Shown: positions 1 to 64,000 of the stretch, one piece after another
Numbering within the stretch: the first letter of the stretch is position 1
How the letters are laid out: every line of letters begins with the position of its first letter
Assembly (NCBI RefSeq): GCF_002847285.1
Contig: NZ_CP025407.1
Coordinates: 6,947,001 to 7,011,000, forward strand
DNA length: 64,000 nt
Reading direction: 5' to 3'
Source: Streptomyces sp. CMB-StM0423
GTDB taxonomy: Bacteria > Actinomycetota > Actinomycetes > Streptomycetales > Streptomycetaceae
Translations under genes and position numbers: made by a program
The notes under the pieces: model-generated
Told to the model about the DNA's origin: nothing
The model's input: the letters and a program-made list of their open reading frames with translations, nothing else
Databases searched by the model: none

Positions 1-1
1 C

Positions 2-358
2 AAGAACACGAGCAGCGTCATCTCTGCCCAGGGTGCACCACCGGAATTCATCGATCCGGACACCGGGTCCGGCCTCGCCATGGGAGGCTCGTACGAGAAC
101 TTCCGCCCGGGCCTGCGCATCACGCGCCCCTGCAGTGAATCCGGGAAGGGCGGCCACGGCTTTACCGAGCTGCTCTTCGTCGTCAAGGCCGACGAACGCG
201 GTGGTGTGATCAAGCGGGCATGGATTGATTACACGATCGCGGGGAACCCGGATCGCCGATACTCACTCGCCCTGCACCGGGTGATGGTGCTGTGCGGGGA
301 CGGAGTTCACGGACTGTACGACGAGAACGCCTGCGCGATCTCCGAGGACGTACCCTGA
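2..358 (+). CDS. Hypothetical protein, C-terminal part (5' end outside window)
   Basis: The reading frame is open from the first bases of the window to a TGA at 356-358, giving at least 118 residues; the true start lies upstream. An internal ATG at 80 is unlikely to be the start because coding character continues upstream of it. I do not recognise a family. The visible part is soluble, with two cysteines near the C-terminus (CGDGVHG and NACAISEDVP) that could form a disulfide if the protein is exported. It is convergent with the broken gene that follows, only about 30 nt apart. Confidence 0.55.
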   Translation, partial: KNTSSVISAQGAPPEFIDPDTGSGLAMGGSYENFRPGLRITRPCSESGKGGHGFTELLFVVKADERGGVIKRAWIDYTIAGNPDRRYSLALHRVMVLCGDGVHGLYDENACAISEDVP

Positions 359-387
359 CCCGAAGCCGATGGCTGTGACGGGCGGGG

Positions 388-806
388 TCAGTTGAACCTC
401 TCGTAGGAGGTGCAGAACCTGTCCGGGCCCGGGTCGTCGTCGATGCAGACCTGGAAGGTGTACACCCGGTCCTCGATGAGGTTGTACCTGCCGCCGTCGT
501 CGGCACTCTTCGTCACGCGGCCGTCACCGCCCTCGTCCAGGAACCCGGCGAGGCGGTCCCCTGGCGTGCCGCGTACGACGAAAGTCGCATCCCCGCACGT
601 CGCTCCCCGCGTCCGACGTTGGTCGCACCGCCGGACCGGAACTGCGCCAGACGGTCCGCGGCACCTGCGAGTCCCAGCGTGGAAGCGCCCCTCGGCACCG
701 CTTCCAGGAAGACCGTGAACTCGCCGCTACGGGGCAACGGTTGCCCCGCGGTCACGACGGCCGCCGACGAGGCCGTCGGCACGCTGGCCTCGCGGCGGGA
801 AAACAC
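388..806 (-). pseudogene. Frameshifted hypothetical gene remnant
   Basis: Two reading frames on the minus strand read like one protein split by a frameshift near 600-615. The upstream part (GTG at 806) ends sensibly around AQFRSGGATNVGRG. The downstream part resumes in another frame with CGDATFVVRGTPGD and ends RFCTSYERFN at the TGA at 388-390. Neither part alone has a convincing full-length product, and there is no clear ribosome binding site at 806: an in-frame TGA lies seven codons upstream. I cannot name the family. A sequencing error is an equally good explanation for the shift. Confidence 0.4.
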
Positions 807-848
807 GGCCTGTTCGCCCAGTTCTCAAACCTCCGACGACTCGGCCCA

Positions 849-1682
849 TCATGCGAGTGCGCCAGTCGGCGGATCAGCGCCCTCCTGGGCCGAGCCGCCG
901 GCCGGGCCGGAGGCGGTCTCTCCCAGGCCCCGGCGGATCGCGGTCTCCACGGGTGAGTACGCGCCGTCGGCCCGCTCCAGTTCGTACGGCGCGGCCGGCA
1001 TCAGCGGCGGCTGGGCCATGAAGCGCGGCCGTGCCCCGTGGTGCGGCTGCGCCGCGTGTACCAGGAACGGATGGCACAGGAACACGTCACCCGGGGAACC
1101 GGTGGCGAGGGTGAGCGGCCGGTGGGCGGATGCCGCTACGAGGTCCGGCGCGATGGCCAGGCCGCTCGCGCCCTCCTCTCCGTACGGCTCCAGCACCTTC
1201 GGCACGTCGAGGTGGGAGCCGACCCGGATCCGGGTCGGCGCGTCCTCTTCCCCCACCTCGCTGAAGAGAAACAGCATCAGCAGGGCCCGGCCGTGCGAGC
1301 GGAGATTGGTGAAGGGCCAGGTCTCGCCCTCCACCGCGTAGCTGCCCTCGATGTGCCAGCCCGCGTCGTCGGGCTCGTCCTCGTGCGGAAAGCGCAGCGG
1401 GAAGGTGCCGAGCGAGTAGCGCGGCGCCCAGCGCCCGGCGCCGGCCAGCAGGTCGTACGCCCGGTGCAGGGCCGGGGAGTTGGGTGCGGCGGCGAACGGT
1501 CCCTGTGCCATCTCGCCGACCCAGTCCACGGGCCGCGTCCACGTCTCCGGGTCGTCCGGGTCGCAGCCCGTCTCCCGCCACAGCAGCCGCGCGCAGCTCG
1601 CGGCCACGCGGGGCGCGACGGCGCCCTCCAGCTTGACGAAGCCGTCGCGGAGGAAGCGGGATACCAGGGTCGTGTCGTCCAT
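849..1682 (-). CDS. Phytanoyl-CoA dioxygenase (PhyH) family Fe(II)/2-oxoglutarate oxygenase
   Basis: The predicted 277-residue protein has the layout of PhyH-family non-haem iron oxygenases. H110-x-E112 (in GWHIEGSY) and H209 (in FLVHA) would be the iron ligands, and R218 or R220 (GARPRF) would bind 2-oxoglutarate. Most family members carry HxD, so the Glu at position 112 is a mild departure. The substrate cannot be inferred. The gene is divergent from an AraC-type regulator across a 95-nt gap, a typical arrangement for a regulator and its target. The start at 1682 (ATG, MDDTTLVSRFLRDGF) fits the usual N-terminus of the family. Confidence 0.8.
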   Translation of the reverse strand: MDDTTLVSRFLRDGFVKLEGAVAPRVAASCARLLWRETGCDPDDPETWTRPVDWVGEMAQGPFAAAPNSPALHRAYDLLAGAGRWAPRYSLGTFPLRFPHEDEPDDAGWHIEGSYAVEGETWPFTNLRSHGRALLMLFLFSEVGEEDAPTRIRVGSHLDVPKVLEPYGEEGASGLAIAPDLVAASAHRPLTLATGSPGDVFLCHPFLVHAAQPHHGARPRFMAQPPLMPAAPYELERADGAYSPVETAIRRGLGETASGPAGGSAQEGADPPTGALA

Positions 1683-1726
1683 GCCGCCATCGTGAGGCGC
1701 CGGCCGTCCCGGTCACCCGACACTTG

Positions 1727-1750
1727 CCGCACCGCCTTTATCGGGTGCGG
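1727..1750. promoter_or_regulatory. Inverted repeat in the PhyH/AraC divergent promoter
   Basis: CCGCACC at 1727-1733 and GGTGCGG at 1744-1750 are perfect inverted arms separated by 10 nt. They lie between the two divergent start codons (1682 and 1778). This is a plausible operator for the AraC-type regulator; binding is inferred only from position and symmetry. Confidence 0.4.
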
Positions 1751-1777
1751 CGTTCCGGGCCGCGCCTGATTGAATCG

Positions 1778-2668
1778 ATGGCCGGGATCTTGGAGGCGAG
1801 CGTGCTGGAGCGGCTCAATCAGGCCATGGAGCACATCGAGCGGCGGCTCGACGGCTCCGTCGACGTGGCCGGGCTGGCGCGGGTCGCGGCCACCTCGGAG
1901 TATCACCTGCGGCGGATGTTCTCGGCGCTCGCGGGGATGCCGCTGTCGGAGTACGTCAGGCGCCGCCGGCTGACCGTCGCGGGCGCGGAGGTACTGGCCG
2001 GCGAGCGGACCCTGCTGGAGATCGCGGTGCGGTACGGATACGGCTCGGGAGAGGCATTCGCGCGGGCGTTCCGCGCGGTGCACGGCGTGGGGCCCGGCGA
2101 GGCGCGGCGCACCGGCGCGGCGCTCAGCTCCCAGCCCCGGATGACCTTCCGCCTCATCGTCGACGGGAGCAGCAGCATGCGCTACCGCGTCCTGCACAAG
2201 CCGGAGTTCAACGTGGTCGGGGCGAGGGCCCGGGTCCCGCTCGTGCACTGGGGGCCGAACCAGGCGATCATCGACTTCGTCCGCGGGACCGGTGACCGGG
2301 CAAGGGAGTTGCTGGAGGAGCTGTCCGACCAGGAGCCGCACGGCCTTCTCGCGGTCTGCGACGACCTCGATCCCAGCCGGGCGGAGGGCACCGACCTCGA
2401 CTACTACCACGGGGTCGTCACCTCGGCGGTCGCGCCGGAGGGCATGGCCATGCTGCCCGTGCCGGCCGGGACCTGGGCGGTGTTCACCACCTCGGGGCCG
2501 GCGCCGGAGGCGATCCAGGCGCTGTGGCGGGATGTGTTCACCCAGTGGTTCCCGTCGAACCCGTACCGGAGCCGTCCCGGGCCGGAGATCCTTCGTACCC
2601 GGATGTCGGCGGACGGCAGCGAGGCCGATGCCGAGCTGTGGCTGCCGGTGGAACGGGAGGCCGGGTGA
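1778..2668 (+). CDS. AraC-family regulator with GyrI-like effector-binding domain
   Basis: The product is about 296 residues. Residues 10-110 form the two helix-turn-helix motifs of the AraC/XylS DNA-binding domain (SEYHLRRMFSALAGMPLSEYV, then YGSGEAFARAFRAVHGVGPGEAR). Here they sit at the N-terminus, as in Rob/SoxS-like proteins. Residues 130-296 resemble the GyrI/BmrR-type small-molecule-binding fold (MTFRLIVDG...). Such proteins usually sense hydrophobic compounds. I chose ATG 1778 because MAGILEASVLERL matches the family N-terminus; the upstream TTG extension is low-complexity. It probably controls the divergent PhyH oxygenase. Confidence 0.82.
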   Translation: MAGILEASVLERLNQAMEHIERRLDGSVDVAGLARVAATSEYHLRRMFSALAGMPLSEYVRRRRLTVAGAEVLAGERTLLEIAVRYGYGSGEAFARAFRAVHGVGPGEARRTGAALSSQPRMTFRLIVDGSSSMRYRVLHKPEFNVVGARARVPLVHWGPNQAIIDFVRGTGDRARELLEELSDQEPHGLLAVCDDLDPSRAEGTDLDYYHGVVTSAVAPEGMAMLPVPAGTWAVFTTSGPAPEAIQALWRDVFTQWFPSNPYRSRPGPEILRTRMSADGSEADAELWLPVEREAG

Positions 2669-2841
2669 TTCCGGCCGCAGATGGTAGTGGCCGGCCCTCT
2701 GGATCGGGCCTGGTTACGGCGTCGTCAGAGGGACCGGTGCGGTCGGTGGACCCGGCGCGCGGAGGCAGTTGCGCAGAGTGATCAGGGATCCGGAGAAAGC
2801 GGGACGGCCGAGGATGAGATCCGGGCCAGTCGGGATAAGGA

Positions 2842-2929
2842 TGGTGTCCAGGGGGGGACTTGAACCCCCACGCCCTAATACGGGCACTAGCACCTCAAGC
2901 TAGCGCGTCTGCCATTCCGCCACCTGGAC
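2842..2929 (-). tRNA. tRNA-Leu (anticodon GAG), 3' CCA encoded
   Basis: Read on the minus strand, the acceptor stem GTCCAGG pairs with CCTGGAC. The anticodon stem-loop is CTAGC-TTGAGGT-GCTAG with anticodon GAG (plus-strand CTC at 2894-2896). A long variable arm (TGCCC/GGGCG) marks a class II tRNA. The T arm has the GGTTCAAGT loop. A73 at 2845 is followed by an encoded CCA (2844-2842). No integrase or duplicated 3' end lies nearby, so it does not look like a used attachment site. Confidence 0.96.
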
Positions 2930-3072
2930 CGGTGGATGCCGCGCGGGCGGGGCCGCTGCGACGCGGTACACCCTAGCAAACCTGCGGGGGCCCGCGATCA
3001 CCCCGCGGGTTGGGTCGCGGGGTCCGGCGGGGCAGGATGGGGCGTGGACCCCCAACGTGCCAGGGAGGCATC

Positions 3073-4407
3073 GTGAGCCAGCCGGAGAACGCCCGTGGCG
3101 GCACCGTCGAGCGCGCGGAGAGCGAGGTCGTCGACCTCTGCCGTGAGCTGATCCGGATAGACACCAGCAACTACGGCGACCACTCCGGGCCGGGGGAGCG
3201 GGCCGCCGCGGAGTACGTGGCGGAGAAGCTGGCCGAGGTGGGGCTGGAGCCGGAGATCTTCGAGTCGCACCCCGGGCGGGCGTCGACCGTGGCGCGGATC
3301 GAGGGCGAGGACTCCTCGCGTCCCGCGCTGCTCATCCACGGGCACCTCGACGTGGTGCCGGCCAACGCCGCCGACTGGACCCACGACCCCTTCTCCGGCG
3401 AGGTCGCCGACGGCTGCGTCTGGGGGCGGGGGGCGGTGGACATGAAGGACATGGACGCCATGACCCTCGCCGTCGTACGCGAGCGGCTGCGCACCGGGCG
3501 CAAGCCCCCGCGCGACGTCGTGCTCGCCTTCCTCGCCGACGAGGAGGCCGGCGGGCTCTACGGGGCCAGGCACCTCGTGGACACGAAGCCCGAGCTGTTC
3601 GAGGGCGTGACCGAGGCCATCGGCGAGGTCGGCGGCTTCTCGTTCACCGTGAACGAGGACGTGCGGCTGTATCTCATCGAGACCGCGCAGAAGGGCATGC
3701 ACTGGATGCGCCTGACGGTCGACGGGACCGCCGGGCACGGCTCCATGACCAACCGCGACAACGCCATCACCGAGTTGTCCGAGGCGGTGGCCCGGCTGGG
3801 GCGGCACGAGTTCCCCGTGCGGCTGACCAAGTCCGTACGCGGCTTCCTCGACGAGCTCGGCGACGCCCTCGGCGTCGAGCTGGACCCCGAGGACATGGAG
3901 GCCACCCTCGCCAGGCTCGGCGGCATCGCGAAGATCATCGGCGCCACCCTCCGCAACACCGCCAACCCCACGATGCTCGGCTCCGGCTACAAGGTGAACG
4001 TGATCCCCGGGCAGGCCACGGCGCACGTCGACGGCCGCTTCCTGCCGGGGTACGAGGAGGAGTTCCTCGCCGACCTCGACCGGATCCTCGGCCCGCGCGT
4101 CAAGCGCGAGGACGTGCACGCCGACAAGGCACTGGAGACCACCTTCGACGGGGCCCTGGTCGAGGCCATGGCGACGGCGCTGAAGGCGGAGGACCCGATC
4201 GCCCGCGCCGTGCCGTACACCCTCTCCGGCGGCACCGACGCCAAGTCCTTCGACGACCTCGGCATCCGCTGCTTCGGCTTCGCGCCGCTGCAGTTGCCGC
4301 CGGAGCTGGACTTCGCCGGGATGTTCCACGGGGTCGACGAGCGGGTCCCGGTCGCGGGACTGCAGTTCGGCGTGCGGGTGCTGGACCGGTTCCTCGACGC
4401 CTGCTGA
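3073..4407 (+). CDS. M20/M28-family zinc metallopeptidase (dipeptidase/deacylase-like)
   Basis: The product is 444 residues, a normal M20 length. H91-x-D93 (LLIHGHLDVVPA), D123 (GRGAVDMKD) and the pair E158-E159 (ADEEAGG) are the expected metal ligands and catalytic acids. The dimerisation-lid region follows (about 205-320). These enzymes hydrolyse dipeptides or N-acyl amino acids; the substrate is not evident here. GTG 3073 is preferred because GGGAGG lies 4-9 nt upstream and the earlier in-frame ATG at 3010 would add a low-complexity Arg/Gly stretch. It stands alone between the tRNA and the chaplins. Confidence 0.88.
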   Translation: MSQPENARGGTVERAESEVVDLCRELIRIDTSNYGDHSGPGERAAAEYVAEKLAEVGLEPEIFESHPGRASTVARIEGEDSSRPALLIHGHLDVVPANAADWTHDPFSGEVADGCVWGRGAVDMKDMDAMTLAVVRERLRTGRKPPRDVVLAFLADEEAGGLYGARHLVDTKPELFEGVTEAIGEVGGFSFTVNEDVRLYLIETAQKGMHWMRLTVDGTAGHGSMTNRDNAITELSEAVARLGRHEFPVRLTKSVRGFLDELGDALGVELDPEDMEATLARLGGIAKIIGATLRNTANPTMLGSGYKVNVIPGQATAHVDGRFLPGYEEEFLADLDRILGPRVKREDVHADKALETTFDGALVEAMATALKAEDPIARAVPYTLSGGTDAKSFDDLGIRCFGFAPLQLPPELDFAGMFHGVDERVPVAGLQFGVRVLDRFLDAC

Positions 4408-4514
4408 GCTGGGGTTTCTCCGCGGCGGTGGCGCGGGTGCGGGCAGGTGGCACATGCCGTCGAATCGGCCACCTGTGCCAAACCGACTGAAACGGGTGAA
4501 TGGCACGATAAGCG

Positions 4515-4542
4515 CGTAGCTCGAAACCTGCCTCGTCGTTGC
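4515..4542 (+). promoter_or_regulatory. Sigma-BldN-type promoter of chpH
   Basis: CGTAGC at 4515-4520 and CGTTGC at 4537-4542 are separated by exactly 16 nt. This closely matches the consensus I recall for sigma-BldN promoters of chaplin and rodlin genes (CGTAAC-N16-CGTTG). The start codon of chpH is about 48 nt downstream. Confidence 0.6.
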
Positions 4543-4590
4543 ATTGGGTGCGGTCCGCTGCTGGGGCCGCACCGTCAATGAGGAGGAAGA

Positions 4591-4824
4591 ATGATCAAGA
4601 AGGTTGTCGCCGCGGCGGCCGCCACGGGCGGTCTCGTGCTCGCGGGTGCCGGCGTCGCCGCCGCCGACTCGGGTGCTCAGGGCGCTGCCGTGCAGTCCCC
4701 GGGCGTCCTGTCCGGCAACGTTGTGCAGGCCCCGATTCACATCCCCGTGAACGCCTGCGGCAACACCGTGAACGTGATCGGTCTGCTGAACCCTGCGTTC
4801 GGCAACACCTGCGTCAACAAGTGA
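4591..4824 (+). CDS. chpH: Short chaplin ChpH
   Basis: The 77-residue preprotein has a Sec signal peptide (residues 1-26, cut after a VAAAD-like site). It is followed by one chaplin domain with the hallmark SPGVLSGN, NACGNTVNVIG and NPAFGNTC segments and two conserved cysteines. Short chaplins self-assemble into amyloid-like fibrils on aerial hyphae and lower surface tension during emergence. The sequence is very close to S. coelicolor ChpH as I remember it. A clear AGGAGGAAG ribosome site precedes ATG 4591. A long chaplin follows on the same strand. Confidence 0.95.
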   Translation: MIKKVVAAAAATGGLVLAGAGVAAADSGAQGAAVQSPGVLSGNVVQAPIHIPVNACGNTVNVIGLLNPAFGNTCVNK

Positions 4825-4854
4825 CGTTGCACCTCCCGTAAGGGTGTGACCGTA

Positions 4855-4888
4855 CGGCCCCGGTGCGCGCTGCAGCGCCCCGGGGCCG
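4855..4888 (+). terminator. Hairpin with T-tract between chpH and the long chaplin
   Basis: CGGCCCCGG (4855-4863) and CCGGGGCCG (4880-4888) are perfect inverted arms, and CTTTTT follows at 4895-4900. It could end the chpH transcript or lower read-through into the long chaplin gene. Confidence 0.55.
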
Positions 4889-4965
4889 GACGGGCTTTTT
4901 GGACGAGCGGGACGGGGACGGCCCGCCTGCTCGAGTACCCAGAGCTCAGAAGGCAGGAAAGACCC

Positions 4966-5748
4966 ATGCGACATGTCGCAAGGAAGGGCCTGTTCACCAT
5001 CGCCGCCGCGGGCGGCATGCTGGTCGCCGTAGGCGGCGCAGCGGCACAGGCCGACGCGGGCGCCGAGGGCGCGGCGCAGAACTCCCCGGGCGTCGCCTCC
5101 GGCAACACGGTTCAGGTGCCGGTGCACGCACCGGTGAACGCGTGCGGCAACACGGTGAACGTCGTCGGACTGCTCAACCCCGCGTACGGCAACACGTGCG
5201 TCAACGACGGCGGCGGCGCGAAGTCCGGCTCCGGCGGCAAGAGCGGCGGCCATGCCACCGGCGGCGCCGCGGCCCAGGGCCAGTCGTCGCAGTCCCCGGG
5301 GCTGCTCTCCGGCAACACGGTGCAGGCGCCCGCGGACGTCCCGGTGAACGCGTGCGGCAACTCCGCGAACGTCGTCGGCGTCGGCAACGCCGTCTTCGGC
5401 AACGAGTGCGGCAACGGCGCCACCCCCGACACCCCGAAGCCGCCCAAGCCCGAGGAGCCGCCGACCCCGGAGGAGCCCAACCGGCCGGACCGGCCGGACC
5501 AGCCGGACGATCCGGACCGCCCCGACGTGCCGGACACCCCCGAGCAGCCCGGCACCCCGGACCGGCCCGACGAGCCCAAGGACCGGAGCCACACCCCGCC
5601 GAACCACGAGACGCAGGCGGGCGCACCCCTCGAGCAGCTCGCGGAGACCGGCTCCGGCATCCCGGTCGGGGCCCTCATCCCGCTCAGCGGCGGCCTGCTG
5701 CTGGGCGGCGCGGTGCTCTACCGCCGCGCTCGCGCGTCCGCGGCCTGA
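4966..5748 (+). CDS. chpC: Long chaplin with two chaplin domains and LAETG sortase anchor
   Basis: The product is 260 residues. It has a signal peptide (1-28), chaplin domain 1 (about 35-75, with NACGNTVNVVG), a Gly/Ser linker, chaplin domain 2 (about 105-145, with NACGNSANVVG) and a Pro/Asp-rich spacer. The C-terminus has a LAETG sortase motif, a hydrophobic segment and an RRAR tail. The protein would be covalently attached to the cell wall by a class E sortase and would help organise short chaplins. The symbol chpC rests on adjacency to chpH as in S. coelicolor. ATG 4966 is chosen for its signal peptide and the GGCAGGAAAG upstream. Confidence 0.9.
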   Translation: MRHVARKGLFTIAAAGGMLVAVGGAAAQADAGAEGAAQNSPGVASGNTVQVPVHAPVNACGNTVNVVGLLNPAYGNTCVNDGGGAKSGSGGKSGGHATGGAAAQGQSSQSPGLLSGNTVQAPADVPVNACGNSANVVGVGNAVFGNECGNGATPDTPKPPKPEEPPTPEEPNRPDRPDQPDDPDRPDVPDTPEQPGTPDRPDEPKDRSHTPPNHETQAGAPLEQLAETGSGIPVGALIPLSGGLLLGGAVLYRRARASAA

Positions 5749-5802
5749 TCACGCGGGCAACCTGATCACGCGGGCAACCCGATCAGGCAGGCGCCTGATC
5801 GG
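5744..5802. repeat. 17-bp tandem repeat followed by a perfect hairpin
   Basis: CCTGATCACGCGGGCAA occurs twice head to tail (5744-5760 and 5761-5777), the first copy overlapping the chpC stop codon. Immediately after it, CCGATCAGGC (5779-5788) and GCCTGATCGG (5793-5802) form a perfect stem with a 4-nt loop. It lies upstream of the stronger terminator at 5833-5862. Confidence 0.7.
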
Positions 5803-5832
5803 GCCGGCACCTTGATCAAGTAGCCGACGGCA

Positions 5833-5862
5833 GGGGCGGGTCCGGACATCCGGACCCGCCCC
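5833..5862. terminator. Strong bidirectional terminator after chpC
   Basis: GGGGCGGGTCCGG (5833-5845) and CCGGACCCGCCCC (5850-5862) form a perfect 13-bp stem with an ACAT loop. It sits between the convergent chpC and DUF5703 genes, so it can serve both. Confidence 0.8.
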
Positions 5863-5995
5863 TTCGCCGTTTCGGTCGTCTCAGCCGCCCCAGCCGTCTC
5901 AGTCATCGCCCGGCACCGTCCGGCGCCGACCCCCTGGGCGGGTGGAAATCGCAGGTCAGCAGCTTGTCCACGCTACGGACACGCCTTCGCGGGGC

Positions 5996-6184
5996 TCACC
6001 ACGTCGCTCGTACCTGTCTGATGATCCGGCGCCGCAGCCGCGCCCTGCGGCTGCCGTCGGGGTACAGCCGGAGCCGGTGCAACTCCCAGTGCCCGTACTC
6101 GGCTTGGTCGGTCAGAAGCCTCGCCGCGGCGGCCCGTGAGACTCCCCGCGGCACATAGACATCACGAAACTCGTATTCCGGCAT
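5996..6184 (-). CDS. DUF5703 family small basic protein
   Basis: The 62-residue protein (MPEYEFRDVYVPRGVSR..., ending in a run of Arg-rich residues RRARLRRRIIRQVRATW) matches the actinobacterial DUF5703 family, whose function is unknown. The start at 6184 gives the usual MPEYEF N-terminus; an in-frame ATG at 6193 would add three residues. There is no Shine-Dalgarno sequence, and a CACAAT box lies 7 nt before the start on the minus strand, so the transcript may be leaderless. It is divergent from the acidic hypothetical gene at 6232, with 47 nt between start codons. Confidence 0.8.
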   Translation of the reverse strand: MPEYEFRDVYVPRGVSRAAAARLLTDQAEYGHWELHRLRLYPDGSRRARLRRRIIRQVRATW

Positions 6185-6218
6185 CGCATCCATTGTGCGG
6201 AAAGTGCCTCGGTCCGGA

Positions 6219-6224
6219 TAGCGT
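6219..6224 (+). promoter_or_regulatory. -10 box (TAGCGT), probable leaderless start
   Basis: TAGCGT ends 7 nt before ATG 6232, the spacing expected when the transcript begins at the start codon. There is no Shine-Dalgarno sequence. Confidence 0.5.
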
Positions 6225-6231
6225 CTGCACT

Positions 6232-6990
6232 ATGTCTGATGCTGCGCAGCCTACGGCTGCCGAGGTACGCGCCGCCGCGTCGGTGCTGAAAGCCGCGATC
6301 GACCGCCACCTCGAAGCGGTCGAGCGCCGGTCTGGCGAGGAGGGCTCTGCCGTCTATGCCGCCTTCGAGGAGCTGGCAGCGGCAGCCGAGGCGTACGACG
6401 AGGTGCTGTACGAGGTCCACGACGAGGTGACCCCCTTCGAGATCCCCAGCAGCGACACGCTGCCCGCCTACACCGGGCCAGACGAGCCGGGGGCGCTCAG
6501 CGTCCTCATCCGCCGGGACTACACCGTGGCGGAGCCGCACCGGCTGCTGGCTCAGGCACAGCGCATCGCCGACCTCGACCCGGACGTCGCGGGCGGGGAC
6601 GAGACCGGCGACCGGGAGGCCGTGGGCAGCAGCCTGACGGCGGCGGTCGGCGTGCTCTTCGGCGAGTTCGAACCGGACGAGATCGCCTCGCGGCACCGGG
6701 AGTTCGGCCTCTCCGAGGGCGACTCCGCGGTGTGGGTGGGGGCGGCGGAGGAGCCGGCGGAGCCGGGGGAGTGGCTGTCGGCACCGTTCGACCAGGTCGA
6801 CCCCGAGCTGGTCATCTGCCGCTTCGACGTCAGCGCGTCGTTCGAGGACGAGCTGGACTTCGACGCGGACGACGAGGCGGACATCGAGGACGAGGACGCC
6901 GAGGGACGCGAGGACGGCCGGGTGGTCGACGCCCTCGACGACCTGGACGACGGCGACGACGAGCTGGAGCGGGTGGACACGGGCCGCTGA
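6232..6990 (+). CDS. Conserved acidic hypothetical protein
   Basis: The 252-residue protein begins MSDAAQPTAAEVRAAASVLKAAIDRHLEAVE, a predicted helical segment. A mixed region containing DEVTPFEIPSSDTLPAYTGPDEPGAL (about 70-100) follows. It ends with a very acidic Asp/Glu-rich tail (about 200-252). No catalytic motif or membrane segment is visible. Proteins like this are common in Streptomyces with no assigned role. The start at 6232 is set by the coding pattern and the -10 box just upstream; the longer open frame from 6136 overlaps the divergent gene. I do not assign a function. Confidence 0.75.
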   Translation: MSDAAQPTAAEVRAAASVLKAAIDRHLEAVERRSGEEGSAVYAAFEELAAAAEAYDEVLYEVHDEVTPFEIPSSDTLPAYTGPDEPGALSVLIRRDYTVAEPHRLLAQAQRIADLDPDVAGGDETGDREAVGSSLTAAVGVLFGEFEPDEIASRHREFGLSEGDSAVWVGAAEEPAEPGEWLSAPFDQVDPELVICRFDVSASFEDELDFDADDEADIEDEDAEGREDGRVVDALDDLDDGDDELERVDTGR

Positions 6991-7006
6991 GCGCGATGCT
7001 GCTGCG

Positions 7007-7032
7007 GGGCCCGGCGCGGACGCGCCGGGCCC
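7007..7032. terminator. Bidirectional terminator hairpin
   Basis: GGGCCCGGCGCG (7007-7018) and CGCGCCGGGCCC (7021-7032) form a perfect 12-bp stem between two convergent genes. The following 7040-7120 is low-complexity, built of degenerate copies of GCCGCCTGAC, with no gene. Confidence 0.75.
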
Positions 7033-7124
7033 TTCCTCGTGCCGCCTGACGCCGCCTGAGCCGCCTGACGCTGTCCGGTGCCGTCTGACGCCGTCCGGCG
7101 CCGCCTCGTGCCGGGGTGCTGCGG

Positions 7125-9425
7125 TCAGGCCCGCGTCTGGGCGTCGAGCAGGCCGCGCAGCCGTGTCGTACGCCGCGGGGCCGGCACCTCCGCGAGGCGG
7201 CGGGCCAGCACGGGGCCCGCGCCGTGCACGACGGACAGGTGCCGCTCGCCGCGGCTGAACGCCGTGTACGCCCACGCGCGGCTCAGCGCCTCCTCCGCGT
7301 CCCCGGGCACCACGACCACCGCGGCCGGCCAGCGCCGCCCCACCGCCTGGTGCGCGGTCAGCGCCCAGCCGTGCCGTACGGCCTCGGCGACCCGGTCGGG
7401 ACGGACGACGACGGCGGTGCCGCCGCAGTCCAGGTGCAGCCCCGCGTCGTCACCGGAGGTGACCAGTCCGGGCACGGCGGTGCCGGGGGCGGGGACGTAG
7501 ACGACGCGGTCGCCCGCGTCGAAGCCGCCGAACGCGCCGGGGCCGGGGTTCAGCCGCTCCTTCAGCGCCGCGTTCAGCACCCGGGTGCCCGCGGCGCCGC
7601 CGTGCCCCACGGCGATCACCTGCGTGTCCGCCGCGGGCACCCCGAGGGCGCGCGGTACGGAGTCCGCGACGAGCTGCACCGTGCGGTGGACCGCCTCGCC
7701 GGGGTCCTGCACCGGGACGATCACGACCTCCTTGCCGGGCGCCGCCACGGCCTGCAGCTCGCCGGCGCCGACGCCGGAGACCAGCTCGCCGATCGGGCCC
7801 GGGTCGGGGGTGCGGGACGTCACCCGCGGGCAGACCCGCGCGGCGGTCACGTCGGCGTAGACCCGGCCGGGGCCCGCGGACTCCAGCAGCCCGGGGTCGC
7901 CGCTGAGGACCAGCCGGGCGCCGTCGGGCAGCGCCTCGACGAGGGCGGCGGCGGCCTCGGCGTCGAGCTGCGGCGCGTCCAGCACGGCCAGTACGTCGAC
8001 GGCGAGCAGGCCGTCGGCGTCGCGCCCGGGCCCCTCCCGGCCGGAGAGCAGCCCGCGCACCGTCACGGCTCCGCCGGTGGCCGGGTCCTCCGCGCCCGTT
8101 CCGGAGTGGCCTTCCGCGGCGGCCTCCGGTCCGGGGGCCGCCGCGGTGAGCAGGCCGGCCAGGCGGGCGCGGCCGTCGTCGGTGTGGGCCGCCGCGTACG
8201 TGCGCAGCCCCAGGGCGCGGGCCGCGGCGACCAGCGCCGCCGGCTCCGCGCGGGCGGCTTCGCCGCCGCTGTGCAGCACGAGCGCGCTGCCCGCGGCGGC
8301 GCGGATCAGCTCCGCGGCGGAAGGGGACGGCGCCGCACCGGCCGCGGCCTCCCACGCGTCCGCGCCCACGACGCGGACGGCGGCGTCCTCACCGTGCCCG
8401 TCGGCGTCGTCCGCCGCCGGACCCGGGGGAGCCGTGAACGTGTTGACGAGCCGGGACAGGCCGTCCGCCAGGCCCTCCTCCGCCATTGCGTAGCGCTCCA
8501 GGCCGAGCAGCAGCCGTACGGGGACCTCCTCCTCGCCGTCCTCCCCGCCTTCCGGTACGGGGGCCGCGGCGGTCGGCTCCTCGCGCTCCTCGAAGACCAG
8601 CACGCCGCCCGTCGACGCCGCCTCGCGCAGCGCCTCCTCGGCCCCCGGCACCCCGTACCCCGACAGGGCCTCCGCCAGCGCCGGGAACTCCAGCGCGGTG
8701 TGCCCCCTGAGGGCCGCCTGCGCCAGCAGCCAGCCCACCAGCGCCTCCACCCGGCGCTCGTCGCCGGGCTCCGCGGACTCCAGCAGCCCGCGGGCGAACT
8801 CGTCGGCCTGCGACGGCCGTACGCCCGGCACCGCGAGCAACTGCCACGGGTCCGCACGCAGCAACTCCGCCGCGCCTTCGCCGAACTGCCCCGCGACCCG
8901 CGCCGCAGAACCCTCGGGGACGCCCGCGCCGGCGAGCAACTGCCGTACGGCGGCGACCGCCTCGGCGCTCGGCTCCGCCGCCCGCACCGGCTCCGCCTGC
9001 TCGCCTCCGGCCCCGGCGCCCGCCTCCGGCGCCGTCCTCGCCCCGGCCGGCGGCTCCGCGCTCCGTACGGGCCGGGGCTTGGGCGCCCGCACGGGCGTGG
9101 GGAAGAACGCGGCGGCGTCCCGCTCGCCCCGCTCCACGGCCCGCACGGCGGCCAGCAGCTCCGCCGCCTTCCCGGTCAGCGCCGCCCCGCTCTCGGCGGG
9201 CGCAGCGGCCCGCCTGGGCCGCTCCTCGCCATCCTCCGTGCCCTCGCCGGCCCCACCGGCCGCCGCACTTGCGTCGCCCTCGGCACTTGCGCCGGACTCA
9301 TCCCCGCCGGACTCGCCGGGCGGCCCGCTCGCGTCGGTCTCCGCCCTCCCGCCGCCGTCAGCCGCAGCCCCCGGCCCCGTACCGCCCCCCGCCGCCGTCT
9401 CCGCGGCCTCCGGTGCGTCGTTCAC
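7125..9425 (-). CDS. RecD2-like helicase-fold protein with degenerate ATPase motifs
   Basis: This 766-residue protein has a low-complexity Ala/Gly/Glu N-terminus (1-110). A helix-hairpin-helix region follows (LLRADPWQLLAVPGVRPSQADEFARGLL), as in the RecD2 N-terminal part. The C-terminus (LTAHQAVGRRWPAAVVVVPG, then AYTAFSRGERHLSVV) is the UvrD_C_2 domain of RecD/TraA-type helicases. Where Walker A should be, the sequence reads VLHSGGEAARAEP without GKT, and motif II reads VLDAPQLD instead of a DEAS-type box. ATP hydrolysis therefore looks lost. The GTG start at 9425 overlaps the stop of the upstream aldo/keto reductase by 4 nt, implying translational coupling. The role is unknown. Confidence 0.75.
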   Translation of the reverse strand: MNDAPEAAETAAGGGTGPGAAADGGGRAETDASGPPGESGGDESGASAEGDASAAAGGAGEGTEDGEERPRRAAAPAESGAALTGKAAELLAAVRAVERGERDAAAFFPTPVRAPKPRPVRSAEPPAGARTAPEAGAGAGGEQAEPVRAAEPSAEAVAAVRQLLAGAGVPEGSAARVAGQFGEGAAELLRADPWQLLAVPGVRPSQADEFARGLLESAEPGDERRVEALVGWLLAQAALRGHTALEFPALAEALSGYGVPGAEEALREAASTGGVLVFEEREEPTAAAPVPEGGEDGEEEVPVRLLLGLERYAMAEEGLADGLSRLVNTFTAPPGPAADDADGHGEDAAVRVVGADAWEAAAGAAPSPSAAELIRAAAGSALVLHSGGEAARAEPAALVAAARALGLRTYAAAHTDDGRARLAGLLTAAAPGPEAAAEGHSGTGAEDPATGGAVTVRGLLSGREGPGRDADGLLAVDVLAVLDAPQLDAEAAAALVEALPDGARLVLSGDPGLLESAGPGRVYADVTAARVCPRVTSRTPDPGPIGELVSGVGAGELQAVAAPGKEVVIVPVQDPGEAVHRTVQLVADSVPRALGVPAADTQVIAVGHGGAAGTRVLNAALKERLNPGPGAFGGFDAGDRVVYVPAPGTAVPGLVTSGDDAGLHLDCGGTAVVVRPDRVAEAVRHGWALTAHQAVGRRWPAAVVVVPGDAEEALSRAWAYTAFSRGERHLSVVHGAGPVLARRLAEVPAPRRTTRLRGLLDAQTRA

Positions 9426-10429
9426 AGCGTGCTCCAGTCCTGATCGGGATAGCGGTGCACCGGCGCCGACACGTCGTCCAGCGCCTGGCAGATCTCGTCA
9501 GGAAGCGTAAGACCCTCCACCGACAACGCCTCCGACAACTGCTCGGCGTTGCGCGCCCCGACCAGCGGCGCCGCCACCCCCGGCCGGTCCCGTACCCACG
9601 CGAGCGACACCTCCAGCGGCGTCACCGCGAGACCGTCCGCCGCCGTGGTCACCGCGTCGACCACCCGGCTCGCCTCCTCGTCCAGGTACGGCGCGACGAA
9701 CGGCGCCAGGTGCTCCGAGGCCAGCCGCGATCCCGGCGGCGTGGCGTCGCGGTACTTGCCGGTCAGGACGCCCCGGCCGAGCGGCGACGACGGCAGCAGG
9801 CCCACACCCAGGTCCAGGGCCGCCGGCAGCACCTCCCGCTCCACCCCGCGCTGCAGCAGCGAGTACTCCATCTGCGTCGACGCCAGCCGCGTCCGCCCGC
9901 CCGCCGCGCCCGCGCCGCCGCCCGCGGCCCCGGCGAGCTGCAAGGTCGCGGCCTTGGCGAGCTGCCAGCCGCTGAAGTTGCTCACGCCCGCGTAGCGGGC
10001 CCGGCCGCTCGCTATGGCGGTGTCGAGGGCCTGGAGGGTCTCGTCGAGCGGCGTGTACGGGTCGAAGGCGTGCACCTGCCACAGGTCGACGTAGTCGGTG
10101 CCCAGCCGCTCCAGCGAGTCGTCGAGTGCGGCCAGCAGATGCCGCCGGGAGGTGTCGAAGCGGCGCTCGGGGTCGGGCACGCTGCCCGCCTTCGTGGCGA
10201 CGACGATGTCCCGCCTCGGCACGAGGTTCCCCAGCAGCCGGCCCAGCAGGTACTCCGCGCCGCCGTCCGCGTACACGTCGGCCGTGTCGACGAGCGTCCC
10301 GCCGGCCTCCCAGAACGTCTTCAGCAGTCCGGCCGCCCCGGGCTCTCCGGTGTCCCGCCCCCAGGTGAGGGTGCCCAGTCCCATGCGGGAGACGCGAAGG
10401 CCCGTGCGGCCGAGTTGCCTGTGCTCCAT
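9422..10429 (-). CDS. Aldo/keto reductase
   Basis: The 335-residue protein carries the AKR signature (LGRTGLRVSRMGLGT) and the catalytic tetrad Asp/Tyr in DTADVYADG, Lys in VATKAG and His in WQVHAFDPY. It also has the NADPH-binding GVSNFSG and SPLGRGVLTGKYR segments, and it resembles the AKR11/12 type. It would reduce an aldehyde or ketone with NADPH; the substrate is unknown. It is the first gene of a two-gene unit with the RecD2-like gene (GTGA overlap at 9422-9425). It is divergent from an LLM-class oxidoreductase. Confidence 0.88.
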   Translation of the reverse strand: MEHRQLGRTGLRVSRMGLGTLTWGRDTGEPGAAGLLKTFWEAGGTLVDTADVYADGGAEYLLGRLLGNLVPRRDIVVATKAGSVPDPERRFDTSRRHLLAALDDSLERLGTDYVDLWQVHAFDPYTPLDETLQALDTAIASGRARYAGVSNFSGWQLAKAATLQLAGAAGGGAGAAGGRTRLASTQMEYSLLQRGVEREVLPAALDLGVGLLPSSPLGRGVLTGKYRDATPPGSRLASEHLAPFVAPYLDEEASRVVDAVTTAADGLAVTPLEVSLAWVRDRPGVAAPLVGARNAEQLSEALSVEGLTLPDEICQALDDVSAPVHRYPDQDWSTL

Positions 10430-10552
10430 GGGCGTTGAGATTACTGGGGACGGCGCGCTGCGCGGCGCGGACCACCGCGCTAGAGTCGCACAGATATATT
10501 ACCCACCGGTACGAAACCCCGGCGCGAGGCGCCGGAGAGCAGGGAGGCCCGC

Positions 10553-11602
10553 ATGCGGCTCGGGATCAACCTCGGCTACTGGGGCGCCGGCATGGACGCC
10601 GACAACCTCGCCGTCGCGCAGGAGGCGGACCGCCTCGGCTACGAGGTGTGCTGGGCGGCCGAGGCGTACGGCTCCGACGCGGCCACCGTGCTGAGCTGGG
10701 TCGCCGCCAGGACCGAGCGCATCGACGTGGGCTCGGCGATCTTCCAGATCCCGGCCCGCGCCCCCGCCATGACCGCGATGACCGCCGCCACCCTCGACTC
10801 GCTCACCGAGGGCCGCTTCCGCCTCGGCATCGGCGTCTCCGGACCGCAGGTCTCCGAGGGCTGGTACGGGGTGGAGTTCGGCAAACCGCTCGCCCGCACC
10901 CGCGAGTACGTGGAGATCGTGCGCAAGGCGCTGTCGCGCGAGCGGCTGTCGTACGCGGGCGAGCACTGGACGCTGCCGCTGCCCGACGGGGCGGGGAAGC
11001 CCATCAAGCTGACCGTGCACCCCGTACGCGAGCACATCCCCGTCTACATCGCCGCCATCGGCCCGAAGAACCTGGAGCAGACCGGCGAGATCGCCGAGGG
11101 CGCCCTGCTGGTCTTCTACTCGCCCGAGCACGCCGAGGAGACCACCCTGCGCCACGTGCGTGCCGGGCGGGCGAAGGCCGGCAAGGACCTGGCGGGCTTC
11201 GACATCGTGCCCACGGTCCCCCTGGCCCTCGGCGACGACGTGGCCGCGCTCGCCGACGTCTTCCGCCCGTACACCGCCCTGTACGTCGGCGGCATGGGCA
11301 GCGCCAAGCAGAACTTCTACAACCGCCTCGCCGGCCGGATGGGGTACGAGCGCGAGGCCGCCGAGATCCAGTCCGCGTACCTCGCCGGCGACAAGGCCGC
11401 CGCGGCCGCCGCCGTGCCGCAGGACCTGATCGACGCCACCACGCTGCTCGGCCCGGTGGAGCGGATCGCGGACCGGATGCGGGCGTACGCCGAGGCGGGG
11501 GTGACGTCGCTGTCGCTGGCGCCGTCCGGCTTCACGCGGGAGGAGCGCATCGCGGGCGTACGCGCCGGAGTGGAGGCGCTGGAGCGCGCCGGCCTCGCCT
11601 GA
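10553..11602 (+). CDS. LLM-class F420/flavin-dependent oxidoreductase
   Basis: The 349-residue protein has the luciferase-like monooxygenase barrel. It begins MRLGINLGYWGAGMD and contains ALSWV-like and TERIDVGSAIFQIPARAPAM segments, then FRLGIGVSGP and VYIAAIGPKNLEQTGEIAEG. These match the F420-dependent LLM group common in actinobacteria. The reaction and substrate cannot be read from the sequence. GGGAGG precedes ATG 10553. A -10-like TAGAGT at 10481-10486 would give a leader of about 60 nt. Confidence 0.85.
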   Translation: MRLGINLGYWGAGMDADNLAVAQEADRLGYEVCWAAEAYGSDAATVLSWVAARTERIDVGSAIFQIPARAPAMTAMTAATLDSLTEGRFRLGIGVSGPQVSEGWYGVEFGKPLARTREYVEIVRKALSRERLSYAGEHWTLPLPDGAGKPIKLTVHPVREHIPVYIAAIGPKNLEQTGEIAEGALLVFYSPEHAEETTLRHVRAGRAKAGKDLAGFDIVPTVPLALGDDVAALADVFRPYTALYVGGMGSAKQNFYNRLAGRMGYEREAAEIQSAYLAGDKAAAAAAVPQDLIDATTLLGPVERIADRMRAYAEAGVTSLSLAPSGFTREERIAGVRAGVEALERAGLA

Positions 11603-11642
11603 GCCCCCACGGCCCGGCCTCGCGGCCCCGGCCCCCGCCCGG

Positions 11643-11682
11643 CGGCCGTGGTGGGGGCTCGGGGTCCTCCCCGCCACGGCCG
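11643..11682 (+). terminator. Terminator hairpin after the LLM oxidoreductase
   Basis: CGGCCGTGG (11643-11651) and CCACGGCCG (11674-11682) are perfect arms with a GC-rich interior. The remaining 11690-11824 holds the leader of the next gene. Confidence 0.6.
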
Positions 11683-11824
11683 TCATCCCACCCAACGCGC
11701 CGTCCCCGCATGGGTTACGGATCGCCCGCATGGCGGATGGTGCGCACCGCGGGTGTTGCGTCATGCGCATCCCCGTCATTCACTCGGATACGGGTGTATT
11801 CCGGCAGTGAAAGGCGACGGTGAC

Positions 11825-12616
11825 ATGCTCTCGGCCAAGGACCTGTACAAGGAGATCCTCGACAACGACGACACCTTCCGGCTGTTCTGCTCCATCGCCG
11901 CCGCCGGGGAGGCCCAGGGCGGCTGGGAGAACGCCCGCATCTCCGCGCTCGTCCCCGACTCGTACCGGGAGCTGGCCCCCAAGGTGGCCCGGCACGGCGC
12001 CGACGAGGACAAGCACGGCCGCATCTTCAACGCCCTGATGAAGAAGCGCGGCCTGGAGCCGGTGGCCGTCCCCGCCGAGACCGACTACACGATGCTGCTG
12101 GAGGGCATCGGCATCGGCCTCGCCCACGACCAGCTCCGCAGGGACGGGCAGCTCACCGAGGCCGACATCATCACGTACCTCGCGCACAGCAGGGTCACCG
12201 AGCAGCGGGCGTCGGACCAGATGCGGATGCTCCTCAAGTACTTCGGCGACCACCCGGACATCGGCCGCGCGGTGCGGATGATCTCCCACGACGAGGACAA
12301 CCACCTCGCGTACTGCCACGAGGAACTGCTCGCCATGGCAGCGCACGGCCACGGCCGCCGCGTCCAGGCGGCGCTGCGGGAGGCGGCGCTCGCGGAGATC
12401 CGGGTGTACCGGGACGTGAGCCACGCGGTGATGGCGCACATGGGGCGGATCCTGAAGTGGTCCCGCGCCAGGCGCGCGCTGCTGTCCGCGGGCATCGACG
12501 CGATGTACGCGTACGAGCGCGCCGGCGGCTGGCGGCGGATGGTCAGGCTGCGGATGCCGGAGTTCCGCGACGCCCTCGGCGGGCCGCCGCTGCGCACCGC
12601 GGCCGAGTTCGCCTGA
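11825..12616 (+). CDS. Ferritin-like domain protein
   Basis: The 263-residue, mostly helical protein has spaced carboxylate/His motifs typical of ferritin-like four-helix bundles. These are E at GEAQGGWEN, DEDKH (about residue 62), EQRASDQ and DEDNHLAYCHEE (about 158-168). It may bind a di-iron centre; oxidase or storage activity is unproven. ATG 11825 is preceded by AAAGGCGACG. Upstream in-frame sequence to 11648 is non-coding in character. The gene is convergent with corA. Confidence 0.7.
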   Translation: MLSAKDLYKEILDNDDTFRLFCSIAAAGEAQGGWENARISALVPDSYRELAPKVARHGADEDKHGRIFNALMKKRGLEPVAVPAETDYTMLLEGIGIGLAHDQLRRDGQLTEADIITYLAHSRVTEQRASDQMRMLLKYFGDHPDIGRAVRMISHDEDNHLAYCHEELLAMAAHGHGRRVQAALREAALAEIRVYRDVSHAVMAHMGRILKWSRARRALLSAGIDAMYAYERAGGWRRMVRLRMPEFRDALGGPPLRTAAEFA

Positions 12617-12673
12617 CGCGAACGCACCCGGAGCGGACGGCGCGAACGGCACCCGGCCGCGGGGCCGCGGTCC

Positions 12674-13672
12674 TCAGCGCCCGCCGTTGCCCAGCCAGCC
12701 GCGCCGGCGGAAGAACATGTAGAGCGACAGCACCACCGACGCCATCACCAGCAGCACCGCCGGATACCCGAGCGTCCAGTGCAGCTCCGGCATGTGGTCG
12801 AAGTTCATCCCGTAGATGCTGCCGATGACGGTCGGCGCCGCGGCCATGGCGGCGTAGGCGGAGATCTTCCGCATGTCGTCGTTCTGCTGCACCCCCACCC
12901 GCGCGAGGTGCGCGGCGAGGATGTCGGACAGCAGCCGGTCGACGGTCTCCAGGTGCTCGTTGACGCGCATGAGGTGGTCGCCGACATCGCGGAAGAACGG
13001 CCGCGCCTGCTCGTTGACGAACGGCAGCGCGGCCCCCGCCAGCCGGGCGACCGGGTCGGCCAGCGGGCCCGTGACGCGGCGGAACTCCAGCGCCTGCCGC
13101 TTGAAGTCGTAGATCCGCCCCGCCGAGCGGCCGGGGTCGCGGCCGCCCGGCTGGAAGACCTCGGCCTCCAGCTCCTCCAGGTCGGTGTGGAAGTCGTCCG
13201 CGACGTCCAGGTAGTTGTCGACGACGGCGTCGCACACCGCGTACACCACCGCCGTCGGCCCGTGCGCCAGCACCTCCGGCTGCCCCTCCAGCCGGGCCCG
13301 TACCCGGCCGAGGGGGTTCGCCTCGCCGTGCCGGACGGTGACCACGAAGGAGTCGCCGACGAAGGTGTTGATCTCGCTGACGGTGATGGTGTCGGTGCTG
13401 TCGTCGTAGAGCACGGGCTTGAGCACGAGGAACAGCGCCGCGTCGTACACCTCCAGCTTCGGCCGCTGGTGCGCGGTGACCGCGTCCTCCGCCGCGAGCG
13501 GGTGCAGACCGAGCCCGCGGGTCAGGTCGTCGAACTCCTCGCGCGACGGCTCGAAGAGCCCGATCCAGCAGAAGGTGTCCTCGTCGGCACGCGCCTGCGC
13601 GAGCACCGCCGGGACGTCCGCGGGCGCGGGTACGCGCCGTCCGTGCCGGTAGAGCGCGCAGTCGACGATCAC
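12674..13672 (-). CDS. corA: CorA-family magnesium/cobalt transporter
   Basis: The 332-residue protein has the acidic cytoplasmic N-terminal funnel domain and a long helix (about 165-270). Two C-terminal membrane segments carry the diagnostic GMN motif in SIYGMNFDHMPEL (about residue 290), followed by a positively charged tail (FFRRRGWLGNGGR). CorA pentamers let Mg2+ (and Co2+/Ni2+) into the cell. The start at 13672 gives the standard MIVDCALYRHGRR N-terminus. The gene is divergent from the phosphatase/mutase gene at 13729. Confidence 0.93.
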   Translation of the reverse strand: MIVDCALYRHGRRVPAPADVPAVLAQARADEDTFCWIGLFEPSREEFDDLTRGLGLHPLAAEDAVTAHQRPKLEVYDAALFLVLKPVLYDDSTDTITVSEINTFVGDSFVVTVRHGEANPLGRVRARLEGQPEVLAHGPTAVVYAVCDAVVDNYLDVADDFHTDLEELEAEVFQPGGRDPGRSAGRIYDFKRQALEFRRVTGPLADPVARLAGAALPFVNEQARPFFRDVGDHLMRVNEHLETVDRLLSDILAAHLARVGVQQNDDMRKISAYAAMAAAPTVIGSIYGMNFDHMPELHWTLGYPAVLLVMASVVLSLYMFFRRRGWLGNGGR

Positions 13673-13715
13673 ACCGTCATTCTTTCCCGAACCGTGCCGC
13701 CTGTCGCGCAGGACG

Positions 13716-13721
13716 TACGCT
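13716..13721 (+). promoter_or_regulatory. -10 box (TACGCT), probable leaderless start
   Basis: TACGCT ends 7 nt before ATG 13729 with no Shine-Dalgarno sequence between. Confidence 0.5.
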
Positions 13722-13728
13722 GGCTGCC

Positions 13729-14454
13729 ATGCCCACCCTCCTCCTGCTCCGGCACGCCCGGTCCACGGCCAACGTGGACGGCGTGCTCGCCGGCCGCAGC
13801 CCGGGTGTCGCGCTGGACGAGCGCGGCACGGAGCAGGCCGCCGCGCTGCCCGCCCGGCTGGCCGCCCTGACGCCCGCCGCCGTGGTCACCAGCCCGCTCG
13901 AACGCTGCCGCGAGACCCTCAAGCCGCTGCTGGCCGCCCGCCCGGAGCTGCCGGTGCACGTCGACGAGCGGCTGACCGAGTGCGACTACGGCGAGTGGAC
14001 CGGCGGCAAGCTCGCCGAGCTGGCGGAGGAGCCGCTGATGGCCATGGTGCAGCAGCACCCGTCGGCGGCGGTGTTCCCGGGCGGCGAGACGATGCGCGCG
14101 ATGCAGGCGCGTGCCGTCGAGGCGGTACGGGACTGGAACGCCACCGTGCTCGCCGAGCACGGCCCGGAGGCGCTGTACGTGATGTGCAGCCACGGCGACG
14201 TCATCAAGTCCGTGGTGGCGGACGCCCTCGGGATGCATCTGGACCTCTTCCAGCGCATCGCCGTAGGCCCCGCCTCCGTCACCGCGATCCGGTACACGCC
14301 CCTGCGCCCCTTCGTGCTCCGGCTCGGCGACACCGGGCCCCTCGACGGCCTCGCGCCGCCGCCTCCCGCGGCGGCGCCGGGGGCGGACGCGGCGCGGGAG
14401 AACGCGGCGGACGCGTCGGCCGCGGAGGTCGGTGGCGGTGCCGGAGCCGGTTGA
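13729..14454 (+). CDS. MSMEG_4193-family histidine phosphatase / probable phosphomutase
   Basis: The 241-residue protein opens with the histidine phosphatase signature LLLLRHARSTAN (catalytic His8, Arg7). It has Arg in SPLERCRET, the acid in ECDYGEWTGG and the second His in MCSHGDVIK. This matches the actinobacterial MSMEG_4193 subgroup, thought to be a phosphomutase that works with a kinase-like partner. The last 30 residues are low-complexity Ala/Gly. The gene is first in a run with DUF3090, the SCO1664-type kinase-like protein and mshC, all on the same strand. Confidence 0.88.
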   Translation: MPTLLLLRHARSTANVDGVLAGRSPGVALDERGTEQAAALPARLAALTPAAVVTSPLERCRETLKPLLAARPELPVHVDERLTECDYGEWTGGKLAELAEEPLMAMVQQHPSAAVFPGGETMRAMQARAVEAVRDWNATVLAEHGPEALYVMCSHGDVIKSVVADALGMHLDLFQRIAVGPASVTAIRYTPLRPFVLRLGDTGPLDGLAPPPPAAAPGADAARENAADASAAEVGGGAGAG

Positions 14455-14477
14455 TCCCCGATGATCAGCTCGCGCAG

Positions 14478-14483
14478 TAGGGT
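14478..14483 (+). promoter_or_regulatory. -10 box (TAGGGT) upstream of the DUF3090 gene
   Basis: TAGGGT lies about 56 nt before GTG 14540, leaving a short leader that contains a GGAG ribosome site at 14530-14533. It may start a second transcript for the DUF3090/kinase-like pair. Confidence 0.4.
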
Positions 14484-14539
14484 GGTCGGATCGGGCCCGC
14501 AGCGGATCCCGTTCAGGAGTCGAGCAATCGGAGCAGCAC

Positions 14540-15130
14540 GTGCCGCGTGAGGTGTACTTCTACGACCCGCCGGACCGCTTCGTGGCCGGCACGGTCGGGC
14601 TGCCGGGGCGCCGCACCTTCTTCCTCCAGGCGTCCAAGTCCGGCCGTACGACCAGCGTTGCGCTGGAGAAGGCGCAGGTGTCCGCGCTGGCCCAGCGGAT
14701 CGACGAGCTGCTCGACGAGGTGGTACGGCGCAGCGGCGGCACCAGCGACGTGCCCGCCGTCGCTCCCGCTGAGCTGTCCGACACCGCGCCCCTGGACGCC
14801 CCCATCGAGGAGGAGTTCCGGGTCGGCACGATGGCCCTTGCGTGGGACGCGGACAGCGAGCGGATGGTCGTCGAGGCGCAGGCTCTGGTCGAGTTGGACG
14901 CCGACTCCGATGAAGACCTGGCGGCGGCCGAGGAGGCGCTGCTGCAGGACGACGAGAACGGCCCGCCGATGCTGCGCGTACGCCTCACCGGACAGATGGC
15001 GCGCGCCTTCGCCAAGCGGGCCAACGACGTGGTGAACGCCGGCCGGCCGCCCTGCCCGCTGTGCAGCCTGCCGCTCGACCCGGAGGGACACGTATGTCCG
15101 CGCCAGAACGGATACCGCCGGGGGGAGTGA
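14540..15130 (+). CDS. DUF3090 family protein with C-terminal zinc-ribbon-like motif
   Basis: The 196-residue protein (MPREVYFYDPPDRFVAGTVGLPGRRTFFLQA...) is a clear DUF3090 member, an actinobacterial family of unknown function. The C-terminus CPLCSLPLDPEGHVCPRQNGYRR has three cysteines spaced like part of a zinc ribbon. The start is GTG 14540 with GGAG six bases upstream. Its end overlaps the start of the next gene by 37 nt, so the two are almost certainly translationally coupled. The family co-occurs with the MSMEG_4193-type phosphomutase and the SCO1664-type kinase-like protein. Confidence 0.9.
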   Translation: MPREVYFYDPPDRFVAGTVGLPGRRTFFLQASKSGRTTSVALEKAQVSALAQRIDELLDEVVRRSGGTSDVPAVAPAELSDTAPLDAPIEEEFRVGTMALAWDADSERMVVEAQALVELDADSDEDLAAAEEALLQDDENGPPMLRVRLTGQMARAFAKRANDVVNAGRPPCPLCSLPLDPEGHVCPRQNGYRRGE

Positions 15131-16026
15131 GCCCGCCCGCCCTGGCGTCCGACGAGGCCCGCGCGCTGCTCACCGGCGGCGAGCTGACCGTGGCCGGGCG
15201 TATCCGCGGTGCGTCGAACGCGGTCCTGTTCTGCACCGTCGCCCACGCCGGGCGCACGGCGGAGTGCGTGTACAAGCCGGTCGCGGGGGAGCGGCCGCTG
15301 TGGGACTTCCCCGACGGCACGCTGGCGCAGCGCGAGGTCGCGGCGTACGAGGTCTCGGAGGCCACCGGCTGGGGGCTGGTGCCGCCGACGGTGCTCCGGG
15401 ACGGGCCGTTCGGCGAGGGCATGTGCCAGCTCTGGATCCCGGCCGCGGACGAGAAGGACGGGGAAGCACAGGACGGGGAAGCACAGGGCGGGACGGACGG
15501 GCAGGGCGGACGGGAGGACACGGCGGAGGCGGCGCCCGGCGGTGCCGGCCTGCTGGCCCTCGTCGAGGCCGACGAGCCCGGACCGGGCTGGAAGGCCGTC
15601 GGTTACACCGAGACCGGCGAGGGCCGCCCCGCGCTGCTCGTGCACGCCGACGACGTCCGGCTGCGCCGCCTCGCCGTCCTGGACGCCGTGATCAACAACG
15701 GCGACCGCAAGGGCGGCCACCTGCTGCCCGCCGCCGGCGGTCGGCTCTACGCCATCGACCACGGTGTGACGTTCCATACCGACGACAAGCTGCGCACCCT
15801 GCTGTGGGGCTGGGCAGGCGAGCCGCTGCCCGCCGAGGCCGTCACCGTGCTGCACCGGCTCGCGGCCGGGCTCGCCCCCGAGGGCCCGCTGGCCGCCCGG
15901 CTGGCGCCGCTGATCACGGCGGCGGAGGTGGCCGCGCTCCGGGCCCGTACCGCCGCGCTGCTGGCCTCGGGACGGCACCCGGAGCCCAGCGGCGAGTGGC
16001 CGGCCATCCCCTGGCCTCCGGTCTGA
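15094..16026 (+). CDS. SCO1664-family kinase-like protein (PI3/4-kinase-related fold)
   Basis: The product is about 310 residues. The segments VYKPVAGERPLWDFPDG (Lys as in a kinase ATP site), LAQREVAAYEVSEATGWGLVPPTV, VINNGDRKGGHLL (catalytic-loop-like D-x-K/N) and YAIDHGVTF (metal-binding D) are the hallmarks of the family related to phosphatidylinositol kinases. The target is unknown. An acidic insertion (about 120-155) contains a duplicated DGEAQ, from a 15-bp tandem repeat at 15456-15485. The start ATG 15094 has GGAGGG upstream and lies inside the DUF3090 gene. mshC follows 126 nt later. Confidence 0.85.
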   Translation: MSAPERIPPGGVSPPALASDEARALLTGGELTVAGRIRGASNAVLFCTVAHAGRTAECVYKPVAGERPLWDFPDGTLAQREVAAYEVSEATGWGLVPPTVLRDGPFGEGMCQLWIPAADEKDGEAQDGEAQGGTDGQGGREDTAEAAPGGAGLLALVEADEPGPGWKAVGYTETGEGRPALLVHADDVRLRRLAVLDAVINNGDRKGGHLLPAAGGRLYAIDHGVTFHTDDKLRTLLWGWAGEPLPAEAVTVLHRLAAGLAPEGPLAARLAPLITAAEVAALRARTAALLASGRHPEPSGEWPAIPWPPV

Positions 16027-16139
16027 CCCGGCCGGTCCCTGCACCGCGCCGCGCGGGCATATTCCGTACGAACCCTCCCACCCCTGTCCGGAACCGCGGC
16101 CTCGTGCCGCCCCGGTCGTTTCACCAGGCAACCAGCGGT

Positions 16140-16145
16140 TACGCT
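16140..16145 (+). promoter_or_regulatory. -10 box (TACGCT) of mshC, probable leaderless start
   Basis: TACGCT ends 7 nt before ATG 16153. No ribosome site is visible. Confidence 0.5.
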
Positions 16146-16152
16146 CGTTTAC

Positions 16153-17382
16153 ATGCATGCCTGGCCTGCTCCCGAGGTCCCGGTGCTCCCCGGCACCGGC
16201 CGCGACCTCCGCCTCCACGACACCGCGACCGGAGGGCTCGTCACCCTCGATCCCGGCCCGGAGGCCCGCATCTACGTCTGCGGCATCACCCCCTACGACG
16301 CCACCCACATGGGGCACGCGGCCACGTACACCGCGTTCGACCTCGTGCAGCGCGTCTGGCTGGACAACAAGCGGCAGGTCCATTACGTCCAGAACGTCAC
16401 GGACGTCGATGACCCGCTGCTCGTCCGGGCCGCCGAGACGGGCGAGGACTGGACCCTGCTCGCCGACCGCGAGACGGACCTGTTCCGCGACGACATGACG
16501 GCCCTGCGGAACCTGCCGCCGCGCGAGTTCGTCGGCGCGGTGGAGGCGATACCGCGGATCGTGCCCCTCGTGGAGCAACTGCGCGACGCCGGTGCGGCGT
16601 ACGAACTCGACGGCGACATCTACTTCTCGGTCGAATGCGACCCCCGCTTCGGCACCGTCTCCGGACTCGACGCCGCCACCATGCGGGAGCTGTCCGCCGA
16701 GCGCGGCGGTGACCCCGACCGGCCGGGCAAGAAGAACCCGCTCGACCCGCTGCTCTGGAGCGCCGCCCGCGAGGGCGAGCCGAGCTGGGACGGCGGCTCG
16801 CTGGGCCGCGGCCGGCCCGGCTGGCACATCGAGTGCGTCGCCATCTCGCTGGACCACCTCGGCATGACCTTCGACGTGCAGGGCGGCGGCAGCGACCTGA
16901 TCTTCCCGCACCACGAGATGGGCGCGTCCCACGCGCAGGTGCTGACCGGCGAGTTCCCCTTCGCCAAGGCGTACGTGCACTCCGGGCTCGTCGCCCTCGA
17001 CGGCGAGAAGATGTCGAAGTCCAAGGGCAACCTGGTCTTCGTCTCCCAGTTGCGCCGCGACGGCGTCGACCCCGTGGCCGTACGGCTCGCGCTCCTCGCC
17101 CACCACTACCGCACGGACTGGGAGTGGACCGCCCACGGGCTGGAGCAGGCGGAGCAGCGGCTGGCCCGCTGGCGGGACGCCGTCTCCCGGCCGGAGGGGC
17201 CGCCCGCGGAGGGGCTCGTGCAGGAGATCCGCGCCGCGCTGGCGGAGGACCTGGACTCGCCGGCGGTGCTGGCCGCCGTGGACCGCTGGGCGGCGCTGCA
17301 GCGCGCCGAGGGCGGTACGGACACGGGGGCGCCCGGCGTGGTCTCGCGGGCGGTGGACGCGCTGCTGGGCGTGGCGCTGTAG
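16153..17382 (+). CDS. mshC: MshC, L-cysteine:GlcN-Ins ligase (mycothiol biosynthesis)
   Basis: The 409-residue enzyme ligates cysteine to glucosaminyl-inositol with ATP, the penultimate step of mycothiol synthesis in the cytosol. It is a class I aminoacyl-tRNA synthetase homologue. Zn ligand C43 is in [16 protein letters not shown], where THMGHA is the HIGH-like box. [15 protein letters not shown] and [12 protein letters not shown] are conserved zinc and cysteine-site segments. KMSKSKGN (about 286-293) is the KMSKS loop. Length and N-terminus ([14 protein letters not shown]) match Streptomyces MshC. It follows the phosphatase/DUF3090/kinase-like trio. Confidence 0.96.
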
Positions 17383-17401
17383 CGGGACGGGCGGGCCGGC
17401 G

Positions 17402-18637
17402 TCAGTCCTTGCCGCCGGCCTCGCCGTCGCCGTCGCCGCCGGGGCGCTTGCCGTCGTCGTCGCGGCCGGGGCGCTTGCCGTCGTCGTCCCCGGCGTCCGC
17501 GTCGCTCTCCTCTGAGGCGTCTTCGCCGGCGCTACGGTCCGCGCCGTCCGAACCCTCCGAGCCGTCCGAGTGCTCCGGACCCTCCGCGGCAGCGGTGTCC
17601 CCGTCGTCCCCGTCGGTCCCGGAGTCCTTGCCGGCGCCGTCCTCCTCCGGCTCCCCGGCGCCCTCCGCCGTGTCCGTACCGCCGCCGTCCTCGCCGTCCC
17701 CGTCGTGCTCCTCCGGCGCCCGCGGCTCCTCCCGCTCCGTGAGGGGCTGCGGCCCGGAGAGGTCGCGCAGGTACGGTCCGGCGCCCGGGTCGCGGCGGCG
17801 CAGATAGCGCTCGAACTCGCGGGCGATCGCCTCGCCCGACGCCTCCGGCAGCTCCGCGGTGTCGCGCGCCTCCTCCAGCGTCTGCACGTACTCCGCGACC
17901 TCGGTGTCCTCCGCGGCCAGTTGGTCCACGCCCACCTGCCAGGCCCGCGCGTCCTCGGGCAGCTCGCCCAGCGGGATGCGCACGCCGATCAGGTCGTCGA
18001 GCCGGTTGAGCAGCGCCAGGGTGGCCTTCGGGTTGGGCGGCTGGGAGACGTAGTGCGGGACGGCGGCCCAGAGGCTCGCGGTCGGCACGCCCGCGTGCGT
18101 GCACGCCTCCTGGAGGATGCCGACGATCCCGGTCGGGCCCTCGTAGCGGGTCTCCTCCAGGTCCATCGACACCGCCAGCTCCGGATCCGAGGTCACCCCG
18201 GTCACCGGCACGGGCCGGGTGTGCGGCGTGTCGCCGAGGAGCGCGCCGAGGAGCACGACCAGCTCCACGCCCAACTCGTGGGCGAAGCCCAGGATCTCGT
18301 TGCAGAACGAGCGCCAGCGCATGCTGGGCTCGATGCCGCGGACGAGCACCAGGTCCCGCGGGTTGCCCTTGCCGTCGGCGTCCGCGATCCGCACCGCGGA
18401 CAACTGCGTGGTGGGCCAGGTGACCTTCCGTACGCCGCCGTGGAGGGTGACGGTGGGCCGGTTGACCTGGAAGTCGTAGTAGTCCTCGGCGTCCAGCGAC
18501 GCGAAGACCTCGCCCTTCCACTCCCGGTCGAGATGGCCGACCGCGGAGGAGGCGGCGTCACCGGCGTCGTTCCAGCCCTCGAAGGCGCAGATCATCACCG
18601 GATCGACCAGCTCGGGCAGCCCCTCCAGCTCGATCAC
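17402..18637 (-). CDS. PAC2-family protein, probable ParJ orthologue
   Basis: The product is 411 residues. Residues 1-270 form the PAC2 (proteasome assembly chaperone 2-like) domain (VIELEGLPELVDPVMICAFEGWNDAGDAAS..., VVLLGALLGDTPHTRPVPVTG, AAVPHYVSQPPNPKATLALL). Residues 300-411 are an acidic, disordered tail with two copies of DDDGKRPG. Its place between mshC and glpD corresponds to S. coelicolor SCO1662 (ParJ, a ParA-interacting protein), as far as I recall. GTG 18637 is preferred over the upstream start at 18769. It has GGAAGGAGG six bases before it, and VIELEG matches the family N-terminus. It is convergent with mshC. Confidence 0.82.
   Translation of the reverse strand: MIELEGLPELVDPVMICAFEGWNDAGDAASSAVGHLDREWKGEVFASLDAEDYYDFQVNRPTVTLHGGVRKVTWPTTQLSAVRIADADGKGNPRDLVLVRGIEPSMRWRSFCNEILGFAHELGVELVVLLGALLGDTPHTRPVPVTGVTSDPELAVSMDLEETRYEGPTGIVGILQEACTHAGVPTASLWAAVPHYVSQPPNPKATLALLNRLDDLIGVRIPLGELPEDARAWQVGVDQLAAEDTEVAEYVQTLEEARDTAELPEASGEAIAREFERYLRRRDPGAGPYLRDLSGPQPLTEREEPRAPEEHDGDGEDGGGTDTAEGAGEPEEDGAGKDSGTDGDDGDTAAAEGPEHSDGSEGSDGADRSAGEDASEESDADAGDDDGKRPGRDDDGKRPGGDGDGEAGGKD
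17439..17488 (-). repeat. Two 23-bp direct repeats in the acidic tail of the PAC2 gene
   Basis: The 23-bp unit at 17439-17461 recurs at 17466-17488 (period 27 bp) and encodes the duplicated DDDGKRPG. It looks like recent slippage inside a disordered tail. Confidence 0.7.
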
Positions 18638-18844
18638 CCAGCGCCTCCTTCCGGCGGTGACGGCCCCTGTGGCCACGTGCTCCGAAACATGCGGCCCCCA
18701 GCCTAAGGCTTCCCCGTCGGCGCGCCGTATCCCGTGCGGCACGAGTACCGATTCATCCGAGGTGTGCACCTTCAGGAGGGTTGGCAGCGCGTCAGTACGG
18801 ATAAATCACTCACTGCCTCTGGACGTTGGCAAGCCCACCCCGAT

Positions 18845-18878
18845 ATACATCGGATGACTGCTGAAAGATCCGATGTTC
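18845..18878 (+). promoter_or_regulatory. Two FadR-type operator copies before the fuconate dehydratase operon
   Basis: Two sites resemble the perfect palindrome found at the cassette's own regulator gene (AGACATCCGATGTCT). Site 1 (18845-18859) keeps ACATC.GATG, with about 12 of 15 positions matching. Site 2 (18864-18878) keeps ATCCGATGT, with about 11 of 15. Their centres are about 19 nt apart, nearly two helical turns, and a TATACA-like -10 overlaps the first. The sites end 20 nt before ATG 18899. Binding by the regulator is inferred. Confidence 0.6.
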
Positions 18879-18898
18879 CAGACGCGAGGGAAGCCTGC

Positions 18899-20218
18899 AT
18901 GCGACCGACTGTCACCGATTTGGACGTCTCCGACATCCGCTTCCCGACCTCACTGGAGCTCGACGGGTCGGATGCCATGCATCCGGACCCGGACTACTCC
19001 GCCGCGTACGTCGTCATCCGCACCGACGACCCCGGTGTCGAGGGGCACGGCTTCTGCTTCACCATCGGCCGCGGCAACGACGTCACCGCCGCCGCCATCC
19101 GCTCCCTCGCGCCCTACGTCGTCGGCCGCCCCGCACCGCGTACCGCCGCCGAGCTGGCCGAGCTCTGCAACACCCTCACCCACGACTCCCAACTGCGCTG
19201 GCTCGGCCCCGAGAAGGGCGTGATGCACATGGCCGCGGGCGCCGTGGTCAACGCCGCCTGGGACCTGGCCGCCGGGCAGGCGGGACTGCCGGTCTGGGAG
19301 TTCCTGTCCCGCATGACCCCCGAGGAGCTGGTGTCCCTCGTCGACTTCCGCTATCTCTCCGACGCCCTCACCCCCGACGAGGCGCTGGCCCTGCTGCGCG
19401 CCGCGGAACCGGGCCGCGCCGAGCGGGCCGCGCGGCTGCGCGCCGAGGGCTACCCCGCGTACACCACCACCCCCGGCTGGCTCGGCTACTCCGACGAGAA
19501 GCTCATCCAGCTCTCCAAGGCCGCCGTCGCCGAGGGCTTCGGCCAGATCAAGCTGAAGGTCGGCGGCGACCTCGACGCGGACGTACGCCGGATGCGGCTC
19601 GCCCGCGAGGCCGTCGGCCCCGACGTGCGCATCGCCGTGGACGCCAACCAGCGCTGGGATGTCGCCGACGCCGTGCGCTGGATGACCGCCCTGGCCCCCT
19701 ACGCGCCGCACTGGATCGAGGAGCCCACCAGCCCCGACGACGTGCTCGGCCACGCCGCCGTCCGCGCCGGGCAGCCGGTGAAGGTGGCCACCGGCGAACA
19801 CGTCGCCAACCGCGTGATGTTCAAGCAACTGCTCCAGGCCGGCGCCGTCGACTTCGTGCAGATCGACGCCGCCCGGGTGGCCGGCGTCAACGAGAACCTT
19901 GCCATCCTGCTGCTCGCCGCCAAGCACGGCGTGCCGGTCTGCCCGCACGCCGGCGGCGTCGGCCTGTGCGAACTGGTGCAGCACCTGGCCATGTTCGACT
20001 ACGTCGCCGTCTCCGGCACCCGCGAGGACCGCGTCATCGAGTACGTCGACCACCTGCACGAGCACTTCACCGACCCGGCCGTCGTCGTGGACGGCAGCTA
20101 CCGCGCACCCGAGGCCCCCGGCTTCTCCGCGCGCATGCTCCCCGAGTCGCTGGCCGCGCACCGCTACCCGGACGGCCCGGTCTGGCAGGCCGTGGCCGAG
20201 CGGGACCAGGGGAGCTGA
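18899..20218 (+). CDS. L-fuconate dehydratase (enolase superfamily)
   Basis: The 439-residue enzyme would dehydrate L-fuconate to 2-keto-3-deoxy-L-fuconate. It shows the mandelate-racemase-group residues: K218-x-K220 (QIKLKVGG), metal ligands D248 (VDANQRW), E274 (WIEEPT) and E300 (ATGEH), and catalytic H350 (CPHAGGVG). Overall length and the N-terminus ([36 protein letters not shown]) match fuconate dehydratases. It is the first gene of a six-gene operon with a sugar ABC transporter, a dehydrogenase and a lactonase. AGGGAAG precedes ATG 18899. Confidence 0.9.
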
Positions 20219-20340
20219 GCCCCCATGCCCGCCGCACCGCACACCGCACCCCACGCCGCACGGCCGGCTCCCCGGCCCGACGCGGCCCGAGCCGAACCCT
20301 CCAGCCGCATACCCGAGACGAACGACGGGACGGGACTCCC

Positions 20341-21387
20341 ATGCTGACTCGCAGACTTCGCACGACGGCCGTCGCGGCCTGCACCACCCTCCTCGCCCTC
20401 GCCCCGCTCACCGCCTGCAACCGCGGCAACGACGCGGCCGGCGGCGACGGCCAGGTCGGCATCGACATGCCGCGTACCGACAGCGACTTCTGGAACTCCT
20501 ACCACCAGTACCTGAAGAAGGGCGTCTCGGACGGCGTGGTCGACGCCCTGCCGATCACCAACTCGCAGAACGACATCGGCAAGCTCGTCGCCAACGTGCA
20601 GGCGTTCACCGACCAGGGCGCCGACGCGGTCATCATGGCGCCGCAGGACACCGGGGCGGTCGCCTCCACCCTGGAACGGCTGGCGGAGGAGGACATCCCC
20701 GTCGTCAGCGTCGACACCCGCCCCGACAAGGGCGAGATCTACATGGTCGTACGGGCCGACAACGAGGCGTACGGCATCCAGGCATGCGAGTACCTCGGCG
20801 AGCAACTGGGCGGCAAGGGCAAGGTCGTGGAGTTCCAGGGCGACCTGGCCTCCATCAATGGCCGCGACCGCTCGGTGGCGTTCAAGAAGTGCATGGACGA
20901 GAAGTACCCCGACATGGAGGTCTTCGAGCTGCCCACCGAGTGGAAGGGCGACGTCGCCTCCGCCAAGCTGCAGAGCGTCCTGGCCAAGGAGAAGACGATC
21001 GACGGCATCTACATGCAGGCGGGCGGCGTCTTCCTGCAGCCCACCCTGGCGCTGCTGGAGCAGAAGGGGATGCTCAAGCCCGCCGGCGAGGACGGCCACA
21101 TCACGATCGTCTCCAACGACGGCATCCCCGAGGAGCTGGACGCCATCCGCTCCGGCAAGATCGACGCCACCGTCTCCCAGCCCGCCGACCTCTACGCCGA
21201 GTACGCGCTCTTCTACGCCCAGCAGGCCCTGAAGGGCAAGGAGTTCAAGCCCGGCAAGACCGACCACGGCTCGGAGATCGTCAAGATCCCGAACGGCCTG
21301 GAGGACCAGTTGCCGGCCCCGCTGGTCACCAAGGAGAACGTCGACGACCCCGAGCTGTGGGCCAACCAGCTCGAAAAGCAGGGCTGA
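20341..21387 (+). CDS. Sugar ABC transporter substrate-binding lipoprotein
   Basis: The 348-residue protein has a lipoprotein signal peptide (lipobox LTAC, Cys near residue 22). A periplasmic-binding type 1 (ribose-binding-like) fold follows: GIDMPRTDSDFWNSY, ADAVIMAPQDTGAVAS, VVSVDTRPD and IVSNDGIPEELDAIRSGKIDATVSQP. It is membrane-anchored outside the cell and hands a sugar, here probably L-fucose, to the transporter encoded next. ATG 20341 follows GGGACGGGAC. The 122-nt gap after the dehydratase gene is low-complexity (CCGCACC-like repeats) with no obvious promoter. Confidence 0.88.
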   Translation: MLTRRLRTTAVAACTTLLALAPLTACNRGNDAAGGDGQVGIDMPRTDSDFWNSYHQYLKKGVSDGVVDALPITNSQNDIGKLVANVQAFTDQGADAVIMAPQDTGAVASTLERLAEEDIPVVSVDTRPDKGEIYMVVRADNEAYGIQACEYLGEQLGGKGKVVEFQGDLASINGRDRSVAFKKCMDEKYPDMEVFELPTEWKGDVASAKLQSVLAKEKTIDGIYMQAGGVFLQPTLALLEQKGMLKPAGEDGHITIVSNDGIPEELDAIRSGKIDATVSQPADLYAEYALFYAQQALKGKEFKPGKTDHGSEIVKIPNGLEDQLPAPLVTKENVDDPELWANQLEKQG

Positions 21388-21390
21388 GCC

Positions 21391-23019
21391 GTGCCCGCGG
21401 CGCCCCCCGCCGTGCGCGCCGACGGCGTCGTCAAACGCTTCGGCCCCACGCTCGCGCTCGACGGCGTGCACCTGGAGGTCGCGGCCGGCGAGGCGCACGC
21501 CCTCGTCGGCCGCAACGGCGCCGGGAAGTCCACCCTCGTCTCCGTGCTCACCGGCATGGAGCGCCCCGACGCCGGCACCGTGACCTTCTCCGGCGCGCCC
21601 GCGCCGGCGTTCGGCGACACGGCGGCGTGGCGCGCCAAGGTCGCCTGCGTCTACCAGAAGCTCATGATCGTCCCGGACCTCACGGTCGCCGAGAACCTCT
21701 TCCTCAACCGCTACACCGGCAGCGGCGCCATCAACTGGCGCGGCCTGCGCTCACGCGCCCGCGAGCTGCTGGCGGCGTACGGCGTGGAGGTGGACCCCTC
21801 GGCGCGGGCGAAGGATCTCGGCGTCGAGCAGCGGCAGTTCGTAGAAATCGCGAGAGCCCTCAGCTTCGGCGCCCGGCTGATCATCCTCGACGAACCGACC
21901 GCCAGGCTCGACGCCGGCGGCATCGACCGGCTCTTCGGCAAGCTGCGCGAGCTGCAGCGGCAGGGGGTCGCCTTCCTCTTCATCTCCCACCACCTCCAGG
22001 AGGTCTACGAACTCTGCGACACCGTCACCGTCTTCCGTGACGCCCGGCACATCCTCACCGCGCCGGTCTCCGGGCTGCCGAAGGAGGACCTGGTCGCCGC
22101 GATGACCGGCGAGGGCTCGCCCGCCGGCGCCGCGGGTCCCGCCGCGGTGCCGCGGCAGGCGACGGCGGCGAGCGGCGCCGAGCCCGTGCTGCGTGCGCAC
22201 GCGCTGGCCGTGGCCGGCGCGTACGAGCCGCTGGACCTGGCCGTGCGCGCCGGGGAGGTCGTCGGCCTGGCCGGCGCCGCCGCCAGCGGCAACACGGCGA
22301 TCGGCGAGACCCTCGTCGGCATGCGGGCGCCGGACGGCGGCCGGGTCGAGGTGCGCGGGACCGCCGTGCGCACCGGCAGCGTGCCGCACGCGCTGGAGGC
22401 CGGCATCGGGTACGTACCGGAGGACCGGCACGAGCAGGGCCTGGTGCCCGGGCGCAGCGTCGCGGAGAACGCGACGCTCACCGTCGCCGACCAACTGGGC
22501 CCGTACGGCACCGTGCTGCCCTCGCGCACCCGCCGGTTCGCGCAGCGCATGATCGAGTCGCTGGACATCAAGACCTCGGGGCCGGGACAGGACGTCGACG
22601 GGCTCTCCGGCGGCAACCAGCAGAAGGTCGTGATCGCCCGCGCGCTCGCCCGGGACCCCGGCGTGCTCGTGGCGATCAAGCCGACCGCGGGCGTGGACGT
22701 GAAGTCCAAGGACGCCCTGCTGGGCGTCGTCCGGCGGGTGGCCGACGGCGGCAGCGGGGCCGTCATCGTCTCCGACGAACTGGACGACCTGCGCGTCTGC
22801 GACCGCGTGCTCGCGCTCTTCCACGGGCGGGTGGTCGCGGAGTTCGCCGGCGGCTGGACCGACCGGGAACTGGTCGCCGCCATGGAGGGCATCGAACCCG
22901 GAGCCCGCGACCCGCAGGACCACGGCAACGGCACGGACCAGCACGTACAGCCGGCACAGCCGGACCACTCAGTTCAGCCCGACCAGCAGGATCAGCCGGA
23001 AAAGGGGCAGCAAGCATGA
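21391..23019 (+). CDS. Sugar ABC transporter ATP-binding protein (RbsA-like, two NBDs)
   Basis: The product is 542 residues with two nucleotide-binding domains. Domain 1 (1-240) is intact: Walker A GRNGAGKST, signature-like LGVEQRQFVEIARAL and Walker B LIILDEPTARLD. Domain 2 (about 265-510) keeps the signature LSGGNQQKVVIARAL. Its Walker A region reads GAAASGNTAIGE and its Walker B reads VLVAIKPTAGVD, so the usual Asp-Glu pair is missing. The second site is probably catalytically dead. The C-terminus is Gln/Pro-rich. GTG 21391 lies 3 nt after the upstream stop; the end overlaps the permease start by 4 nt (ATGA). Confidence 0.9.
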   Translation: MPAAPPAVRADGVVKRFGPTLALDGVHLEVAAGEAHALVGRNGAGKSTLVSVLTGMERPDAGTVTFSGAPAPAFGDTAAWRAKVACVYQKLMIVPDLTVAENLFLNRYTGSGAINWRGLRSRARELLAAYGVEVDPSARAKDLGVEQRQFVEIARALSFGARLIILDEPTARLDAGGIDRLFGKLRELQRQGVAFLFISHHLQEVYELCDTVTVFRDARHILTAPVSGLPKEDLVAAMTGEGSPAGAAGPAAVPRQATAASGAEPVLRAHALAVAGAYEPLDLAVRAGEVVGLAGAAASGNTAIGETLVGMRAPDGGRVEVRGTAVRTGSVPHALEAGIGYVPEDRHEQGLVPGRSVAENATLTVADQLGPYGTVLPSRTRRFAQRMIESLDIKTSGPGQDVDGLSGGNQQKVVIARALARDPGVLVAIKPTAGVDVKSKDALLGVVRRVADGGSGAVIVSDELDDLRVCDRVLALFHGRVVAEFAGGWTDRELVAAMEGIEPGARDPQDHGNGTDQHVQPAQPDHSVQPDQQDQPEKGQQA

Positions 23020-24077
23020 CACGGCCTACGCCCACAGCGCCGCCGGCCGGCGCGGCCGAGGGCGGAGCGGCGGTGGAGAAGAAGCCGCAGTTGCAGCTCG
23101 GCGGGGTGGAGATCGACCTCGGCCGCTGGCGCGACTTCTCGCTCGTACCCGTCATCTTCGTGCTCGGCGTGATCGGGTTCATCGTCTCGCCCGCCTTCCT
23201 GACCTCCGACAACCTCATCGGCGTCGTCCAGCAGTCCACCGAACTCGGTCTGCTCGTCCTCGCCCAGGCCCTCATCCTCATCAGCGGCCGGATGGACCTG
23301 TCGCTGGAGTCGACGATCGGCGTCGCGCCGGTGATCGCGCTCTGGCTCGTCCTGCCCGCCGAGGGCGGCCGGTTCACCGGCATCGAACTGCTGCCGTCCG
23401 GCACGTCGATCCTCCTCTGCCTCCTCGTCGGCGCCGTCATCGGGCTCTTCAACGGCTTCCTCATCCTCAAGCTCAGAGTCAACGGCTTCATCGCCACGCT
23501 CGGCATGCTGGTCATGCTGCGCGGCCTGCACGAGGGCATCACGGGCGGCAAGTCCATCATCGAGGTGCCCGAGTCCTTCGCCTACCTCGGCAAGGAGAGC
23601 TGGCTCGGCGTCCCCGCCGCCGTCTACGTCTGCCTCGGCCTCTACGCCGTCGGCGGGCTGATGCTCGGCTACCTGCGGCACGGGCGCGCGCTGTACGCCA
23701 TCGGCGGCAACCCGGAGGCGGCGCGCGCCGCGGGCATCCGCGTCGACCGCATCACCTGGATCGTGCTGGCCATCGGCGGCATGCTCGCGGCCTTCGCCGG
23801 CGTCCTTTACACCGGTCACTACGGCTCGGTCTCCGCCGGCCAGGGCAAGGACATGATCTTCCAGGTGTTCGCCGCCGCGGTCATCGGCGGCATCAGCCTG
23901 CGCGGCGGGCGCGGCACCCTCTTCGGGGCGCTGACCGGCGTGCTGACGCTCCAGCTCGTCATCAACGTGATGACGCTCGCGGGCGTGCCGGCGGAGTGGA
24001 CGAAGTTCCTCAACGGGGCGATCATCATCGTGGCCCTGGTCATTTCCCGGTTCGTCAGCGGCGAGAAACAGGACTGA
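23016..24077 (+). CDS. Sugar ABC transporter permease (RbsC-like)
   Basis: The 353-residue membrane protein has 8-10 hydrophobic segments and the branched-chain/ribose permease signatures: [49 protein letters not shown] and [20 protein letters not shown]. It forms the channel for the sugar imported with the preceding binding protein and ATPase. ATG 23016 overlaps the upstream gene by 4 nt. A soluble N-terminal 35 residues (Ala/Gly/Lys-rich) precede the first membrane span. Confidence 0.9.
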
Positions 24078-24087
24078 GAGGCGGCGG

Positions 24088-25053
24088 ATGCCCCCCATAC
24101 CCAGGCTCGGCCTCGGCTGCGCCAACCTCGGCAACCTCTACCGGGCGATGCCGGACGCCACCGCGGCCGAGATCGTCGAGACCGCGTTCGCGCACGGCTA
24201 CGGCTACTTCGACACGGCGCCGCACTACGGCGTCGGGCTGTCGGAGGAGCGCCTCGGCCGTGCGCTCGCGGGCCGGCCGCGGGACTCGTACACCGTGTCC
24301 ACCAAGGTCGGCCGGCGGCTGCGGCCCCTCGGCCCGGGCGAGACCGAGCCCGCCCACGACTTCGTCGACACCCCGGCCCGCGGCCGGGTGTGGGACCTGA
24401 GCCGGGACGGGATCCGGGCGACGCTGGAGTCGTCCCTGGCGCGGCTGGGGCTCGACCGGGTGGAGATCGCGTACCTCCACGACGTCGAGAACCATCTGCC
24501 GCAGGTGTACGAGACGGCCTTCGCGGCGCTCGCGGAGCTGAAGGCGGAGAAGGTCGTCGGCGCCATCGGCTTCGGCATGAACTTCAGCGACCACCTGGGC
24601 CGGCTCGTCGCCGACCTCGATGTCGACGTGGTGCTGTGCGCCGGCCGCTGGACGTTGCTGGAGCGGAGCGCGTACGACGACCTGCTGCCCGTCTGCGGGC
24701 GGCGCGGCACCTCCGTCGTCGTCGGCGGCGTCTACAACACCGGGCTGCTTGCCGACCCGCGGCCCGGCGGGCGGTTCCACTACGGCGAGGCGCCGGCCGA
24801 GGTGGTGGAGCGGGCGCGCGGGATCGCGGAGGTGTGCGGCGAGTTCGGGGTGCCGCTGAAGGCGGCGGCGCTGCGCTACCCGTTCGCGCACCCCGCGGTG
24901 GTCTCCGTCATCCCGGGCGCCTCCCGGACGCGGGACGTCCGGGAGAACGCGGAGATGTTCGCGTACGACATCCCCGACGCGCTCTGGCCCGCGCTCGTCG
25001 AACTCGGGCTCCTCGACGCCGACCTGCCGCTGCCCGCGGCCACCGGAGGCTGA
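24088..25053 (+). CDS. Aldo/keto reductase, probable L-fucose dehydrogenase
   Basis: The 321-residue AKR has the FDTAPHYGVGLSEERLG (Asp, Tyr), STKVGRRLRP (Lys) and AYLHDVENH (His) catalytic positions. It also has the GFGMNFSDHLGRLVADLDVDVVL stretch typical of D-threo-aldose/L-fucose 1-dehydrogenases. It would oxidise L-fucose to L-fucono-1,5-lactone with NAD(P). Its place between the transporter and a fuconolactonase supports this. It begins 10 nt after the permease stop with GAGGCGG upstream. Other aldose substrates (L-galactose, D-arabinose) are possible. Confidence 0.82.
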   Translation: MPPIPRLGLGCANLGNLYRAMPDATAAEIVETAFAHGYGYFDTAPHYGVGLSEERLGRALAGRPRDSYTVSTKVGRRLRPLGPGETEPAHDFVDTPARGRVWDLSRDGIRATLESSLARLGLDRVEIAYLHDVENHLPQVYETAFAALAELKAEKVVGAIGFGMNFSDHLGRLVADLDVDVVLCAGRWTLLERSAYDDLLPVCGRRGTSVVVGGVYNTGLLADPRPGGRFHYGEAPAEVVERARGIAEVCGEFGVPLKAAALRYPFAHPAVVSVIPGASRTRDVRENAEMFAYDIPDALWPALVELGLLDADLPLPAATGG

Positions 25054-25055
25054 AC

Positions 25056-25883
25056 GTGCCGCGAATCGACGCCCACCACCACCTGTGGGACATCAGCCGC
25101 CGCCCGCAGCCGTGGATGGACGGCTCGTGGGCCGACCCGCTGCGGCGCACCTTCACCCTGGCCGACCTCGCGCCGCACCTGGCGGAGCACCGCATCGACG
25201 CCACGGTGCTGGTGCAGACCTCGTCGTCGTACGAGGAGACGCTGGAGCTGTGCGAGGAGCCCGACCCGCCGGTGGCGCTGGTCTGCGGCTGGCTCGACCT
25301 GACCGCGCCGGAACTGGACGCGGACACCCTCCGCCGCACGCCCCCGCGCCTCGGGGCGCTGCGCCACCAGGTGGAGGGCGAGCCCGATCCGCGGTGGCTG
25401 GAGCGCCCCGACGTGCTGCGGGCGCTGGGGCTGGCGGGGGAGGCCGGCCTCGTGTACGACCTGCTGGTCACGCCGCGCGAGCTGCCGGCGGCCATCGCCG
25501 CGGCCCGCGCGGTGCCGCACACCAGGTTCGTCCTCGACCACGCCGGCAAGCCGCAGATCGCGGCGGGGGAGTGGCAGCCGTGGGCGGATCCGGTCGCGGA
25601 GCTGGCCCGGCTGCCCAACGTGAGCTGCAAGCTGTCCGGCCTGGTCACGCAGGCGGACTGGGAGCACTGGCGGCCGGCGGACGTGCTGCCGTACGCCCGG
25701 CACGTGATCGACGTGTTCGGGCCCGGCCGGATCCTCTTCGGCTCGGACTGGCCGGTGTGCACGCTGGCGGCGGACTACGGGCGGGTCGTCGAGCTGGCCG
25801 AGGAGGCGGTGGCGGACCTGACGGCGGCGGAGCGGGACGCGTTCTTCGGCGGCAACGCCCGCCGGCTCTACCTCCGGGACTGA
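25056..25883 (+). CDS. Amidohydrolase family L-fucono-1,5-lactonase
   Basis: The 275-residue protein belongs to the COG3618 amidohydrolases. HHHLWD at residues 7-12 (HxH metal site), LRHQVEGEPDPRWL, FVLDHAGKPQI, SCKLSGLVT and ILFGSDWPVC are family signatures. It would hydrolyse L-fuconolactone to L-fuconate, feeding the dehydratase at 18899. The start is GTG 25056, 2 nt after the stop of the dehydrogenase gene, with GGAGG just before that stop. It is the last gene of the operon. Confidence 0.88.
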   Translation: MPRIDAHHHLWDISRRPQPWMDGSWADPLRRTFTLADLAPHLAEHRIDATVLVQTSSSYEETLELCEEPDPPVALVCGWLDLTAPELDADTLRRTPPRLGALRHQVEGEPDPRWLERPDVLRALGLAGEAGLVYDLLVTPRELPAAIAAARAVPHTRFVLDHAGKPQIAAGEWQPWADPVAELARLPNVSCKLSGLVTQADWEHWRPADVLPYARHVIDVFGPGRILFGSDWPVCTLAADYGRVVELAEEAVADLTAAERDAFFGGNARRLYLRD

Positions 25884-25923
25884 GGCCGGGCGGCCGGGCG
25901 TGGCGGGTGGCCGCGGCCCGGCC
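25884..25923. terminator. Hairpin between the fucose operon and its regulator
   Basis: GGCCGGGC (25884-25891) and GCCCGGCC (25916-25923) are inverted arms between convergent genes. It is a likely bidirectional terminator, though the surrounding GC-richness weakens the case. Confidence 0.45.
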
Positions 25924-25939
25924 CGTCCCGGCCCCCGGG

Positions 25940-26611
25940 TCACAGCGTCCGGCGCAGCCACTGCTCCACGCTCGCGATGTGCACCGTCGCCCACGACCTG
26001 GCCGCCTCCGCGTCCCGGCTGCGCATCGCGTCGAGGATCGCGCGGTGCTCGGTGAGCGTGCGCCGTACCGCGTCCTCCTGCGTCAGACCGCGCCAGATGC
26101 GGGCGCGGGCCGTCGGCCCCGACAGCCCCTCCAGCAGCGAGCTGAGCACGGAGTTCCCGGACGCCTGCACGATGCGGCGGTGGAACTCCAGGTCGGCGCG
26201 GACCAGTTCCTCCACGGACGGGTCGTGGCCCAGCTCCGCCAGCTCCGCCTCCAGCGCGTCCAGCTCGGGCTCCTCGATGCCGGTGCAGGCCAGCGCGGTG
26301 GCGGCGGGCTCCAGGATGCGCCGTACGGCGAGCAGCTCCAGCACCGTGTCGTCGCGGTGGAAGTCGACGACGAAGCTCATCGCCTCCAGCAGCAGTTGGG
26401 AGTCGAGGCTCGTGACGTACGTGCCGTCGCCCTGCCGTACGTCCAGGATGCGTATCAGCGCGAGCGCGCGCACCGCCTCGCGGAGCGAGTTCCGGGACAG
26501 ACCGAGCTCGGCCGCCAGCTCGCTCTCCTTGGGCAGCCGGTCGCCCGGCCGCAGCTTGCCGGAGACGATCATTCCCTTGATCTTCTCGATCGCCTCGTCC
26601 GTGACCGCCAT
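25940..26611 (-). CDS. FadR-family (GntR) regulator of the fucose cassette
   Basis: The 223-residue protein has a winged HTH (about 10-75: LPKESELAAELGLSRNSLREAVRALALIRILDVRQGDGTYV) and an all-helical FCD ligand-binding domain (about 90-210). The FCD metal/ligand positions are in DLEFHRRIVQASGNSVL, EHRAILDAM and the C-terminal H-I-x-S. It most likely represses the six-gene operon in the absence of fucose or a pathway intermediate. A perfect palindrome lies 20-34 nt upstream of its start, and related sites precede the operon. The start at 26611 is ATG with GGGAGGG upstream. Confidence 0.88.
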   Translation of the reverse strand: MAVTDEAIEKIKGMIVSGKLRPGDRLPKESELAAELGLSRNSLREAVRALALIRILDVRQGDGTYVTSLDSQLLLEAMSFVVDFHRDDTVLELLAVRRILEPAATALACTGIEEPELDALEAELAELGHDPSVEELVRADLEFHRRIVQASGNSVLSSLLEGLSGPTARARIWRGLTQEDAVRRTLTEHRAILDAMRSRDAEAARSWATVHIASVEQWLRRTL

Positions 26612-26630
26612 CTTGCGCCCTCCCTGACAC

Positions 26631-26645
26631 AGACATCCGATGTCT
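26631..26645 (-). promoter_or_regulatory. FadR-type operator (autoregulation)
   Basis: AGACATCCGATGTCT is a perfect 15-bp palindrome about a central base. On the minus strand it lies just downstream of a CATAAT -10 box (plus-strand 26656-26661). A bound repressor would therefore block its own transcription start. Confidence 0.7.
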
Positions 26646-26726
26646 GCGCGCCTCCATTATGACCTGCGTCCCCGGTGAGCGGAGCAGGGGAGGGCGGTGA
26701 ATCCGGCGCGCGGCGGAAACGGGGGA

Positions 26727-26757
26727 GGGGAGAGGCGCCCCCATGGCGCCTCTCCCC
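26727..26757 (-). terminator. Terminator of the glycerol operon (after glpD)
   Basis: GGGGAGAGGCGCC (26727-26739) and GGCGCCTCTCCCC (26745-26757) form a perfect 13-bp stem with a 5-nt loop, 27 nt past the glpD stop. Confidence 0.8.
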
Positions 26758-26783
26758 CCGGACTTCCGGCCCGCGGCGGGGGC

Positions 26784-28406
26784 TCAGCCCGGCTTGCGCG
26801 CGAGGAGTTCCCGCACCCTGGCCCGTACGTCGGCGGTGTCCAGGCCGCGGATCGTCACCGTCGTACGGCGGCGCAGCACGTCGTCCTCCGTCTCGGCCCA
26901 CTCGTGGTCCCGGGCGTAGACCACCTGCGCCCAGATCTCGGGCCCGTCGGGGTGGATGCGCTCGCCCAGGTCCGGGTTCTCGTTGACCAGGCGGGCGATG
27001 TCGAACGACAGCGAGCCGTAGTGCGTGGCCAACTGGCGGGCTGTGTCCGGGGCCATGCGGTGGCCCGGGTCGCGGTCGACGAGGAGCCGGTGCGCGACCG
27101 CGTTGGGGTTCGCCACGCCGGGCAGCGGCGTGTGCCGTACCAGGGACTTCACCGGCTGCATGTCCTCGGCGATCGCCCCGCCGTGCTCCTTGGCGAGCTT
27201 GCGGAGCACCATCCGGCCGATGTGGCGGTACGTCGTCCACTTGCCGCCCGCCACCGACAGCATCCCGCCGGCGCCCTCGGTGACGACCGTCTCCCGCTTG
27301 GCCTGCTCCGTACCGCCGGGACCGCCGGGCAGCACCCGCAGCCCGGCGAAGGCGTACGTCACGAGGTCGGGCGACAGGTCGTCGGCACGCACCGAGAGCG
27401 ACGCCTCGTCGATGATCTGCGCGATGTCGCCTTCGGTCGGGTGCACGGCGGCAGGATCGCCCTCGTACGGCTCGTCCGTGGTGCCCAGCAGCAACTGGTC
27501 CTCCCACGGCAGCGCGAAGGTGACGCGGTACTTGTCCACCCACGTCGACATCGCCGCGTGCCACGGCGACCGCCGCTTGAGCACGATGTGCGCGCCCTTG
27601 GAGAGGCGGATGGAGGGGTCCGCGGCCGCGTCCTCCAGGCGCCGCAGGTGGTCCACCCACGGCCCGGTCGCGTTGAGCACCAGCCGGGCGTCGACGCCGA
27701 ACTCGTCGCCGCTCAGCCGGTCCCTCAGGTCCGCGCCCGTCACCTGGCCGTGGGTGAAGCGCAGCCCGGTGACCTCGGCGTGGTTGAGGACGACGGCGCC
27801 GGCGCCGACGGCGGCGCGTACCGTCATGACCGCCATCCGCGAGTCGTTCATCTGGTGGTCGCCGAAGACCGCGACCGCCTTCAGCCCCTCGGTGCGCAGC
27901 GCGGGGATGTCCCGGGCGGCGCGGCCGGGGGTGATGAGGTGGCCCACGCCGTCGCGGAACCCGGACAGCGCGGAGTAGGCGAAGACGCCGGCGCCGAGCT
28001 TGGCGGCGCCGTGCGGGCCGCCCTTGTAGAGCGGCAGATAGAAGGGGAGCGGGTTGACCAGGTGCGGCGCTACGTCGCGGGCCAGCACCCGGCGCTCGTG
28101 GTGGTTCTCGGCCACCAGCTTCACCGCGCCGTTCTGCAGGTAGCGGATGCCGCCGTGGACGAGCTTGGAGGACGCGGACGAGGTGGCACCGGCGAAGTCG
28201 CCGGCGTCCACCATCGCCACCCGCAGTCCCGACTGGGCGGCGTGCCAGGCCACCGAGGTGCCCAGGATCCCGCCGCCGATGACCAGGAGGTCGTACGTGG
28301 CCCGGTCGAGCAGATCCCGGGACTCCGCGCGGCGGAGGGTGCGGCCGGCAGTCGGGTGCGTCCCGAGTGCGGGTATCGCCGCCGGGACGGTCTGCGGGAG
28401 AGTCAT
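26784..28406 (-). CDS. glpD: Glycerol-3-phosphate dehydrogenase GlpD
   Basis: The 540-residue FAD enzyme oxidises glycerol-3-phosphate to dihydroxyacetone phosphate at the membrane. It has the FAD-binding YDLLVIGGGILGTSVAWHAA (about 38-57), SSKLVHGGIRYLQ, and the GlpD C-terminal domain (LVRHTPLPG... to VRARVRELLARKPG). The start ATG 28406 lies 5 nt after the glpK stop, with AAGGAG inside the end of glpK. Genes are transcribed in the order glpF-glpK-glpD. A longer frame continuing upstream through glpK in another phase is an artefact of glpK codon bias. Confidence 0.95.
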   Translation of the reverse strand: MTLPQTVPAAIPALGTHPTAGRTLRRAESRDLLDRATYDLLVIGGGILGTSVAWHAAQSGLRVAMVDAGDFAGATSSASSKLVHGGIRYLQNGAVKLVAENHHERRVLARDVAPHLVNPLPFYLPLYKGGPHGAAKLGAGVFAYSALSGFRDGVGHLITPGRAARDIPALRTEGLKAVAVFGDHQMNDSRMAVMTVRAAVGAGAVVLNHAEVTGLRFTHGQVTGADLRDRLSGDEFGVDARLVLNATGPWVDHLRRLEDAAADPSIRLSKGAHIVLKRRSPWHAAMSTWVDKYRVTFALPWEDQLLLGTTDEPYEGDPAAVHPTEGDIAQIIDEASLSVRADDLSPDLVTYAFAGLRVLPGGPGGTEQAKRETVVTEGAGGMLSVAGGKWTTYRHIGRMVLRKLAKEHGGAIAEDMQPVKSLVRHTPLPGVANPNAVAHRLLVDRDPGHRMAPDTARQLATHYGSLSFDIARLVNENPDLGERIHPDGPEIWAQVVYARDHEWAETEDDVLRRRTTVTIRGLDTADVRARVRELLARKPG

Positions 28407-28411
28407 CGCCG

Positions 28412-29938
28412 CTACTCCTTGTCTTCGGTCCAGCCCATGGTGCGCTGGACTGCTTTGTGCCAGTTGTTGTATTCGCGGTCGCGGGTTTGGGTGTCCATGC
28501 GGGGGGTCCATTCGGCGGCGCGGCGCCAGTTGGCGCGCAGGGCGTTGGTGTCGGGCCAGTAGCCGACGGCGAGCCCGGCGGCGTAGGCGGCGCCGAGGCA
28601 GGTGGTTTCGGCGACGAGGGGGCGGACGACGGGGGCGTCGAGGACGTCGGCGAGGGTTTGCATGAGGAGGTTGTTGGCGGTCATGCCGCCGTCGACCTTC
28701 AGGGAGGTGAGTTCGACACCGGAGTCCTTGGTCATGGCGTCGACGATCTCGCGGGTCTGCCAGGCGGTGGCTTCCAGTACCGCCCGTGCCAGGTGCGCCT
28801 TCGTCACGTAGCGTGTGAGTCCCGCGATGACGCCGCGGGCGTCGTCGCGCCAGTAGGGGGCGAACAGGCCGGAGAAGGCGGGTACGAAGTAGGCGCCGCC
28901 GTTGTCCTCGACGCTCAGGGCGAGGGTTTCGATTTCGGCGGCGGTGGAGATGATGCCCATCTGGTCGCGCATCCACTGCACCAGTGCCCCGGTGATCGCG
29001 ATGGATCCTTCCAGGGCGTAGACGGCGGGTGCCTGGCCGATGCGGTAGCCGACGGTGGTCAGCAGGCCGTTTTCTGAGTGGACGGGTTCGCCGGCGGTGT
29101 TCATCAGCAGGAAGGTGCCGGTGCCGTAGGTGGATTTGGCTTCGCCCTGGGCGAAGCAGGTCTGTCCGAACAGTGCCGCTTGCTGGTCGCCCAGTGCGGA
29201 GGCGACGGGTACTGCGGTCAGGGTGCCGGAGGTGGCGTGGCCGTAGACCTCGGCGGAGGAGCGGATTTCGGGGAGGACTGCTTGGGGGACGCCCATGGCC
29301 TGGCAGATGGCGGGGTCCCAGTCGAGGGTTTCGAGGTTCATGAGCATGGTGCGGGAGGCGTTGGTGACGTCGGTGACGTGGACGCCGCGGCCGGGGCCTC
29401 CGGTGAGGTTCCAGATGACCCAGGAGTCCATGGTGCCGAAGAGGATGTCGCCGGCTTCTGCGCGGGCGGGCAGGCCCGGGGTGTTGTCGAGGAGCCAGCG
29501 GATTTTGGGGCCGGCGAAGTAGGAGGCGAGGGGCAGGCCGGTGGTGGCGCGGAAGCGGTCCTGGCCTTCGGTGCCGCCCAGTTGCCGGCAGAGTTCGGCG
29601 GTGCGGGTGTCTTGCCAGACGATGGCGTTGGCGACGGGTTCGCCGGTGTTCTTGTCCCAGAGCAGGGTGGTTTCGCGTTGGTTGGTGATGCCGATGGCTT
29701 TGACGTCGGCGCGGGTGATGCCGGCTTTGGCGACGGCGCCGTCGACGACCTGCTGGACGTTGCGCCAGATCTCGGTGGCGTTGTGCTCGACCCAGCCGGG
29801 CCTGGGGAAGATCTGCTCGTGTTCCTTCTGGTCCACCGACACGATCCGGCCATCGGTGTCGAACACGATGCACCGGCTCGAAGTCGTCCCCTGATCGATA
29901 GCCGCAATGAACGGGCCTGCAGTGTGTGCGTCGGTCAT
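28412..29938 (-). CDS. glpK: Glycerol kinase GlpK
   Basis: The 508-residue FGGY-family kinase phosphorylates glycerol with ATP. It shows [15 protein letters not shown] (phosphate loop), [35 protein letters not shown] and the [15 protein letters not shown] signature. It is the middle gene of the glycerol operon. The codon use is odd: Glu, Gln and Lys are often GAA, CAA and AAA, and nearly all other codons end in C. The flanking glpF and glpD use mainly GAG, CAG and AAG. This suggests allele replacement from another actinomycete. Confidence 0.95.
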
Positions 29939-30022
29939 GTCGCTCCGATACGTCGTTGGTTCGGCGTGGGTCGAGGTGGTGGCCTGCGCCGTCCCGCCCG
30001 GCGGGCGGGCGGGACGTCCGGC

Positions 30023-30820
30023 TCAGGTGAAGACGGCTTGGTAGAGACCGCCGGCGGCGGCGCCGCCGATCAGCGGGCCGACGACGGGGATCCACGCGTA
30101 GGTCCAGTCGGAGCCGCCCTTGTTGGGCAGCGGCAGGAGGGCGTGGACGATGCGCGGCCCGAGGTCGCGCGCGGGGTTGATGGCGTAACCCGTGGGGCCA
30201 CCGAGGGAGAGACCGATGCTGACCACGACCAGCGCGGTGATCAGCACGCCGAGCGTGCCGAGCCCGTTGCCTTCGGCGTTGAGACCCTGGGTGAGGATCG
30301 CGATGACCAGGACGAAGGTGGCGATGACCTCGGTCATCACGTTCTGCACGACGTTGCGGATCTCGGGGCCGGTGGAGAAGACGCCGAGCACCGGGCCCGC
30401 GCCCTTCTCATGGGCCTCGATGGCCTTCTGGTCCGCGTTCTCCAGATGACCGATGACGTCCTTGTCGGTCAGGTGGTGGTGGAACTGGCCGTAGTAGGCG
30501 AGCCACACGAACGCGGCGCCGATCATGGCGCCGAGCAGTTCGGAGACGAGGTAAAGCGGGACATCACTCCAGGGGGTGTCGCCCTTGATGGCGAGCCCGA
30601 GCGTCACCGCGGGGTTCAGATGGGCGCCGGAGACACCGGCCACCGCGTAGGCGCCGGTGAGGACCGCAAGACCCCAGCCGAGGGAGACCGCGACCCAGCC
30701 TGCCTGGTGGGCCTTGGACTTCTTGAAGGTGATGGCGGCGACCACGCCGCCACCGAGAACGATCAGCAAGGCAGTACCCACTACCTCGCCGGAGAATATG
30801 TCCCAATTGGACGGGTCCAT
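30023..30820 (-). CDS. glpF: Glycerol facilitator GlpF (MIP family)
   Basis: The 265-residue aquaglyceroporin has six membrane spans and two NPA half-helices: [12 protein letters not shown] (about 65-75) and [13 protein letters not shown] (about 210-220). The latter carries the Asp typical of glycerol channels. It lets glycerol diffuse into the cell for GlpK. A charged insertion ([28 protein letters not shown]) sits in a mid-protein loop. ATG 30820 is preceded by AAGGAG. The longer frame from 30877 has no ribosome site. Confidence 0.93.
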
Positions 30821-30888
30821 CCTGCGACTCCTTTGTCCTGGGTGGTCCGTACAAGGAATCCGGTCGGCGCATAACACCCTACGTCATA

Positions 30889-30911
30889 ATTGTCGTTAGG
30901 TGTTCGACAAT
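30889..30911 (-). promoter_or_regulatory. Probable GylR operator before glpF
   Basis: ATTGTCG (30889-30895) and CGACAAT (30905-30911) are perfect inverted arms 9 nt apart. The 12-mer GTTCGACAATGC here (30902-30913) is identical to one in the gylR promoter (31802-31813). Confidence 0.6.
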
Positions 30912-31009
30912 GCCGACCGGTGCACGGCAGTGTTCCGCCACGTCACAGGCGCGTCAAGGCCCGGTGACGGGAAAACGGGGAATCGGCCAGTCGGAGGAGG
31001 CCCGCGCGG

Positions 31010-31774
31010 TCAGAAGCGCCCGGCGCCCAGGTCCCTGGCCACCGCCCGGGCGCAGTCGCGCACCGAGGCCACCAGTTCGGGCCGCAGCTCGCCGCCGGGG
31101 CAGATGCGCTCCACCGCCCCGGTGACGCCCACGGCGCCCACGGGCATGCCGCGGCGGTCGCGTACGGGAGCGGCGACGGCCGCGATCCCGTCCCAGGTCT
31201 CCTCGACGTCCGAGCCCCAGCCGCGGGCCCGGGTCAGCTCCAGGATCCGTTCGAAGTCCGCCGCCTCGGTGACCGTGGCGGGCGTGAGCGCCTTGCGGTC
31301 GCCCTCCGCGGCCTCGGCGTGCGCCACCGGGTCGACGGCGCACAGGACCTTGCCCAGCGCCGTGCTGTGCAGCGGCAGCATGGCGCCTATCTCCAGCACC
31401 TGCCGGCTGTCGTCGGGCCGGAAGACATGGTGGACGATGAGCACGCCCTGGTGGTGCAGCACGCCCAGGTGCACGCTCTCGCCGCTGGCCCTGGCCAGGT
31501 CGTCGGTCCAGGGCAGGGCGCGGGCGCGCAGCTCGTGCACGTCCAGGTAGCTGTTGCCCAGGCGGAGCAGTTCGGCGCCGAGCTGGTACCGCCCGGAGAC
31601 CGGGTCCTGCTCGACGAAGCCCTCCTGCTGCAGCGTGCGCAGGATGCCGTGCGCCGTGCCCTTGGCCAGGCCCAGCGTCGAGGCGACGTCGGACAGGCCC
31701 AGGCGCCGCTCTCCTCCGGCCAGCAGGCGCAGCACCGCAGCCGCTCGCTCGAGCGACTGGATGTTCCGTGCCAC
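31010..31774 (-). CDS. gylR: IclR-family glycerol operon regulator GylR
   Basis: The 254-residue protein has a winged HTH (about 5-70: LGLSDVASTLGLAKGTAHGILRTLQQEGFVEQD) and an IclR effector domain (about 80-250, with GAMLPLHSTALGKVLCA and VGVTGAVERI). It matches Streptomyces GylR, the glycerol-inducible repressor of gyl operons, and sits just upstream of glpF in the same orientation. The shared 12-mer GTTCGACAATGC in its own and the glpF promoters fits autoregulation plus operon control. The start is ATG 31774. Confidence 0.92.
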   Translation of the reverse strand: MARNIQSLERAAAVLRLLAGGERRLGLSDVASTLGLAKGTAHGILRTLQQEGFVEQDPVSGRYQLGAELLRLGNSYLDVHELRARALPWTDDLARASGESVHLGVLHHQGVLIVHHVFRPDDSRQVLEIGAMLPLHSTALGKVLCAVDPVAHAEAAEGDRKALTPATVTEAADFERILELTRARGWGSDVEETWDGIAAVAAPVRDRRGMPVGAVGVTGAVERICPGGELRPELVASVRDCARAVARDLGAGRF

Positions 31775-31801
31775 GGAAGATCCTCCTCAACGAGACCGGC
31801 A

Positions 31802-31834
31802 GTTCGACAATGCTGAACAGTATCGGTCATTGTC
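31802..31834. promoter_or_regulatory. Probable GylR site in the gylR/metH divergent region
   Basis: GTTCGACAATGC (31802-31813) matches the glpF operator exactly. An opposing ATTGTC follows at 31829-31834. It lies 28 nt before the gylR start, in a 257-nt gap shared with metH. Confidence 0.55.
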
Positions 31835-32031
31835 CCGCCGCAGGGGGGCGGTCGGGGAGACCCCGGACGTGCCGATCGTGCCCGAGTCTGCCGGAAAACC
31901 CCGCAAACCTGCACCGTCCGGGTCGTGGGACAGCCCGCGCCGTACCGGCTCCGGCCGATACCCTTGGCCCGTGCACCGGCCCCCGCGGGCCGCGCATAGC
32001 CGACAGCCGTCGCACACGAGGGAGTATCCCC

Positions 32032-35000
32032 ATGGCCTCGCAGCCGTCCCAGCCCGCCGCCAGCCAGCAGACCCGCGCCGACGCGTTGCGCGCGGCCCTC
32101 GCCACCCGAGTGGTGGTGGCCGACGGCGCCATGGGCACGATGCTCCAGGCGCAGGAGCCGACGCTCGACGACTTCCAGCAGTTGGAAGGCTGCAACGAGA
32201 TCCTCAACGTCACCCGCCCCGACATCGTGCGCTCCGTGCACGACGAGTACTTCGCGGCCGGCGTCGACTGCGTGGAGACCAACACCTTCGGCGCCAACCA
32301 CGCGGCCCTCGGCGAGTACGACATCGCCGACCGGATCTTCGAGCTCTCCGAGTCCGGCGTACGCATCGCCCGCGAGTCCGCCGACGCGCACACCGCGGGC
32401 GACGGCCGGCAGCGCTGGGTCCTCGGCTCCATGGGCCCGGGCACCAAACTGCCGACCCTCGGCCACATCGGGTACGGCACCCTGCGCGACGCGTACCAGC
32501 AGAACGCCGAGGGCATGATCGCCGGCGGCGCCGACGCGCTGCTCGTCGAGACCACCCAGGACCTGCTGCAGACCAAGTCCGCCGTCCTCGGCGCCCGCCG
32601 GGCGCTGGCGGCCACCGGCGTGGACCTGCCGCTGATCTGCTCGGTGACCGTCGAGACCACCGGCGCCATGCTCCTCGGCAGCGAGATCGGCGCCGCGCTC
32701 ACCGCGCTGGAGCCGCTGGGCATCGACATGATCGGGCTGAACTGCGCCACCGGGCCGGCCGAGATGAGCGAGCACCTGCGCTACCTCGCCCGCCACTCCC
32801 GGGTGCCGCTGTCCTGCATGCCCAACGCCGGCCTCCCGGTGCTCGGCAAGGACGGCGCCCACTACCCGCTGACCCCGGGCGAACTGGCCGACGCCCAGGA
32901 GACGTTCGTGCGCGAGTACGGGCTGTCCCTGGTCGGCGGCTGCTGCGGCACCACCCCGGAGCACCTGCGGCAGCTCACCGAGCGGGTACGGGACCTGCAG
33001 CCGGTCGAGCGCACGCCCCGGCCCGAGCCGGGGGCCGCGTCGCTGTACCAGACGGTGCCGTTCCGGCAGGACACCTCGTACCTGGCGATCGGCGAGCGCA
33101 CCAACGCCAACGGCTCGAAGAAGTTCCGTACCGCCATGCTCGAAGGCCGCTGGGACGACTGCGTGGAGATGGCCCGCGACCAGATCCGCGAGGGCGCCCA
33201 CATGCTCGACCTCTGCGTCGACTACGTCGGCCGCGACGGCGCCGCCGACATGGCAGAACTCGCGGGCCGGTTCGCCACCGCCTCCACCCTGCCCATCGTG
33301 CTGGACTCCACCGAGATCGACGTGATCCGCGCCGGCCTGGAGAAGCTGGGTGGCCGGGCCGTCATCAACTCCGTCAACTACGAGGACGGCGACGGCCCCG
33401 AGTCCCGCTTCGCCCGCGTCGCCACCCTCGCCCGCGAGCACGGTGCCGCGCTGATGGCGCTGACCATCGACGAGGAGGGCCAGGCCCGTACCTCCGAGCA
33501 CAAGGTCGCCATCGCCGAGCGGCTGATCGACGACCTGACCGGCAACTGGGGCATCCACGAGTCCGACATCCTCATCGACTGCCTGACGTTCACCATCTGC
33601 ACCGGCCAGGAGGAGTCCCGCGGCGACGGCGCCGCCACCATCGAGGCGATCCGCGAGCTCAAGCGCCGCCACCCCGACGTGCAGACCACGCTCGGCCTGT
33701 CGAACATCTCCTTCGGCCTCAACCCGGCCGCCCGGGTCGTGCTCAACTCCGTCTTCCTCGACGAGTGCGTGAAGGCCGGCCTCGACTCGGCGATCGTGCA
33801 CGCCAGCAAGATCCTGCCGATCGCCCGGCTGGAGGAGGAGCAGGTGCAGGTCTGCCTGGACCTGATCCACGACCGGCGCCGCCCGGCCGAGGGCGACGAG
33901 CCCGCGTACGACCCGCTGCAGCGCCTGCTGGAGCTGTTCGAGGGCGTCGACACCAAGTCGATGAAGGCCGGCAGGGCCGAGGAACTGGCCGCGCTGCCGC
34001 TGGAGGAGCGGCTGAAGCGGCGGATCATCGACGGCGAGAAGAACGGCCTGGAGGCCGACCTGGACGCCGCGCTCGCCGAGCGGCCGGCGCTGGAGATCGT
34101 CAACGAGACCCTGCTGGACGGCATGAAGGTCGTCGGCGAGCTGTTCGGCTCCGGCCAGATGCAGCTCCCGTTCGTGCTCCAGTCCGCCGAGGTGATGAAG
34201 ACCGCGGTGGCCTATCTGGAGCCGCACATGGAGAAGGTCGAGGACGGCGCAGGCGGCTCGGGCAAGGGCACGATCGTGCTGGCCACCGTGCGCGGCGACG
34301 TCCACGACATCGGCAAGAACCTCGTCGACATCATCCTGTCCAACAACGGCTACAACGTGGTCAACCTCGGTATCAAGCAGCCCGTATCGGCGATCCTGGA
34401 GGCCGCGGAGGAGCACGCCGCCGACGTGATCGGGATGTCCGGGCTGCTGGTGAAGTCCACGGTGATCATGAAGGAGAACCTGGAGGAGCTGAACCAGCGC
34501 CGGCTGGCCTCCCGGTACCCGGTGATCCTCGGCGGCGCCGCGCTCACCCGCGCGTACGTCGAGCAGGACCTGCACGAGGTCTACGAGGGCGAGGTCCGCT
34601 ACGCCCGCGACGCCTTCGAGGGGCTGCGGCTCATGGACGCCCTCATCGGCGTCAAGCGCGGCGTCCCCGGCGCCGAGCTCCCCGAGCTGCGCCCCCGGCG
34701 GGTACGCGCCGCCACCCCCGCGCCCGCCGCCGGGGAAGAGGACGCCCCCGCCCGCTCCGACGTGGCCACCGACAACCCCGTGCCCACCCCGCCGTTCTGG
34801 GGCACCCGGGTCGTCAAGGGCATCCAGCAGGCCGACTACGCCTCCTGGCTGGACGAGGGCGCGCTCTTCAAGGGCCAGTGGGGGCTGAAGGCGCCGCGCG
34901 GCGGCGGCCCGTCGTACGAGGACCTGGTCGCCACCGAGGGCCGGCCGCGGCTGCGCGGCCTGCTGGACCGGCTGCAGACCGGCAACCTGCTGGAGGCGGC

Positions 35001-35571
35001 CGTCGTCTACGGCTACTTCCCCTGCGTCTCCAAGGGCGACGACCTGATCGTCCTCGGCGACGACGGCGCCGAGCGCACCCGCTTCACCTTCCCGCGGCAG
35101 CGGCGCGGCCGGCGGCTCTGCCTGGCGGACTTCTTCCGGCCGGAGGAGTCCGGCGAGACGGACGTCGTCGGCTTCCAGATCGTCACCGTCGGCTCGAAGA
35201 TCGGCGAGGCCACCGCGGAGCTGTTCGCCGCCGACTCCTACCGCGAGTACCTGGAGCTGCACGGGCTCTCCGTACAGCTCGCCGAGGCGCTGGCGGAGTA
35301 CTGGCACGCGCGGGTGCGGGCCGAGCTGGGCTACGCCGGCGAGGACCCGGCGGAGATCGAGGACATGTTCGCGCTGAAGTACCGCGGCGCCCGGTTCTCC
35401 CTCGGCTACGGCGCGTGCCCGGACCTGGAGGACCGGGCGAAGATCGCCGAGCTGCTGGGGCCGGAGCGGATCGGGGTGAAGCTCTCCGAGGAGTTCCAGT
35501 TGCACCCGGAGCAGTCCACGGACGCCATCGTCATCCACCACCCCGAGGCGAAGTACTTCAACGCCCGCTGA
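32032..35571 (+). CDS. metH: Cobalamin-dependent methionine synthase MetH
   Basis: The 1179-residue enzyme transfers a methyl group from 5-methyl-THF to homocysteine through cobalamin. Domains in order are: homocysteine-binding (1-320; zinc Cys in GLNCATGP and GGCCGTTPEH), pterin-binding (about 340-610; GERTNANGSKKFR, DLCVDYVGRDG), and B12 cap plus Rossmann (about 640-880; His in DVHDIGKN). The C-terminal AdoMet reactivation domain spans about 920-1179. ATG 32032 has GAGGGAG upstream. I see no cobalamin riboswitch in the 257-nt leader region. The gene is divergent from gylR. Confidence 0.97.
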   Translation: MASQPSQPAASQQTRADALRAALATRVVVADGAMGTMLQAQEPTLDDFQQLEGCNEILNVTRPDIVRSVHDEYFAAGVDCVETNTFGANHAALGEYDIADRIFELSESGVRIARESADAHTAGDGRQRWVLGSMGPGTKLPTLGHIGYGTLRDAYQQNAEGMIAGGADALLVETTQDLLQTKSAVLGARRALAATGVDLPLICSVTVETTGAMLLGSEIGAALTALEPLGIDMIGLNCATGPAEMSEHLRYLARHSRVPLSCMPNAGLPVLGKDGAHYPLTPGELADAQETFVREYGLSLVGGCCGTTPEHLRQLTERVRDLQPVERTPRPEPGAASLYQTVPFRQDTSYLAIGERTNANGSKKFRTAMLEGRWDDCVEMARDQIREGAHMLDLCVDYVGRDGAADMAELAGRFATASTLPIVLDSTEIDVIRAGLEKLGGRAVINSVNYEDGDGPESRFARVATLAREHGAALMALTIDEEGQARTSEHKVAIAERLIDDLTGNWGIHESDILIDCLTFTICTGQEESRGDGAATIEAIRELKRRHPDVQTTLGLSNISFGLNPAARVVLNSVFLDECVKAGLDSAIVHASKILPIARLEEEQVQVCLDLIHDRRRPAEGDEPAYDPLQRLLELFEGVDTKSMKAGRAEELAALPLEERLKRRIIDGEKNGLEADLDAALAERPALEIVNETLLDGMKVVGELFGSGQMQLPFVLQSAEVMKTAVAYLEPHMEKVEDGAGGSGKGTIVLATVRGDVHDIGKNLVDIILSNNGYNVVNLGIKQPVSAILEAAEEHAADVIGMSGLLVKSTVIMKENLEELNQRRLASRYPVILGGAALTRAYVEQDLHEVYEGEVRYARDAFEGLRLMDALIGVKRGVPGAELPELRPRRVRAATPAPAAGEEDAPARSDVATDNPVPTPPFWGTRVVKGIQQADYASWLDEGALFKGQWGLKAPRGGGPSYEDLVATEGRPRLRGLLDRLQTGNLLEAAVVYGYFPCVSKGDDLIVLGDDGAERTRFTFPRQRRGRRLCLADFFRPEESGETDVVGFQIVTVGSKIGEATAELFAADSYREYLELHGLSVQLAEALAEYWHARVRAELGYAGEDPAEIEDMFALKYRGARFSLGYGACPDLEDRAKIAELLGPERIGVKLSEEFQLHPEQSTDAIVIHHPEAKYFNAR

Positions 35572-35614
35572 GCGCCGCCGGCGCCGGGCCGTACCCGCGC
35601 CCCGGCATCGTCGT

Positions 35615-35646
35615 AAAGCGCCCCGAACGGGCTCCCGGGGTGCTTT
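35615..35646 (+). terminator. Terminator after metH
   Basis: AAAGCGCCCCG (35615-35625) pairs with CGGGGTGCTTT (35636-35646) with a single G-U pair. The stem starts with three A-U pairs and ends in U, a typical intrinsic terminator. Confidence 0.75.
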
Positions 35647-35734
35647 CCGGACAGTCGGCTTATACTGGTCGGTCCGGAACAGGCCGGTCGCTTCTGGCGG
35701 CCGGCCTTTGCGCCCCTTAGAGGGAGGTGAGCGG

Positions 35735-36469
35735 ATGACCAGCAGCATTCCCGCCGAAGGCACCCGAACGGCTCAGGGCACGGCCCCGGCCCACCGGGTG
35801 CGGTCCATCCGCGGTACGACGCCGCAGGCCGTACTGCTCGACATGGACGGCACCCTGGTCGACACCGAGGGCTTCTGGTGGGCCGCCGAGGTCTCGGTCT
35901 TCGCCGAGTTCGGCCACGAGCTGACCGAGGAGCAGCGCCAGGTCGTCGTCGGCGGCCCGATGTCGCGCAGCGCCGCGTACCTCATCGCCACCACCGGCGC
36001 CGACATCGGCCTGCCGGAGCTGACGGTGCGGCTCAACACCCGCTTCGAGGAGCTGGTCGACGGCGACGTGCCGCTCATGCCCGGCGCCCGTCGGCTGCTC
36101 ACCGAACTCGCCGCGCACGACGTGCCCACGGCCCTCGTCTCCGCCTCCCACCGGCGCATCATCGACCGGGTGCTGCGCTCGCTCGGGCACGAGTTCCACC
36201 TCTCCGTGGCCGGCGACGAGATCCCGCGTACGAAGCCGCACCCCGACCCGTACCTGCACGCCGCGGCCGCCCTCGGGGCCGACCCGCGGCACTGCGCGGT
36301 GATCGAGGACACCATGACGGGCGTGACGGCGGCGGAGGCGGCCGGGTGCGCCGTCGTGGCGGTGCCGTCGGTGGCGCCCATCGAGCCTGCGCCGGGACGG
36401 CACCTCGTGCGTTCCCTCACGGAAGTCGATCTCCCCTTTCTCCGCTCCGTAGTCGAGCGCCTCCACTGA
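35735..36469 (+). CDS. HAD-superfamily hydrolase (beta-phosphoglucomutase-like)
   Basis: The 244-residue protein has the HAD motifs DMDGTLVDT (about residue 36, nucleophile Asp), LVSASHRR (motif II), K in IPRTKPHPDPY and VIEDTMTGVTAAEAAG (motif IV). A helical cap is inserted after motif I, as in subfamily IA phosphatases and phosphoglucomutases. It would dephosphorylate a small metabolite, which cannot be named. The first 30 residues are an unstructured extension. ATG 35735 follows GAGGGAGGTGAG. Confidence 0.85.
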   Translation: MTSSIPAEGTRTAQGTAPAHRVRSIRGTTPQAVLLDMDGTLVDTEGFWWAAEVSVFAEFGHELTEEQRQVVVGGPMSRSAAYLIATTGADIGLPELTVRLNTRFEELVDGDVPLMPGARRLLTELAAHDVPTALVSASHRRIIDRVLRSLGHEFHLSVAGDEIPRTKPHPDPYLHAAAALGADPRHCAVIEDTMTGVTAAEAAGCAVVAVPSVAPIEPAPGRHLVRSLTEVDLPFLRSVVERLH

Positions 36470-36809
36470 GAAAGCGGTGGGGAAACTCCGCGCAGTGGTT
36501 CATGTATTTTGCGTGACGAAAGCCGTTACCCCATTGCCGCTACGGGGCGCGGATTCGACAGGGTGAGCTTTCTCACGCGCACAGCTCTCGACAGGGGTAC
36601 GGAGCTGTGCTTGGCGGGTCGTGAGGGCCTCCCGAGGTGCCTCCATGTGCCCGGTTTGATGGAGGTTCGCGGCCATTGTTCCCGCGTCCGGTTATCGGAA
36701 AGACGCCGGGCGTAATCGGCATGTGATTCCTTCTCAACTTCCCTGCCACCCAGCCCGGCTGGGTGCTCCGGCTAATCTCTCCGGGGACGCCTGAGGGAGA
36801 AAGTCGACC
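36470..36809 (+). other. 340-nt intergenic region upstream of the solute-binding genes
   Basis: No gene-like frame with Streptomyces codon bias is visible here. It is less GC-rich than the rest, with TTCATGTATTTTGCGTGACG near 36499-36518 and GGCTAATCTCTCC near 36769. It probably carries the promoter and leader of the lipoprotein gene at 36810. Nothing resembling a known riboswitch is apparent. Confidence 0.4.
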
Positions 36810-38414
36810 ATGATTCGTAAGTCGTTGGTGCTGCCCGCGCTGCTGGGTGTGCTCGCCCCGGTCGTCACCTCCTGCGGCGTGGTGGGCGACTCCGGCGGGG
36901 ACGACGACGCGATCGTGGTGGGTACGACCGACAGGCTGGAGCTTACGAAGGAGAACCCGGCTCCGCTCGACCCCGCCACGGCGTACGACATCAACTCCTG
37001 GAACGTCCTGCAGAACACCTTCCAGACACTGATGCGGATGCCGCGTACGGGCTCGGAGCCCGAGCCGGACGCCGCCGAGCAGTGCGTCTTCGCCGACCGG
37101 CTCAGCGAGCAGTACCGCTGCACGCTCCGCGACGGCCTGACGTTCACCAACGGCCACGACCTCACCGCCGAGGACGTCAAGTTCTCCGTCGAGCGGATGC
37201 TGAAGATCAAGAACCCCAACGGCCCGTTCCCGCTGCTCGCCAACGTCGACACGGTGGAGACTCCGGACGAGCTGACCGTGGTCTTCCACCTCAAGACGCC
37301 CGACGCGACGTTCCCCCTCAAGCTCGCCACCCCCGCCGCGGCCATCGTCGACAGCGAGGTCTACGAGAAGGACAAGCTCTACGAGGGCTTCGAGATCGCC
37401 GGCTCCGGCCCGTACAGCCTGAAGGTGGAGCACGACGACGACGTCGCCACCAAGGCCGTCTACACCGGCAACGGCGACTACAAGGGCGAGGTCGAGCCGC
37501 AGAACGACGCGGTCGAGGTCCGCTACTTCGACACCTCCAAGAGCATGGAGGACGCCATCGCCGGCGGCGACATCGACGTGATGGGCCGCAGCCTGAAGCC
37601 CGGGCAGATCAACCGCCTCGACGAGGGCGCCGACGGCGACGTCAGCCTCTTCGAGACGCCGGGCGCGGAGATCGCCTACCTCGTCTTCGACGTCGAGAAC
37701 CCGACCGTGAAGGACCGGGCCGTACGCCAGGCAGCGGCCGAGGTGATCGACAGGACGAAGCTCGCACGCGACGTCTACCAGCGCACCGTCGACCCGCTGT
37801 ACGCGATGATCCCGCGCGGCATCATCGGCCACAACACCGCGTTCCACGACGCCTACGGCGACCGTCCGGACGCCGACGGCGCCCGCGAACTGCTGCGGGA
37901 GGCGGGCGTCGACACGCCCGTGAAGCTGACCCTGAACTACTCCACCGACCACTACGGCGAGACGACGAAGGCCGAGTTCGAGGAGCTGCGCGACCAGCTC
38001 AACAGGTCCGGCCTGTTCGACGCCGACATCAAGGGCGACACCTGGGAGACGTACAAGAAGAACTACGCGGAGAATCGGTACGCCGTCTACGGCCTGCACT
38101 GGTATCCCGACTTCCCCGACCCCGACACGTTCACCGGGCCGTTCGTCGGCGAGGAGAACTTCACCTTCAACAACTACGACAGCTCCGTCATCGAGGACCT
38201 GATCCCGCGGACCCGCCAGGAAGCACAGCGGGAGCGCACGACGGACAGCTTCGAGCGGATACAGGACGTCCTCGCCAGTGACGTCCCGTACCTCCCGCTC
38301 TGGCAGGGCAAGCAGTACATCGCGGCGCGCGACACCGTCACGGGGGCGGAGTGGGCGCTCAACTCGTCGTCGACGCTGCAGCTCTGGGAGCTGCGGCGCG
38401 GGCTGAGCGAGTAG
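36810..38414 (+). CDS. Peptide/nickel-type ABC transporter solute-binding lipoprotein (copy 1)
   Basis: The 534-residue protein has a lipoprotein signal (VVTSC, Cys about residue 22) and the family 5 extracellular binding fold. Typical segments are YRCTLRDGLTFTNGHDLTAEDVKFSVERM, GSGPYSLK, AVRQAAAEVIDRTKLA and PYLPLWQGKQYIA. It would bind oligopeptides or a similar ligand outside the membrane. No permease or ATPase gene is adjacent. The next gene is a homologue, so this is a tandem duplication. ATG 36810 follows GAGGGAGAAAG. Confidence 0.88.
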   Translation: MIRKSLVLPALLGVLAPVVTSCGVVGDSGGDDDAIVVGTTDRLELTKENPAPLDPATAYDINSWNVLQNTFQTLMRMPRTGSEPEPDAAEQCVFADRLSEQYRCTLRDGLTFTNGHDLTAEDVKFSVERMLKIKNPNGPFPLLANVDTVETPDELTVVFHLKTPDATFPLKLATPAAAIVDSEVYEKDKLYEGFEIAGSGPYSLKVEHDDDVATKAVYTGNGDYKGEVEPQNDAVEVRYFDTSKSMEDAIAGGDIDVMGRSLKPGQINRLDEGADGDVSLFETPGAEIAYLVFDVENPTVKDRAVRQAAAEVIDRTKLARDVYQRTVDPLYAMIPRGIIGHNTAFHDAYGDRPDADGARELLREAGVDTPVKLTLNYSTDHYGETTKAEFEELRDQLNRSGLFDADIKGDTWETYKKNYAENRYAVYGLHWYPDFPDPDTFTGPFVGEENFTFNNYDSSVIEDLIPRTRQEAQRERTTDSFERIQDVLASDVPYLPLWQGKQYIAARDTVTGAEWALNSSSTLQLWELRRGLSE

Positions 38415-38473
38415 GGGCCTCCGGCGGTGCCGCGCCGGGCAGAGAACCGACCCGAGTGAAGGAACCCACACAC

Positions 38474-40078
38474 GTGAAGAAGGCTGTCCAGCGGCTCGCC
38501 CCACCCCTCGGCGCCGCCATGGCCACCGTGCTGCTCGCCGCCGGCTGCGGCTCGGACTCCGGATCGGGGGCCGGCTCCGGCGACGCGGTCGTGATGGGGA
38601 TGACCGACGAGGTCACCGCCATCGACCCCGCGGCGGGCTACGACCCCGGCTCCTGGCTGGTGTTCAACAACGTCTTCCAGTCCCTGCTGAGCTTCCCCAA
38701 GGGGTCCACGGAGCCCGAACCCGAGGCGGCGAAGGAGTGCACCTTCGAGGACGCCGACAGCCGCATCTACACCTGCAAGCTGCAGGACGGGCTGAAGTTC
38801 TCCAACGGCTCCGAACTCACCTCCGAGGACGTGAAGTTCTCCTTCGAGCGCACCATCGGCATCGACGACCCCGCGGGACCCGCCGTCATGCTCGACTCGA
38901 TCGGCAGGATCGAGACGCCCGACGAGCTGACCGTGACGTTCCGGCTGGACTACCCCGACGCGACCTTCCCCATGAAGATCGCCTCCGGTGCCGGCTCGAT
39001 CGTCGACAGCGAGTCCTACCCGAAGGGCAAGCTGCGCGACGACGACAAGGCGATCGGTTCCGGCCCGTACAAGCTGGACGACTACCAGGAGGACAAGGAG
39101 GCCAAGTTCTCCGTCAACTCCGGCTACAAGGGCACCGCCAAGGTGCAGAACTCCGGGATGACGCTGAAGCTCTACGGCGACGACTCCGGCGGCGACGACA
39201 AGCTGAAGGAGGACCTGGAGAGCGGCGACATCGACCTGGCCTACCGCGGCCTGGCGATGAAGGACATCGCCGAGCTGCAGGACCAGGCAGGCGCCGGCCA
39301 GAAGATCCAGCTCGTCGAGGGCACCAGCGCCGAGGTGCAGCACCTGGTCTTCAACATGAACGACCCGGTCGCGGGCAACCCCGCCGTGCGCAAGGCGTTC
39401 GCGTACCTCATCGACCGCAACGCGCTCGTCCGCGAGGTCTACGAGGGCACCGCCGAGGAGCTGTACTCGATCGTCCCGGCCGGCATCACCGGCCACAACA
39501 CCGCCTTCTACGACACCTACGGCGATCGCCCCGACCCCTCCAGGGCCGAGCAGGCGCTGCGCGAGGCGGGCATCGACGAGAAGGTCCGCGTGACGCTGTA
39601 CGCCACGCCCGAGCGCTACGGCCCCGGCACGGTGCCGTCCTTCGAGCTGATCGCCAAGCAGCTCAACGACAGCGGCCTGTTCCAGGCCGACGTGAAGTCC
39701 GTGCCGCTGGACGAGTTCGAGAAGGGCGTCGAGAAGGGCTCGTACGGCGTCTACGTCAAGGGCTGGGTGCCGGACTACCCGGACCCGGACAACTTCACCG
39801 CGCCGTTCTTCGGCGAGGGCAACGTGCTGGCCAACAACTACAACCCGGGCCGGATCACCAGCGAGCTGATACCGGCGGCCGCCGGGCAGTCGGAGCGTAC
39901 GGCCACGGTGGACGCCTACGGCGAGCTGCAGGACATCGTCGCCGACCAACTGCCGGTGATACCGCTGTGGCAGGGCAAGCAGTACGCCGCCGCGCGGGAG
40001 AACATCCTCGGCCTGGAGTGGACGCTCGACGCCTCGACGGTCTTCCGCTTCTGGGAGATCTCGAAGGGCTCGGAGTGA
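38474..40078 (+). CDS. Peptide/nickel-type ABC transporter solute-binding lipoprotein (copy 2)
   Basis: The 534-residue protein is a diverged paralogue of the preceding one and has the same length. The lipobox is LLAAGC (Cys about residue 26); YTCKLQDGLKFSNGSELTSEDVKFSFER, GSGPYKLDDY, AVRKAFAYLIDRNALV and PVIPLWQGKQYAA align segment by segment. The start is GTG 38474, giving the signal peptide VKKAVQRLAPPLGAA, with AAGGA upstream; an in-frame GTG at 38456 is an alternative. It lies 59 nt after copy 1, so the two are probably co-transcribed. Transport partners must be encoded elsewhere. Confidence 0.88.
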   Translation: MKKAVQRLAPPLGAAMATVLLAAGCGSDSGSGAGSGDAVVMGMTDEVTAIDPAAGYDPGSWLVFNNVFQSLLSFPKGSTEPEPEAAKECTFEDADSRIYTCKLQDGLKFSNGSELTSEDVKFSFERTIGIDDPAGPAVMLDSIGRIETPDELTVTFRLDYPDATFPMKIASGAGSIVDSESYPKGKLRDDDKAIGSGPYKLDDYQEDKEAKFSVNSGYKGTAKVQNSGMTLKLYGDDSGGDDKLKEDLESGDIDLAYRGLAMKDIAELQDQAGAGQKIQLVEGTSAEVQHLVFNMNDPVAGNPAVRKAFAYLIDRNALVREVYEGTAEELYSIVPAGITGHNTAFYDTYGDRPDPSRAEQALREAGIDEKVRVTLYATPERYGPGTVPSFELIAKQLNDSGLFQADVKSVPLDEFEKGVEKGSYGVYVKGWVPDYPDPDNFTAPFFGEGNVLANNYNPGRITSELIPAAAGQSERTATVDAYGELQDIVADQLPVIPLWQGKQYAAARENILGLEWTLDASTVFRFWEISKGSE

Positions 40079-40106
40079 CCCGCCCGCGCTGACCCGGGGT
40101 ACGCGG

Positions 40107-40137
40107 CCGGGAGCCCCGCGCAGGCAAGGGCTCCCGG
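40107..40137. terminator. Bidirectional terminator between solute-binding gene and response regulator
   Basis: CCGGGAGCCC (40107-40116) and GGGCTCCCGG (40128-40137) form a perfect 10-bp stem between convergent genes. Confidence 0.7.
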
Positions 40138-40145
40138 TACGCGGC

Positions 40146-40817
40146 TCAGGACCCGCCCGGGCGCACCAGCCCGCTCTCGTACGCGTACACCGCGGCCTGC
40201 ACCCGGTCGCGCAGGCTCAGCTTGGTCAGCACGTGGCCCACGTGGGTCTTCACGGTCGTCTCGCTCACGAACAGGTCGGCGGCGATCTCCGCGTTCGACA
40301 GTCCGCGGGCGACCAGCTTCAGCACCTCTACCTCGCGCTCGGTGAGCGTGTCCAGGGTGTCCGGCACGTCCTGCTCTCCCGTCGGCAGCTTGGTCGCGAA
40401 CTTGTCGAGCAGCCGCTTGGTGATGCTCGGGGCCAGCATCGCGTCCCCGGCGGCCACCACGCGGATCGCCTGCACCAGCTCGCCGGCCGGCGCGTCCTTC
40501 AGCAGAAAGCCGCTGGCCCCCGCGCGCAGCGCCTCCACCACGTACTCGTCGAGGTCGAAGGTGGTCAGGACCAGCACCTTCGCGGGCCCGTCCCGGCCCG
40601 CGCCGGTGATCTGCCGGGTGGCCTCCACCCCGTCCATGCGCGGCATCCGGATGTCCATCAGCACCACGTCCGGCTGCAGCGCCCGGACCTGGTCGAGCGC
40701 CTGCAGCCCGTCGCCGGCCTCGCCGACCACGGCGATGTCCTGCTCTGCCTCCAGGATCATGCGGAAGCCGGTGCGCAGCAACGGCTGGTCGTCGACGAGC
40801 AGGACGCGGATGGCCAC
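40146..40817 (-). CDS. NarL/FixJ-type response regulator (orphan)
   Basis: The product is 223 residues. The receiver domain (1-125) has acidic residues in LLVDDQ, phospho-acceptor Asp near residue 54 (VVLMDIRMPRMDG), Thr in VLVLTTFD and Lys in GFLLKDAP. The LuxR HTH (about 155-215) is LTEREVEVLKLVARGLSNAEIAADLFVSETTVKTHVGHVLTKL. The start is GTG 40817 with GAGGAG upstream. No sensor kinase is adjacent on either side, so its partner and targets are unknown. Confidence 0.92.
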   Translation of the reverse strand: MAIRVLLVDDQPLLRTGFRMILEAEQDIAVVGEAGDGLQALDQVRALQPDVVLMDIRMPRMDGVEATRQITGAGRDGPAKVLVLTTFDLDEYVVEALRAGASGFLLKDAPAGELVQAIRVVAAGDAMLAPSITKRLLDKFATKLPTGEQDVPDTLDTLTEREVEVLKLVARGLSNAEIAADLFVSETTVKTHVGHVLTKLSLRDRVQAAVYAYESGLVRPGGS

Positions 40818-40849
40818 AGGGTCTCCTCTTCCTCGGCCGGACCGAACTG

Positions 40850-41911
40850 TCAGGCGGTGTCCATTCTGCCCTGCGCACCGTCCCCGTCCCCGGCCGGGCG
40901 GGGCTGCGGCAGCCCGAGATCGACGCCGGTCAGCGGATACGGGGGCGGGGTGCCGCCGAAGGCCGGGCAGGAGTCCTTGAAGTCGCACCAGCCGCACAGC
41001 CGGCCCGGCCGGGGCCGCCAGTCGCCGCTCTCCGTCGCCCGCCGGATCGCCTGCCACAGGGCGAGCACCTTGCGCTCCACGCCGCTCAGGTCGGCCTCGT
41101 CCGGGTCGTACGTCAGCACGTCGCCGCTGCCCAGGTAGACCAACTGCAGCCGGCGCGGGACACTGCCGCGCAGCCGCCACAGCACCAGCGCGTAGAACTT
41201 GATCTGGAAGAGGGCGTCCGCCGCGTACTCCGGCGGGGGCGCCTTGCCCGTCTTGTAGTCCACGACGCGGACCTCGCCCGTCGGCGCCACGTCCACCCGG
41301 TCGATGACGCCGCGCAGCTTCAGCCCGGAGGCCAGCACGGTCTCCACGAACAGCTCCCGCTCGGCGGGCTCCAGATGCGCCGGGTCCTCCAGCGTGAACC
41401 ACCGCTCGACGAGCCGCTCGGCCCCGGCCAGCCACTCCGCCAGCCGCTCCGCGGCCCCGGCCGCGCCGGTCTCCCCGCCGTCCCCGGCCCCGCTCCCGGT
41501 CCCGTCCGCGGCCCCGTCCGCGCTCCCGGCCCTGGCCCCGGCCCCATCTTCGTCACCGTCCGTGAACAGCTCCGCCAGCTCCGGCCGGTCCGCGAGCAGC
41601 CGCTCCCAGGCCGGCGCCACCAGCGATCGCGCCCGCGGCGGCGTACGCTCGGCGGCAGGATCGTCGAACAGCCGCTCCAGGACCGCGTGCACCAGGGTCC
41701 CGCGGGCCGCGGAGGCGCGCGGCTTCTCCGGCAGCCTGTCGATCACCCGGAAGCGGTACATCAGCGGGCAGGTCATGAAGTCCGCCGCGCGGGAGGGAGA
41801 CAGCGCCTGGGGCGGCGCCGGGGCCCGCGGCGCGTCCGGCCCGCCGTCCCCCTCGGGCGGCGGCGGTACGGGGTCCGCGGGGTGGTTCCCGGTGTCGGTG
41901 CGGGTACTCAT
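40850..41911 (-). CDS. RecB-family PD-(D/E)XK nuclease with Cas4/AddB-like Fe-S cysteines
   Basis: The 353-residue protein shows the nuclease core GVIDRVDVAPTGEVRVVDYKTGK (acid, then D-x-K) and the AQIKFYALVLWRLRG-type helix (FQIKFYALVLWRL). One cysteine at the N-terminus (DFMTCPLMYRF) and three at the C-terminus (CGWCDFKDSCPAF) match the 4Fe-4S staple of AddB and Cas4 nucleases. A low-complexity Gly/Ala/Asp insertion lies at about 110-150. It is probably a DNA repair exonuclease. No helicase partner is adjacent. ATG 41911 is chosen for MSTRTDTG; the gene is divergent from a site-2 protease. Confidence 0.85.
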   Translation of the reverse strand: MSTRTDTGNHPADPVPPPPEGDGGPDAPRAPAPPQALSPSRAADFMTCPLMYRFRVIDRLPEKPRASAARGTLVHAVLERLFDDPAAERTPPRARSLVAPAWERLLADRPELAELFTDGDEDGAGARAGSADGAADGTGSGAGDGGETGAAGAAERLAEWLAGAERLVERWFTLEDPAHLEPAERELFVETVLASGLKLRGVIDRVDVAPTGEVRVVDYKTGKAPPPEYAADALFQIKFYALVLWRLRGSVPRRLQLVYLGSGDVLTYDPDEADLSGVERKVLALWQAIRRATESGDWRPRPGRLCGWCDFKDSCPAFGGTPPPYPLTGVDLGLPQPRPAGDGDGAQGRMDTA

Positions 41912-42014
41912 GGTGTACGACCCTAGGGCCCGGGACCGACATCCGGCGGCATACGATGCAGGCCGGACCGGCGGGCAGGAAGACGGGCACCGCGAGCGGG
42001 CAGGAGTGGAAGTC

Positions 42015-43184
42015 GTGAGCGAGGAGCGCAGGGGCGATCGGCCCGGCCGCGGCGGCGGCATCCTCATGGGCCGCCCCTTCGGCGTGCCCGTGTACGTCGC
42101 CCCGAGCTGGTTCCTCGTCGCCGCCCTCATCACCTGGGTCTTCGGCGGCCAGCTCGAACGGATCCTGCCCGAGCTCGGCGCCCTGCGGTACGTGATCGCG
42201 CTCTTCTTCGCCGTCGCGTTCTACGCCTCCGTGCTCGTCCACGAGCTGGCACACACCCGCGTCGCCCTGCACTACAAGCTGCCCGTACGCCGCATCCAGT
42301 TGCAGTTCTTCGGCGGCGTCTCGGAGATCGAGAAGGAGTCCGAGACGCCCGGCCGCGAGTTCTGGCTCGCCTTCGCCGGGCCGCTGCTCTCCCTGGTCCT
42401 CGCCGGCGGCTTCTACGGCGCCCTCCAGCTCGTCGAGGAGGACACCGTGCCCGCGGTGCTCCTCGCCGCCCTCACGATCTCCAACCTCATCGTGGCCATC
42501 TTCAACCTGCTGCCCGGCCTGCCGCTGGACGGCGGCCGGATGCTGCGCGCCGCCGTCTGGAAGGTCAGCGGCAAGCCCATGACCGGCACGGTCGTCGCCG
42601 CCTGGGTGGGCCGCGCGCTGGCCGTGGCCACGCTCATCGGCCTGCCGCTCTTCACCCACTCACGCGCCTCCGACCCCGGCAGCGTCGACACCGTCACCGA
42701 CGCCCTGCTGGCCGCGATCCTCGCCGCGATCATCTGGACCGGCGCCGGGAACAGCCTGCGCATGGCCCGGCTGCGCGAGCGGCTGCCCGAGCTGCGCGCC
42801 CGCGCCCTCACCCGCCGGGCGGCCCCCGTCACCGCCGACACCCCGCTGTCCGAGGCGCTGCGCCGGGCCGAGGCAGCCGGCGCCCGCGCCCTGGTCGTCG
42901 TCGACGGCCGCGGGAATCCCACCGGCGTCGTACGCGGCTCGGCCATCGCCCAGACCCCCGCCCACCGCCGCCCCTGGGTGGCCGTCAGCTCGCTCTCCCA
43001 GGACCTCACGGACGAGATGAAGCTCTCCGCCGAGCTGACCGGCGAACAACTGCTGGAGCACCTGCGCGAGAGCCCCCACAGCGAGTACCTCGTGGTGGAG
43101 GAGACCGGCCACATCTACGGGGTCCTCGCCACCTCCGACGTCGAGCGCGCCTTCGTCGCCGCCATGGCCCGGCCGCAGTCCTGA
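42015..43184 (+). CDS. Site-2-type intramembrane metalloprotease with CBS domains
   Basis: The 389-residue membrane protein has the zinc site HExxH in LVHELAHTRVALHYK (about residue 75) and the third ligand in LPGLPLDGGRMLRA (about 175). Five to six membrane spans are followed by a cytoplasmic CBS pair (about 265-385; TADTPLSEALRRAEAAGARALVVVD, EYLVVEETGHIYGVLATSDVE). This is the M50B/SpoIVFB-like group, in which CBS domains may gate activity by ATP. GTG 42015 has GGAG nine bases upstream. It precedes trmI and the proteasome ATPase, an arrangement conserved in actinobacteria. Confidence 0.9.
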   Translation: MSEERRGDRPGRGGGILMGRPFGVPVYVAPSWFLVAALITWVFGGQLERILPELGALRYVIALFFAVAFYASVLVHELAHTRVALHYKLPVRRIQLQFFGGVSEIEKESETPGREFWLAFAGPLLSLVLAGGFYGALQLVEEDTVPAVLLAALTISNLIVAIFNLLPGLPLDGGRMLRAAVWKVSGKPMTGTVVAAWVGRALAVATLIGLPLFTHSRASDPGSVDTVTDALLAAILAAIIWTGAGNSLRMARLRERLPELRARALTRRAAPVTADTPLSEALRRAEAAGARALVVVDGRGNPTGVVRGSAIAQTPAHRRPWVAVSSLSQDLTDEMKLSAELTGEQLLEHLRESPHSEYLVVEETGHIYGVLATSDVERAFVAAMARPQS

Positions 43185-43197
43185 TCACCCCCGGCGG

Positions 43198-43203
43198 TAG
43201 GGT
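43198..43203 (+). promoter_or_regulatory. -10 box (TAGGGT) of trmI, probable leaderless start
   Basis: TAGGGT ends 7 nt before ATG 43211. This favours 43211 over the in-frame GTG at 43202, which overlaps the box. Confidence 0.5.
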
Positions 43204-43210
43204 GAGCGGC

Positions 43211-44116
43211 ATGTCCGAGCCGACCGGTGCCGCCCGCCGCCGCGGGCCCTTCCAGGTCGGGGACCAGGTACAGCTCACCGACCCCAAGGGCCGCCACTAC
43301 ACGTTCACGCTCGAAGCCGGGAAGTCCTTCCACACCCACAAGGGCTCCTTCCCGCACGACGAGCTGATCGACGCCCCCGAGGGAACCGTCGTGCGCACCA
43401 CGGGCAACGTCCCGTATCTCGCGCTGCGCCCCCTGCTCCCCGACTACGTCCTGTCCATGCCGCGCGGAGCGGCCGTCGTCTACCCCAAGGACGCCGGCCA
43501 GATCCTCGCGTTCGCCGACGTCTTCCCGGGCGCGCGCGTGGTCGAGGCGGGCGTCGGCTCAGGGTCGCTGACCAGCTTCCTGCTGCGCGCCGTCGGCGAC
43601 AGCGGCATGCTCCACTCGTACGAGCGCCGCGCGGACTTCGCCGACGTCGCCCGGCAGAACGTCGAGCGCTACTTCGGCGGCCCGCACCCCGCCTGGCAGC
43701 TCACCGTCGGCGACCTCCAGGACAACCTCTCCGACACCGACGTCGACCGCGTCATCCTGGACATGCTCGCGCCCTGGGAGTGCCTGGACGCGGTCGCCAA
43801 GGCCCTGGTGCCCGGCGGCATCGTCTGCGCGTACGTCGCCACCACCACCCAGCTCGCCCGCACCGTGGAGTCCATCCGCGAACACGGCAACTTCAACGAG
43901 CCGCAGGCGTGGGAGACGATGCTGCGCAACTGGCACGTGGAGGGCCTGGCCGTACGCCCGGACCACCGCATGATCGGCCACACCGGCTTCCTGCTCACCG
44001 CCCGCAGGCTCGCCGACGGCGTCGAGCCGCCGCTGCGCCGCCGCAGGCCCGCGAAGGGGGCGTACGGGGAGGATTACACCGGCCCCGGCGGCCAGCGGGC
44101 CGCCGCGGGGGACTGA
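43211..44116 (+). CDS. trmI: tRNA (adenine-58-N1)-methyltransferase TrmI
   Basis: The 301-residue enzyme methylates A58 in the T-loop of tRNAs with S-adenosylmethionine. An N-terminal beta-barrel (GPFQVGDQVQLTDPKGRHYTFTL) is followed by a Rossmann domain with the SAM motif VVEAGVGSGSLTSFLLRAVG (about 105-124), DVDRVILDMLAPWECL and the C-terminal HTGFLLTARRLADG. It lies 26 nt after the protease gene and has its own -10 box. The arc ATPase gene is two genes downstream. Confidence 0.92.
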   Translation: MSEPTGAARRRGPFQVGDQVQLTDPKGRHYTFTLEAGKSFHTHKGSFPHDELIDAPEGTVVRTTGNVPYLALRPLLPDYVLSMPRGAAVVYPKDAGQILAFADVFPGARVVEAGVGSGSLTSFLLRAVGDSGMLHSYERRADFADVARQNVERYFGGPHPAWQLTVGDLQDNLSDTDVDRVILDMLAPWECLDAVAKALVPGGIVCAYVATTTQLARTVESIREHGNFNEPQAWETMLRNWHVEGLAVRPDHRMIGHTGFLLTARRLADGVEPPLRRRRPAKGAYGEDYTGPGGQRAAAGD

Positions 44117-44215
44117 AGGGGCACCGAAGCGGCAGGGGTCGTTCCGCGGGCGGCCGGTGTGTGACACCATGCTGGCCTCCCCACGGCCCTCCCAGCCCTC
44201 CCAGGAGCCTCACCC

Positions 44216-44791
44216 GTGCAGCCTCTGCCCGGCGCCGACCTCCCGCACACGCACCCGCGCGCGGTGCACTGGATCGCGACGGCGGCCGCCATGGCCGCCG
44301 TCATCGCCCTCGCGGCGCTCATCAAACCCCCGTCCGTCGCCGCCGGCAACGACGGCAAGGGCGACCACGGCGGCAGACCCGCCCCCGGGCCCGACGCGAG
44401 CGCCGCCCACTATCCGGTCGAATGCGCCGGCACCGAGCCCGAGGTCTTCAAGAAGGGCTCCGCCGACTTCGACGCCGACGGCCGCGCCGAGACCGTCGCC
44501 GTGGTGCGCTGCCGCGCCGCCGCCGGCACCCCGCCCAGCGGGATGTACGTCCTGTCCGCGACCGAGACCGGCCGGTCACCGCGCGTGACCGCAACTCTCG
44601 TCGATCCCGCCGAGGGCATGAGCGTCGGGGAATTCGCTGTCCGCGAAAACGAGATTTCGGCCACCCTCCTCGGCTACTCCTCGCCCGACGTCCCCCGCAG
44701 CAAGCCGGACAAGCAGCGCAACGTGACCTGGACGTGGGAGAACGACCGCTTCCGCCTCACCGCGGAGCCCGTTCCCGGCACCCAGGTCTGA
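44216..44791 (+). CDS. Hypothetical membrane-anchored or secreted protein
   Basis: The 191-residue protein has a short cytoplasmic N-terminus, one hydrophobic segment (about 20-40, WIATAAAMAAVIALAALI), a Gly/Pro/Asp-rich linker and an extracytoplasmic domain. That domain contains KKGSADFDADGRAETVAVVRC (an Asp-rich FG-GAP-like repeat) and two cysteines. No enzyme motif is seen. The start is GTG 44216 with AGGAG upstream. It lies between trmI and arc and is common at this place in Streptomyces, but I know of no function. Confidence 0.75.
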   Translation: MQPLPGADLPHTHPRAVHWIATAAAMAAVIALAALIKPPSVAAGNDGKGDHGGRPAPGPDASAAHYPVECAGTEPEVFKKGSADFDADGRAETVAVVRCRAAAGTPPSGMYVLSATETGRSPRVTATLVDPAEGMSVGEFAVRENEISATLLGYSSPDVPRSKPDKQRNVTWTWENDRFRLTAEPVPGTQV

Positions 44792-45039
44792 CCCCGCCGC
44801 GGCACCCCCTCCCACATCGCCTTCCCGCCGGTTCCCGGAACCGGAGGGGAGGCGTTCGCCGTTCCGCTGCAATTCCAGGCACCCTTGGCGGGTGTTGAGC
44901 GTTGTAGACGAAACAAATGGCTGCTTTCCGATGTTGCTGGATGGGTATTTGCCTGGCGTGAGGACGGGCGCACGGGTGAAGATCGGATGCACCCCGACCG
45001 TCTTTGTGATCTAGGGGTTTCAAGTGGGACGCGGCCAGG

Positions 45040-45045
45040 TAGGGT
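45040..45045 (+). promoter_or_regulatory. -10 box (TAGGGT) upstream of arc
   Basis: TAGGGT with a TTTCAA-like -35 (45018-45023) lies about 40 nt before GTG 45084. A GGAGGAGGTGAGG ribosome site follows it. The rest of the gap (44792-45017) shows no gene. Confidence 0.45.
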
Positions 45046-45083
45046 CAGGAAGCGTCCAGCTCCCCTTGGAGGAGGTGAGGACC

Positions 45084-46850
45084 GTGGCAGCCCACGACGA
45101 CGACACCAACCGCGGCATCCGGCCGGGTCGAGGGTCCGAAGACCCTGCCGGTCAGGTCGCCTACCTTGAGCAGGAGATCGCCGTCCTGCGACGAAAGCTC
45201 GCCGACTCGCCGCGTCACACGAGGATCCTCGAAGAACGCATCGTCGAGTTGCAGACCAACCTCGCCGGAGTGTCCGCGCAGAACGAGCGCCTGGCCAGTA
45301 CTCTCCGTGAGGCCCGGGACCAGATCGTCGCCCTGAAAGAAGAAGTCGACCGGCTGGCCCAGCCGCCCGCCGGCTTCGGAGTCTTCCTTGAGGCCAACGA
45401 CGACAGCACGGCGGACATCTTCACCGGCGGCCGCAAGCTGCGGGTGAACGTCAGCCCCAGCGTGGAGCTCGACGAGCTGCGCCGCGGCCAGGAGCTGATG
45501 CTCAACGAGGCGCTGAACGTGGTCGAGGCCATGGCGTTCGAGCGCTCCGGTGACATCGTCACCCTGAAGGAGATCCTGGAGGACGGCGAGCGCGCCCTGG
45601 TGATGGGGCACACCGACGAGGAGAAGGTGGTACGGCTCGCCGAGCCGCTGCTGCACACCACCATCCGCGCCGGCGACGCCCTGCTCCTGGAGCCCCGCTC
45701 CGGGTACGTCTACGAGGTCATCCCCAAGAGCGAGGTCGAAGAGCTGGTCCTCGAAGAGGTCCCGGACATCGACTACACCAAGATCGGCGGCCTGGGCAAC
45801 CAGATCGAGCTGATCAGGGACGCCGTCGAGCTGCCGTACCTCCACCCCGACCTCTTCAAGGAGCACGAGCTGCGGCCCCCCAAGGGCGTGCTGCTCTACG
45901 GCCCGCCCGGCTGCGGCAAGACGCTGATCGCCAAGGCGGTCGCCAACTCCCTCGCCAAGAAGGTCGCGGAACACACCGGCCGCCCCGCCGGCAAGAGCTA
46001 CTTCCTCAACATCAAGGGCCCCGAGCTGCTCAACAAGTACGTCGGCGAGACCGAGCGGCACATCCGCCTGGTCTTCCAGCGGGCCCGCGAGAAGGCCAGC
46101 GAGGGCACCCCCGTCATCGTCTTCTTCGACGAGATGGACTCCCTCTTCCGCACCCGCGGCTCCGGCGTCAGCTCGGACGTGGAGAACACCATCGTCCCGC
46201 AGCTCCTCTCCGAGATCGACGGCGTCGAGGGCCTGGAGAACGTCATCGTCATCGGCGCCTCCAACCGCGAGGACATGATCGACCCCGCGATCCTGCGCCC
46301 CGGCCGGCTCGACGTGAAGATCAAGATCGAGCGCCCGGACGCCGAGGCCGCCAAGGACATCTTCTCCAAGTACCTCACCCGGACGCTGCCGCTGCACGCC
46401 GAGGACATGTCGGAGCACGGCGAGTCCGCCGAGGCCACCGTCGACGCGATGATCCAGTCCGTCGTCGAGCAGATGTACGCGGAGTCCGAGGAGAACAGGT
46501 TCCTCGAAGTCACGTACGCCAACGGCGACAAGGAAGTCCTCTACTTCAAGGACTTCAACTCCGGCGCAATGATCGAGAACATCGTGGACCGTGCCAAGAA
46601 GATGGCCATCAAGGCGTTCCTCGACCAGAACCAGAAGGGCCTGCGCGTCTCCCACCTCCTCGCCGCGTGCGTCGACGAGTTCAAGGAGAACGAGGACCTG
46701 CCCAACACGACCAACCCCGACGACTGGGCCCGTATCTCCGGAAAGAAGGGCGAGCGGATCGTGTTCATCCGCACCCTCGTCACCGGAAAGCAGGGCGCGG
46801 ACACCGGCCGGTCGATCGACACGGTGGCCAACACCGGTCAGTACCTGTAA
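45084..46850 (+). CDS. arc: Proteasomal AAA ATPase ARC (Mpa)
   Basis: The 588-residue AAA protein recognises pupylated substrates, unfolds them and feeds them to the 20S core. An N-terminal coiled coil (about 25-85; [28 protein letters not shown]) binds Pup. A double OB-fold interdomain (about 90-235) follows. The AAA module has Walker [16 protein letters not shown] (about 270), Walker [13 protein letters not shown] and arginine-finger segments. The C-terminus ends QYL, the proteasome-docking motif. GTG 45084 gives the standard length. The dop gene follows after a terminator. Confidence 0.97.
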
Positions 46851-46860
46851 ATGCGGCGAT

Positions 46861-46898
46861 CCGGCTGCGGGGGGCACCACACGGCCGCCCGCAGCCGG
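46861..46898 (+). terminator. Terminator after arc
   Basis: CCGGCTGCGGG (46861-46871) and CCCGCAGCCGG (46888-46898) form a perfect 11-bp stem. Downstream, a TAGGCT -10 box at 46972-46977 probably starts the dop transcript. Confidence 0.65.
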
Positions 46899-47094
46899 AC
46901 ACGTATTTCCACGGGTGCAAACCGACCGGAGCAAAGACTGTAATGATCTCCCCACTGCCGCCAAGGCGTTCTAGGCTCTTCCGTACCGGCGCGCAGCGCA
47001 GCGCATCGCCGCCGCGGGGACCACACGTGCCGCAGACGCAGCGGTACTTGAGTTCCGTCCAGGGCTGCGGACGGTACCGGGCAAGGAGGGCCGC

Positions 47095-48606
47095 ATGACC
47101 GTACGGCGAGTAATGGGCATCGAGACGGAGTACGGAATCTCCGTCCCGGGCCATCCCAACGCCAATGCCATGCTCACCTCGTCCCAAGTCGTCAACGCCT
47201 ACGCGGCGGCGATGCACCGGGCGCGCCGCGCCCGGTGGGACTTCGAGGAGGAGAACCCGCTGCGGGACGCCCGCGGCTTCGACCTCGCCCGTGAGGCCGC
47301 CGACTCCAGCCAGTTGACCGACGAGGACATCGGCCTCGCCAACGTCATCCTCACCAACGGCGCCCGGCTCTATGTCGACCACGCCCACCCCGAGTACAGC
47401 GCCCCCGAGGTCACCAACCCCCGCGACGCCGTGCTCTGGGACAAGGCCGGCGAGCGCATCATGGCAGAAGCCGCCGAACGCGCGGGACAACTGCCCGGCG
47501 CGCAGCCCATCCTTCTCTACAAGAACAACACCGACAACAAGGGCGCCTCCTACGGCTGCCACGAGAACTACCTGATGAAGCGGGAAACCCCCTTCTCGGA
47601 CATCGTGCGCCACCTCACGCCCTTCTTCGTCTCCCGCCAGGTCTTCACCGGCGCCGGCCGCGTCGGCATCGGCCAGGACGGCAACGAACACGGCTTCCAG
47701 ATCAGCCAGCGCGCCGACTACTTCGAAGTCGAGGTCGGCCTGGAAACCACCCTCAAACGCCCCATCATCAACACCCGCGACGAGCCCCACGCGGATGCCG
47801 AGAAATACCGCAGACTCCACGTCATCATCGGCGACGCGAACCTCTCGGAAATCTCCACCTACCTGAAGCTCGGCACCACCGCCCTGGTGCTGTCGATGAT
47901 CGAGGACAACTTCATCGCGGTCGACCTGGCCGTGGAACAGCCCGTGCGCACGCTGCACCAGGTCTCGCACGACCCCACGCTGCGCCACCAGGTCGTGCTG
48001 CGCAGCGGCCGCACGCTCACGGCCGTACAGCTCCAGATGGAGTACTGCGAGCTGGCGCGTAAATACGTCGAGGAGCGCTTCGGCGCGGACGCGGACGAGC
48101 AGACAAAGGACGTGCTCACCCGCTGGGAGGACACCCTCAACCGGCTGGAAGCCGACCCCATGAGCCTGTCCGGCGAGCTGGACTGGCTGGCCAAGCGGGA
48201 GCTGCTGGAGGGCTACCGCCGCCGCGACACCCTGGACTGGGACGCGGCCCGCCTCGCGCTGGTCGACCTGCAGTACGCCGACGTACGCCCGGAGAAGGGC
48301 CTGTACAACCGGCTGGCGGCCCGCGGCCGCCTCAAGCGGCTCCTGACCGAGGACGAGGTCCTGCGGGCCGTGAAGAACCCGCCGGAGGACACCAGGGCGT
48401 ACTTCCGCGGCCGCTGCCTCGAACAGTACGCGGACGACGTCGCCGCCGCCTCCTGGGACTCGGTCATCTTCGACCTCCCCGGACGCGACTCCCTCCAGCG
48501 GGTCCCCACCCTGGAACCCCTGCGGGGTACCCGCAACCATGTCAAGGAACTGCTGGACCGCTGCCGCACGGCGGAGGAGCTGGTACGGGTCCTCTCGGGC
48601 GGCTGA
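47095..48606 (+). CDS. dop: Dop, depupylase / Pup deamidase
   Basis: The 503-residue protein is a carboxylate-amine ligase-fold enzyme. It opens with [12 protein letters not shown] (catalytic Glu/metal loop) and contains [19 protein letters not shown] and [31 protein letters not shown] (nucleotide and metal site). Dop removes Pup from tagged proteins and, where Pup ends in Gln, deamidates it. It is a close relative of PafA, encoded 5 kb downstream. A strong AAGGAGGG site precedes ATG 47095. Confidence 0.97.
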
Positions 48607-48702
48607 TCCGGGACGGACCGGGCTAAAGGTGGCGCGGAGGGGAATCATCCGGGTGGCCTCCGAGCGTTGAGAGAGCACCGGGCCGATGTCGGGCCCAGCT
48701 TG

Positions 48703-48708
48703 TAGGGT
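48703..48708 (+). promoter_or_regulatory. -10 box (TAGGGT) upstream of pup
   Basis: TAGGGT about 60 nt before ATG 48768 probably starts the pup-prcB-prcA transcript. A second, weaker TAAGGT occurs before prcB. Confidence 0.4.
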
Positions 48709-48767
48709 CGGATCTTGCAGGGCGACGCAGTCAGGACCATCGGGCGACACCGAGCGGGGTGAGGGAA

Positions 48768-48986
48768 ATGGCGACCAAGGACACCGGCGGTGGTCAGCAG
48801 AAGGCCACGCGCTCCCAGGAAGAGGTCGAGGAGCAGGCGCAGGACGCCGAGGTCTCCGAGGACCTGAAGGAACGGCAGGAGAAGCTGTCGGAGGACGTGG
48901 ACTCGGTCCTCGACGAAATCGACGACGTGCTCGAAGAGAACGCCGAGGACTTCGTGAGGTCCTTCGTGCAGAAGGGCGGCGAGTAG
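48768..48986 (+). CDS. pup: Pup, prokaryotic ubiquitin-like protein
   Basis: The 72-residue, acidic, mostly disordered protein starts MATKDTGGGQQKATRS. It has the helical ARC-binding stretch (DLKERQEKLSEDVDSVLDEIDDVLEENAEDFVRSFVQ) and ends in KGGE. Its C-terminal glutamate is ligated by PafA to lysines of target proteins. The terminal residue is already Glu, so no deamidation by Dop is needed before conjugation. GAGGGA precedes the start. The proteasome subunit genes follow. Confidence 0.97.
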   Translation: MATKDTGGGQQKATRSQEEVEEQAQDAEVSEDLKERQEKLSEDVDSVLDEIDDVLEENAEDFVRSFVQKGGE

Positions 48987-49115
48987 CCGTCCCGGGCGTC
49001 CGTCCGGGAAGCACCCGGGCGGACGCCCGGCAGCGGCACGGGTAAGGTCCGTGCCCAGCGCAAGTCACCGGCTCGGCCCGTGGGGGCGGGCCGCCGTACC
49101 CCCGGAAGGATTCGC

Positions 49116-49961
49116 GTGGAAGCCAACATCCGTGGCGCAGGGCGACTGCCGGCTGCCTTCCTCACGCCGGGCTCGTCCTCGTTTATGGACTTCCTGGGTG
49201 AGCACGCTCCCGCGGCGCTGCCGGGGAACCGGGAGCTGCCGCCCGTGAAGGGTGCCGTCGAGGCGCCGCACGGCACCACCATCGTGGCGCTGACCTTCCC
49301 CGGCGGGGTCGTCCTCGCCGGTGACCGGCGGGCCACGATGGGGAACATGATCGCTCAGCGTGACATCGAGAAGGTCTTCCCCGCCGACGAGTACTCCGCC
49401 ATCGGCATCGCCGGCACCGCGGGCGTCGCGGTCGAGATGGTGCGGCTCTTCCAGTTGGAGCTGGAGCACTTCGAGAAGGTCGAGGGCGCCCAGCTCTCCC
49501 TGGAGGGCAAGGCCAACCGGCTGTCCACGATGATCCGGTCCAATCTGGGCATGGCCATGCAGGGTCTGGCCGTGCTGCCGCTCTTCGCCGGGTGGGACCC
49601 GGCGCGGGAGAAGGGCCGCATCTTCTCGTACGACGTGACCGGCGGCAGGACCGAGGAGCGGCGTTTCGCCTCCGTGGGGTCCGGGTCGGTGTTCGCGCGC
49701 GGTGCGCTGAAGAAGCTGTACACCGACGAGCTGACGGAGGCGCAGGCCGCCACCGTCGTCGTCCAGGCGCTGTACGACGCGGCGGATGACGACTCCGCCA
49801 CCGGCGGGCCGGACCTGACCCGCCGTATCTTCCCCATCGTCACGTCCATCACCGACGAGGGCTTCCGCCGGCTGCCCGACGCCGAGGTCTCCGAGATCGC
49901 CCGCCTGGTGGTCGAGGGCCGGCTGGAGCAGCCCGACGGCCCGCGCGCGTCCGTGCTCTAG
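49116..49961 (+). CDS. prcB: 20S proteasome beta subunit PrcB
   Basis: The 281-residue precursor has a 53-residue propeptide removed by self-cleavage before Thr54 in PHGTTIVAL, the N-terminal nucleophile. Asp and Lys of the catalytic site are in [22 protein letters not shown], and SVGSGS is the conserved Ser loop. It forms the inner rings of the core particle. GTG 49116 with GGAAGGA six bases upstream gives the length known for Streptomyces PrcB. It is co-transcribed with pup and prcA. Confidence 0.97.
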
Positions 49962-50015
49962 CGGGCGCGCGGCCCCACGAGATGTCTCCACGAGCAGAGA
50001 GGGACGGATAAGCCG

Positions 50016-50861
50016 GTGTCGACACCGTTCTATGTCTCACCCCAGCAGGCCATGGCGGACCGCGCGGAGTACGCCCGCAAAGGCATCGCGCGCGGCCGCA
50101 GCGTGGTCGTGCTGCAGTACAGCGACGGCATCCTGTTCGTCGCCGAGAACCCGTCCCGGGCCCTGCACAAGGTCAGCGAGATCTACGACAGGATCGCCTT
50201 CGCGGCGGTCGGCAAGTACAACGAGTTCGAGAACCTGCGCATCGGCGGCGTCCGTTACGCCGATCTGCGCGGTTACACCTACGACCGCGAGGACGTCACC
50301 GCCCGCGGCCTGGCGAACGTCTACGCGCAGACTCTGGGCACGATCTTCTCCAGCGGCGCGGAGAAGCCGTACGAGGTGGAACTGATCGTCGCGGAGGTGG
50401 GGGAGACCCCCGCCGACGACCAGATCTTCCGGCTGCCGCATGACGGTTCGATCGTCGACGAGCACGGTTCGGTCGCGGTCGGCGGCAATTCCGATCAGAT
50501 CAGCAGCTATCTCGACCAGCGGCACCGCGAGGGCCTGACGCTGGCGGAGGGGCTGAAGCTGGCGGCGGAGTCGCTGGCGCGGGACAACAACGGCGGCGAG
50601 CGGGAGCTGACGTCGAAGCAGTTGGAGGTCGCGGTCCTCGACCGCAACCGGCCGCAGCAGCGCAAGTTCCGGCGGATCCTCGGCAGTCAGCTCTCCCGGC
50701 TGCTGGAGGAGGACGGCGAAGGACCGGCGGGTGCCTCCGGCGCGGATAACGCGGATGACGCGGATGACGCCGCGGCGGACGCGGACGGCGGCGCCGAGGG
50801 CGCGGCCACCGCGGACGGCGCCGCGGAGGAGCCGGGAGACGAGTCCGGCAAGAAGAAGTAG
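50016..50861 (+). CDS. prcA: 20S proteasome alpha subunit PrcA
   Basis: The 281-residue outer-ring subunit begins [46 protein letters not shown], the alpha-subunit gate and H0 helix. It lacks the catalytic Thr. The last 50 residues are a low-complexity Ala/Asp/Gly tail ([18 protein letters not shown]...) partly made of repeated GCGGATGAC units, longer than I expect for the family. It ends in GKKK. The start is GTG 50016, 54 nt after prcB, with GAGGGACGG upstream. Confidence 0.96.
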
Positions 50862-50877
50862 CGGTACGGCATCGACC

Positions 50878-50903
50878 GGGCGGGCCCAGCGACGGGCCCG
50901 CCC
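50878..50903. terminator. Bidirectional terminator between prcA and the LacI regulator
   Basis: GGGCGGGCCC (50878-50887) and GGGCCCGCCC (50894-50903) form a perfect 10-bp stem between convergent genes. Confidence 0.7.
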
Positions 50904-50964
50904 GTCGCCGTGTCCGGGCTCAGCCCTCCAGTCCTCCGCCAGCCCCGCGCCCCTTCCGGCGGCG

Positions 50965-52065
50965 CTATGCGCCCGGGGCCGGGGCCGTCGACGCGCGTAC
51001 CGTCAGGCGGGCCGGGACCGTCGTGCTCCTTGCGCCGCGGCCCGCGAGGGCGTCGAGCAGCGCCGTCATGCCGGCCGCGCCGACGGTGCCCGCCGGGAGC
51101 CGCACCGTGGTCAGCTCCGGCTCGACGGCGGTGGCCAGCGCCAGGTCGTCGAAGCCGGTGACCGACACGTCGTACGGCACCCGCAGCCCGAGGCGCCGTG
51201 CACCCTTGAGGGCGCCGGCCGCGAGCAGGTCGTCGTCGCAGACCAGCGCCGTGGGCCGGTCCTCCGCCGCGGCCGTGAGCGCCCGCTGAGCCGCCGCGAG
51301 ACCGCCGGCGACGGACAGCTCGGCGGGTTCGGTGCGCAGCCGCGCGCCCGGCACGGCGGCGAGCGCGTCGGCCAGCGCCCCGCCGCGGGCGGCGAAGGTC
51401 CAGGAGTCGATGGCGGCGGCGAGGCGGGTGATCCGACGGTGGCCGAGCCGCAGCAGATGCCAGGCGACCTGCCGCATGCCGTCGGCGACGTCGGCGTTGA
51501 CGGTGGCGACGGCGCCAGTGTCGGCCGGGTCGCTGTCGAGCATGACGAGCGGGAGTCCGCCGCCGCGCAGGTTCCGCACGGCGTCGGTGGCCATGGAGGA
51601 CGCGATCACGCCGTCGACGGCGGTGTGGGCGGCGGCGAAGGGGTCGCGGGCGGGGCCGATGCCTTCGGGGGAGGGGTAGAGCACGACGCCGAAGTCGTGG
51701 GCGGCGGCGGCGCGTGCGGCGCCGCCGTGGACCCCGGCGAAGAACTCGTTGGTGAGTGCGGGGACGACGAGGAGCGCGGTGCGGGTGCCGCCGGTGCGCA
51801 GGGTGCGGGCGGCGGCGTTGGGGCGGTAGTCCAGCTCGCGGGCGGCAGCGCGGACGGCGTCGGCCTTGGCGGCGGAGACGCGGCCGCGCCACTTGTCGCC
51901 GAGGACGAGGGAGACGGCCGCCTGGGAGACTCCCGCGGCGCGGGCGACGTCGCGGCTGGTGACGCCGCCGCCGCGGCCCGCGGCCGGCCGCGGGGCCGGC
52001 TCGCCCGCCGCCGCCGGTCCGGTGCGCGCCGCGGCGCGCCTTCCGTCCTCGTGCGCGCCCCGCAT
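50965..52065 (-). CDS. LacI-family transcriptional regulator
   Basis: The 366-residue protein has a disordered 34-residue N-terminus and a LacI HTH and hinge (VTSRDVARAAGVSQAAVSLVLGDKWRGRVSAAKADAVRAAARELDYRPNAAARTLRTG). A periplasmic-binding-like ligand domain follows (GVIASSMATDAV, PLVMLDSDPADTGAVATVNADVADGM, VTGFDDLALATAVEPELTTVR). It is divergent from an MFS transporter with a large palindrome between them, so it most likely represses both. A shorter start near VTSRDV is possible. The ligand is unknown. Confidence 0.88.
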   Translation of the reverse strand: MRGAHEDGRRAAARTGPAAAGEPAPRPAAGRGGGVTSRDVARAAGVSQAAVSLVLGDKWRGRVSAAKADAVRAAARELDYRPNAAARTLRTGGTRTALLVVPALTNEFFAGVHGGAARAAAAHDFGVVLYPSPEGIGPARDPFAAAHTAVDGVIASSMATDAVRNLRGGGLPLVMLDSDPADTGAVATVNADVADGMRQVAWHLLRLGHRRITRLAAAIDSWTFAARGGALADALAAVPGARLRTEPAELSVAGGLAAAQRALTAAAEDRPTALVCDDDLLAAGALKGARRLGLRVPYDVSVTGFDDLALATAVEPELTTVRLPAGTVGAAGMTALLDALAGRGARSTTVPARLTVRASTAPAPGA

Positions 52066-52110
52066 CGTGCCTCCTCGTCGCGTTCCGGCATACGGGGTCG
52101 ACCCTCGCCC

Positions 52111-52145
52111 GTGTTACGTATAACCTACGACGTTATACGTAACAC
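52111..52145. promoter_or_regulatory. 35-bp perfect operator palindrome between LacI regulator and MFS gene
   Basis: GTGTTACGTATAAC (52111-52124) and GTTATACGTAACAC (52132-52145) are perfect 14-bp inverted arms around a 7-nt centre (CTACGAC). Each arm is itself partly symmetric, so the site may hold two repressor dimers. It lies 45 nt from the regulator start and 21 nt from the MFS start. Confidence 0.8.
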
Positions 52146-52166
52146 TTCAGCGTCTCGGGAGGGGCC

Positions 52167-53417
52167 GTGCTGCGGGGATACGCCGAGTTGCTGCGCGTCA
52201 GACACGTCGGCAGGCTGCTCACCGGGACGCTCGTCGGGCGGCTGCCGAACGCCACCGCCGCGTTCGCCATCGTGCTGTTCGTCCGGGCGGAAGGCGGCTC
52301 GTACACCCTGGGCGGGATCCTCTCCGGCGGCTACGGCCTCGCCACCGCGATCGGGCAGCCGCTCCTCGGCCGCGCCGTCGACCTGCGCGGCCAGCCGCGC
52401 GTGCTGCTGCCCAGCGCGCTGCTCTCCGCCGCAGGGATGGCCCTCTTCGCCGTCGTCGGCATCGATCCGCTGCCGCTGGCCTGCGTAGCCGTCCTGGTCG
52501 CCGGGCTCTTCACGCCGCCGCTGGAGGGCGCCCTGCGGGCGCTGTGGCCCAGCGTGCTCAAGCGCGGCGACCGGGTGCACGGGGCGTACGCGCTGGACGC
52601 CGTGGCGCAGGAGGTGATGTTCGCCGTCGCGCCGCTGATCGTCACCCTGCTGGTCGCCACCGCCTCCGAGTCGGCCGCGCTGCTCGTGCTCAACGCCCTG
52701 GGTGTGCTGGGCGCCCTGTGGGTCGTCCTGTCACCGCCCGCCCGCCGGTGGCGCTCCGAGCCGCGCGAGGCGCACTGGCTGGGCGCGCTGCGGGCCCGCG
52801 GGCTGCTGGTGATCCTCGGCGCCTTCTTCTTCGTCGGCGTCGCCCTCGGCGGTACGGCCGTCGCCTCCGTCGCGTACGCCGACGCCCGCGGCGACGACGC
52901 CATCGGCGGCTATCTCCTCTCCGCGCTCGGCGCCGGTGCCCTGGTCGGCGGCATCGTCTACGGCGCGCGGCAGTGGCCTGGCCGGGCCGAGCGGCGGCTG
53001 CAGTTGCTGCTGGTGGGCCTGGCGGTCGGCTATCTGCCGCTGATGCTCACGCCCGGCACGGCCGCCATGACGTTGCTCTCCGGTGTCGCGGGCCTGTTCC
53101 TCGCCCCGGCGCTCGCCTGCTCGTTCGTCGTCGTCGACCGGCACGCGCCGCGCGGCACGGCCACGGAGGCGTTCTCCTGGCTGGTCACGACCTTCGGTTT
53201 CGGCGCCGCCGCGGGCACCGCGATCAGCGGTCCCGCGGTCGAGCGCGGCGGCGAGACGGGCGGCTTCGCGGTCGTCGGCCTCGGCGGGGCGGCGGCGCTG
53301 CTGGTGCTGACCGGCTTCGTACGGGTTCTTGCGGGCACCGGCCGCCCGCCCCGACCGGCCGAAAAAGATCGAATCGGCGGAGCTGCACCCGGTTTCGAAA
53401 CAGAGCGACAGGCGTAA
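52167..53417 (+). CDS. MFS transporter, probable exporter
   Basis: The 416-residue protein has about 12 hydrophobic segments. It starts VLRGYAELLRVRHVGRLLTGTLVGRLPNATAAFAIVLF and has MFS loop motifs such as GQPLLGRAVDLRGQPRVLL between spans 2 and 3. It resembles drug-efflux-type MFS proteins. The substrate is unknown. GTG 52167 follows GGGAGGGG. It is controlled from the palindrome at 52111-52145 by the divergent LacI-type protein. Its TAA stop (53415-53417) forms part of the pafA -10 box. Confidence 0.88.
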   Translation: MLRGYAELLRVRHVGRLLTGTLVGRLPNATAAFAIVLFVRAEGGSYTLGGILSGGYGLATAIGQPLLGRAVDLRGQPRVLLPSALLSAAGMALFAVVGIDPLPLACVAVLVAGLFTPPLEGALRALWPSVLKRGDRVHGAYALDAVAQEVMFAVAPLIVTLLVATASESAALLVLNALGVLGALWVVLSPPARRWRSEPREAHWLGALRARGLLVILGAFFFVGVALGGTAVASVAYADARGDDAIGGYLLSALGAGALVGGIVYGARQWPGRAERRLQLLLVGLAVGYLPLMLTPGTAAMTLLSGVAGLFLAPALACSFVVVDRHAPRGTATEAFSWLVTTFGFGAAAGTAISGPAVERGGETGGFAVVGLGGAAALLVLTGFVRVLAGTGRPPRPAEKDRIGGAAPGFETERQA

Positions 53418-53420
53418 TGT
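53415..53420 (+). promoter_or_regulatory. -10 box (TAATGT) of pafA, probable leaderless start
   Basis: TAATGT ends 6 nt before ATG 53427 and overlaps the MFS stop codon. There is no ribosome site before pafA. Confidence 0.5.
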
Positions 53421-53426
53421 TCAGTC

Positions 53427-54788
53427 ATGGACCGCCGCATTTTCGGGCTTGAGAACGAGTACGGCGTCACGTGCACGTTCCGGGGGCAGCGCCGCCTGTC
53501 CCCGGACGAGGTGGCGCGCTACCTCTTCCGCCGGGTCGTCTCCTGGGGCCGCAGCAGCAACGTCTTCCTGCGCAACGGTGCACGCCTGTATCTGGACGTC
53601 GGCTCGCACCCCGAATACGCAACTCCCGAGTGTGACAACGTCATCGAGCTGGTCACCCACGACAAGGCGGGCGAGCGCATCCTCGAGGGCCTCCTCGTCG
53701 ACGCCGAGCGCCGGCTCCACGAGGAGGGCATCGCCGGCGACGTCTACCTCTTCAAGAACAACACCGACTCCGCCGGCAACTCCTACGGCTGCCACGAGAA
53801 CTATCTGGTGGCCCGGCACGGCGAGTTCTCCCGGCTCGCCGACATCCTCATCCCGTTCCTCGTCACCAGGCAGCTCATCTGCGGCGCCGGCAAGGTGCTG
53901 CAGACGCCGCGCGGCGCGGTCTACTGCGTCAGCCAGCGCGCGGAGCACATCTGGGAGGGCGTCAGCTCCGCCACGACGCGCTCCCGGCCCATCATCAACA
54001 CCCGCGACGAGCCGCACGCCGACGCCGAGCGCTACCGCCGGCTGCACGTCATCGTCGGCGACTCCAACATGTCCGAGACGACCATGCTGCTCAAGGTCGG
54101 CGCCACCGACCTGGTGCTGCGCATGATCGAGGCCGGCACGGTGATGCGCGACCTGACCCTGGAGAACCCGATCCGGGCCATCCGCGAGGTCAGCCACGAC
54201 ATGACCGGGCAGCGCAAGGTGCGCCTCGCCAGCGGGCGGGAGGCGTCCGCGCTGGAGGTGCAGCAGGAGTACTACGAGAAGGCCGTGGACTTCGTCGAGC
54301 GCCGCGGTATCCGCACCGGCGTCGTCGAGCAGGTCCTGGAGCTGTGGGGGCGCACCCTGGAGGCGATCCGCTCCCAGGACCTCGCCAAGGTCGGCACCGA
54401 GATCGACTGGGTGATGAAGCACCAGCTCATCGAGCGCTACCGGGCGAAGAACAACATCACCCTCTCCCACCCCCGGATCGCGCAGATAGACCTCGCGTAC
54501 CACGACATCCACCGCCGCCGCGGGCTGTACTACCTGCTGGAGAAGCGGGGCCAGGCCGCCCGGGTCTGCAACGACCTGAAGATCTTCGAGGCCAAATCGG
54601 TCCCGCCGCAGACCACCCGGGCCAGGCTGCGCGGCGACTTCATCCGCCGGGCGCAGGAGCAGCGGCGCGACTTCACGGTGGACTGGGTGCATCTGAAGCT
54701 GAACGACCAGGCGCAGCGGACCGTGCTGTGCAAGGACCCGTTCCGCTCCGTGGACGACCGGGTGGAAAAGCTGATCGCCGGAATGTAG
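53427..54788 (+). CDS. pafA: PafA, Pup--protein ligase
   Basis: The 453-residue enzyme joins the C-terminal Glu of Pup to target lysines using ATP. It has the Dop/PafA landmarks [11 protein letters not shown] (catalytic Glu about residue 9), [27 protein letters not shown] and [31 protein letters not shown]. The C-terminal small domain contains [11 protein letters not shown]. It appears leaderless. PafA belongs with dop, pup, arc and prcBA upstream even though the LacI/MFS pair intervenes. Confidence 0.97.
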
Positions 54789-54891
54789 GCGGGGCGCGCG
54801 GTGGGTGCGGGACGGATGTGATGACGGGGATCCGGGCGCGAAGGCCGTAGAGTGGCCGGAGCTGCCCGGACCCCCTACACGAGTTGGACCC

Positions 54892-55902
54892 ATGACACAT
54901 CGCAGAATGACCCGCATGGGGGCGGCGCTCGTCGTGCCCGCCCTGCTGTTCGCCGCGGCCTGTGGCTCCGAGGACTCCTCCGACTCGGACAACGGGGGGA
55001 AGACCGGCGCCGTGACCAAGGTCACGGGCGCCTTCGGCGAGGAGCCGAAGTTCGACGTCCCGGACGACGCCAAGGCGTCCGACGAGGCCGTCGTCAAGGT
55101 CCTCAGCGAGGGCGACGGCGCCAAGGTCGGCAAGGGCGACCAGGTCCGGCTGGACTTCGCCGGCAAGACCATGAAGGGCGACCAGGACCTGGGCAGCACC
55201 TGGGCGCAGCCCGCCGCGGGCGGCGGCGGTGGCCAGCAGGCCGGCGGCGCCGTGCACCAGCAGCTCATGGGCAAGGTCGGCGAGCCGAACCAGTCGCTGC
55301 CGCCGGACGTCCTCGACTCCGTCGAGGGGCACACCGTGGGCAGCCGCCTGCTGGTCGAGGGCACCGCGGGCGCGCTCGTCGGCGAGAGCCTGAACCCCGA
55401 GTCCGGCATCAAGAAGGGCGACGGCCTGGTCTGGGTTATCGACGTTGCCGGCGCCGGGAAGGTCGACGCCAAGGCCGGGCTGAAGGGCGAGTCCGCCGAG
55501 CCGCGCGAGGGCATGCCGGAGATCGAGGTGCCCGCGGGCAAGGCCGCGAAGATCACCATCCCGGACGGCGCGGACGCCCCGAAGGAGCTGCAGGAGCAGG
55601 TCCTCGTCAAGGGCAAGGGCGCCAAGGTCGAGGCGGGCCAGGGTCTCGTCGCCCAGTACACCGGCTACGCCTGGGAGGACGGCAAGAAGTTCGACGCCTC
55701 CTGGGACAACGCCGGCGCGGCCACCTTCCAGATCGGCACCGGCTCGGTCGTCGAGGGCTGGGACAAGGCGCTGGTCGGCAAGAAGGTCGGCGACCGGGTG
55801 CTCCTGGTCATTCCGCCCGACCTGGGCTACGGCAAGTCCAAGGGCCACGAACTGGAGAAGAAGACCCTCGTCTTCGTCGTCGACATCCTCGGCACGGTCT
55901 GA
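54892..55902 (+). CDS. FKBP-type peptidyl-prolyl isomerase, lipoprotein with two FKBP domains
   Basis: The 336-residue protein has a lipoprotein signal (lipobox FAAAC, Cys about residue 23) and a Ser/Asp linker. A first, degenerate FKBP domain (about 60-190) lacks most active-site residues and carries a Gly/Gln-rich insertion. A second, canonical FKBP domain (about 225-336) has KKFDASWDNAG, FQIGTGSVVEGWDKALVGKKVGDRVLLVIPPDLGYG and VFVVDILGTV. It would help fold exported proteins at the outer face of the membrane. ATG 54892 is chosen for the signal peptide; TAGAGT near 54848 may be its -10. Confidence 0.88.
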   Translation: MTHRRMTRMGAALVVPALLFAAACGSEDSSDSDNGGKTGAVTKVTGAFGEEPKFDVPDDAKASDEAVVKVLSEGDGAKVGKGDQVRLDFAGKTMKGDQDLGSTWAQPAAGGGGGQQAGGAVHQQLMGKVGEPNQSLPPDVLDSVEGHTVGSRLLVEGTAGALVGESLNPESGIKKGDGLVWVIDVAGAGKVDAKAGLKGESAEPREGMPEIEVPAGKAAKITIPDGADAPKELQEQVLVKGKGAKVEAGQGLVAQYTGYAWEDGKKFDASWDNAGAATFQIGTGSVVEGWDKALVGKKVGDRVLLVIPPDLGYGKSKGHELEKKTLVFVVDILGTV

Positions 55903-56084
55903 CCCGCGGTCCGCGCGGCCGGCGCGGGCCCGGACACCCCGGGTGCGGTGACGACCACCGGCACCGGGAGCCGCCCGAGGGCCGCCGGCCGCCCCCCCGG
56001 GGAGGCGGCGGCACCGGCGCCCCGGGGTGTCTGCAAGACTTACGGCCCAGTCACCGACCACCCATGCGCGAGGAGTGTTCTTCC

Positions 56085-56459
56085 GTGAGCATCGACAAGC
56101 CCGAGGTCGACTTCCCCGAGGGCCCGCCGCCGGCCGAACTGGAGGTCCAGGACCTGTGGGAGGGCGATGGACCCGTCGCGAAGGCCGGTGACACCGTCTC
56201 CGTCCACTACGTCGGGGTCGCCTTCTCCAGCGGCGAGGAGTTCGACGCGAGCTGGAACCGCGGCAAGCCGCTGCAGTTCCAGCTCGGTGCCGGCCAGGTC
56301 ATCCCCGGCTGGGACCAGGGCGTGGCGGGCATGAAGGTCGGCGGCCGCCGCCGGCTGACCATCCCGCCGCACCTGGCCTACGGCGAGGCCGGCGCCGGCG
56401 GCGGCCGGATCAAGCCCGGCGAGACACTGATCTTCGTCTGCGACCTGGTCGCGGTCTGA
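56085..56459 (+). CDS. FKBP-type peptidyl-prolyl isomerase, cytoplasmic
   Basis: The 124-residue single-domain FKBP has the complete binding pocket: VSVHYVGVAFSSGEEFDASWNRG, FQLGAGQVIPGWDQGVAGMKVGGRRRLTIPPHLAYGEAG and ETLIFVCDLVAV. It accelerates proline isomerisation in the cytosol and would bind FK506. GTG 56085 with GAGGAG upstream gives the usual actinobacterial length; the upstream in-frame ATG at 56064 adds only seven residues. A strong terminator follows. Confidence 0.93.
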   Translation: MSIDKPEVDFPEGPPPAELEVQDLWEGDGPVAKAGDTVSVHYVGVAFSSGEEFDASWNRGKPLQFQLGAGQVIPGWDQGVAGMKVGGRRRLTIPPHLAYGEAGAGGGRIKPGETLIFVCDLVAV

Positions 56460-56486
56460 CGGCACCGTCCGCACACAGCAGAGCGC

Positions 56487-56514
56487 AAGGCCCCCGCCGT
56501 ACGGCGGGGGCCTT
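56487..56514 (+). terminator. Strong intrinsic terminator after the FKBP gene
   Basis: AAGGCCCCCGCCG (56487-56499) and CGGCGGGGGCCTT (56502-56514) form a perfect 13-bp stem with a TA loop, followed by CGCTTT. Confidence 0.85.
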
Positions 56515-56638
56515 CGCTTTGGCCGCCGGGCCCAGGCGGAGTACCGTCGTCATCTGCGAACAGCAGCGACACGTGCGGTAAACGGTCGCCGGCGGCAGCC
56601 GCCCGCTGCCCCGGACGCGCAATAAGGAGACCCCCTCG

Positions 56639-57655
56639 ATGGCGATCGCCAAGGCGGAGCGGCTGATGTGCCTGGCGCTGTGCCTGCTCGGCACCGGCCG
56701 CCCGCTCAGCAAGCGGGAGCTGCGCACGTCCATCGAGGCGTACGTGGAAGCCTTCGGACCCGGCCGCGGGACCGCGTTCGGCTCCGACACCTCCGGCGAG
56801 GACGCCTTCAACCGGATGTTCGAGCGCGACAAGGACGACCTGCGCGAGCTGGGCATGGTGATCGACACCGTCGAGGGGCTGGACGGCGAGCCCGGCTATC
56901 TGGCCCGCAGGGACAACAACCGGCTGCCGCCCGTCACCCTGGACGCGGAAGAGGCCGCCGCGCTCGGAGTGGCTGCGAAAGTCTGGCAGCAGGCCCGGCT
57001 CGCGGGTGCGGCCAGTGGCGCGCTGCAGAAGCTGCGCGCCGCCGGGATGCCGCTCGCGGGGGAGGGAGACGACCCCGAGGCCGGTGCGGTGGAGCAGGTC
57101 AGCGCGCTGGAGCCGCGGATTCCGGTGCGCGAGGCGGCGTTCGAGCCGCTGATGCTCGCCTGCCGGGACCGCCGGCCCGTCGTCTTCCCGTACCGCAAGG
57201 CCAATGCGGCCCGCCCGGAGGAGCGGCACGTCGAGCCGTGGCAATTGGAGTGCTGGCGGGGCCACTGGTACCTCGTCGGCCACGACCGCGGCCGCGACGC
57301 CGAGCGCGTCTTCCGGCTCTCGCGCATCACCGGACGGGTCCGCAACCGCGGCCGCGGCTTCACCGCCGAGGTGCCGGACCGGGTGACCGTACGCGAGACC
57401 GTCGAGCGCTGGGCCGGCGAGAGCGCGGACCGCTCGGCCCTGATCCGGCTGCGCACCGGCGCCGGCTACCCGCTGCGCGCCCGCGCGTACGGCATCCGCG
57501 AGGCGGTGCTGCCCGGCTGGGACGAGCTGGAGATCCCGTACGGGCACGGACTGGACGCCTGGCTGGTGGAGTTCGGTCCTGACGTGGTGGTCCTGGAGCC
57601 CGCCGAGCTGCGGGCCGACGTCATCGACCGGCTGCGTGCCGTGGCCAAGGGCTGA
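56639..57655 (+). CDS. pafB: PafB, WYL-domain transcriptional activator of the DNA-damage response
   Basis: The 338-residue protein has a winged HTH (about 5-85; LMCLALCLLGTGRPLSKRELRTSIEAYV), a WYL domain (about 145-230; VFPYRKANAARPEERHVEPWQLECWRGHWYLVGHDRGRDAERVFRLSRI) and a WCX C-terminus. With PafC it forms the heterodimeric PafBC activator of the LexA-independent mycobacterial and actinobacterial DNA-damage regulon. ATG 56639 follows AAGGAGACC. The pafC gene begins 17 nt after its stop. Confidence 0.95.
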   Translation: MAIAKAERLMCLALCLLGTGRPLSKRELRTSIEAYVEAFGPGRGTAFGSDTSGEDAFNRMFERDKDDLRELGMVIDTVEGLDGEPGYLARRDNNRLPPVTLDAEEAAALGVAAKVWQQARLAGAASGALQKLRAAGMPLAGEGDDPEAGAVEQVSALEPRIPVREAAFEPLMLACRDRRPVVFPYRKANAARPEERHVEPWQLECWRGHWYLVGHDRGRDAERVFRLSRITGRVRNRGRGFTAEVPDRVTVRETVERWAGESADRSALIRLRTGAGYPLRARAYGIREAVLPGWDELEIPYGHGLDAWLVEFGPDVVVLEPAELRADVIDRLRAVAKG

Positions 57656-57671
57656 GGGGGAGCGGGGAGAA

Positions 57672-58625
57672 GTGGCCAGTGCCATCGACCAGACCCGGCG
57701 GATGCTGTCGCTGGTGACGTATCTGCGGGAGCGCAACGGCGCATACCTGTCGGACGTCGCCCGCGCCTTCGGTGTCACCGAGGACGAGCTGATCTCCGAC
57801 CTGGACGTGCTGCCCATGTGCGGCACGAGCTTCCGCGGCGGCGATCTGCTGGACATCGACACCGACGGCGAGCGCATCTGGTTCCACAATCCCGAGTCCA
57901 CCGGCACCGGCGAGCCGCTGCGACTGGCCGCGGACGAGGCCACCGCGCTGCTGGTGGCGGCCCGGGCCGTGGCCACTTTGCCGGGGCTGCGGGCCGGTGA
58001 CCGGCGGGCGCTGCTGCGGGCCACCGCGAAGCTGGAGGCCGCGGCCGGCGAGTCGGCGGCGGCCAGCTCCAGCCTGTCGGTGACGTTCGAGTCCGAGGGC
58101 GGGGTCTTCGCCGAGGTGGACCGGGCGATCTCCGAGCGGCGCCGGCTGTGGCTGCGGTACTACTCGCCGTCCCGCGACGAGCTGACCGAGCGCGAGATCG
58201 ATCCGATCCGGCTGGTCTCCGTCGGGCACACGTACGTGGAGGCGTGGTGCCGGCTGTCGGAGGCGCGGCGGACGTTCCGGCTCGACCGGGTCGCCGAGAT
58301 CCGGATCCTCGACGCGCCCGCCGACCCGCCGCCCGTCGAGCTGCGCGATCTGTCCGAGGGCATCGTCCAGCCGTCCGCCGAGGACCCCGAGGTCGTCATC
58401 GAGGTGGGCCCGGGCGGGCGTTGGGTCGCCGAGTACTACCCGCACGACAGCGCGGAGGAGCTGACCGACGGGGGGCTGCGGATCTCGCTGCGGGCCCCGG
58501 ACCCGGCGTCGCTGCGCCGGCTGGCGCTGCGGCTGGGGCGGGACGGGCGGATCGTGGCGCCGGGCGATCTTGCGGACAGCGCGCGCGAAGCGGCGGTCAA
58601 GGCGCTGGCCGCGTACGACGTTTAG
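57672..58625 (+). CDS. pafC: PafC, WYL-domain partner of PafB
   Basis: The 317-residue protein parallels PafB. It has an HTH (about 5-60; RMLSLVTYLRERNGAYLSDVARAFGVTEDELISDLDVLPMCG), a WYL domain (about 145-215; LWLRYYSPSRDELTEREIDPIRLVSVGHTYVEAWCRLSEARRTFRLDRV) and a WCX domain (about 235-317). It starts with GTG 57672, with GGGGAG just upstream, and is coupled to pafB. The WYL pocket is thought to sense a nucleic-acid ligand produced by DNA damage. Confidence 0.95.
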   Translation: MASAIDQTRRMLSLVTYLRERNGAYLSDVARAFGVTEDELISDLDVLPMCGTSFRGGDLLDIDTDGERIWFHNPESTGTGEPLRLAADEATALLVAARAVATLPGLRAGDRRALLRATAKLEAAAGESAAASSSLSVTFESEGGVFAEVDRAISERRRLWLRYYSPSRDELTEREIDPIRLVSVGHTYVEAWCRLSEARRTFRLDRVAEIRILDAPADPPPVELRDLSEGIVQPSAEDPEVVIEVGPGGRWVAEYYPHDSAEELTDGGLRISLRAPDPASLRRLALRLGRDGRIVAPGDLADSAREAAVKALAAYDV

Positions 58626-58720
58626 TGCCAAGCTTAGTAATTCCGGCATAAGGCGCGTACCGTACGAATCGGTGATCGGCTCCTTCGGACGCCGGTGTCT
58701 TCCGGGGCCGCGGCGGCGGC

Positions 58721-58726
58721 TAGGCT
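58721..58726 (+). promoter_or_regulatory. -10 box (TAGGCT), probable leaderless start
   Basis: TAGGCT ends 6 nt before ATG 58733 (and 9 nt before ATG 58736). Confidence 0.45.
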
Positions 58727-58732
58727 TCGCCC

Positions 58733-58957
58733 ATGATGTGGCCCATGACCGCCGTCGCGCTCGGCTTCCTCGGGCTCGTCGCCCTCGCCGTTCCGGCCCT
58801 TCGCGTCGGCCTCGAAGTGCACCGGCTCGCCCGCCGGCTGGACGACGCGGCGCAGCAGATCAGCCGTGCGACGCGGGATCTGGAACGCTCCGCGGCGGAC
58901 GTCGCCCGGCGGGCGGGCTCGACAGGTGACCTCCCCGGATCGGATTTCGGGAGGTAG
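58733..58957 (+). CDS. Small single-span membrane protein
   Basis: The 74-residue protein has one N-terminal membrane segment (about 5-25, MTAVALGFLGLVALAVPALRV) and an amphipathic, probably coiled-coil cytoplasmic part (LEVHRLARRLDDAAQQISRATRDLERSAADVARR). Two adjacent ATG codons (58733, 58736) are possible starts. It lies between pafC and tatA, on the same strand. It is conserved in Streptomyces, as far as I recall, without known function. The shape is reminiscent of a DUF948-like or TatB-like protein, but there is no Tat signature. Confidence 0.7.
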   Translation: MMWPMTAVALGFLGLVALAVPALRVGLEVHRLARRLDDAAQQISRATRDLERSAADVARRAGSTGDLPGSDFGR

Positions 58958-59091
58958 GCTGCAGGTCGCGGCTCCGGTGCGAGGCGGGGGCCACGATTGG
59001 TGTACGCCGGGGGATTGCCCGGAGTTCACCCCCGCGGGTTACGATCGATCACGCCCAAACCCACGCAGCCTCGGTGAGAAGGTAGACGCAT

Positions 59092-59400
59092 ATGTTCGGA
59101 CGGCTCGGCCCTACCGAGATCATCCTGATTCTCGTCGTCGTCATCCTGCTGTTCGGCGCGAAGAAGCTTCCGGACATGGCCCGTTCGCTGGGCAAGTCGG
59201 CCCGCATCCTCAAGAGCGAGGCCAAGGCCATGAAGAACGAGGGCAAGACGGACGAGGCCGCTCCTGCGGACCCGCCGCAGCCCGCGCCTAAGACCATCCA
59301 GGCTGCCCCCGGCGACGTGACCAGCTCCCGTCCGGTCAGCGAGCCGCAGGTCAACGACCAGCAGCCGCAGGCTCAGACGCAGCAGCAGTCGCAGCGCTGA
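59092..59400 (+). CDS. tatA: Sec-independent translocase subunit TatA
   Basis: The 102-residue protein has the TatA layout: a short periplasmic N-terminus, a membrane span ([38 protein letters not shown], with the FGAKKLP hinge), an amphipathic helix and a long Gln/Pro-rich tail. TatA oligomers form the pore through which folded Tat substrates cross. AAGG precedes ATG 59092. tatC follows 61 nt later. A tatB gene is not in this window. Confidence 0.95.
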
Positions 59401-59461
59401 CCGATCCGCAGGGGCACTCCGCGGCCGGAGACGGCCTCGCGGCACGAGATGAGGACGTGGG

Positions 59462-60466
59462 TTGCTAAGCGTTGCCCGCCGTAAGGAGCGCAAGGAGCGC
59501 GAGGAGAGGGACCCCGAGGGGCGCATGCCGCTCGCGGAGCACCTGAGGGAGCTTCGCGACCGGCTCGTCAAGGCCGTCGGGGCCATCCTCGCCGTCTGTA
59601 TCGTCGCGCTCTTCTTCTATCAGGACATCGTCGACTTCCTGATGGACCCGGTGCTCGAATCCGTCGGCTGCCCGGACGACCTGAAGGCGTCCGACATCGG
59701 CAAGCAGGAGGACTGCGCCTCCTTCACGGTCAACGGCCTCATCTCGCCGTTCACCATCATGCTGAAGGTCTCCTTCATGACCGGCATGGTGGTCTCGACG
59801 CCGATCTGGCTGTACCAGTTGTGGGCGTTCCTCGCCCCTGGGCTGCACAAGAACGAGAAGAAGTACTCGCTCGGGTTCGTCGCCGCGGGCGTGCCGCTCT
59901 TCCTCGGCGGTGCCTTCTTCGCGTACAAGATCCTGCCGACCACGGCCGAGGTGCTGCTGGAGTTCACCCCGGAGAACGCCACCAACCTGCTGCCGCTGCC
60001 GGAGTTCATCGACCTGCTGACCCGCATGGTCGTGGTCTTCGGGCTCGCCTTCGAGCTGCCGCTCGTGCTGGTGATGCTGAACATGGGCGGGGCCGTCACC
60101 GGGCGCCGCATGCTCGGCTGGTGGCGGGCCATGATCTTCGGCATCGTCGCCTTCGGCGCCGTCGCCACTCCCAGCACCGACCCGATCGGCATGTTCGCGC
60201 TGGCCGGCCCGGTGATCGTGCTGTACTTCCTGGCGACCGGGTTCTCCCTGCTCAACGACCGCCGCCGGGCCCGTATCGCGGCCCGTGGGCCGGCGGACGA
60301 CGAGGCGTCCGACCTCGACCTCACGCCCGAGGACGTGGGCGACGTGGAGCCCGTGAGCGCGTCGGCGACGCTGCCCGAGCAGTCCACCGGCGAGGCCGAC
60401 AGTGCAGGTGGCGGCGGGAGCGGGGACAGCACGCCCCGCAGAAATGGTTACGACGACGCCACCTGA
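59462..60466 (+). CDS. tatC: Sec-independent translocase subunit TatC
   Basis: The 334-residue protein has a basic N-terminus, the conserved EHLRELRDRLVKA and six membrane spans. It keeps the TatC motifs SPFTIMLKVSFMTGMVVSTPIWLYQLWAFLAPGLHKNEKK and FGLAFELPLVLVML. It recognises the twin-arginine signal. The long Asp/Glu/Ser-rich C-terminal tail (about 265-334) is typical of actinobacteria. The start is a TTG at 59462 with GAGG seven bases upstream, giving MLSVARRKERKE. No ATG or GTG start fits better. Confidence 0.94.
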   Translation: MLSVARRKERKEREERDPEGRMPLAEHLRELRDRLVKAVGAILAVCIVALFFYQDIVDFLMDPVLESVGCPDDLKASDIGKQEDCASFTVNGLISPFTIMLKVSFMTGMVVSTPIWLYQLWAFLAPGLHKNEKKYSLGFVAAGVPLFLGGAFFAYKILPTTAEVLLEFTPENATNLLPLPEFIDLLTRMVVVFGLAFELPLVLVMLNMGGAVTGRRMLGWWRAMIFGIVAFGAVATPSTDPIGMFALAGPVIVLYFLATGFSLLNDRRRARIAARGPADDEASDLDLTPEDVGDVEPVSASATLPEQSTGEADSAGGGGSGDSTPRRNGYDDAT

Positions 60467-60470
60467 GCGC

Positions 60471-60476
60471 TAGGGT
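60471..60476 (+). promoter_or_regulatory. -10 box (TAGGGT), probable leaderless start
   Basis: TAGGGT ends 7 nt before GTG 60484, immediately after the tatC stop codon. Confidence 0.5.
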
Positions 60477-60483
60477 CACGCGG

Positions 60484-61374
60484 GTGACCAGCGATATCAC
60501 CGTGTTCGTCAACCCCACCGCGGGCCGCGGCCGGGGTGCCCAGGCCGCCCCCGTCGTCACCGAGGCGCTGCGCGACGCCGGCTACGAGGTGACCACCGTC
60601 CAGGGCCGCGACGCCGCCACCGCGCTCGCCGGCGCCCGCGAGGCCGTCGCCGCGGGCACGGGGGCGCTCATATCGGTCGGCGGCGACGGGATGGCCGCCC
60701 TCGCGCTGCAGGCCGTGGCCGGCACCGAGGTGCCCGTGGGTATCGTGGCCGTGGGCACCGGCAACGACTTCGCCCGCGCCACCGGGCTGCCCGTGCGCGA
60801 CCCGGCCGCCGCCGCGGAGGTCGTCGTGGGGGCCCTGGAGTCCGGCAGCACCCGGGCGATCGACCTGGGCAAGGCGGGGGAGACGTACTTCGGGACGGTG
60901 CTGGCCTCCGGGTTCGACTCCCGCGTCAACGACCGCGGCAACCGGATGAGCTGGCCGCCCGGGCGGTTCAAGTACGACGTGGCGATGGTCGCCGAGCTGG
61001 CGTCCTTCCGCCCGATCCCGTACAAGATGCGGCTCGACGACGGCCCCGAGACCGAGATCGAGGCGACCCTCGTGGCCGTCGGCAACGGCCCGTCGTACGG
61101 CGGGGGCATGCGGATCTGCCACGAGGCGCGGATGGACGACGGGCTCTTCGACATCACCGTCGTCGGCCGGTGCAGCCGGCGCACGCTGCTGCGGGTCTTC
61201 CCGCGGGTCTACAAGGGCACGCACCTGACCCATCCGGCCGTCACCGTGCACCGGGCCGCGCGGGTGTCGCTGAGTGCCGCGGACGTCACCGGGTACGCGG
61301 ACGGGGAGCCGCTGGGGCCGCTGCCGCTGACCGCGGAGTGCGTGCCGGGCGCGGCCCGGGTGCTGGTGCGCTGA
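60484..61374 (+). CDS. Diacylglycerol kinase family lipid kinase
   Basis: The 296-residue protein shows the DAGK catalytic fold. FVNPTAGRGRG is the nucleotide loop, SVGGDGMAALALQAV is the GGDG motif (Met where Thr is usual), and VGTGNDFARATGLP, NGPSYGGGMRICHEARMDDGLFDITVV and GYADGEPLGPLPL are also present. It would phosphorylate diacylglycerol or a related lipid at the membrane. It begins 17 nt after tatC and is followed by a helicase gene on the same strand. Confidence 0.9.
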   Translation: MTSDITVFVNPTAGRGRGAQAAPVVTEALRDAGYEVTTVQGRDAATALAGAREAVAAGTGALISVGGDGMAALALQAVAGTEVPVGIVAVGTGNDFARATGLPVRDPAAAAEVVVGALESGSTRAIDLGKAGETYFGTVLASGFDSRVNDRGNRMSWPPGRFKYDVAMVAELASFRPIPYKMRLDDGPETEIEATLVAVGNGPSYGGGMRICHEARMDDGLFDITVVGRCSRRTLLRVFPRVYKGTHLTHPAVTVHRAARVSLSAADVTGYADGEPLGPLPLTAECVPGAARVLVR

Positions 61375-61472
61375 GCCTCCGGCCACCCGGAACGCCGCTG
61401 GTCGCGGCCGCCTGCCGTCCGGCTGACCTGGGACGGTCCTTAAAGATCGGGTGCGCTGTCGGTGGCGCCCGG

Positions 61473-61478
61473 TAGGCT
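61473..61478 (+). promoter_or_regulatory. -10 box (TAGGCT) before the helicase gene
   Basis: TAGGCT ends 10 nt before ATG 61489. A transcript would have only a few leader bases. Confidence 0.4.
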
Positions 61479-61488
61479 CGTACTCACG

Positions 61489-64000
61489 ATGACCGACGAG
61501 CACATCCCTCCCGCCGAGGCGTACGCGGCGCACCGCCGCCGGGCCGCCGAGGAAGCCACCGCACTCGGCTCGTTCCGCGGGCTCTACGAGTTCGCCCTCG
61601 ACCCCTTCCAGCTCGACGCCTGCCGGGCCCTGGAGGACGGCCGCGGCGTGCTGGTCGCGGCGCCGACCGGCTCCGGCAAGACGGTCGTCGGCGAGTTCGC
61701 CGTGCACCTGGCGCTGGAGCAGGGCCGCAAGTGCTTCTACACCACGCCGATCAAGGCGCTGTCGAACCAGAAGTACGGCGACCTCGTCCGGCGCTACGGC
61801 GCCGCGAACGTCGGCCTGCTGACCGGCGACAACACCATCAACTCCGACGCCCCGGTGATCGTCATGACCACCGAGGTCCTGCGGAACATGCTGTACGCGG
61901 GCTCCCAGACCCTCCTCGGCCTCGGCTACGTGGTCATGGACGAGGTGCACTACCTCTCCGACCGCTTCCGCGGCGCCGTCTGGGAAGAGGTGATCATCCA
62001 CCTCCCGGAGTCCGTCACCCTGGTCTCCCTGTCGGCGACGGTCTCCAACGCCGAGGAGTTCGGCTCCTGGCTCGACACCGTGCGCGGCGACACCGCCGTC
62101 ATCGTCTCCGAGCACCGCCCCGTGCCGCTGTGGCAGCACGTGATGGCCGGCCGCCGGATGTACGACCTGTTCGAGGAGCGCACCGCCGCCGGCGGCAGGC
62201 AGGAGCCCGCCAAGGCGGTCAACCCCGACCTGCTCCGGCTGGCCCGGCAGGAGTACTCCCGCCCCTCCGGTCCGCGCGACCGCCGCCGCGGCCGGGGCCG
62301 CGAGGCCGACCGCGAGCGCGAGCGCCGCTCCCGCTCCCGGGTCTGGACGCCCAGTCGCGTCGAGGTCATCGAGCGGCTGGACGCCGAGGCGCTGCTGCCG
62401 GCGATCACGTTCATCTTCAGCCGCGCCGGCTGCGAGGGCGCCGTACAGCAGTGCCTCTACGCGGGCCTCCGGCTCAACGACGAGGAGGAGCGGGCCGCGG
62501 TCCGCGAGATCGCCGAGCTGCGCACGGCCGCGATCCCCCGTGAAGACCTGCACGTGCTGGGGTACTTCGACTGGCTGGAGGCCCTGGAGCGGGGCATCGC
62601 CGCGCACCACGCGGGGATGCTGCCGACGTTCAAGGAGGTCGTCGAGGAGCTGTTCGCCAAGGGCCTGGTCAAGGCGGTGTTCGCGACCGAGACGCTGGCC
62701 CTCGGCATCAACATGCCGGCTCGCTCCGTGGTGCTGGAGAAGCTGGTGAAGTGGAACGGCGAGACCCACGCCGACGTCACGCCGGGCGAGTTCACGCAGT
62801 TGACAGGACGCGCGGGGCGCCGGGGCATCGACATCGAGGGCCACGCGGTGGTGCTGTGGCAGCGCGGGATCAGCCCGGAGTACGTCGCGGGCCTGGCCGG
62901 CACGCGGACGTATCCGCTGCGCTCCTCCTTCCGCCCGTCGTACAACATGGCGGTCAACCTCGTCGCCCAGTTCGGCCGGCACCGCACGCGCGAGCTGCTG
63001 GAGATGTCCTTCGCGCAGTTCCAGGCGGACAAGTCGGTCGTCGGCATCTCCCGCCAGGTGCAGAAGAACGAGGAGGGCCTGTCCGGCTACCGCGAGGCGA
63101 TGACCTGCCACCTCGGGGACTTCGAGGAGTACGCGCGGCTGCGCCGCGACCTGAAGGACCGCGAGACGGAGCTGGCCCGCCAGGGCGCCGCGCAGCGCCG
63201 CGCCGCCGCCGCGGGCTCGCTGGAGAAGCTGCGCCCGGGTGACGTGATCCACGTGCCGACCGGCAAGTTCGCCGGCCTCGCCCTCGTCCTCGACCCCGGC
63301 ACCCCCGCGGGCCGCACCAACGGCCACCGCGGGTTCGAGCAGCACGACGGCCCCCGCCCGCTGGTGCTCACCGCCGCCCGGCAGGTCAAGCGGCTGGCCG
63401 CGATGGACTTCCCGGTGCCGGTGGAGCCGCTGGAGCGGATGCGCATCCCCAAGTCGTTCAACCCCAAGAGCCCGCAGTCGCGCCGGGATCTGGCCTCCGC
63501 GCTGCGCACCAAGGCAGGGCACCTGGAGCCGCGGCGGCACCGCAAGGAGCGCGCCCCCGCCGCCGACGACGCCGAGATCGCCCGGCTGCGCAAGGCGATC
63601 CGCGCCCACCCCTGCCACGGTTGCGACGAGCGGGAGGACCACGCCCGCTGGGCCGAGCGGTACCACCGGCTGCTGCGCGACACCCACCAGTTGGAGCGCC
63701 GGATCGAGGGCCGGACGAACACCATCGCCCGCACCTTCGACCGGGTCTACGCGCTGCTCACCGGGCTGGGCTACATCGCCGAGCAGGACGGCGGCGAGAA
63801 GGTCACCGAGGACGGCCGCCGGCTCGCCCGGCTCTACGGCGAGCTGGACCTGCTGGCCTCCGAGTGCCTGCGCGAGGGCGTCTGGGAGGGCCTCGGCCCC
63901 GCCGAGCTGGCCGCCTGCGCCTCCGCGCTGGTCTACGAGGCCCGGCAGTCCGACGACGCGATGGCGCCGAAGCTCCCGGGCGGCGGCGCCAAGCGGGCCC
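61489..64000 (+). CDS. Ski2-like DEVH-box helicase (HelY type), 3' end outside window
   Basis: At least 837 residues are visible and the frame is still open at the window edge. The helicase core has Walker A LVAAPTGSGKTVVGEFA (about 60), TTPIKALSNQKY (Ia), MTTEVLRNML, the DEVH box VVMDEVHYLSDRFRG, LSATVSNAEEF (III), FATETLALGINMPAR (V) and QLTGRAGRRGID (VI). A Ski2/Mtr4-like C-terminal extension follows. A basic insertion (about 260-285, GPRDRRRGRGREADRERERRSRSR) separates the two RecA lobes. It is probably an RNA helicase. Actinobacterial members are called HelY. Confidence 0.93.
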   Translation, partial: MTDEHIPPAEAYAAHRRRAAEEATALGSFRGLYEFALDPFQLDACRALEDGRGVLVAAPTGSGKTVVGEFAVHLALEQGRKCFYTTPIKALSNQKYGDLVRRYGAANVGLLTGDNTINSDAPVIVMTTEVLRNMLYAGSQTLLGLGYVVMDEVHYLSDRFRGAVWEEVIIHLPESVTLVSLSATVSNAEEFGSWLDTVRGDTAVIVSEHRPVPLWQHVMAGRRMYDLFEERTAAGGRQEPAKAVNPDLLRLARQEYSRPSGPRDRRRGRGREADRERERRSRSRVWTPSRVEVIERLDAEALLPAITFIFSRAGCEGAVQQCLYAGLRLNDEEERAAVREIAELRTAAIPREDLHVLGYFDWLEALERGIAAHHAGMLPTFKEVVEELFAKGLVKAVFATETLALGINMPARSVVLEKLVKWNGETHADVTPGEFTQLTGRAGRRGIDIEGHAVVLWQRGISPEYVAGLAGTRTYPLRSSFRPSYNMAVNLVAQFGRHRTRELLEMSFAQFQADKSVVGISRQVQKNEEGLSGYREAMTCHLGDFEEYARLRRDLKDRETELARQGAAQRRAAAAGSLEKLRPGDVIHVPTGKFAGLALVLDPGTPAGRTNGHRGFEQHDGPRPLVLTAARQVKRLAAMDFPVPVEPLERMRIPKSFNPKSPQSRRDLASALRTKAGHLEPRRHRKERAPAADDAEIARLRKAIRAHPCHGCDEREDHARWAERYHRLLRDTHQLERRIEGRTNTIARTFDRVYALLTGLGYIAEQDGGEKVTEDGRRLARLYGELDLLASECLREGVWEGLGPAELAACASALVYEARQSDDAMAPKLPGGGAKRA

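Follow-up and report, generated by a model that had tools for sequence, protein, structure and literature searches.

RecC and AddB, in the RecBCD and AddAB complexes, have inactive helicase folds and act as non-motor scaffolds; both are of the SF1A/UvrD-like type and have known partners, unlike the protein considered here. To our knowledge, bacterial pseudohelicases for which the states before and after motor loss are both clear appear to be rare. In TraI, as reported in PMC5422253, a vestigial helicase domain with a RecD2-like fold (5n8o) lacks Walker A and B yet is still in use, binding single-stranded DNA; that domain is part of a larger protein that also carries a relaxase and an active helicase, whereas the gene described below is a separate, chromosomal, stand-alone open reading frame. 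In Deinococcus radiodurans PriA, as described in PMC4504706, the motifs were likewise lost in a lineage and the gene retained, with DNA binding kept and ATPase activity absent; there, by contrast, the protein belongs to the PriA family, has a role in replication restart, and has had its activity measured, whereas the present protein is known from sequence. The pseudohelicase as a kind of protein is already known. What appears to be new is an order-wide, stand-alone dead RecD2 together with intact relatives of the same subfamily linked to an aldo/keto reductase (AKR), a combination not found among the titles and abstract openings that literature searches of open-licence papers listed.

The window, i.e. 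the whole 64,000-nucleotide stretch of Streptomyces DNA that was analysed, encodes this protein immediately downstream of the AKR gene:

7125-9425, minus strand: RecD2-type helicase without ATPase motifs (766-residue open reading frame, GTG start; assigned by homology and fold match)
9422-10429, minus strand: aldo/keto reductase gene, upstream, with a GTGA overlap (PF00248, 207.8 bits)

The helicase frame has 766 codons and, in the open reading frame reading, zero internal stops, and the TGA stop of the AKR gene shares GTGA (9422-9425) with its GTG start; in both respects the locus is as the original prediction had described it. Within the protein the following regions are distinguished:

8976-9425, minus strand: N-terminal stretch, residues 1-150, low complexity and mostly predicted disordered (from pLDDT; pN/pS 0.59)
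8697-8966, minus strand: HHH_RecD2 domain, residues 154-243 (PF14490 at 156-243; pN/pS 0.32)
8226-8285, minus strand: degenerate Walker A/motif I, residues 381-400 (aligned relatives lack the Lys; pN/pS 0.21)
7962-7991, minus strand: degenerate motif II (Walker B), residues 479-488, LAVLDAPQLD (from the 35-row alignment)
7851-7916, minus strand: motif III region, residues 504-525, GD present and Gln lost in the window protein (from the alignment)
7221-7748, minus strand: domains 2A and 2B, residues 560-735, with motifs V and VI, the best conserved part (from pN/pS and identity to intact relatives)

With RecD2 (TIGR01448; D. radiodurans structures 3gp8, 3gpl and 3e1s) the protein shares homology over the HHH_RecD2, 1A, 2A and SH3-like 2B domains, and RecD2 is its best fold match; it differs in lacking the P-loop Lys and the Walker B Asp, in apparently having its N-terminal part replaced by a low-complexity stretch and in belonging to a separate clade. 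Two regions had been proposed as retained, of which HHH_RecD2 is clearly present (Pfam, residues 156-243, 46.1 bits, cut-off 27) and UvrD_C_2 (residues 685-733) falls slightly below its threshold (26.8 versus 27.4 bits). AAA_30 is likewise sub-threshold (17.9 bits, cut-off 27), and the TIGR01448 score, 96.9 bits for the protein and 68.9 bits for the gene in the genome scan, lies far under the curated cut-off of 500. No relaxase family is above cut-off in Pfam and TIGR scans of the protein, TraA_Ti giving just 12.7 bits. A profile built from 33 aligned rows matches both the RecD2 of the same genome (639 columns, probability 99.6) and that of D. radiodurans (E value 3.6e-22).

The fold predicted with AlphaFold2 is of modest confidence: mean pLDDT is 68.7 for the whole protein and reaches 72.9 in the model of residues 150-766, with parts of 2A scoring low. 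For both models RecD2 structures 3gp8, 3gpl and 3e1s head the fold matches (Z 19.3-20.4), followed by RecD of RecBCD (Z 15.6-18.9, full subunit) and other SF1 proteins near 13. On superposition, for which the RecD2-DNA structure 3gp8 is the best match, the rmsd is 6.9-10.3 Å over 441-506 residues, the high values probably reflecting an uncertain domain arrangement in the models. Chance similarity to RecD2 was ruled out by the 639-column profile match together with the fold match to 3gp8. The pLDDT is below 50 at residues 1-83 and 109-148, predicted disorder sparing about 84-108; this N-terminal stretch would stand where RecD2 has its OB/first HhH part.

The genome also encodes a full RecD2 elsewhere (847 bits, TIGR01448), comparison with which defines the changes in the motor. 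Where the canonical protein has VLTGGPGCGKS at motif I, the window protein has VLHSGGEAARAEP and the P-loop lysine is gone; where it has VVDEASMLD at motif II, the window protein has VLDAPQLD, the Asp of DE being replaced by Leu and the Glu by Asp. Both motif readings of the original prediction thus stand. In motif III the GD is present and the Gln lost, and the motif VI Arg is present. An SF1 motor lacking both the P-loop lysine and the Walker B Asp is not expected to hydrolyse ATP, and the window protein is predicted to lack ATPase activity.

The relatives comprise 34 named loci, 33 titled Streptomyces and one titled Streptosporangium (L028), and 28 further loci with dead copies, i.e. copies without the ATPase motifs. 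The 33-row alignment adds 32 named loci to the window protein, omitting L026 and L028, in which the gene is truncated by the contig end; not one row matches the P-loop pattern GxxxxGK[ST] or the DE pattern. L026 lacks the lysine too, both L026 and L028 lack the motif II Asp, and none of the 28 further copies matches GxxxxGK[ST]. Over the named set and the 28 further loci, the P-loop Lys is absent from 62 of 62 copies (those with the P-loop region present, plus L105, in which that region is deleted) and the Walker B Asp from 63 of 63. In the alignment of 35 dead rows, the Lys, its Ser/Thr and the Walker B Asp are missing jointly from every row, and most rows have P-loop deletions. The position of the former DE Glu stays acidic throughout (Glu in 4, Asp in 31), the motif III Asp is present in 33/35 and the motif VI Arg in 30/35; at motif V the His is kept in 22/35 and the Gln in 3/35, so that the RecD2 path for single-stranded DNA is altered. 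Within the replaced motif I, His385 and Gly387 are invariant throughout the 33-row alignment. The degree of loss varies: L079 still has the motif II Glu and GDPDQLP of motif III, three loci of family f3 (L080-L082) have also lost the motif VI Arg, and L105 has a deletion that takes out most of the stretch between P-loop and motif II but leaves 2A/2B and the AKR. Chance or a frame error was rejected as the source of the altered motifs, which are common to all dead-clade relatives read.

Intact members of the subfamily are found in other families of the class. A scan of 296 genomes gave sub-cut-off matches of ~325-440 bits in f9, f12, f14, f16, f18, f20 and f23, the motifs being read in nine loci: L101, L102, L114 and L115 (f20) and L106, L107, L108, L116 and L117 (f9, f14, f16). 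All 13 checked motif residues are present in 9/9 of these, and the motifs are also intact in canonical RecD2 (8/8) and in second-copy RecD2 (9/9). The signature QLVTDSIPRA is matched by pattern in five of seven intact relatives and was read by eye in L101 and L102. Among the matches listed are 12 genomes of f16, several of them incomplete, each with this hit and none with a RecD2 over the cut-off; the motifs were read in 3/12, and it may be that some lineages, these included, depend on the intact subfamily form alone.

A tree was calculated from 228 columns C-terminal to motif IV with 59 of 68 rows, nine from represented groups having been dropped. All 29 dead rows fall into a single clade (support 100/99) and group with the nine intact subfamily rows (100/99), so that the AKR-linked and f20 helicases share a clade with the dead form but have intact motifs; canonical and second-copy RecD2 stand apart (99/99). 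With the motif V/VI columns removed the dead clade is recovered at 97/98, with a long-branch warning; the tree gives no firm order of branching between this clade and the intact groups. Relatives with intact GKT and DE motifs, which the original prediction had regarded as evidence against a dead protein, do exist, yet outside the dead clade; they therefore help to explain the dead state as a loss and do not refute it. The existence of an intact subfamily beside one dead clade with a diverged domain 1A argues that an active helicase lost its motor and was kept. The tree favours a single event, and the motor was probably lost once. Parallel losses in separate lineages may have occurred, given that motif II remnants vary between lineages (Glu in 4/35 rows), that dead copies in f10 and f19 sit outside the window's order and that long branches are flagged; the grouping of the dead rows in one clade speaks against this. 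In a quick AKR tree the AKRs linked to intact helicases form one group (91), with those of L079, L100 and L105 near it, a placement that makes this tree not decisive on a single loss.

RecD2 scores above the cut-off in 61/61 sampled genomes of the window's family, representing 17 genera, and the motor role can thus be covered. The weaker second RecD2-type match is dead in 17/17 sampled genera, as read in at least one locus for each genus rather than in all 61 genomes, and nearly all copies have the same neighbours; the copies read were the window's and others for g1, 20 fetched loci and, in addition, g12. Outside the family, dead copies were read in two families of the order, f2 and f3 (L079-L082), and, outside the order, in f19 and f10 of the class (L099, L100, L105). 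The available text of PMC1193525 describes RecD2 in both Streptomyces genomes studied and reports no second, dead copy. Several actinomycete genomes have a second intact RecD2 distinct from the canonical one (L083-L090, L103). An origin of the dead form from such second copies (f3, f1 g14, f19) was rejected, since these loci are intact; six second copies placed in the tree group with canonical RecD2, against an origin there. A plasmid origin was also rejected: the 48 plasmid records all have <60% identity, zero cover 80% of the query, coverage is 33-34% among the best 20 of the 48, and the top match (Nonomuraea) carries an intact canonical RecD2 there. In one genome of the same genus (G009, contig C1 3277071-3279258) the match to canonical RecD2 is broken into two parts lying in different open frames, a possible frameshift or split gene.

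The dead gene is under purifying selection. Over 17 close pairs, which share lineages and are hence non-independent, whole-gene dN/dS is 0.16-0.50 and that of the AKR 0.05-0.27, lower in all 17. Regional pN/pS, pooled over 16 pairs, is 0.59 for the N-terminal stretch and 0.32 for both HHH and 1A as a whole, then 0.21 for former motif I, 0.15 for motifs II-III, 0.14 for 2A/2B (residues 560-766) and, lowest of all, 0.10 for motifs V-VI. The values for former motifs I and II-III indicate that the replaced motifs are themselves conserved. In-match stop codons were absent from the 20 relatives fetched, and a recent pseudogene was rejected on the dN/dS range and the purifying selection in the replaced motifs. 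With conserved motif loss and the open frames added to these observations, the idea of a maintained pseudohelicase put forward in the original prediction gains support: judged by its sequence, the protein would count as a pseudohelicase in the working sense of a helicase fold, lineage-wide loss of ATPase motifs and a gene under selection.

Where the divergence fell is also informative. Mean identity between dead and intact copies is 35% for 1A, 50% for 2A+2B and 41% for HHH, versus 68%, 68% and 45% among intact groups; for 1A the intact relatives and canonical RecD2 share 53%, above the dead-intact value. It would appear that the motor half was released and the other half held more firmly. Mean net charge differs between dead and intact copies in HHH (-3.2 versus +0.6) and 2A+2B (+0.1 versus -3.3), and over residues 154-766 is -29.8 for dead, -20.2 for intact and -1.6 for canonical proteins. 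For the DNA-binding scaffold suggested in the original prediction, whose fold is kept, these shifts point both ways, HHH against predicted DNA binding and 2A+2B for it.

The surroundings of the gene are conserved as well, including two further neighbours:

10553-11602, plus strand: divergent F420-dependent LLM oxidoreductase, syntenic (TIGR03559, 395.1 bits, cut-off 335)
6136-6990, plus strand: acidic protein, convergent neighbour (no Pfam match at E up to 1; in 34/34 named loci)

Among the 34 named loci the AKR and the LLM oxidoreductase are each present in 32, and the acidic protein in all; at the two loci without an AKR match there is a contig edge. The GTGA overlap occurs in 31 of the 32 with an AKR match. 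In the 28 further dead loci the AKR is found in 26, with the helicase start overlapping the AKR stop in 8; in L100 the AKR lies ~3 kb from the dead helicase, and in L067 none was found within 11 kb. For intact helicases an AKR lies upstream and near in 5/9 (L106, L107, L108, L116, L117), overlapping as GTGA in L107 and as TGATG in L106 and adjoining in L116; in L108 and L117 the distance is ~1.1 kb and an open reading frame intervenes. The regions read around the four f20 genes gave no AKR match. In L117 the intervening frame looks by eye like a SAM-dependent methyltransferase. The AKR had been called odd company for a DNA protein, but the pairing is not accidental, the AKR being near dead and intact versions in several families. 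Because AKR genes lie near dead copies across families, with few overlaps outside the named set, the pairing is old and the tight overlap mainly a Streptomyces trait.

Taken together, the evidence makes it reasonably likely that the protein is a motorless RecD2-type helicase kept as a non-motor binding scaffold for DNA or a partner. The ancestor would have been an active helicase of an SF1B, RecD2-related subfamily whose genes sit close to an AKR gene in several of the class's families; a lineage including Streptomyces would have lost the P-loop and the Walker B Asp, and some branches further ATPase residues, with the RecD2 fold persisting after motor loss. The resulting protein may work without ATP as a static binding module, in which 2A/2B with HHH would hold DNA, single-stranded or at a junction, or a partner protein; by analogy with the known cases it is probably a non-motor subunit that holds DNA or a partner, and it probably has an accessory role at DNA, as a scaffold or regulator. 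Its synthesis in Streptomyces may be tied to that of the AKR via coupled translation. Set against a scaffold are the acidity of HHH and of the protein overall, the altered motif V, the modest AlphaFold confidence, an AKR link that is non-universal (L067, L100), and the acidic Glu position in 35/35 rows with the motif VI Arg in 30/35, which could mean a remaining pocket.

Such a pocket would be used if the altered site bound a nucleotide or small ligand as a switch, with no motor. This is unlikely: the acidic residue at the DE Glu position (35/35), the motif III Asp (33/35), the motif VI Arg (30/35) and a replaced motif I that is conserved, with invariant His385 and Gly387 in 33 rows, would fit, but the P-loop positions have neither Lys nor Ser/Thr in all 35 rows, most rows have loop deletions and the motif VI Arg is lost in L080-L082. 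Retention of that Arg and of the overall fold could even be read as a sign of an active ATPase with a divergent P-loop, misread as dead; that is hardly credible with the P-loop Lys, its Ser/Thr and the Walker B Asp jointly gone in 35/35 rows and with domain 1A the most diverged part.

A decaying gene, redundant with canonical RecD2 and drifting to loss, could account for the presence of RecD2 in 61/61 family genomes, the variation of motif I-III residues by lineage, the L105 copy with much of domain 1A deleted and a dN/dS above that of the AKR in 17/17 pairs. Drift would not, however, preserve 2A/2B across such a span, and presence in 17/17 sampled genera and four other families, a pN/pS of 0.10-0.21 in the former motifs and the lack of stops in the match in 20 copies fetched leave decay very unlikely, constraint having already largely refuted it. 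If, instead, the DNA role was abandoned and the fold is a relic, the protein may be a partner of the AKR, e.g. a chaperone, an inhibitor or part of a redox-sensing complex. Its strong acidity and the position of the AKR upstream, with stop and start overlapping in 31 of the 32 Streptomyces loci with an AKR match, are in keeping with this; it is nonetheless quite improbable, as other families have intact helicases close to this AKR, ~1.1 kb and a frame separate the two genes in L117 and L108, L067 has no AKR match in 11 kb, and constraint is strongest in motifs V-VI.

Returning to the scaffold reading, it is conceivable, though rather doubtful, that the dead helicase is a fixed subunit of an unrecognised actinomycete DNA-processing complex, holding DNA for a separate motor, perhaps the cell's canonical RecD2, with the coupled AKR tying the complex to redox state. 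Its role would then resemble that of RecC, which serves RecB and RecD, and the class would preserve a natural series, from motor to motorless, of one machine. More generally, the occurrence of dead and active versions near the same AKR in different families makes the cost and use of motor loss testable. For annotation, the copies should be treated as RecD2 relatives that are, by sequence, not helicases.

Two other plus-strand frames lie nearby. That at 4846-5748 shows, by eye, GNTVQVP-like repeats and an LAETG-like sorting signal at its C terminus; its product, matched in 33/34 named loci, we take to be a chaplin-type surface protein. The frame at 11648-12616, with weak COQ7-like and DUF6052 matches alone, recurs in many named loci.
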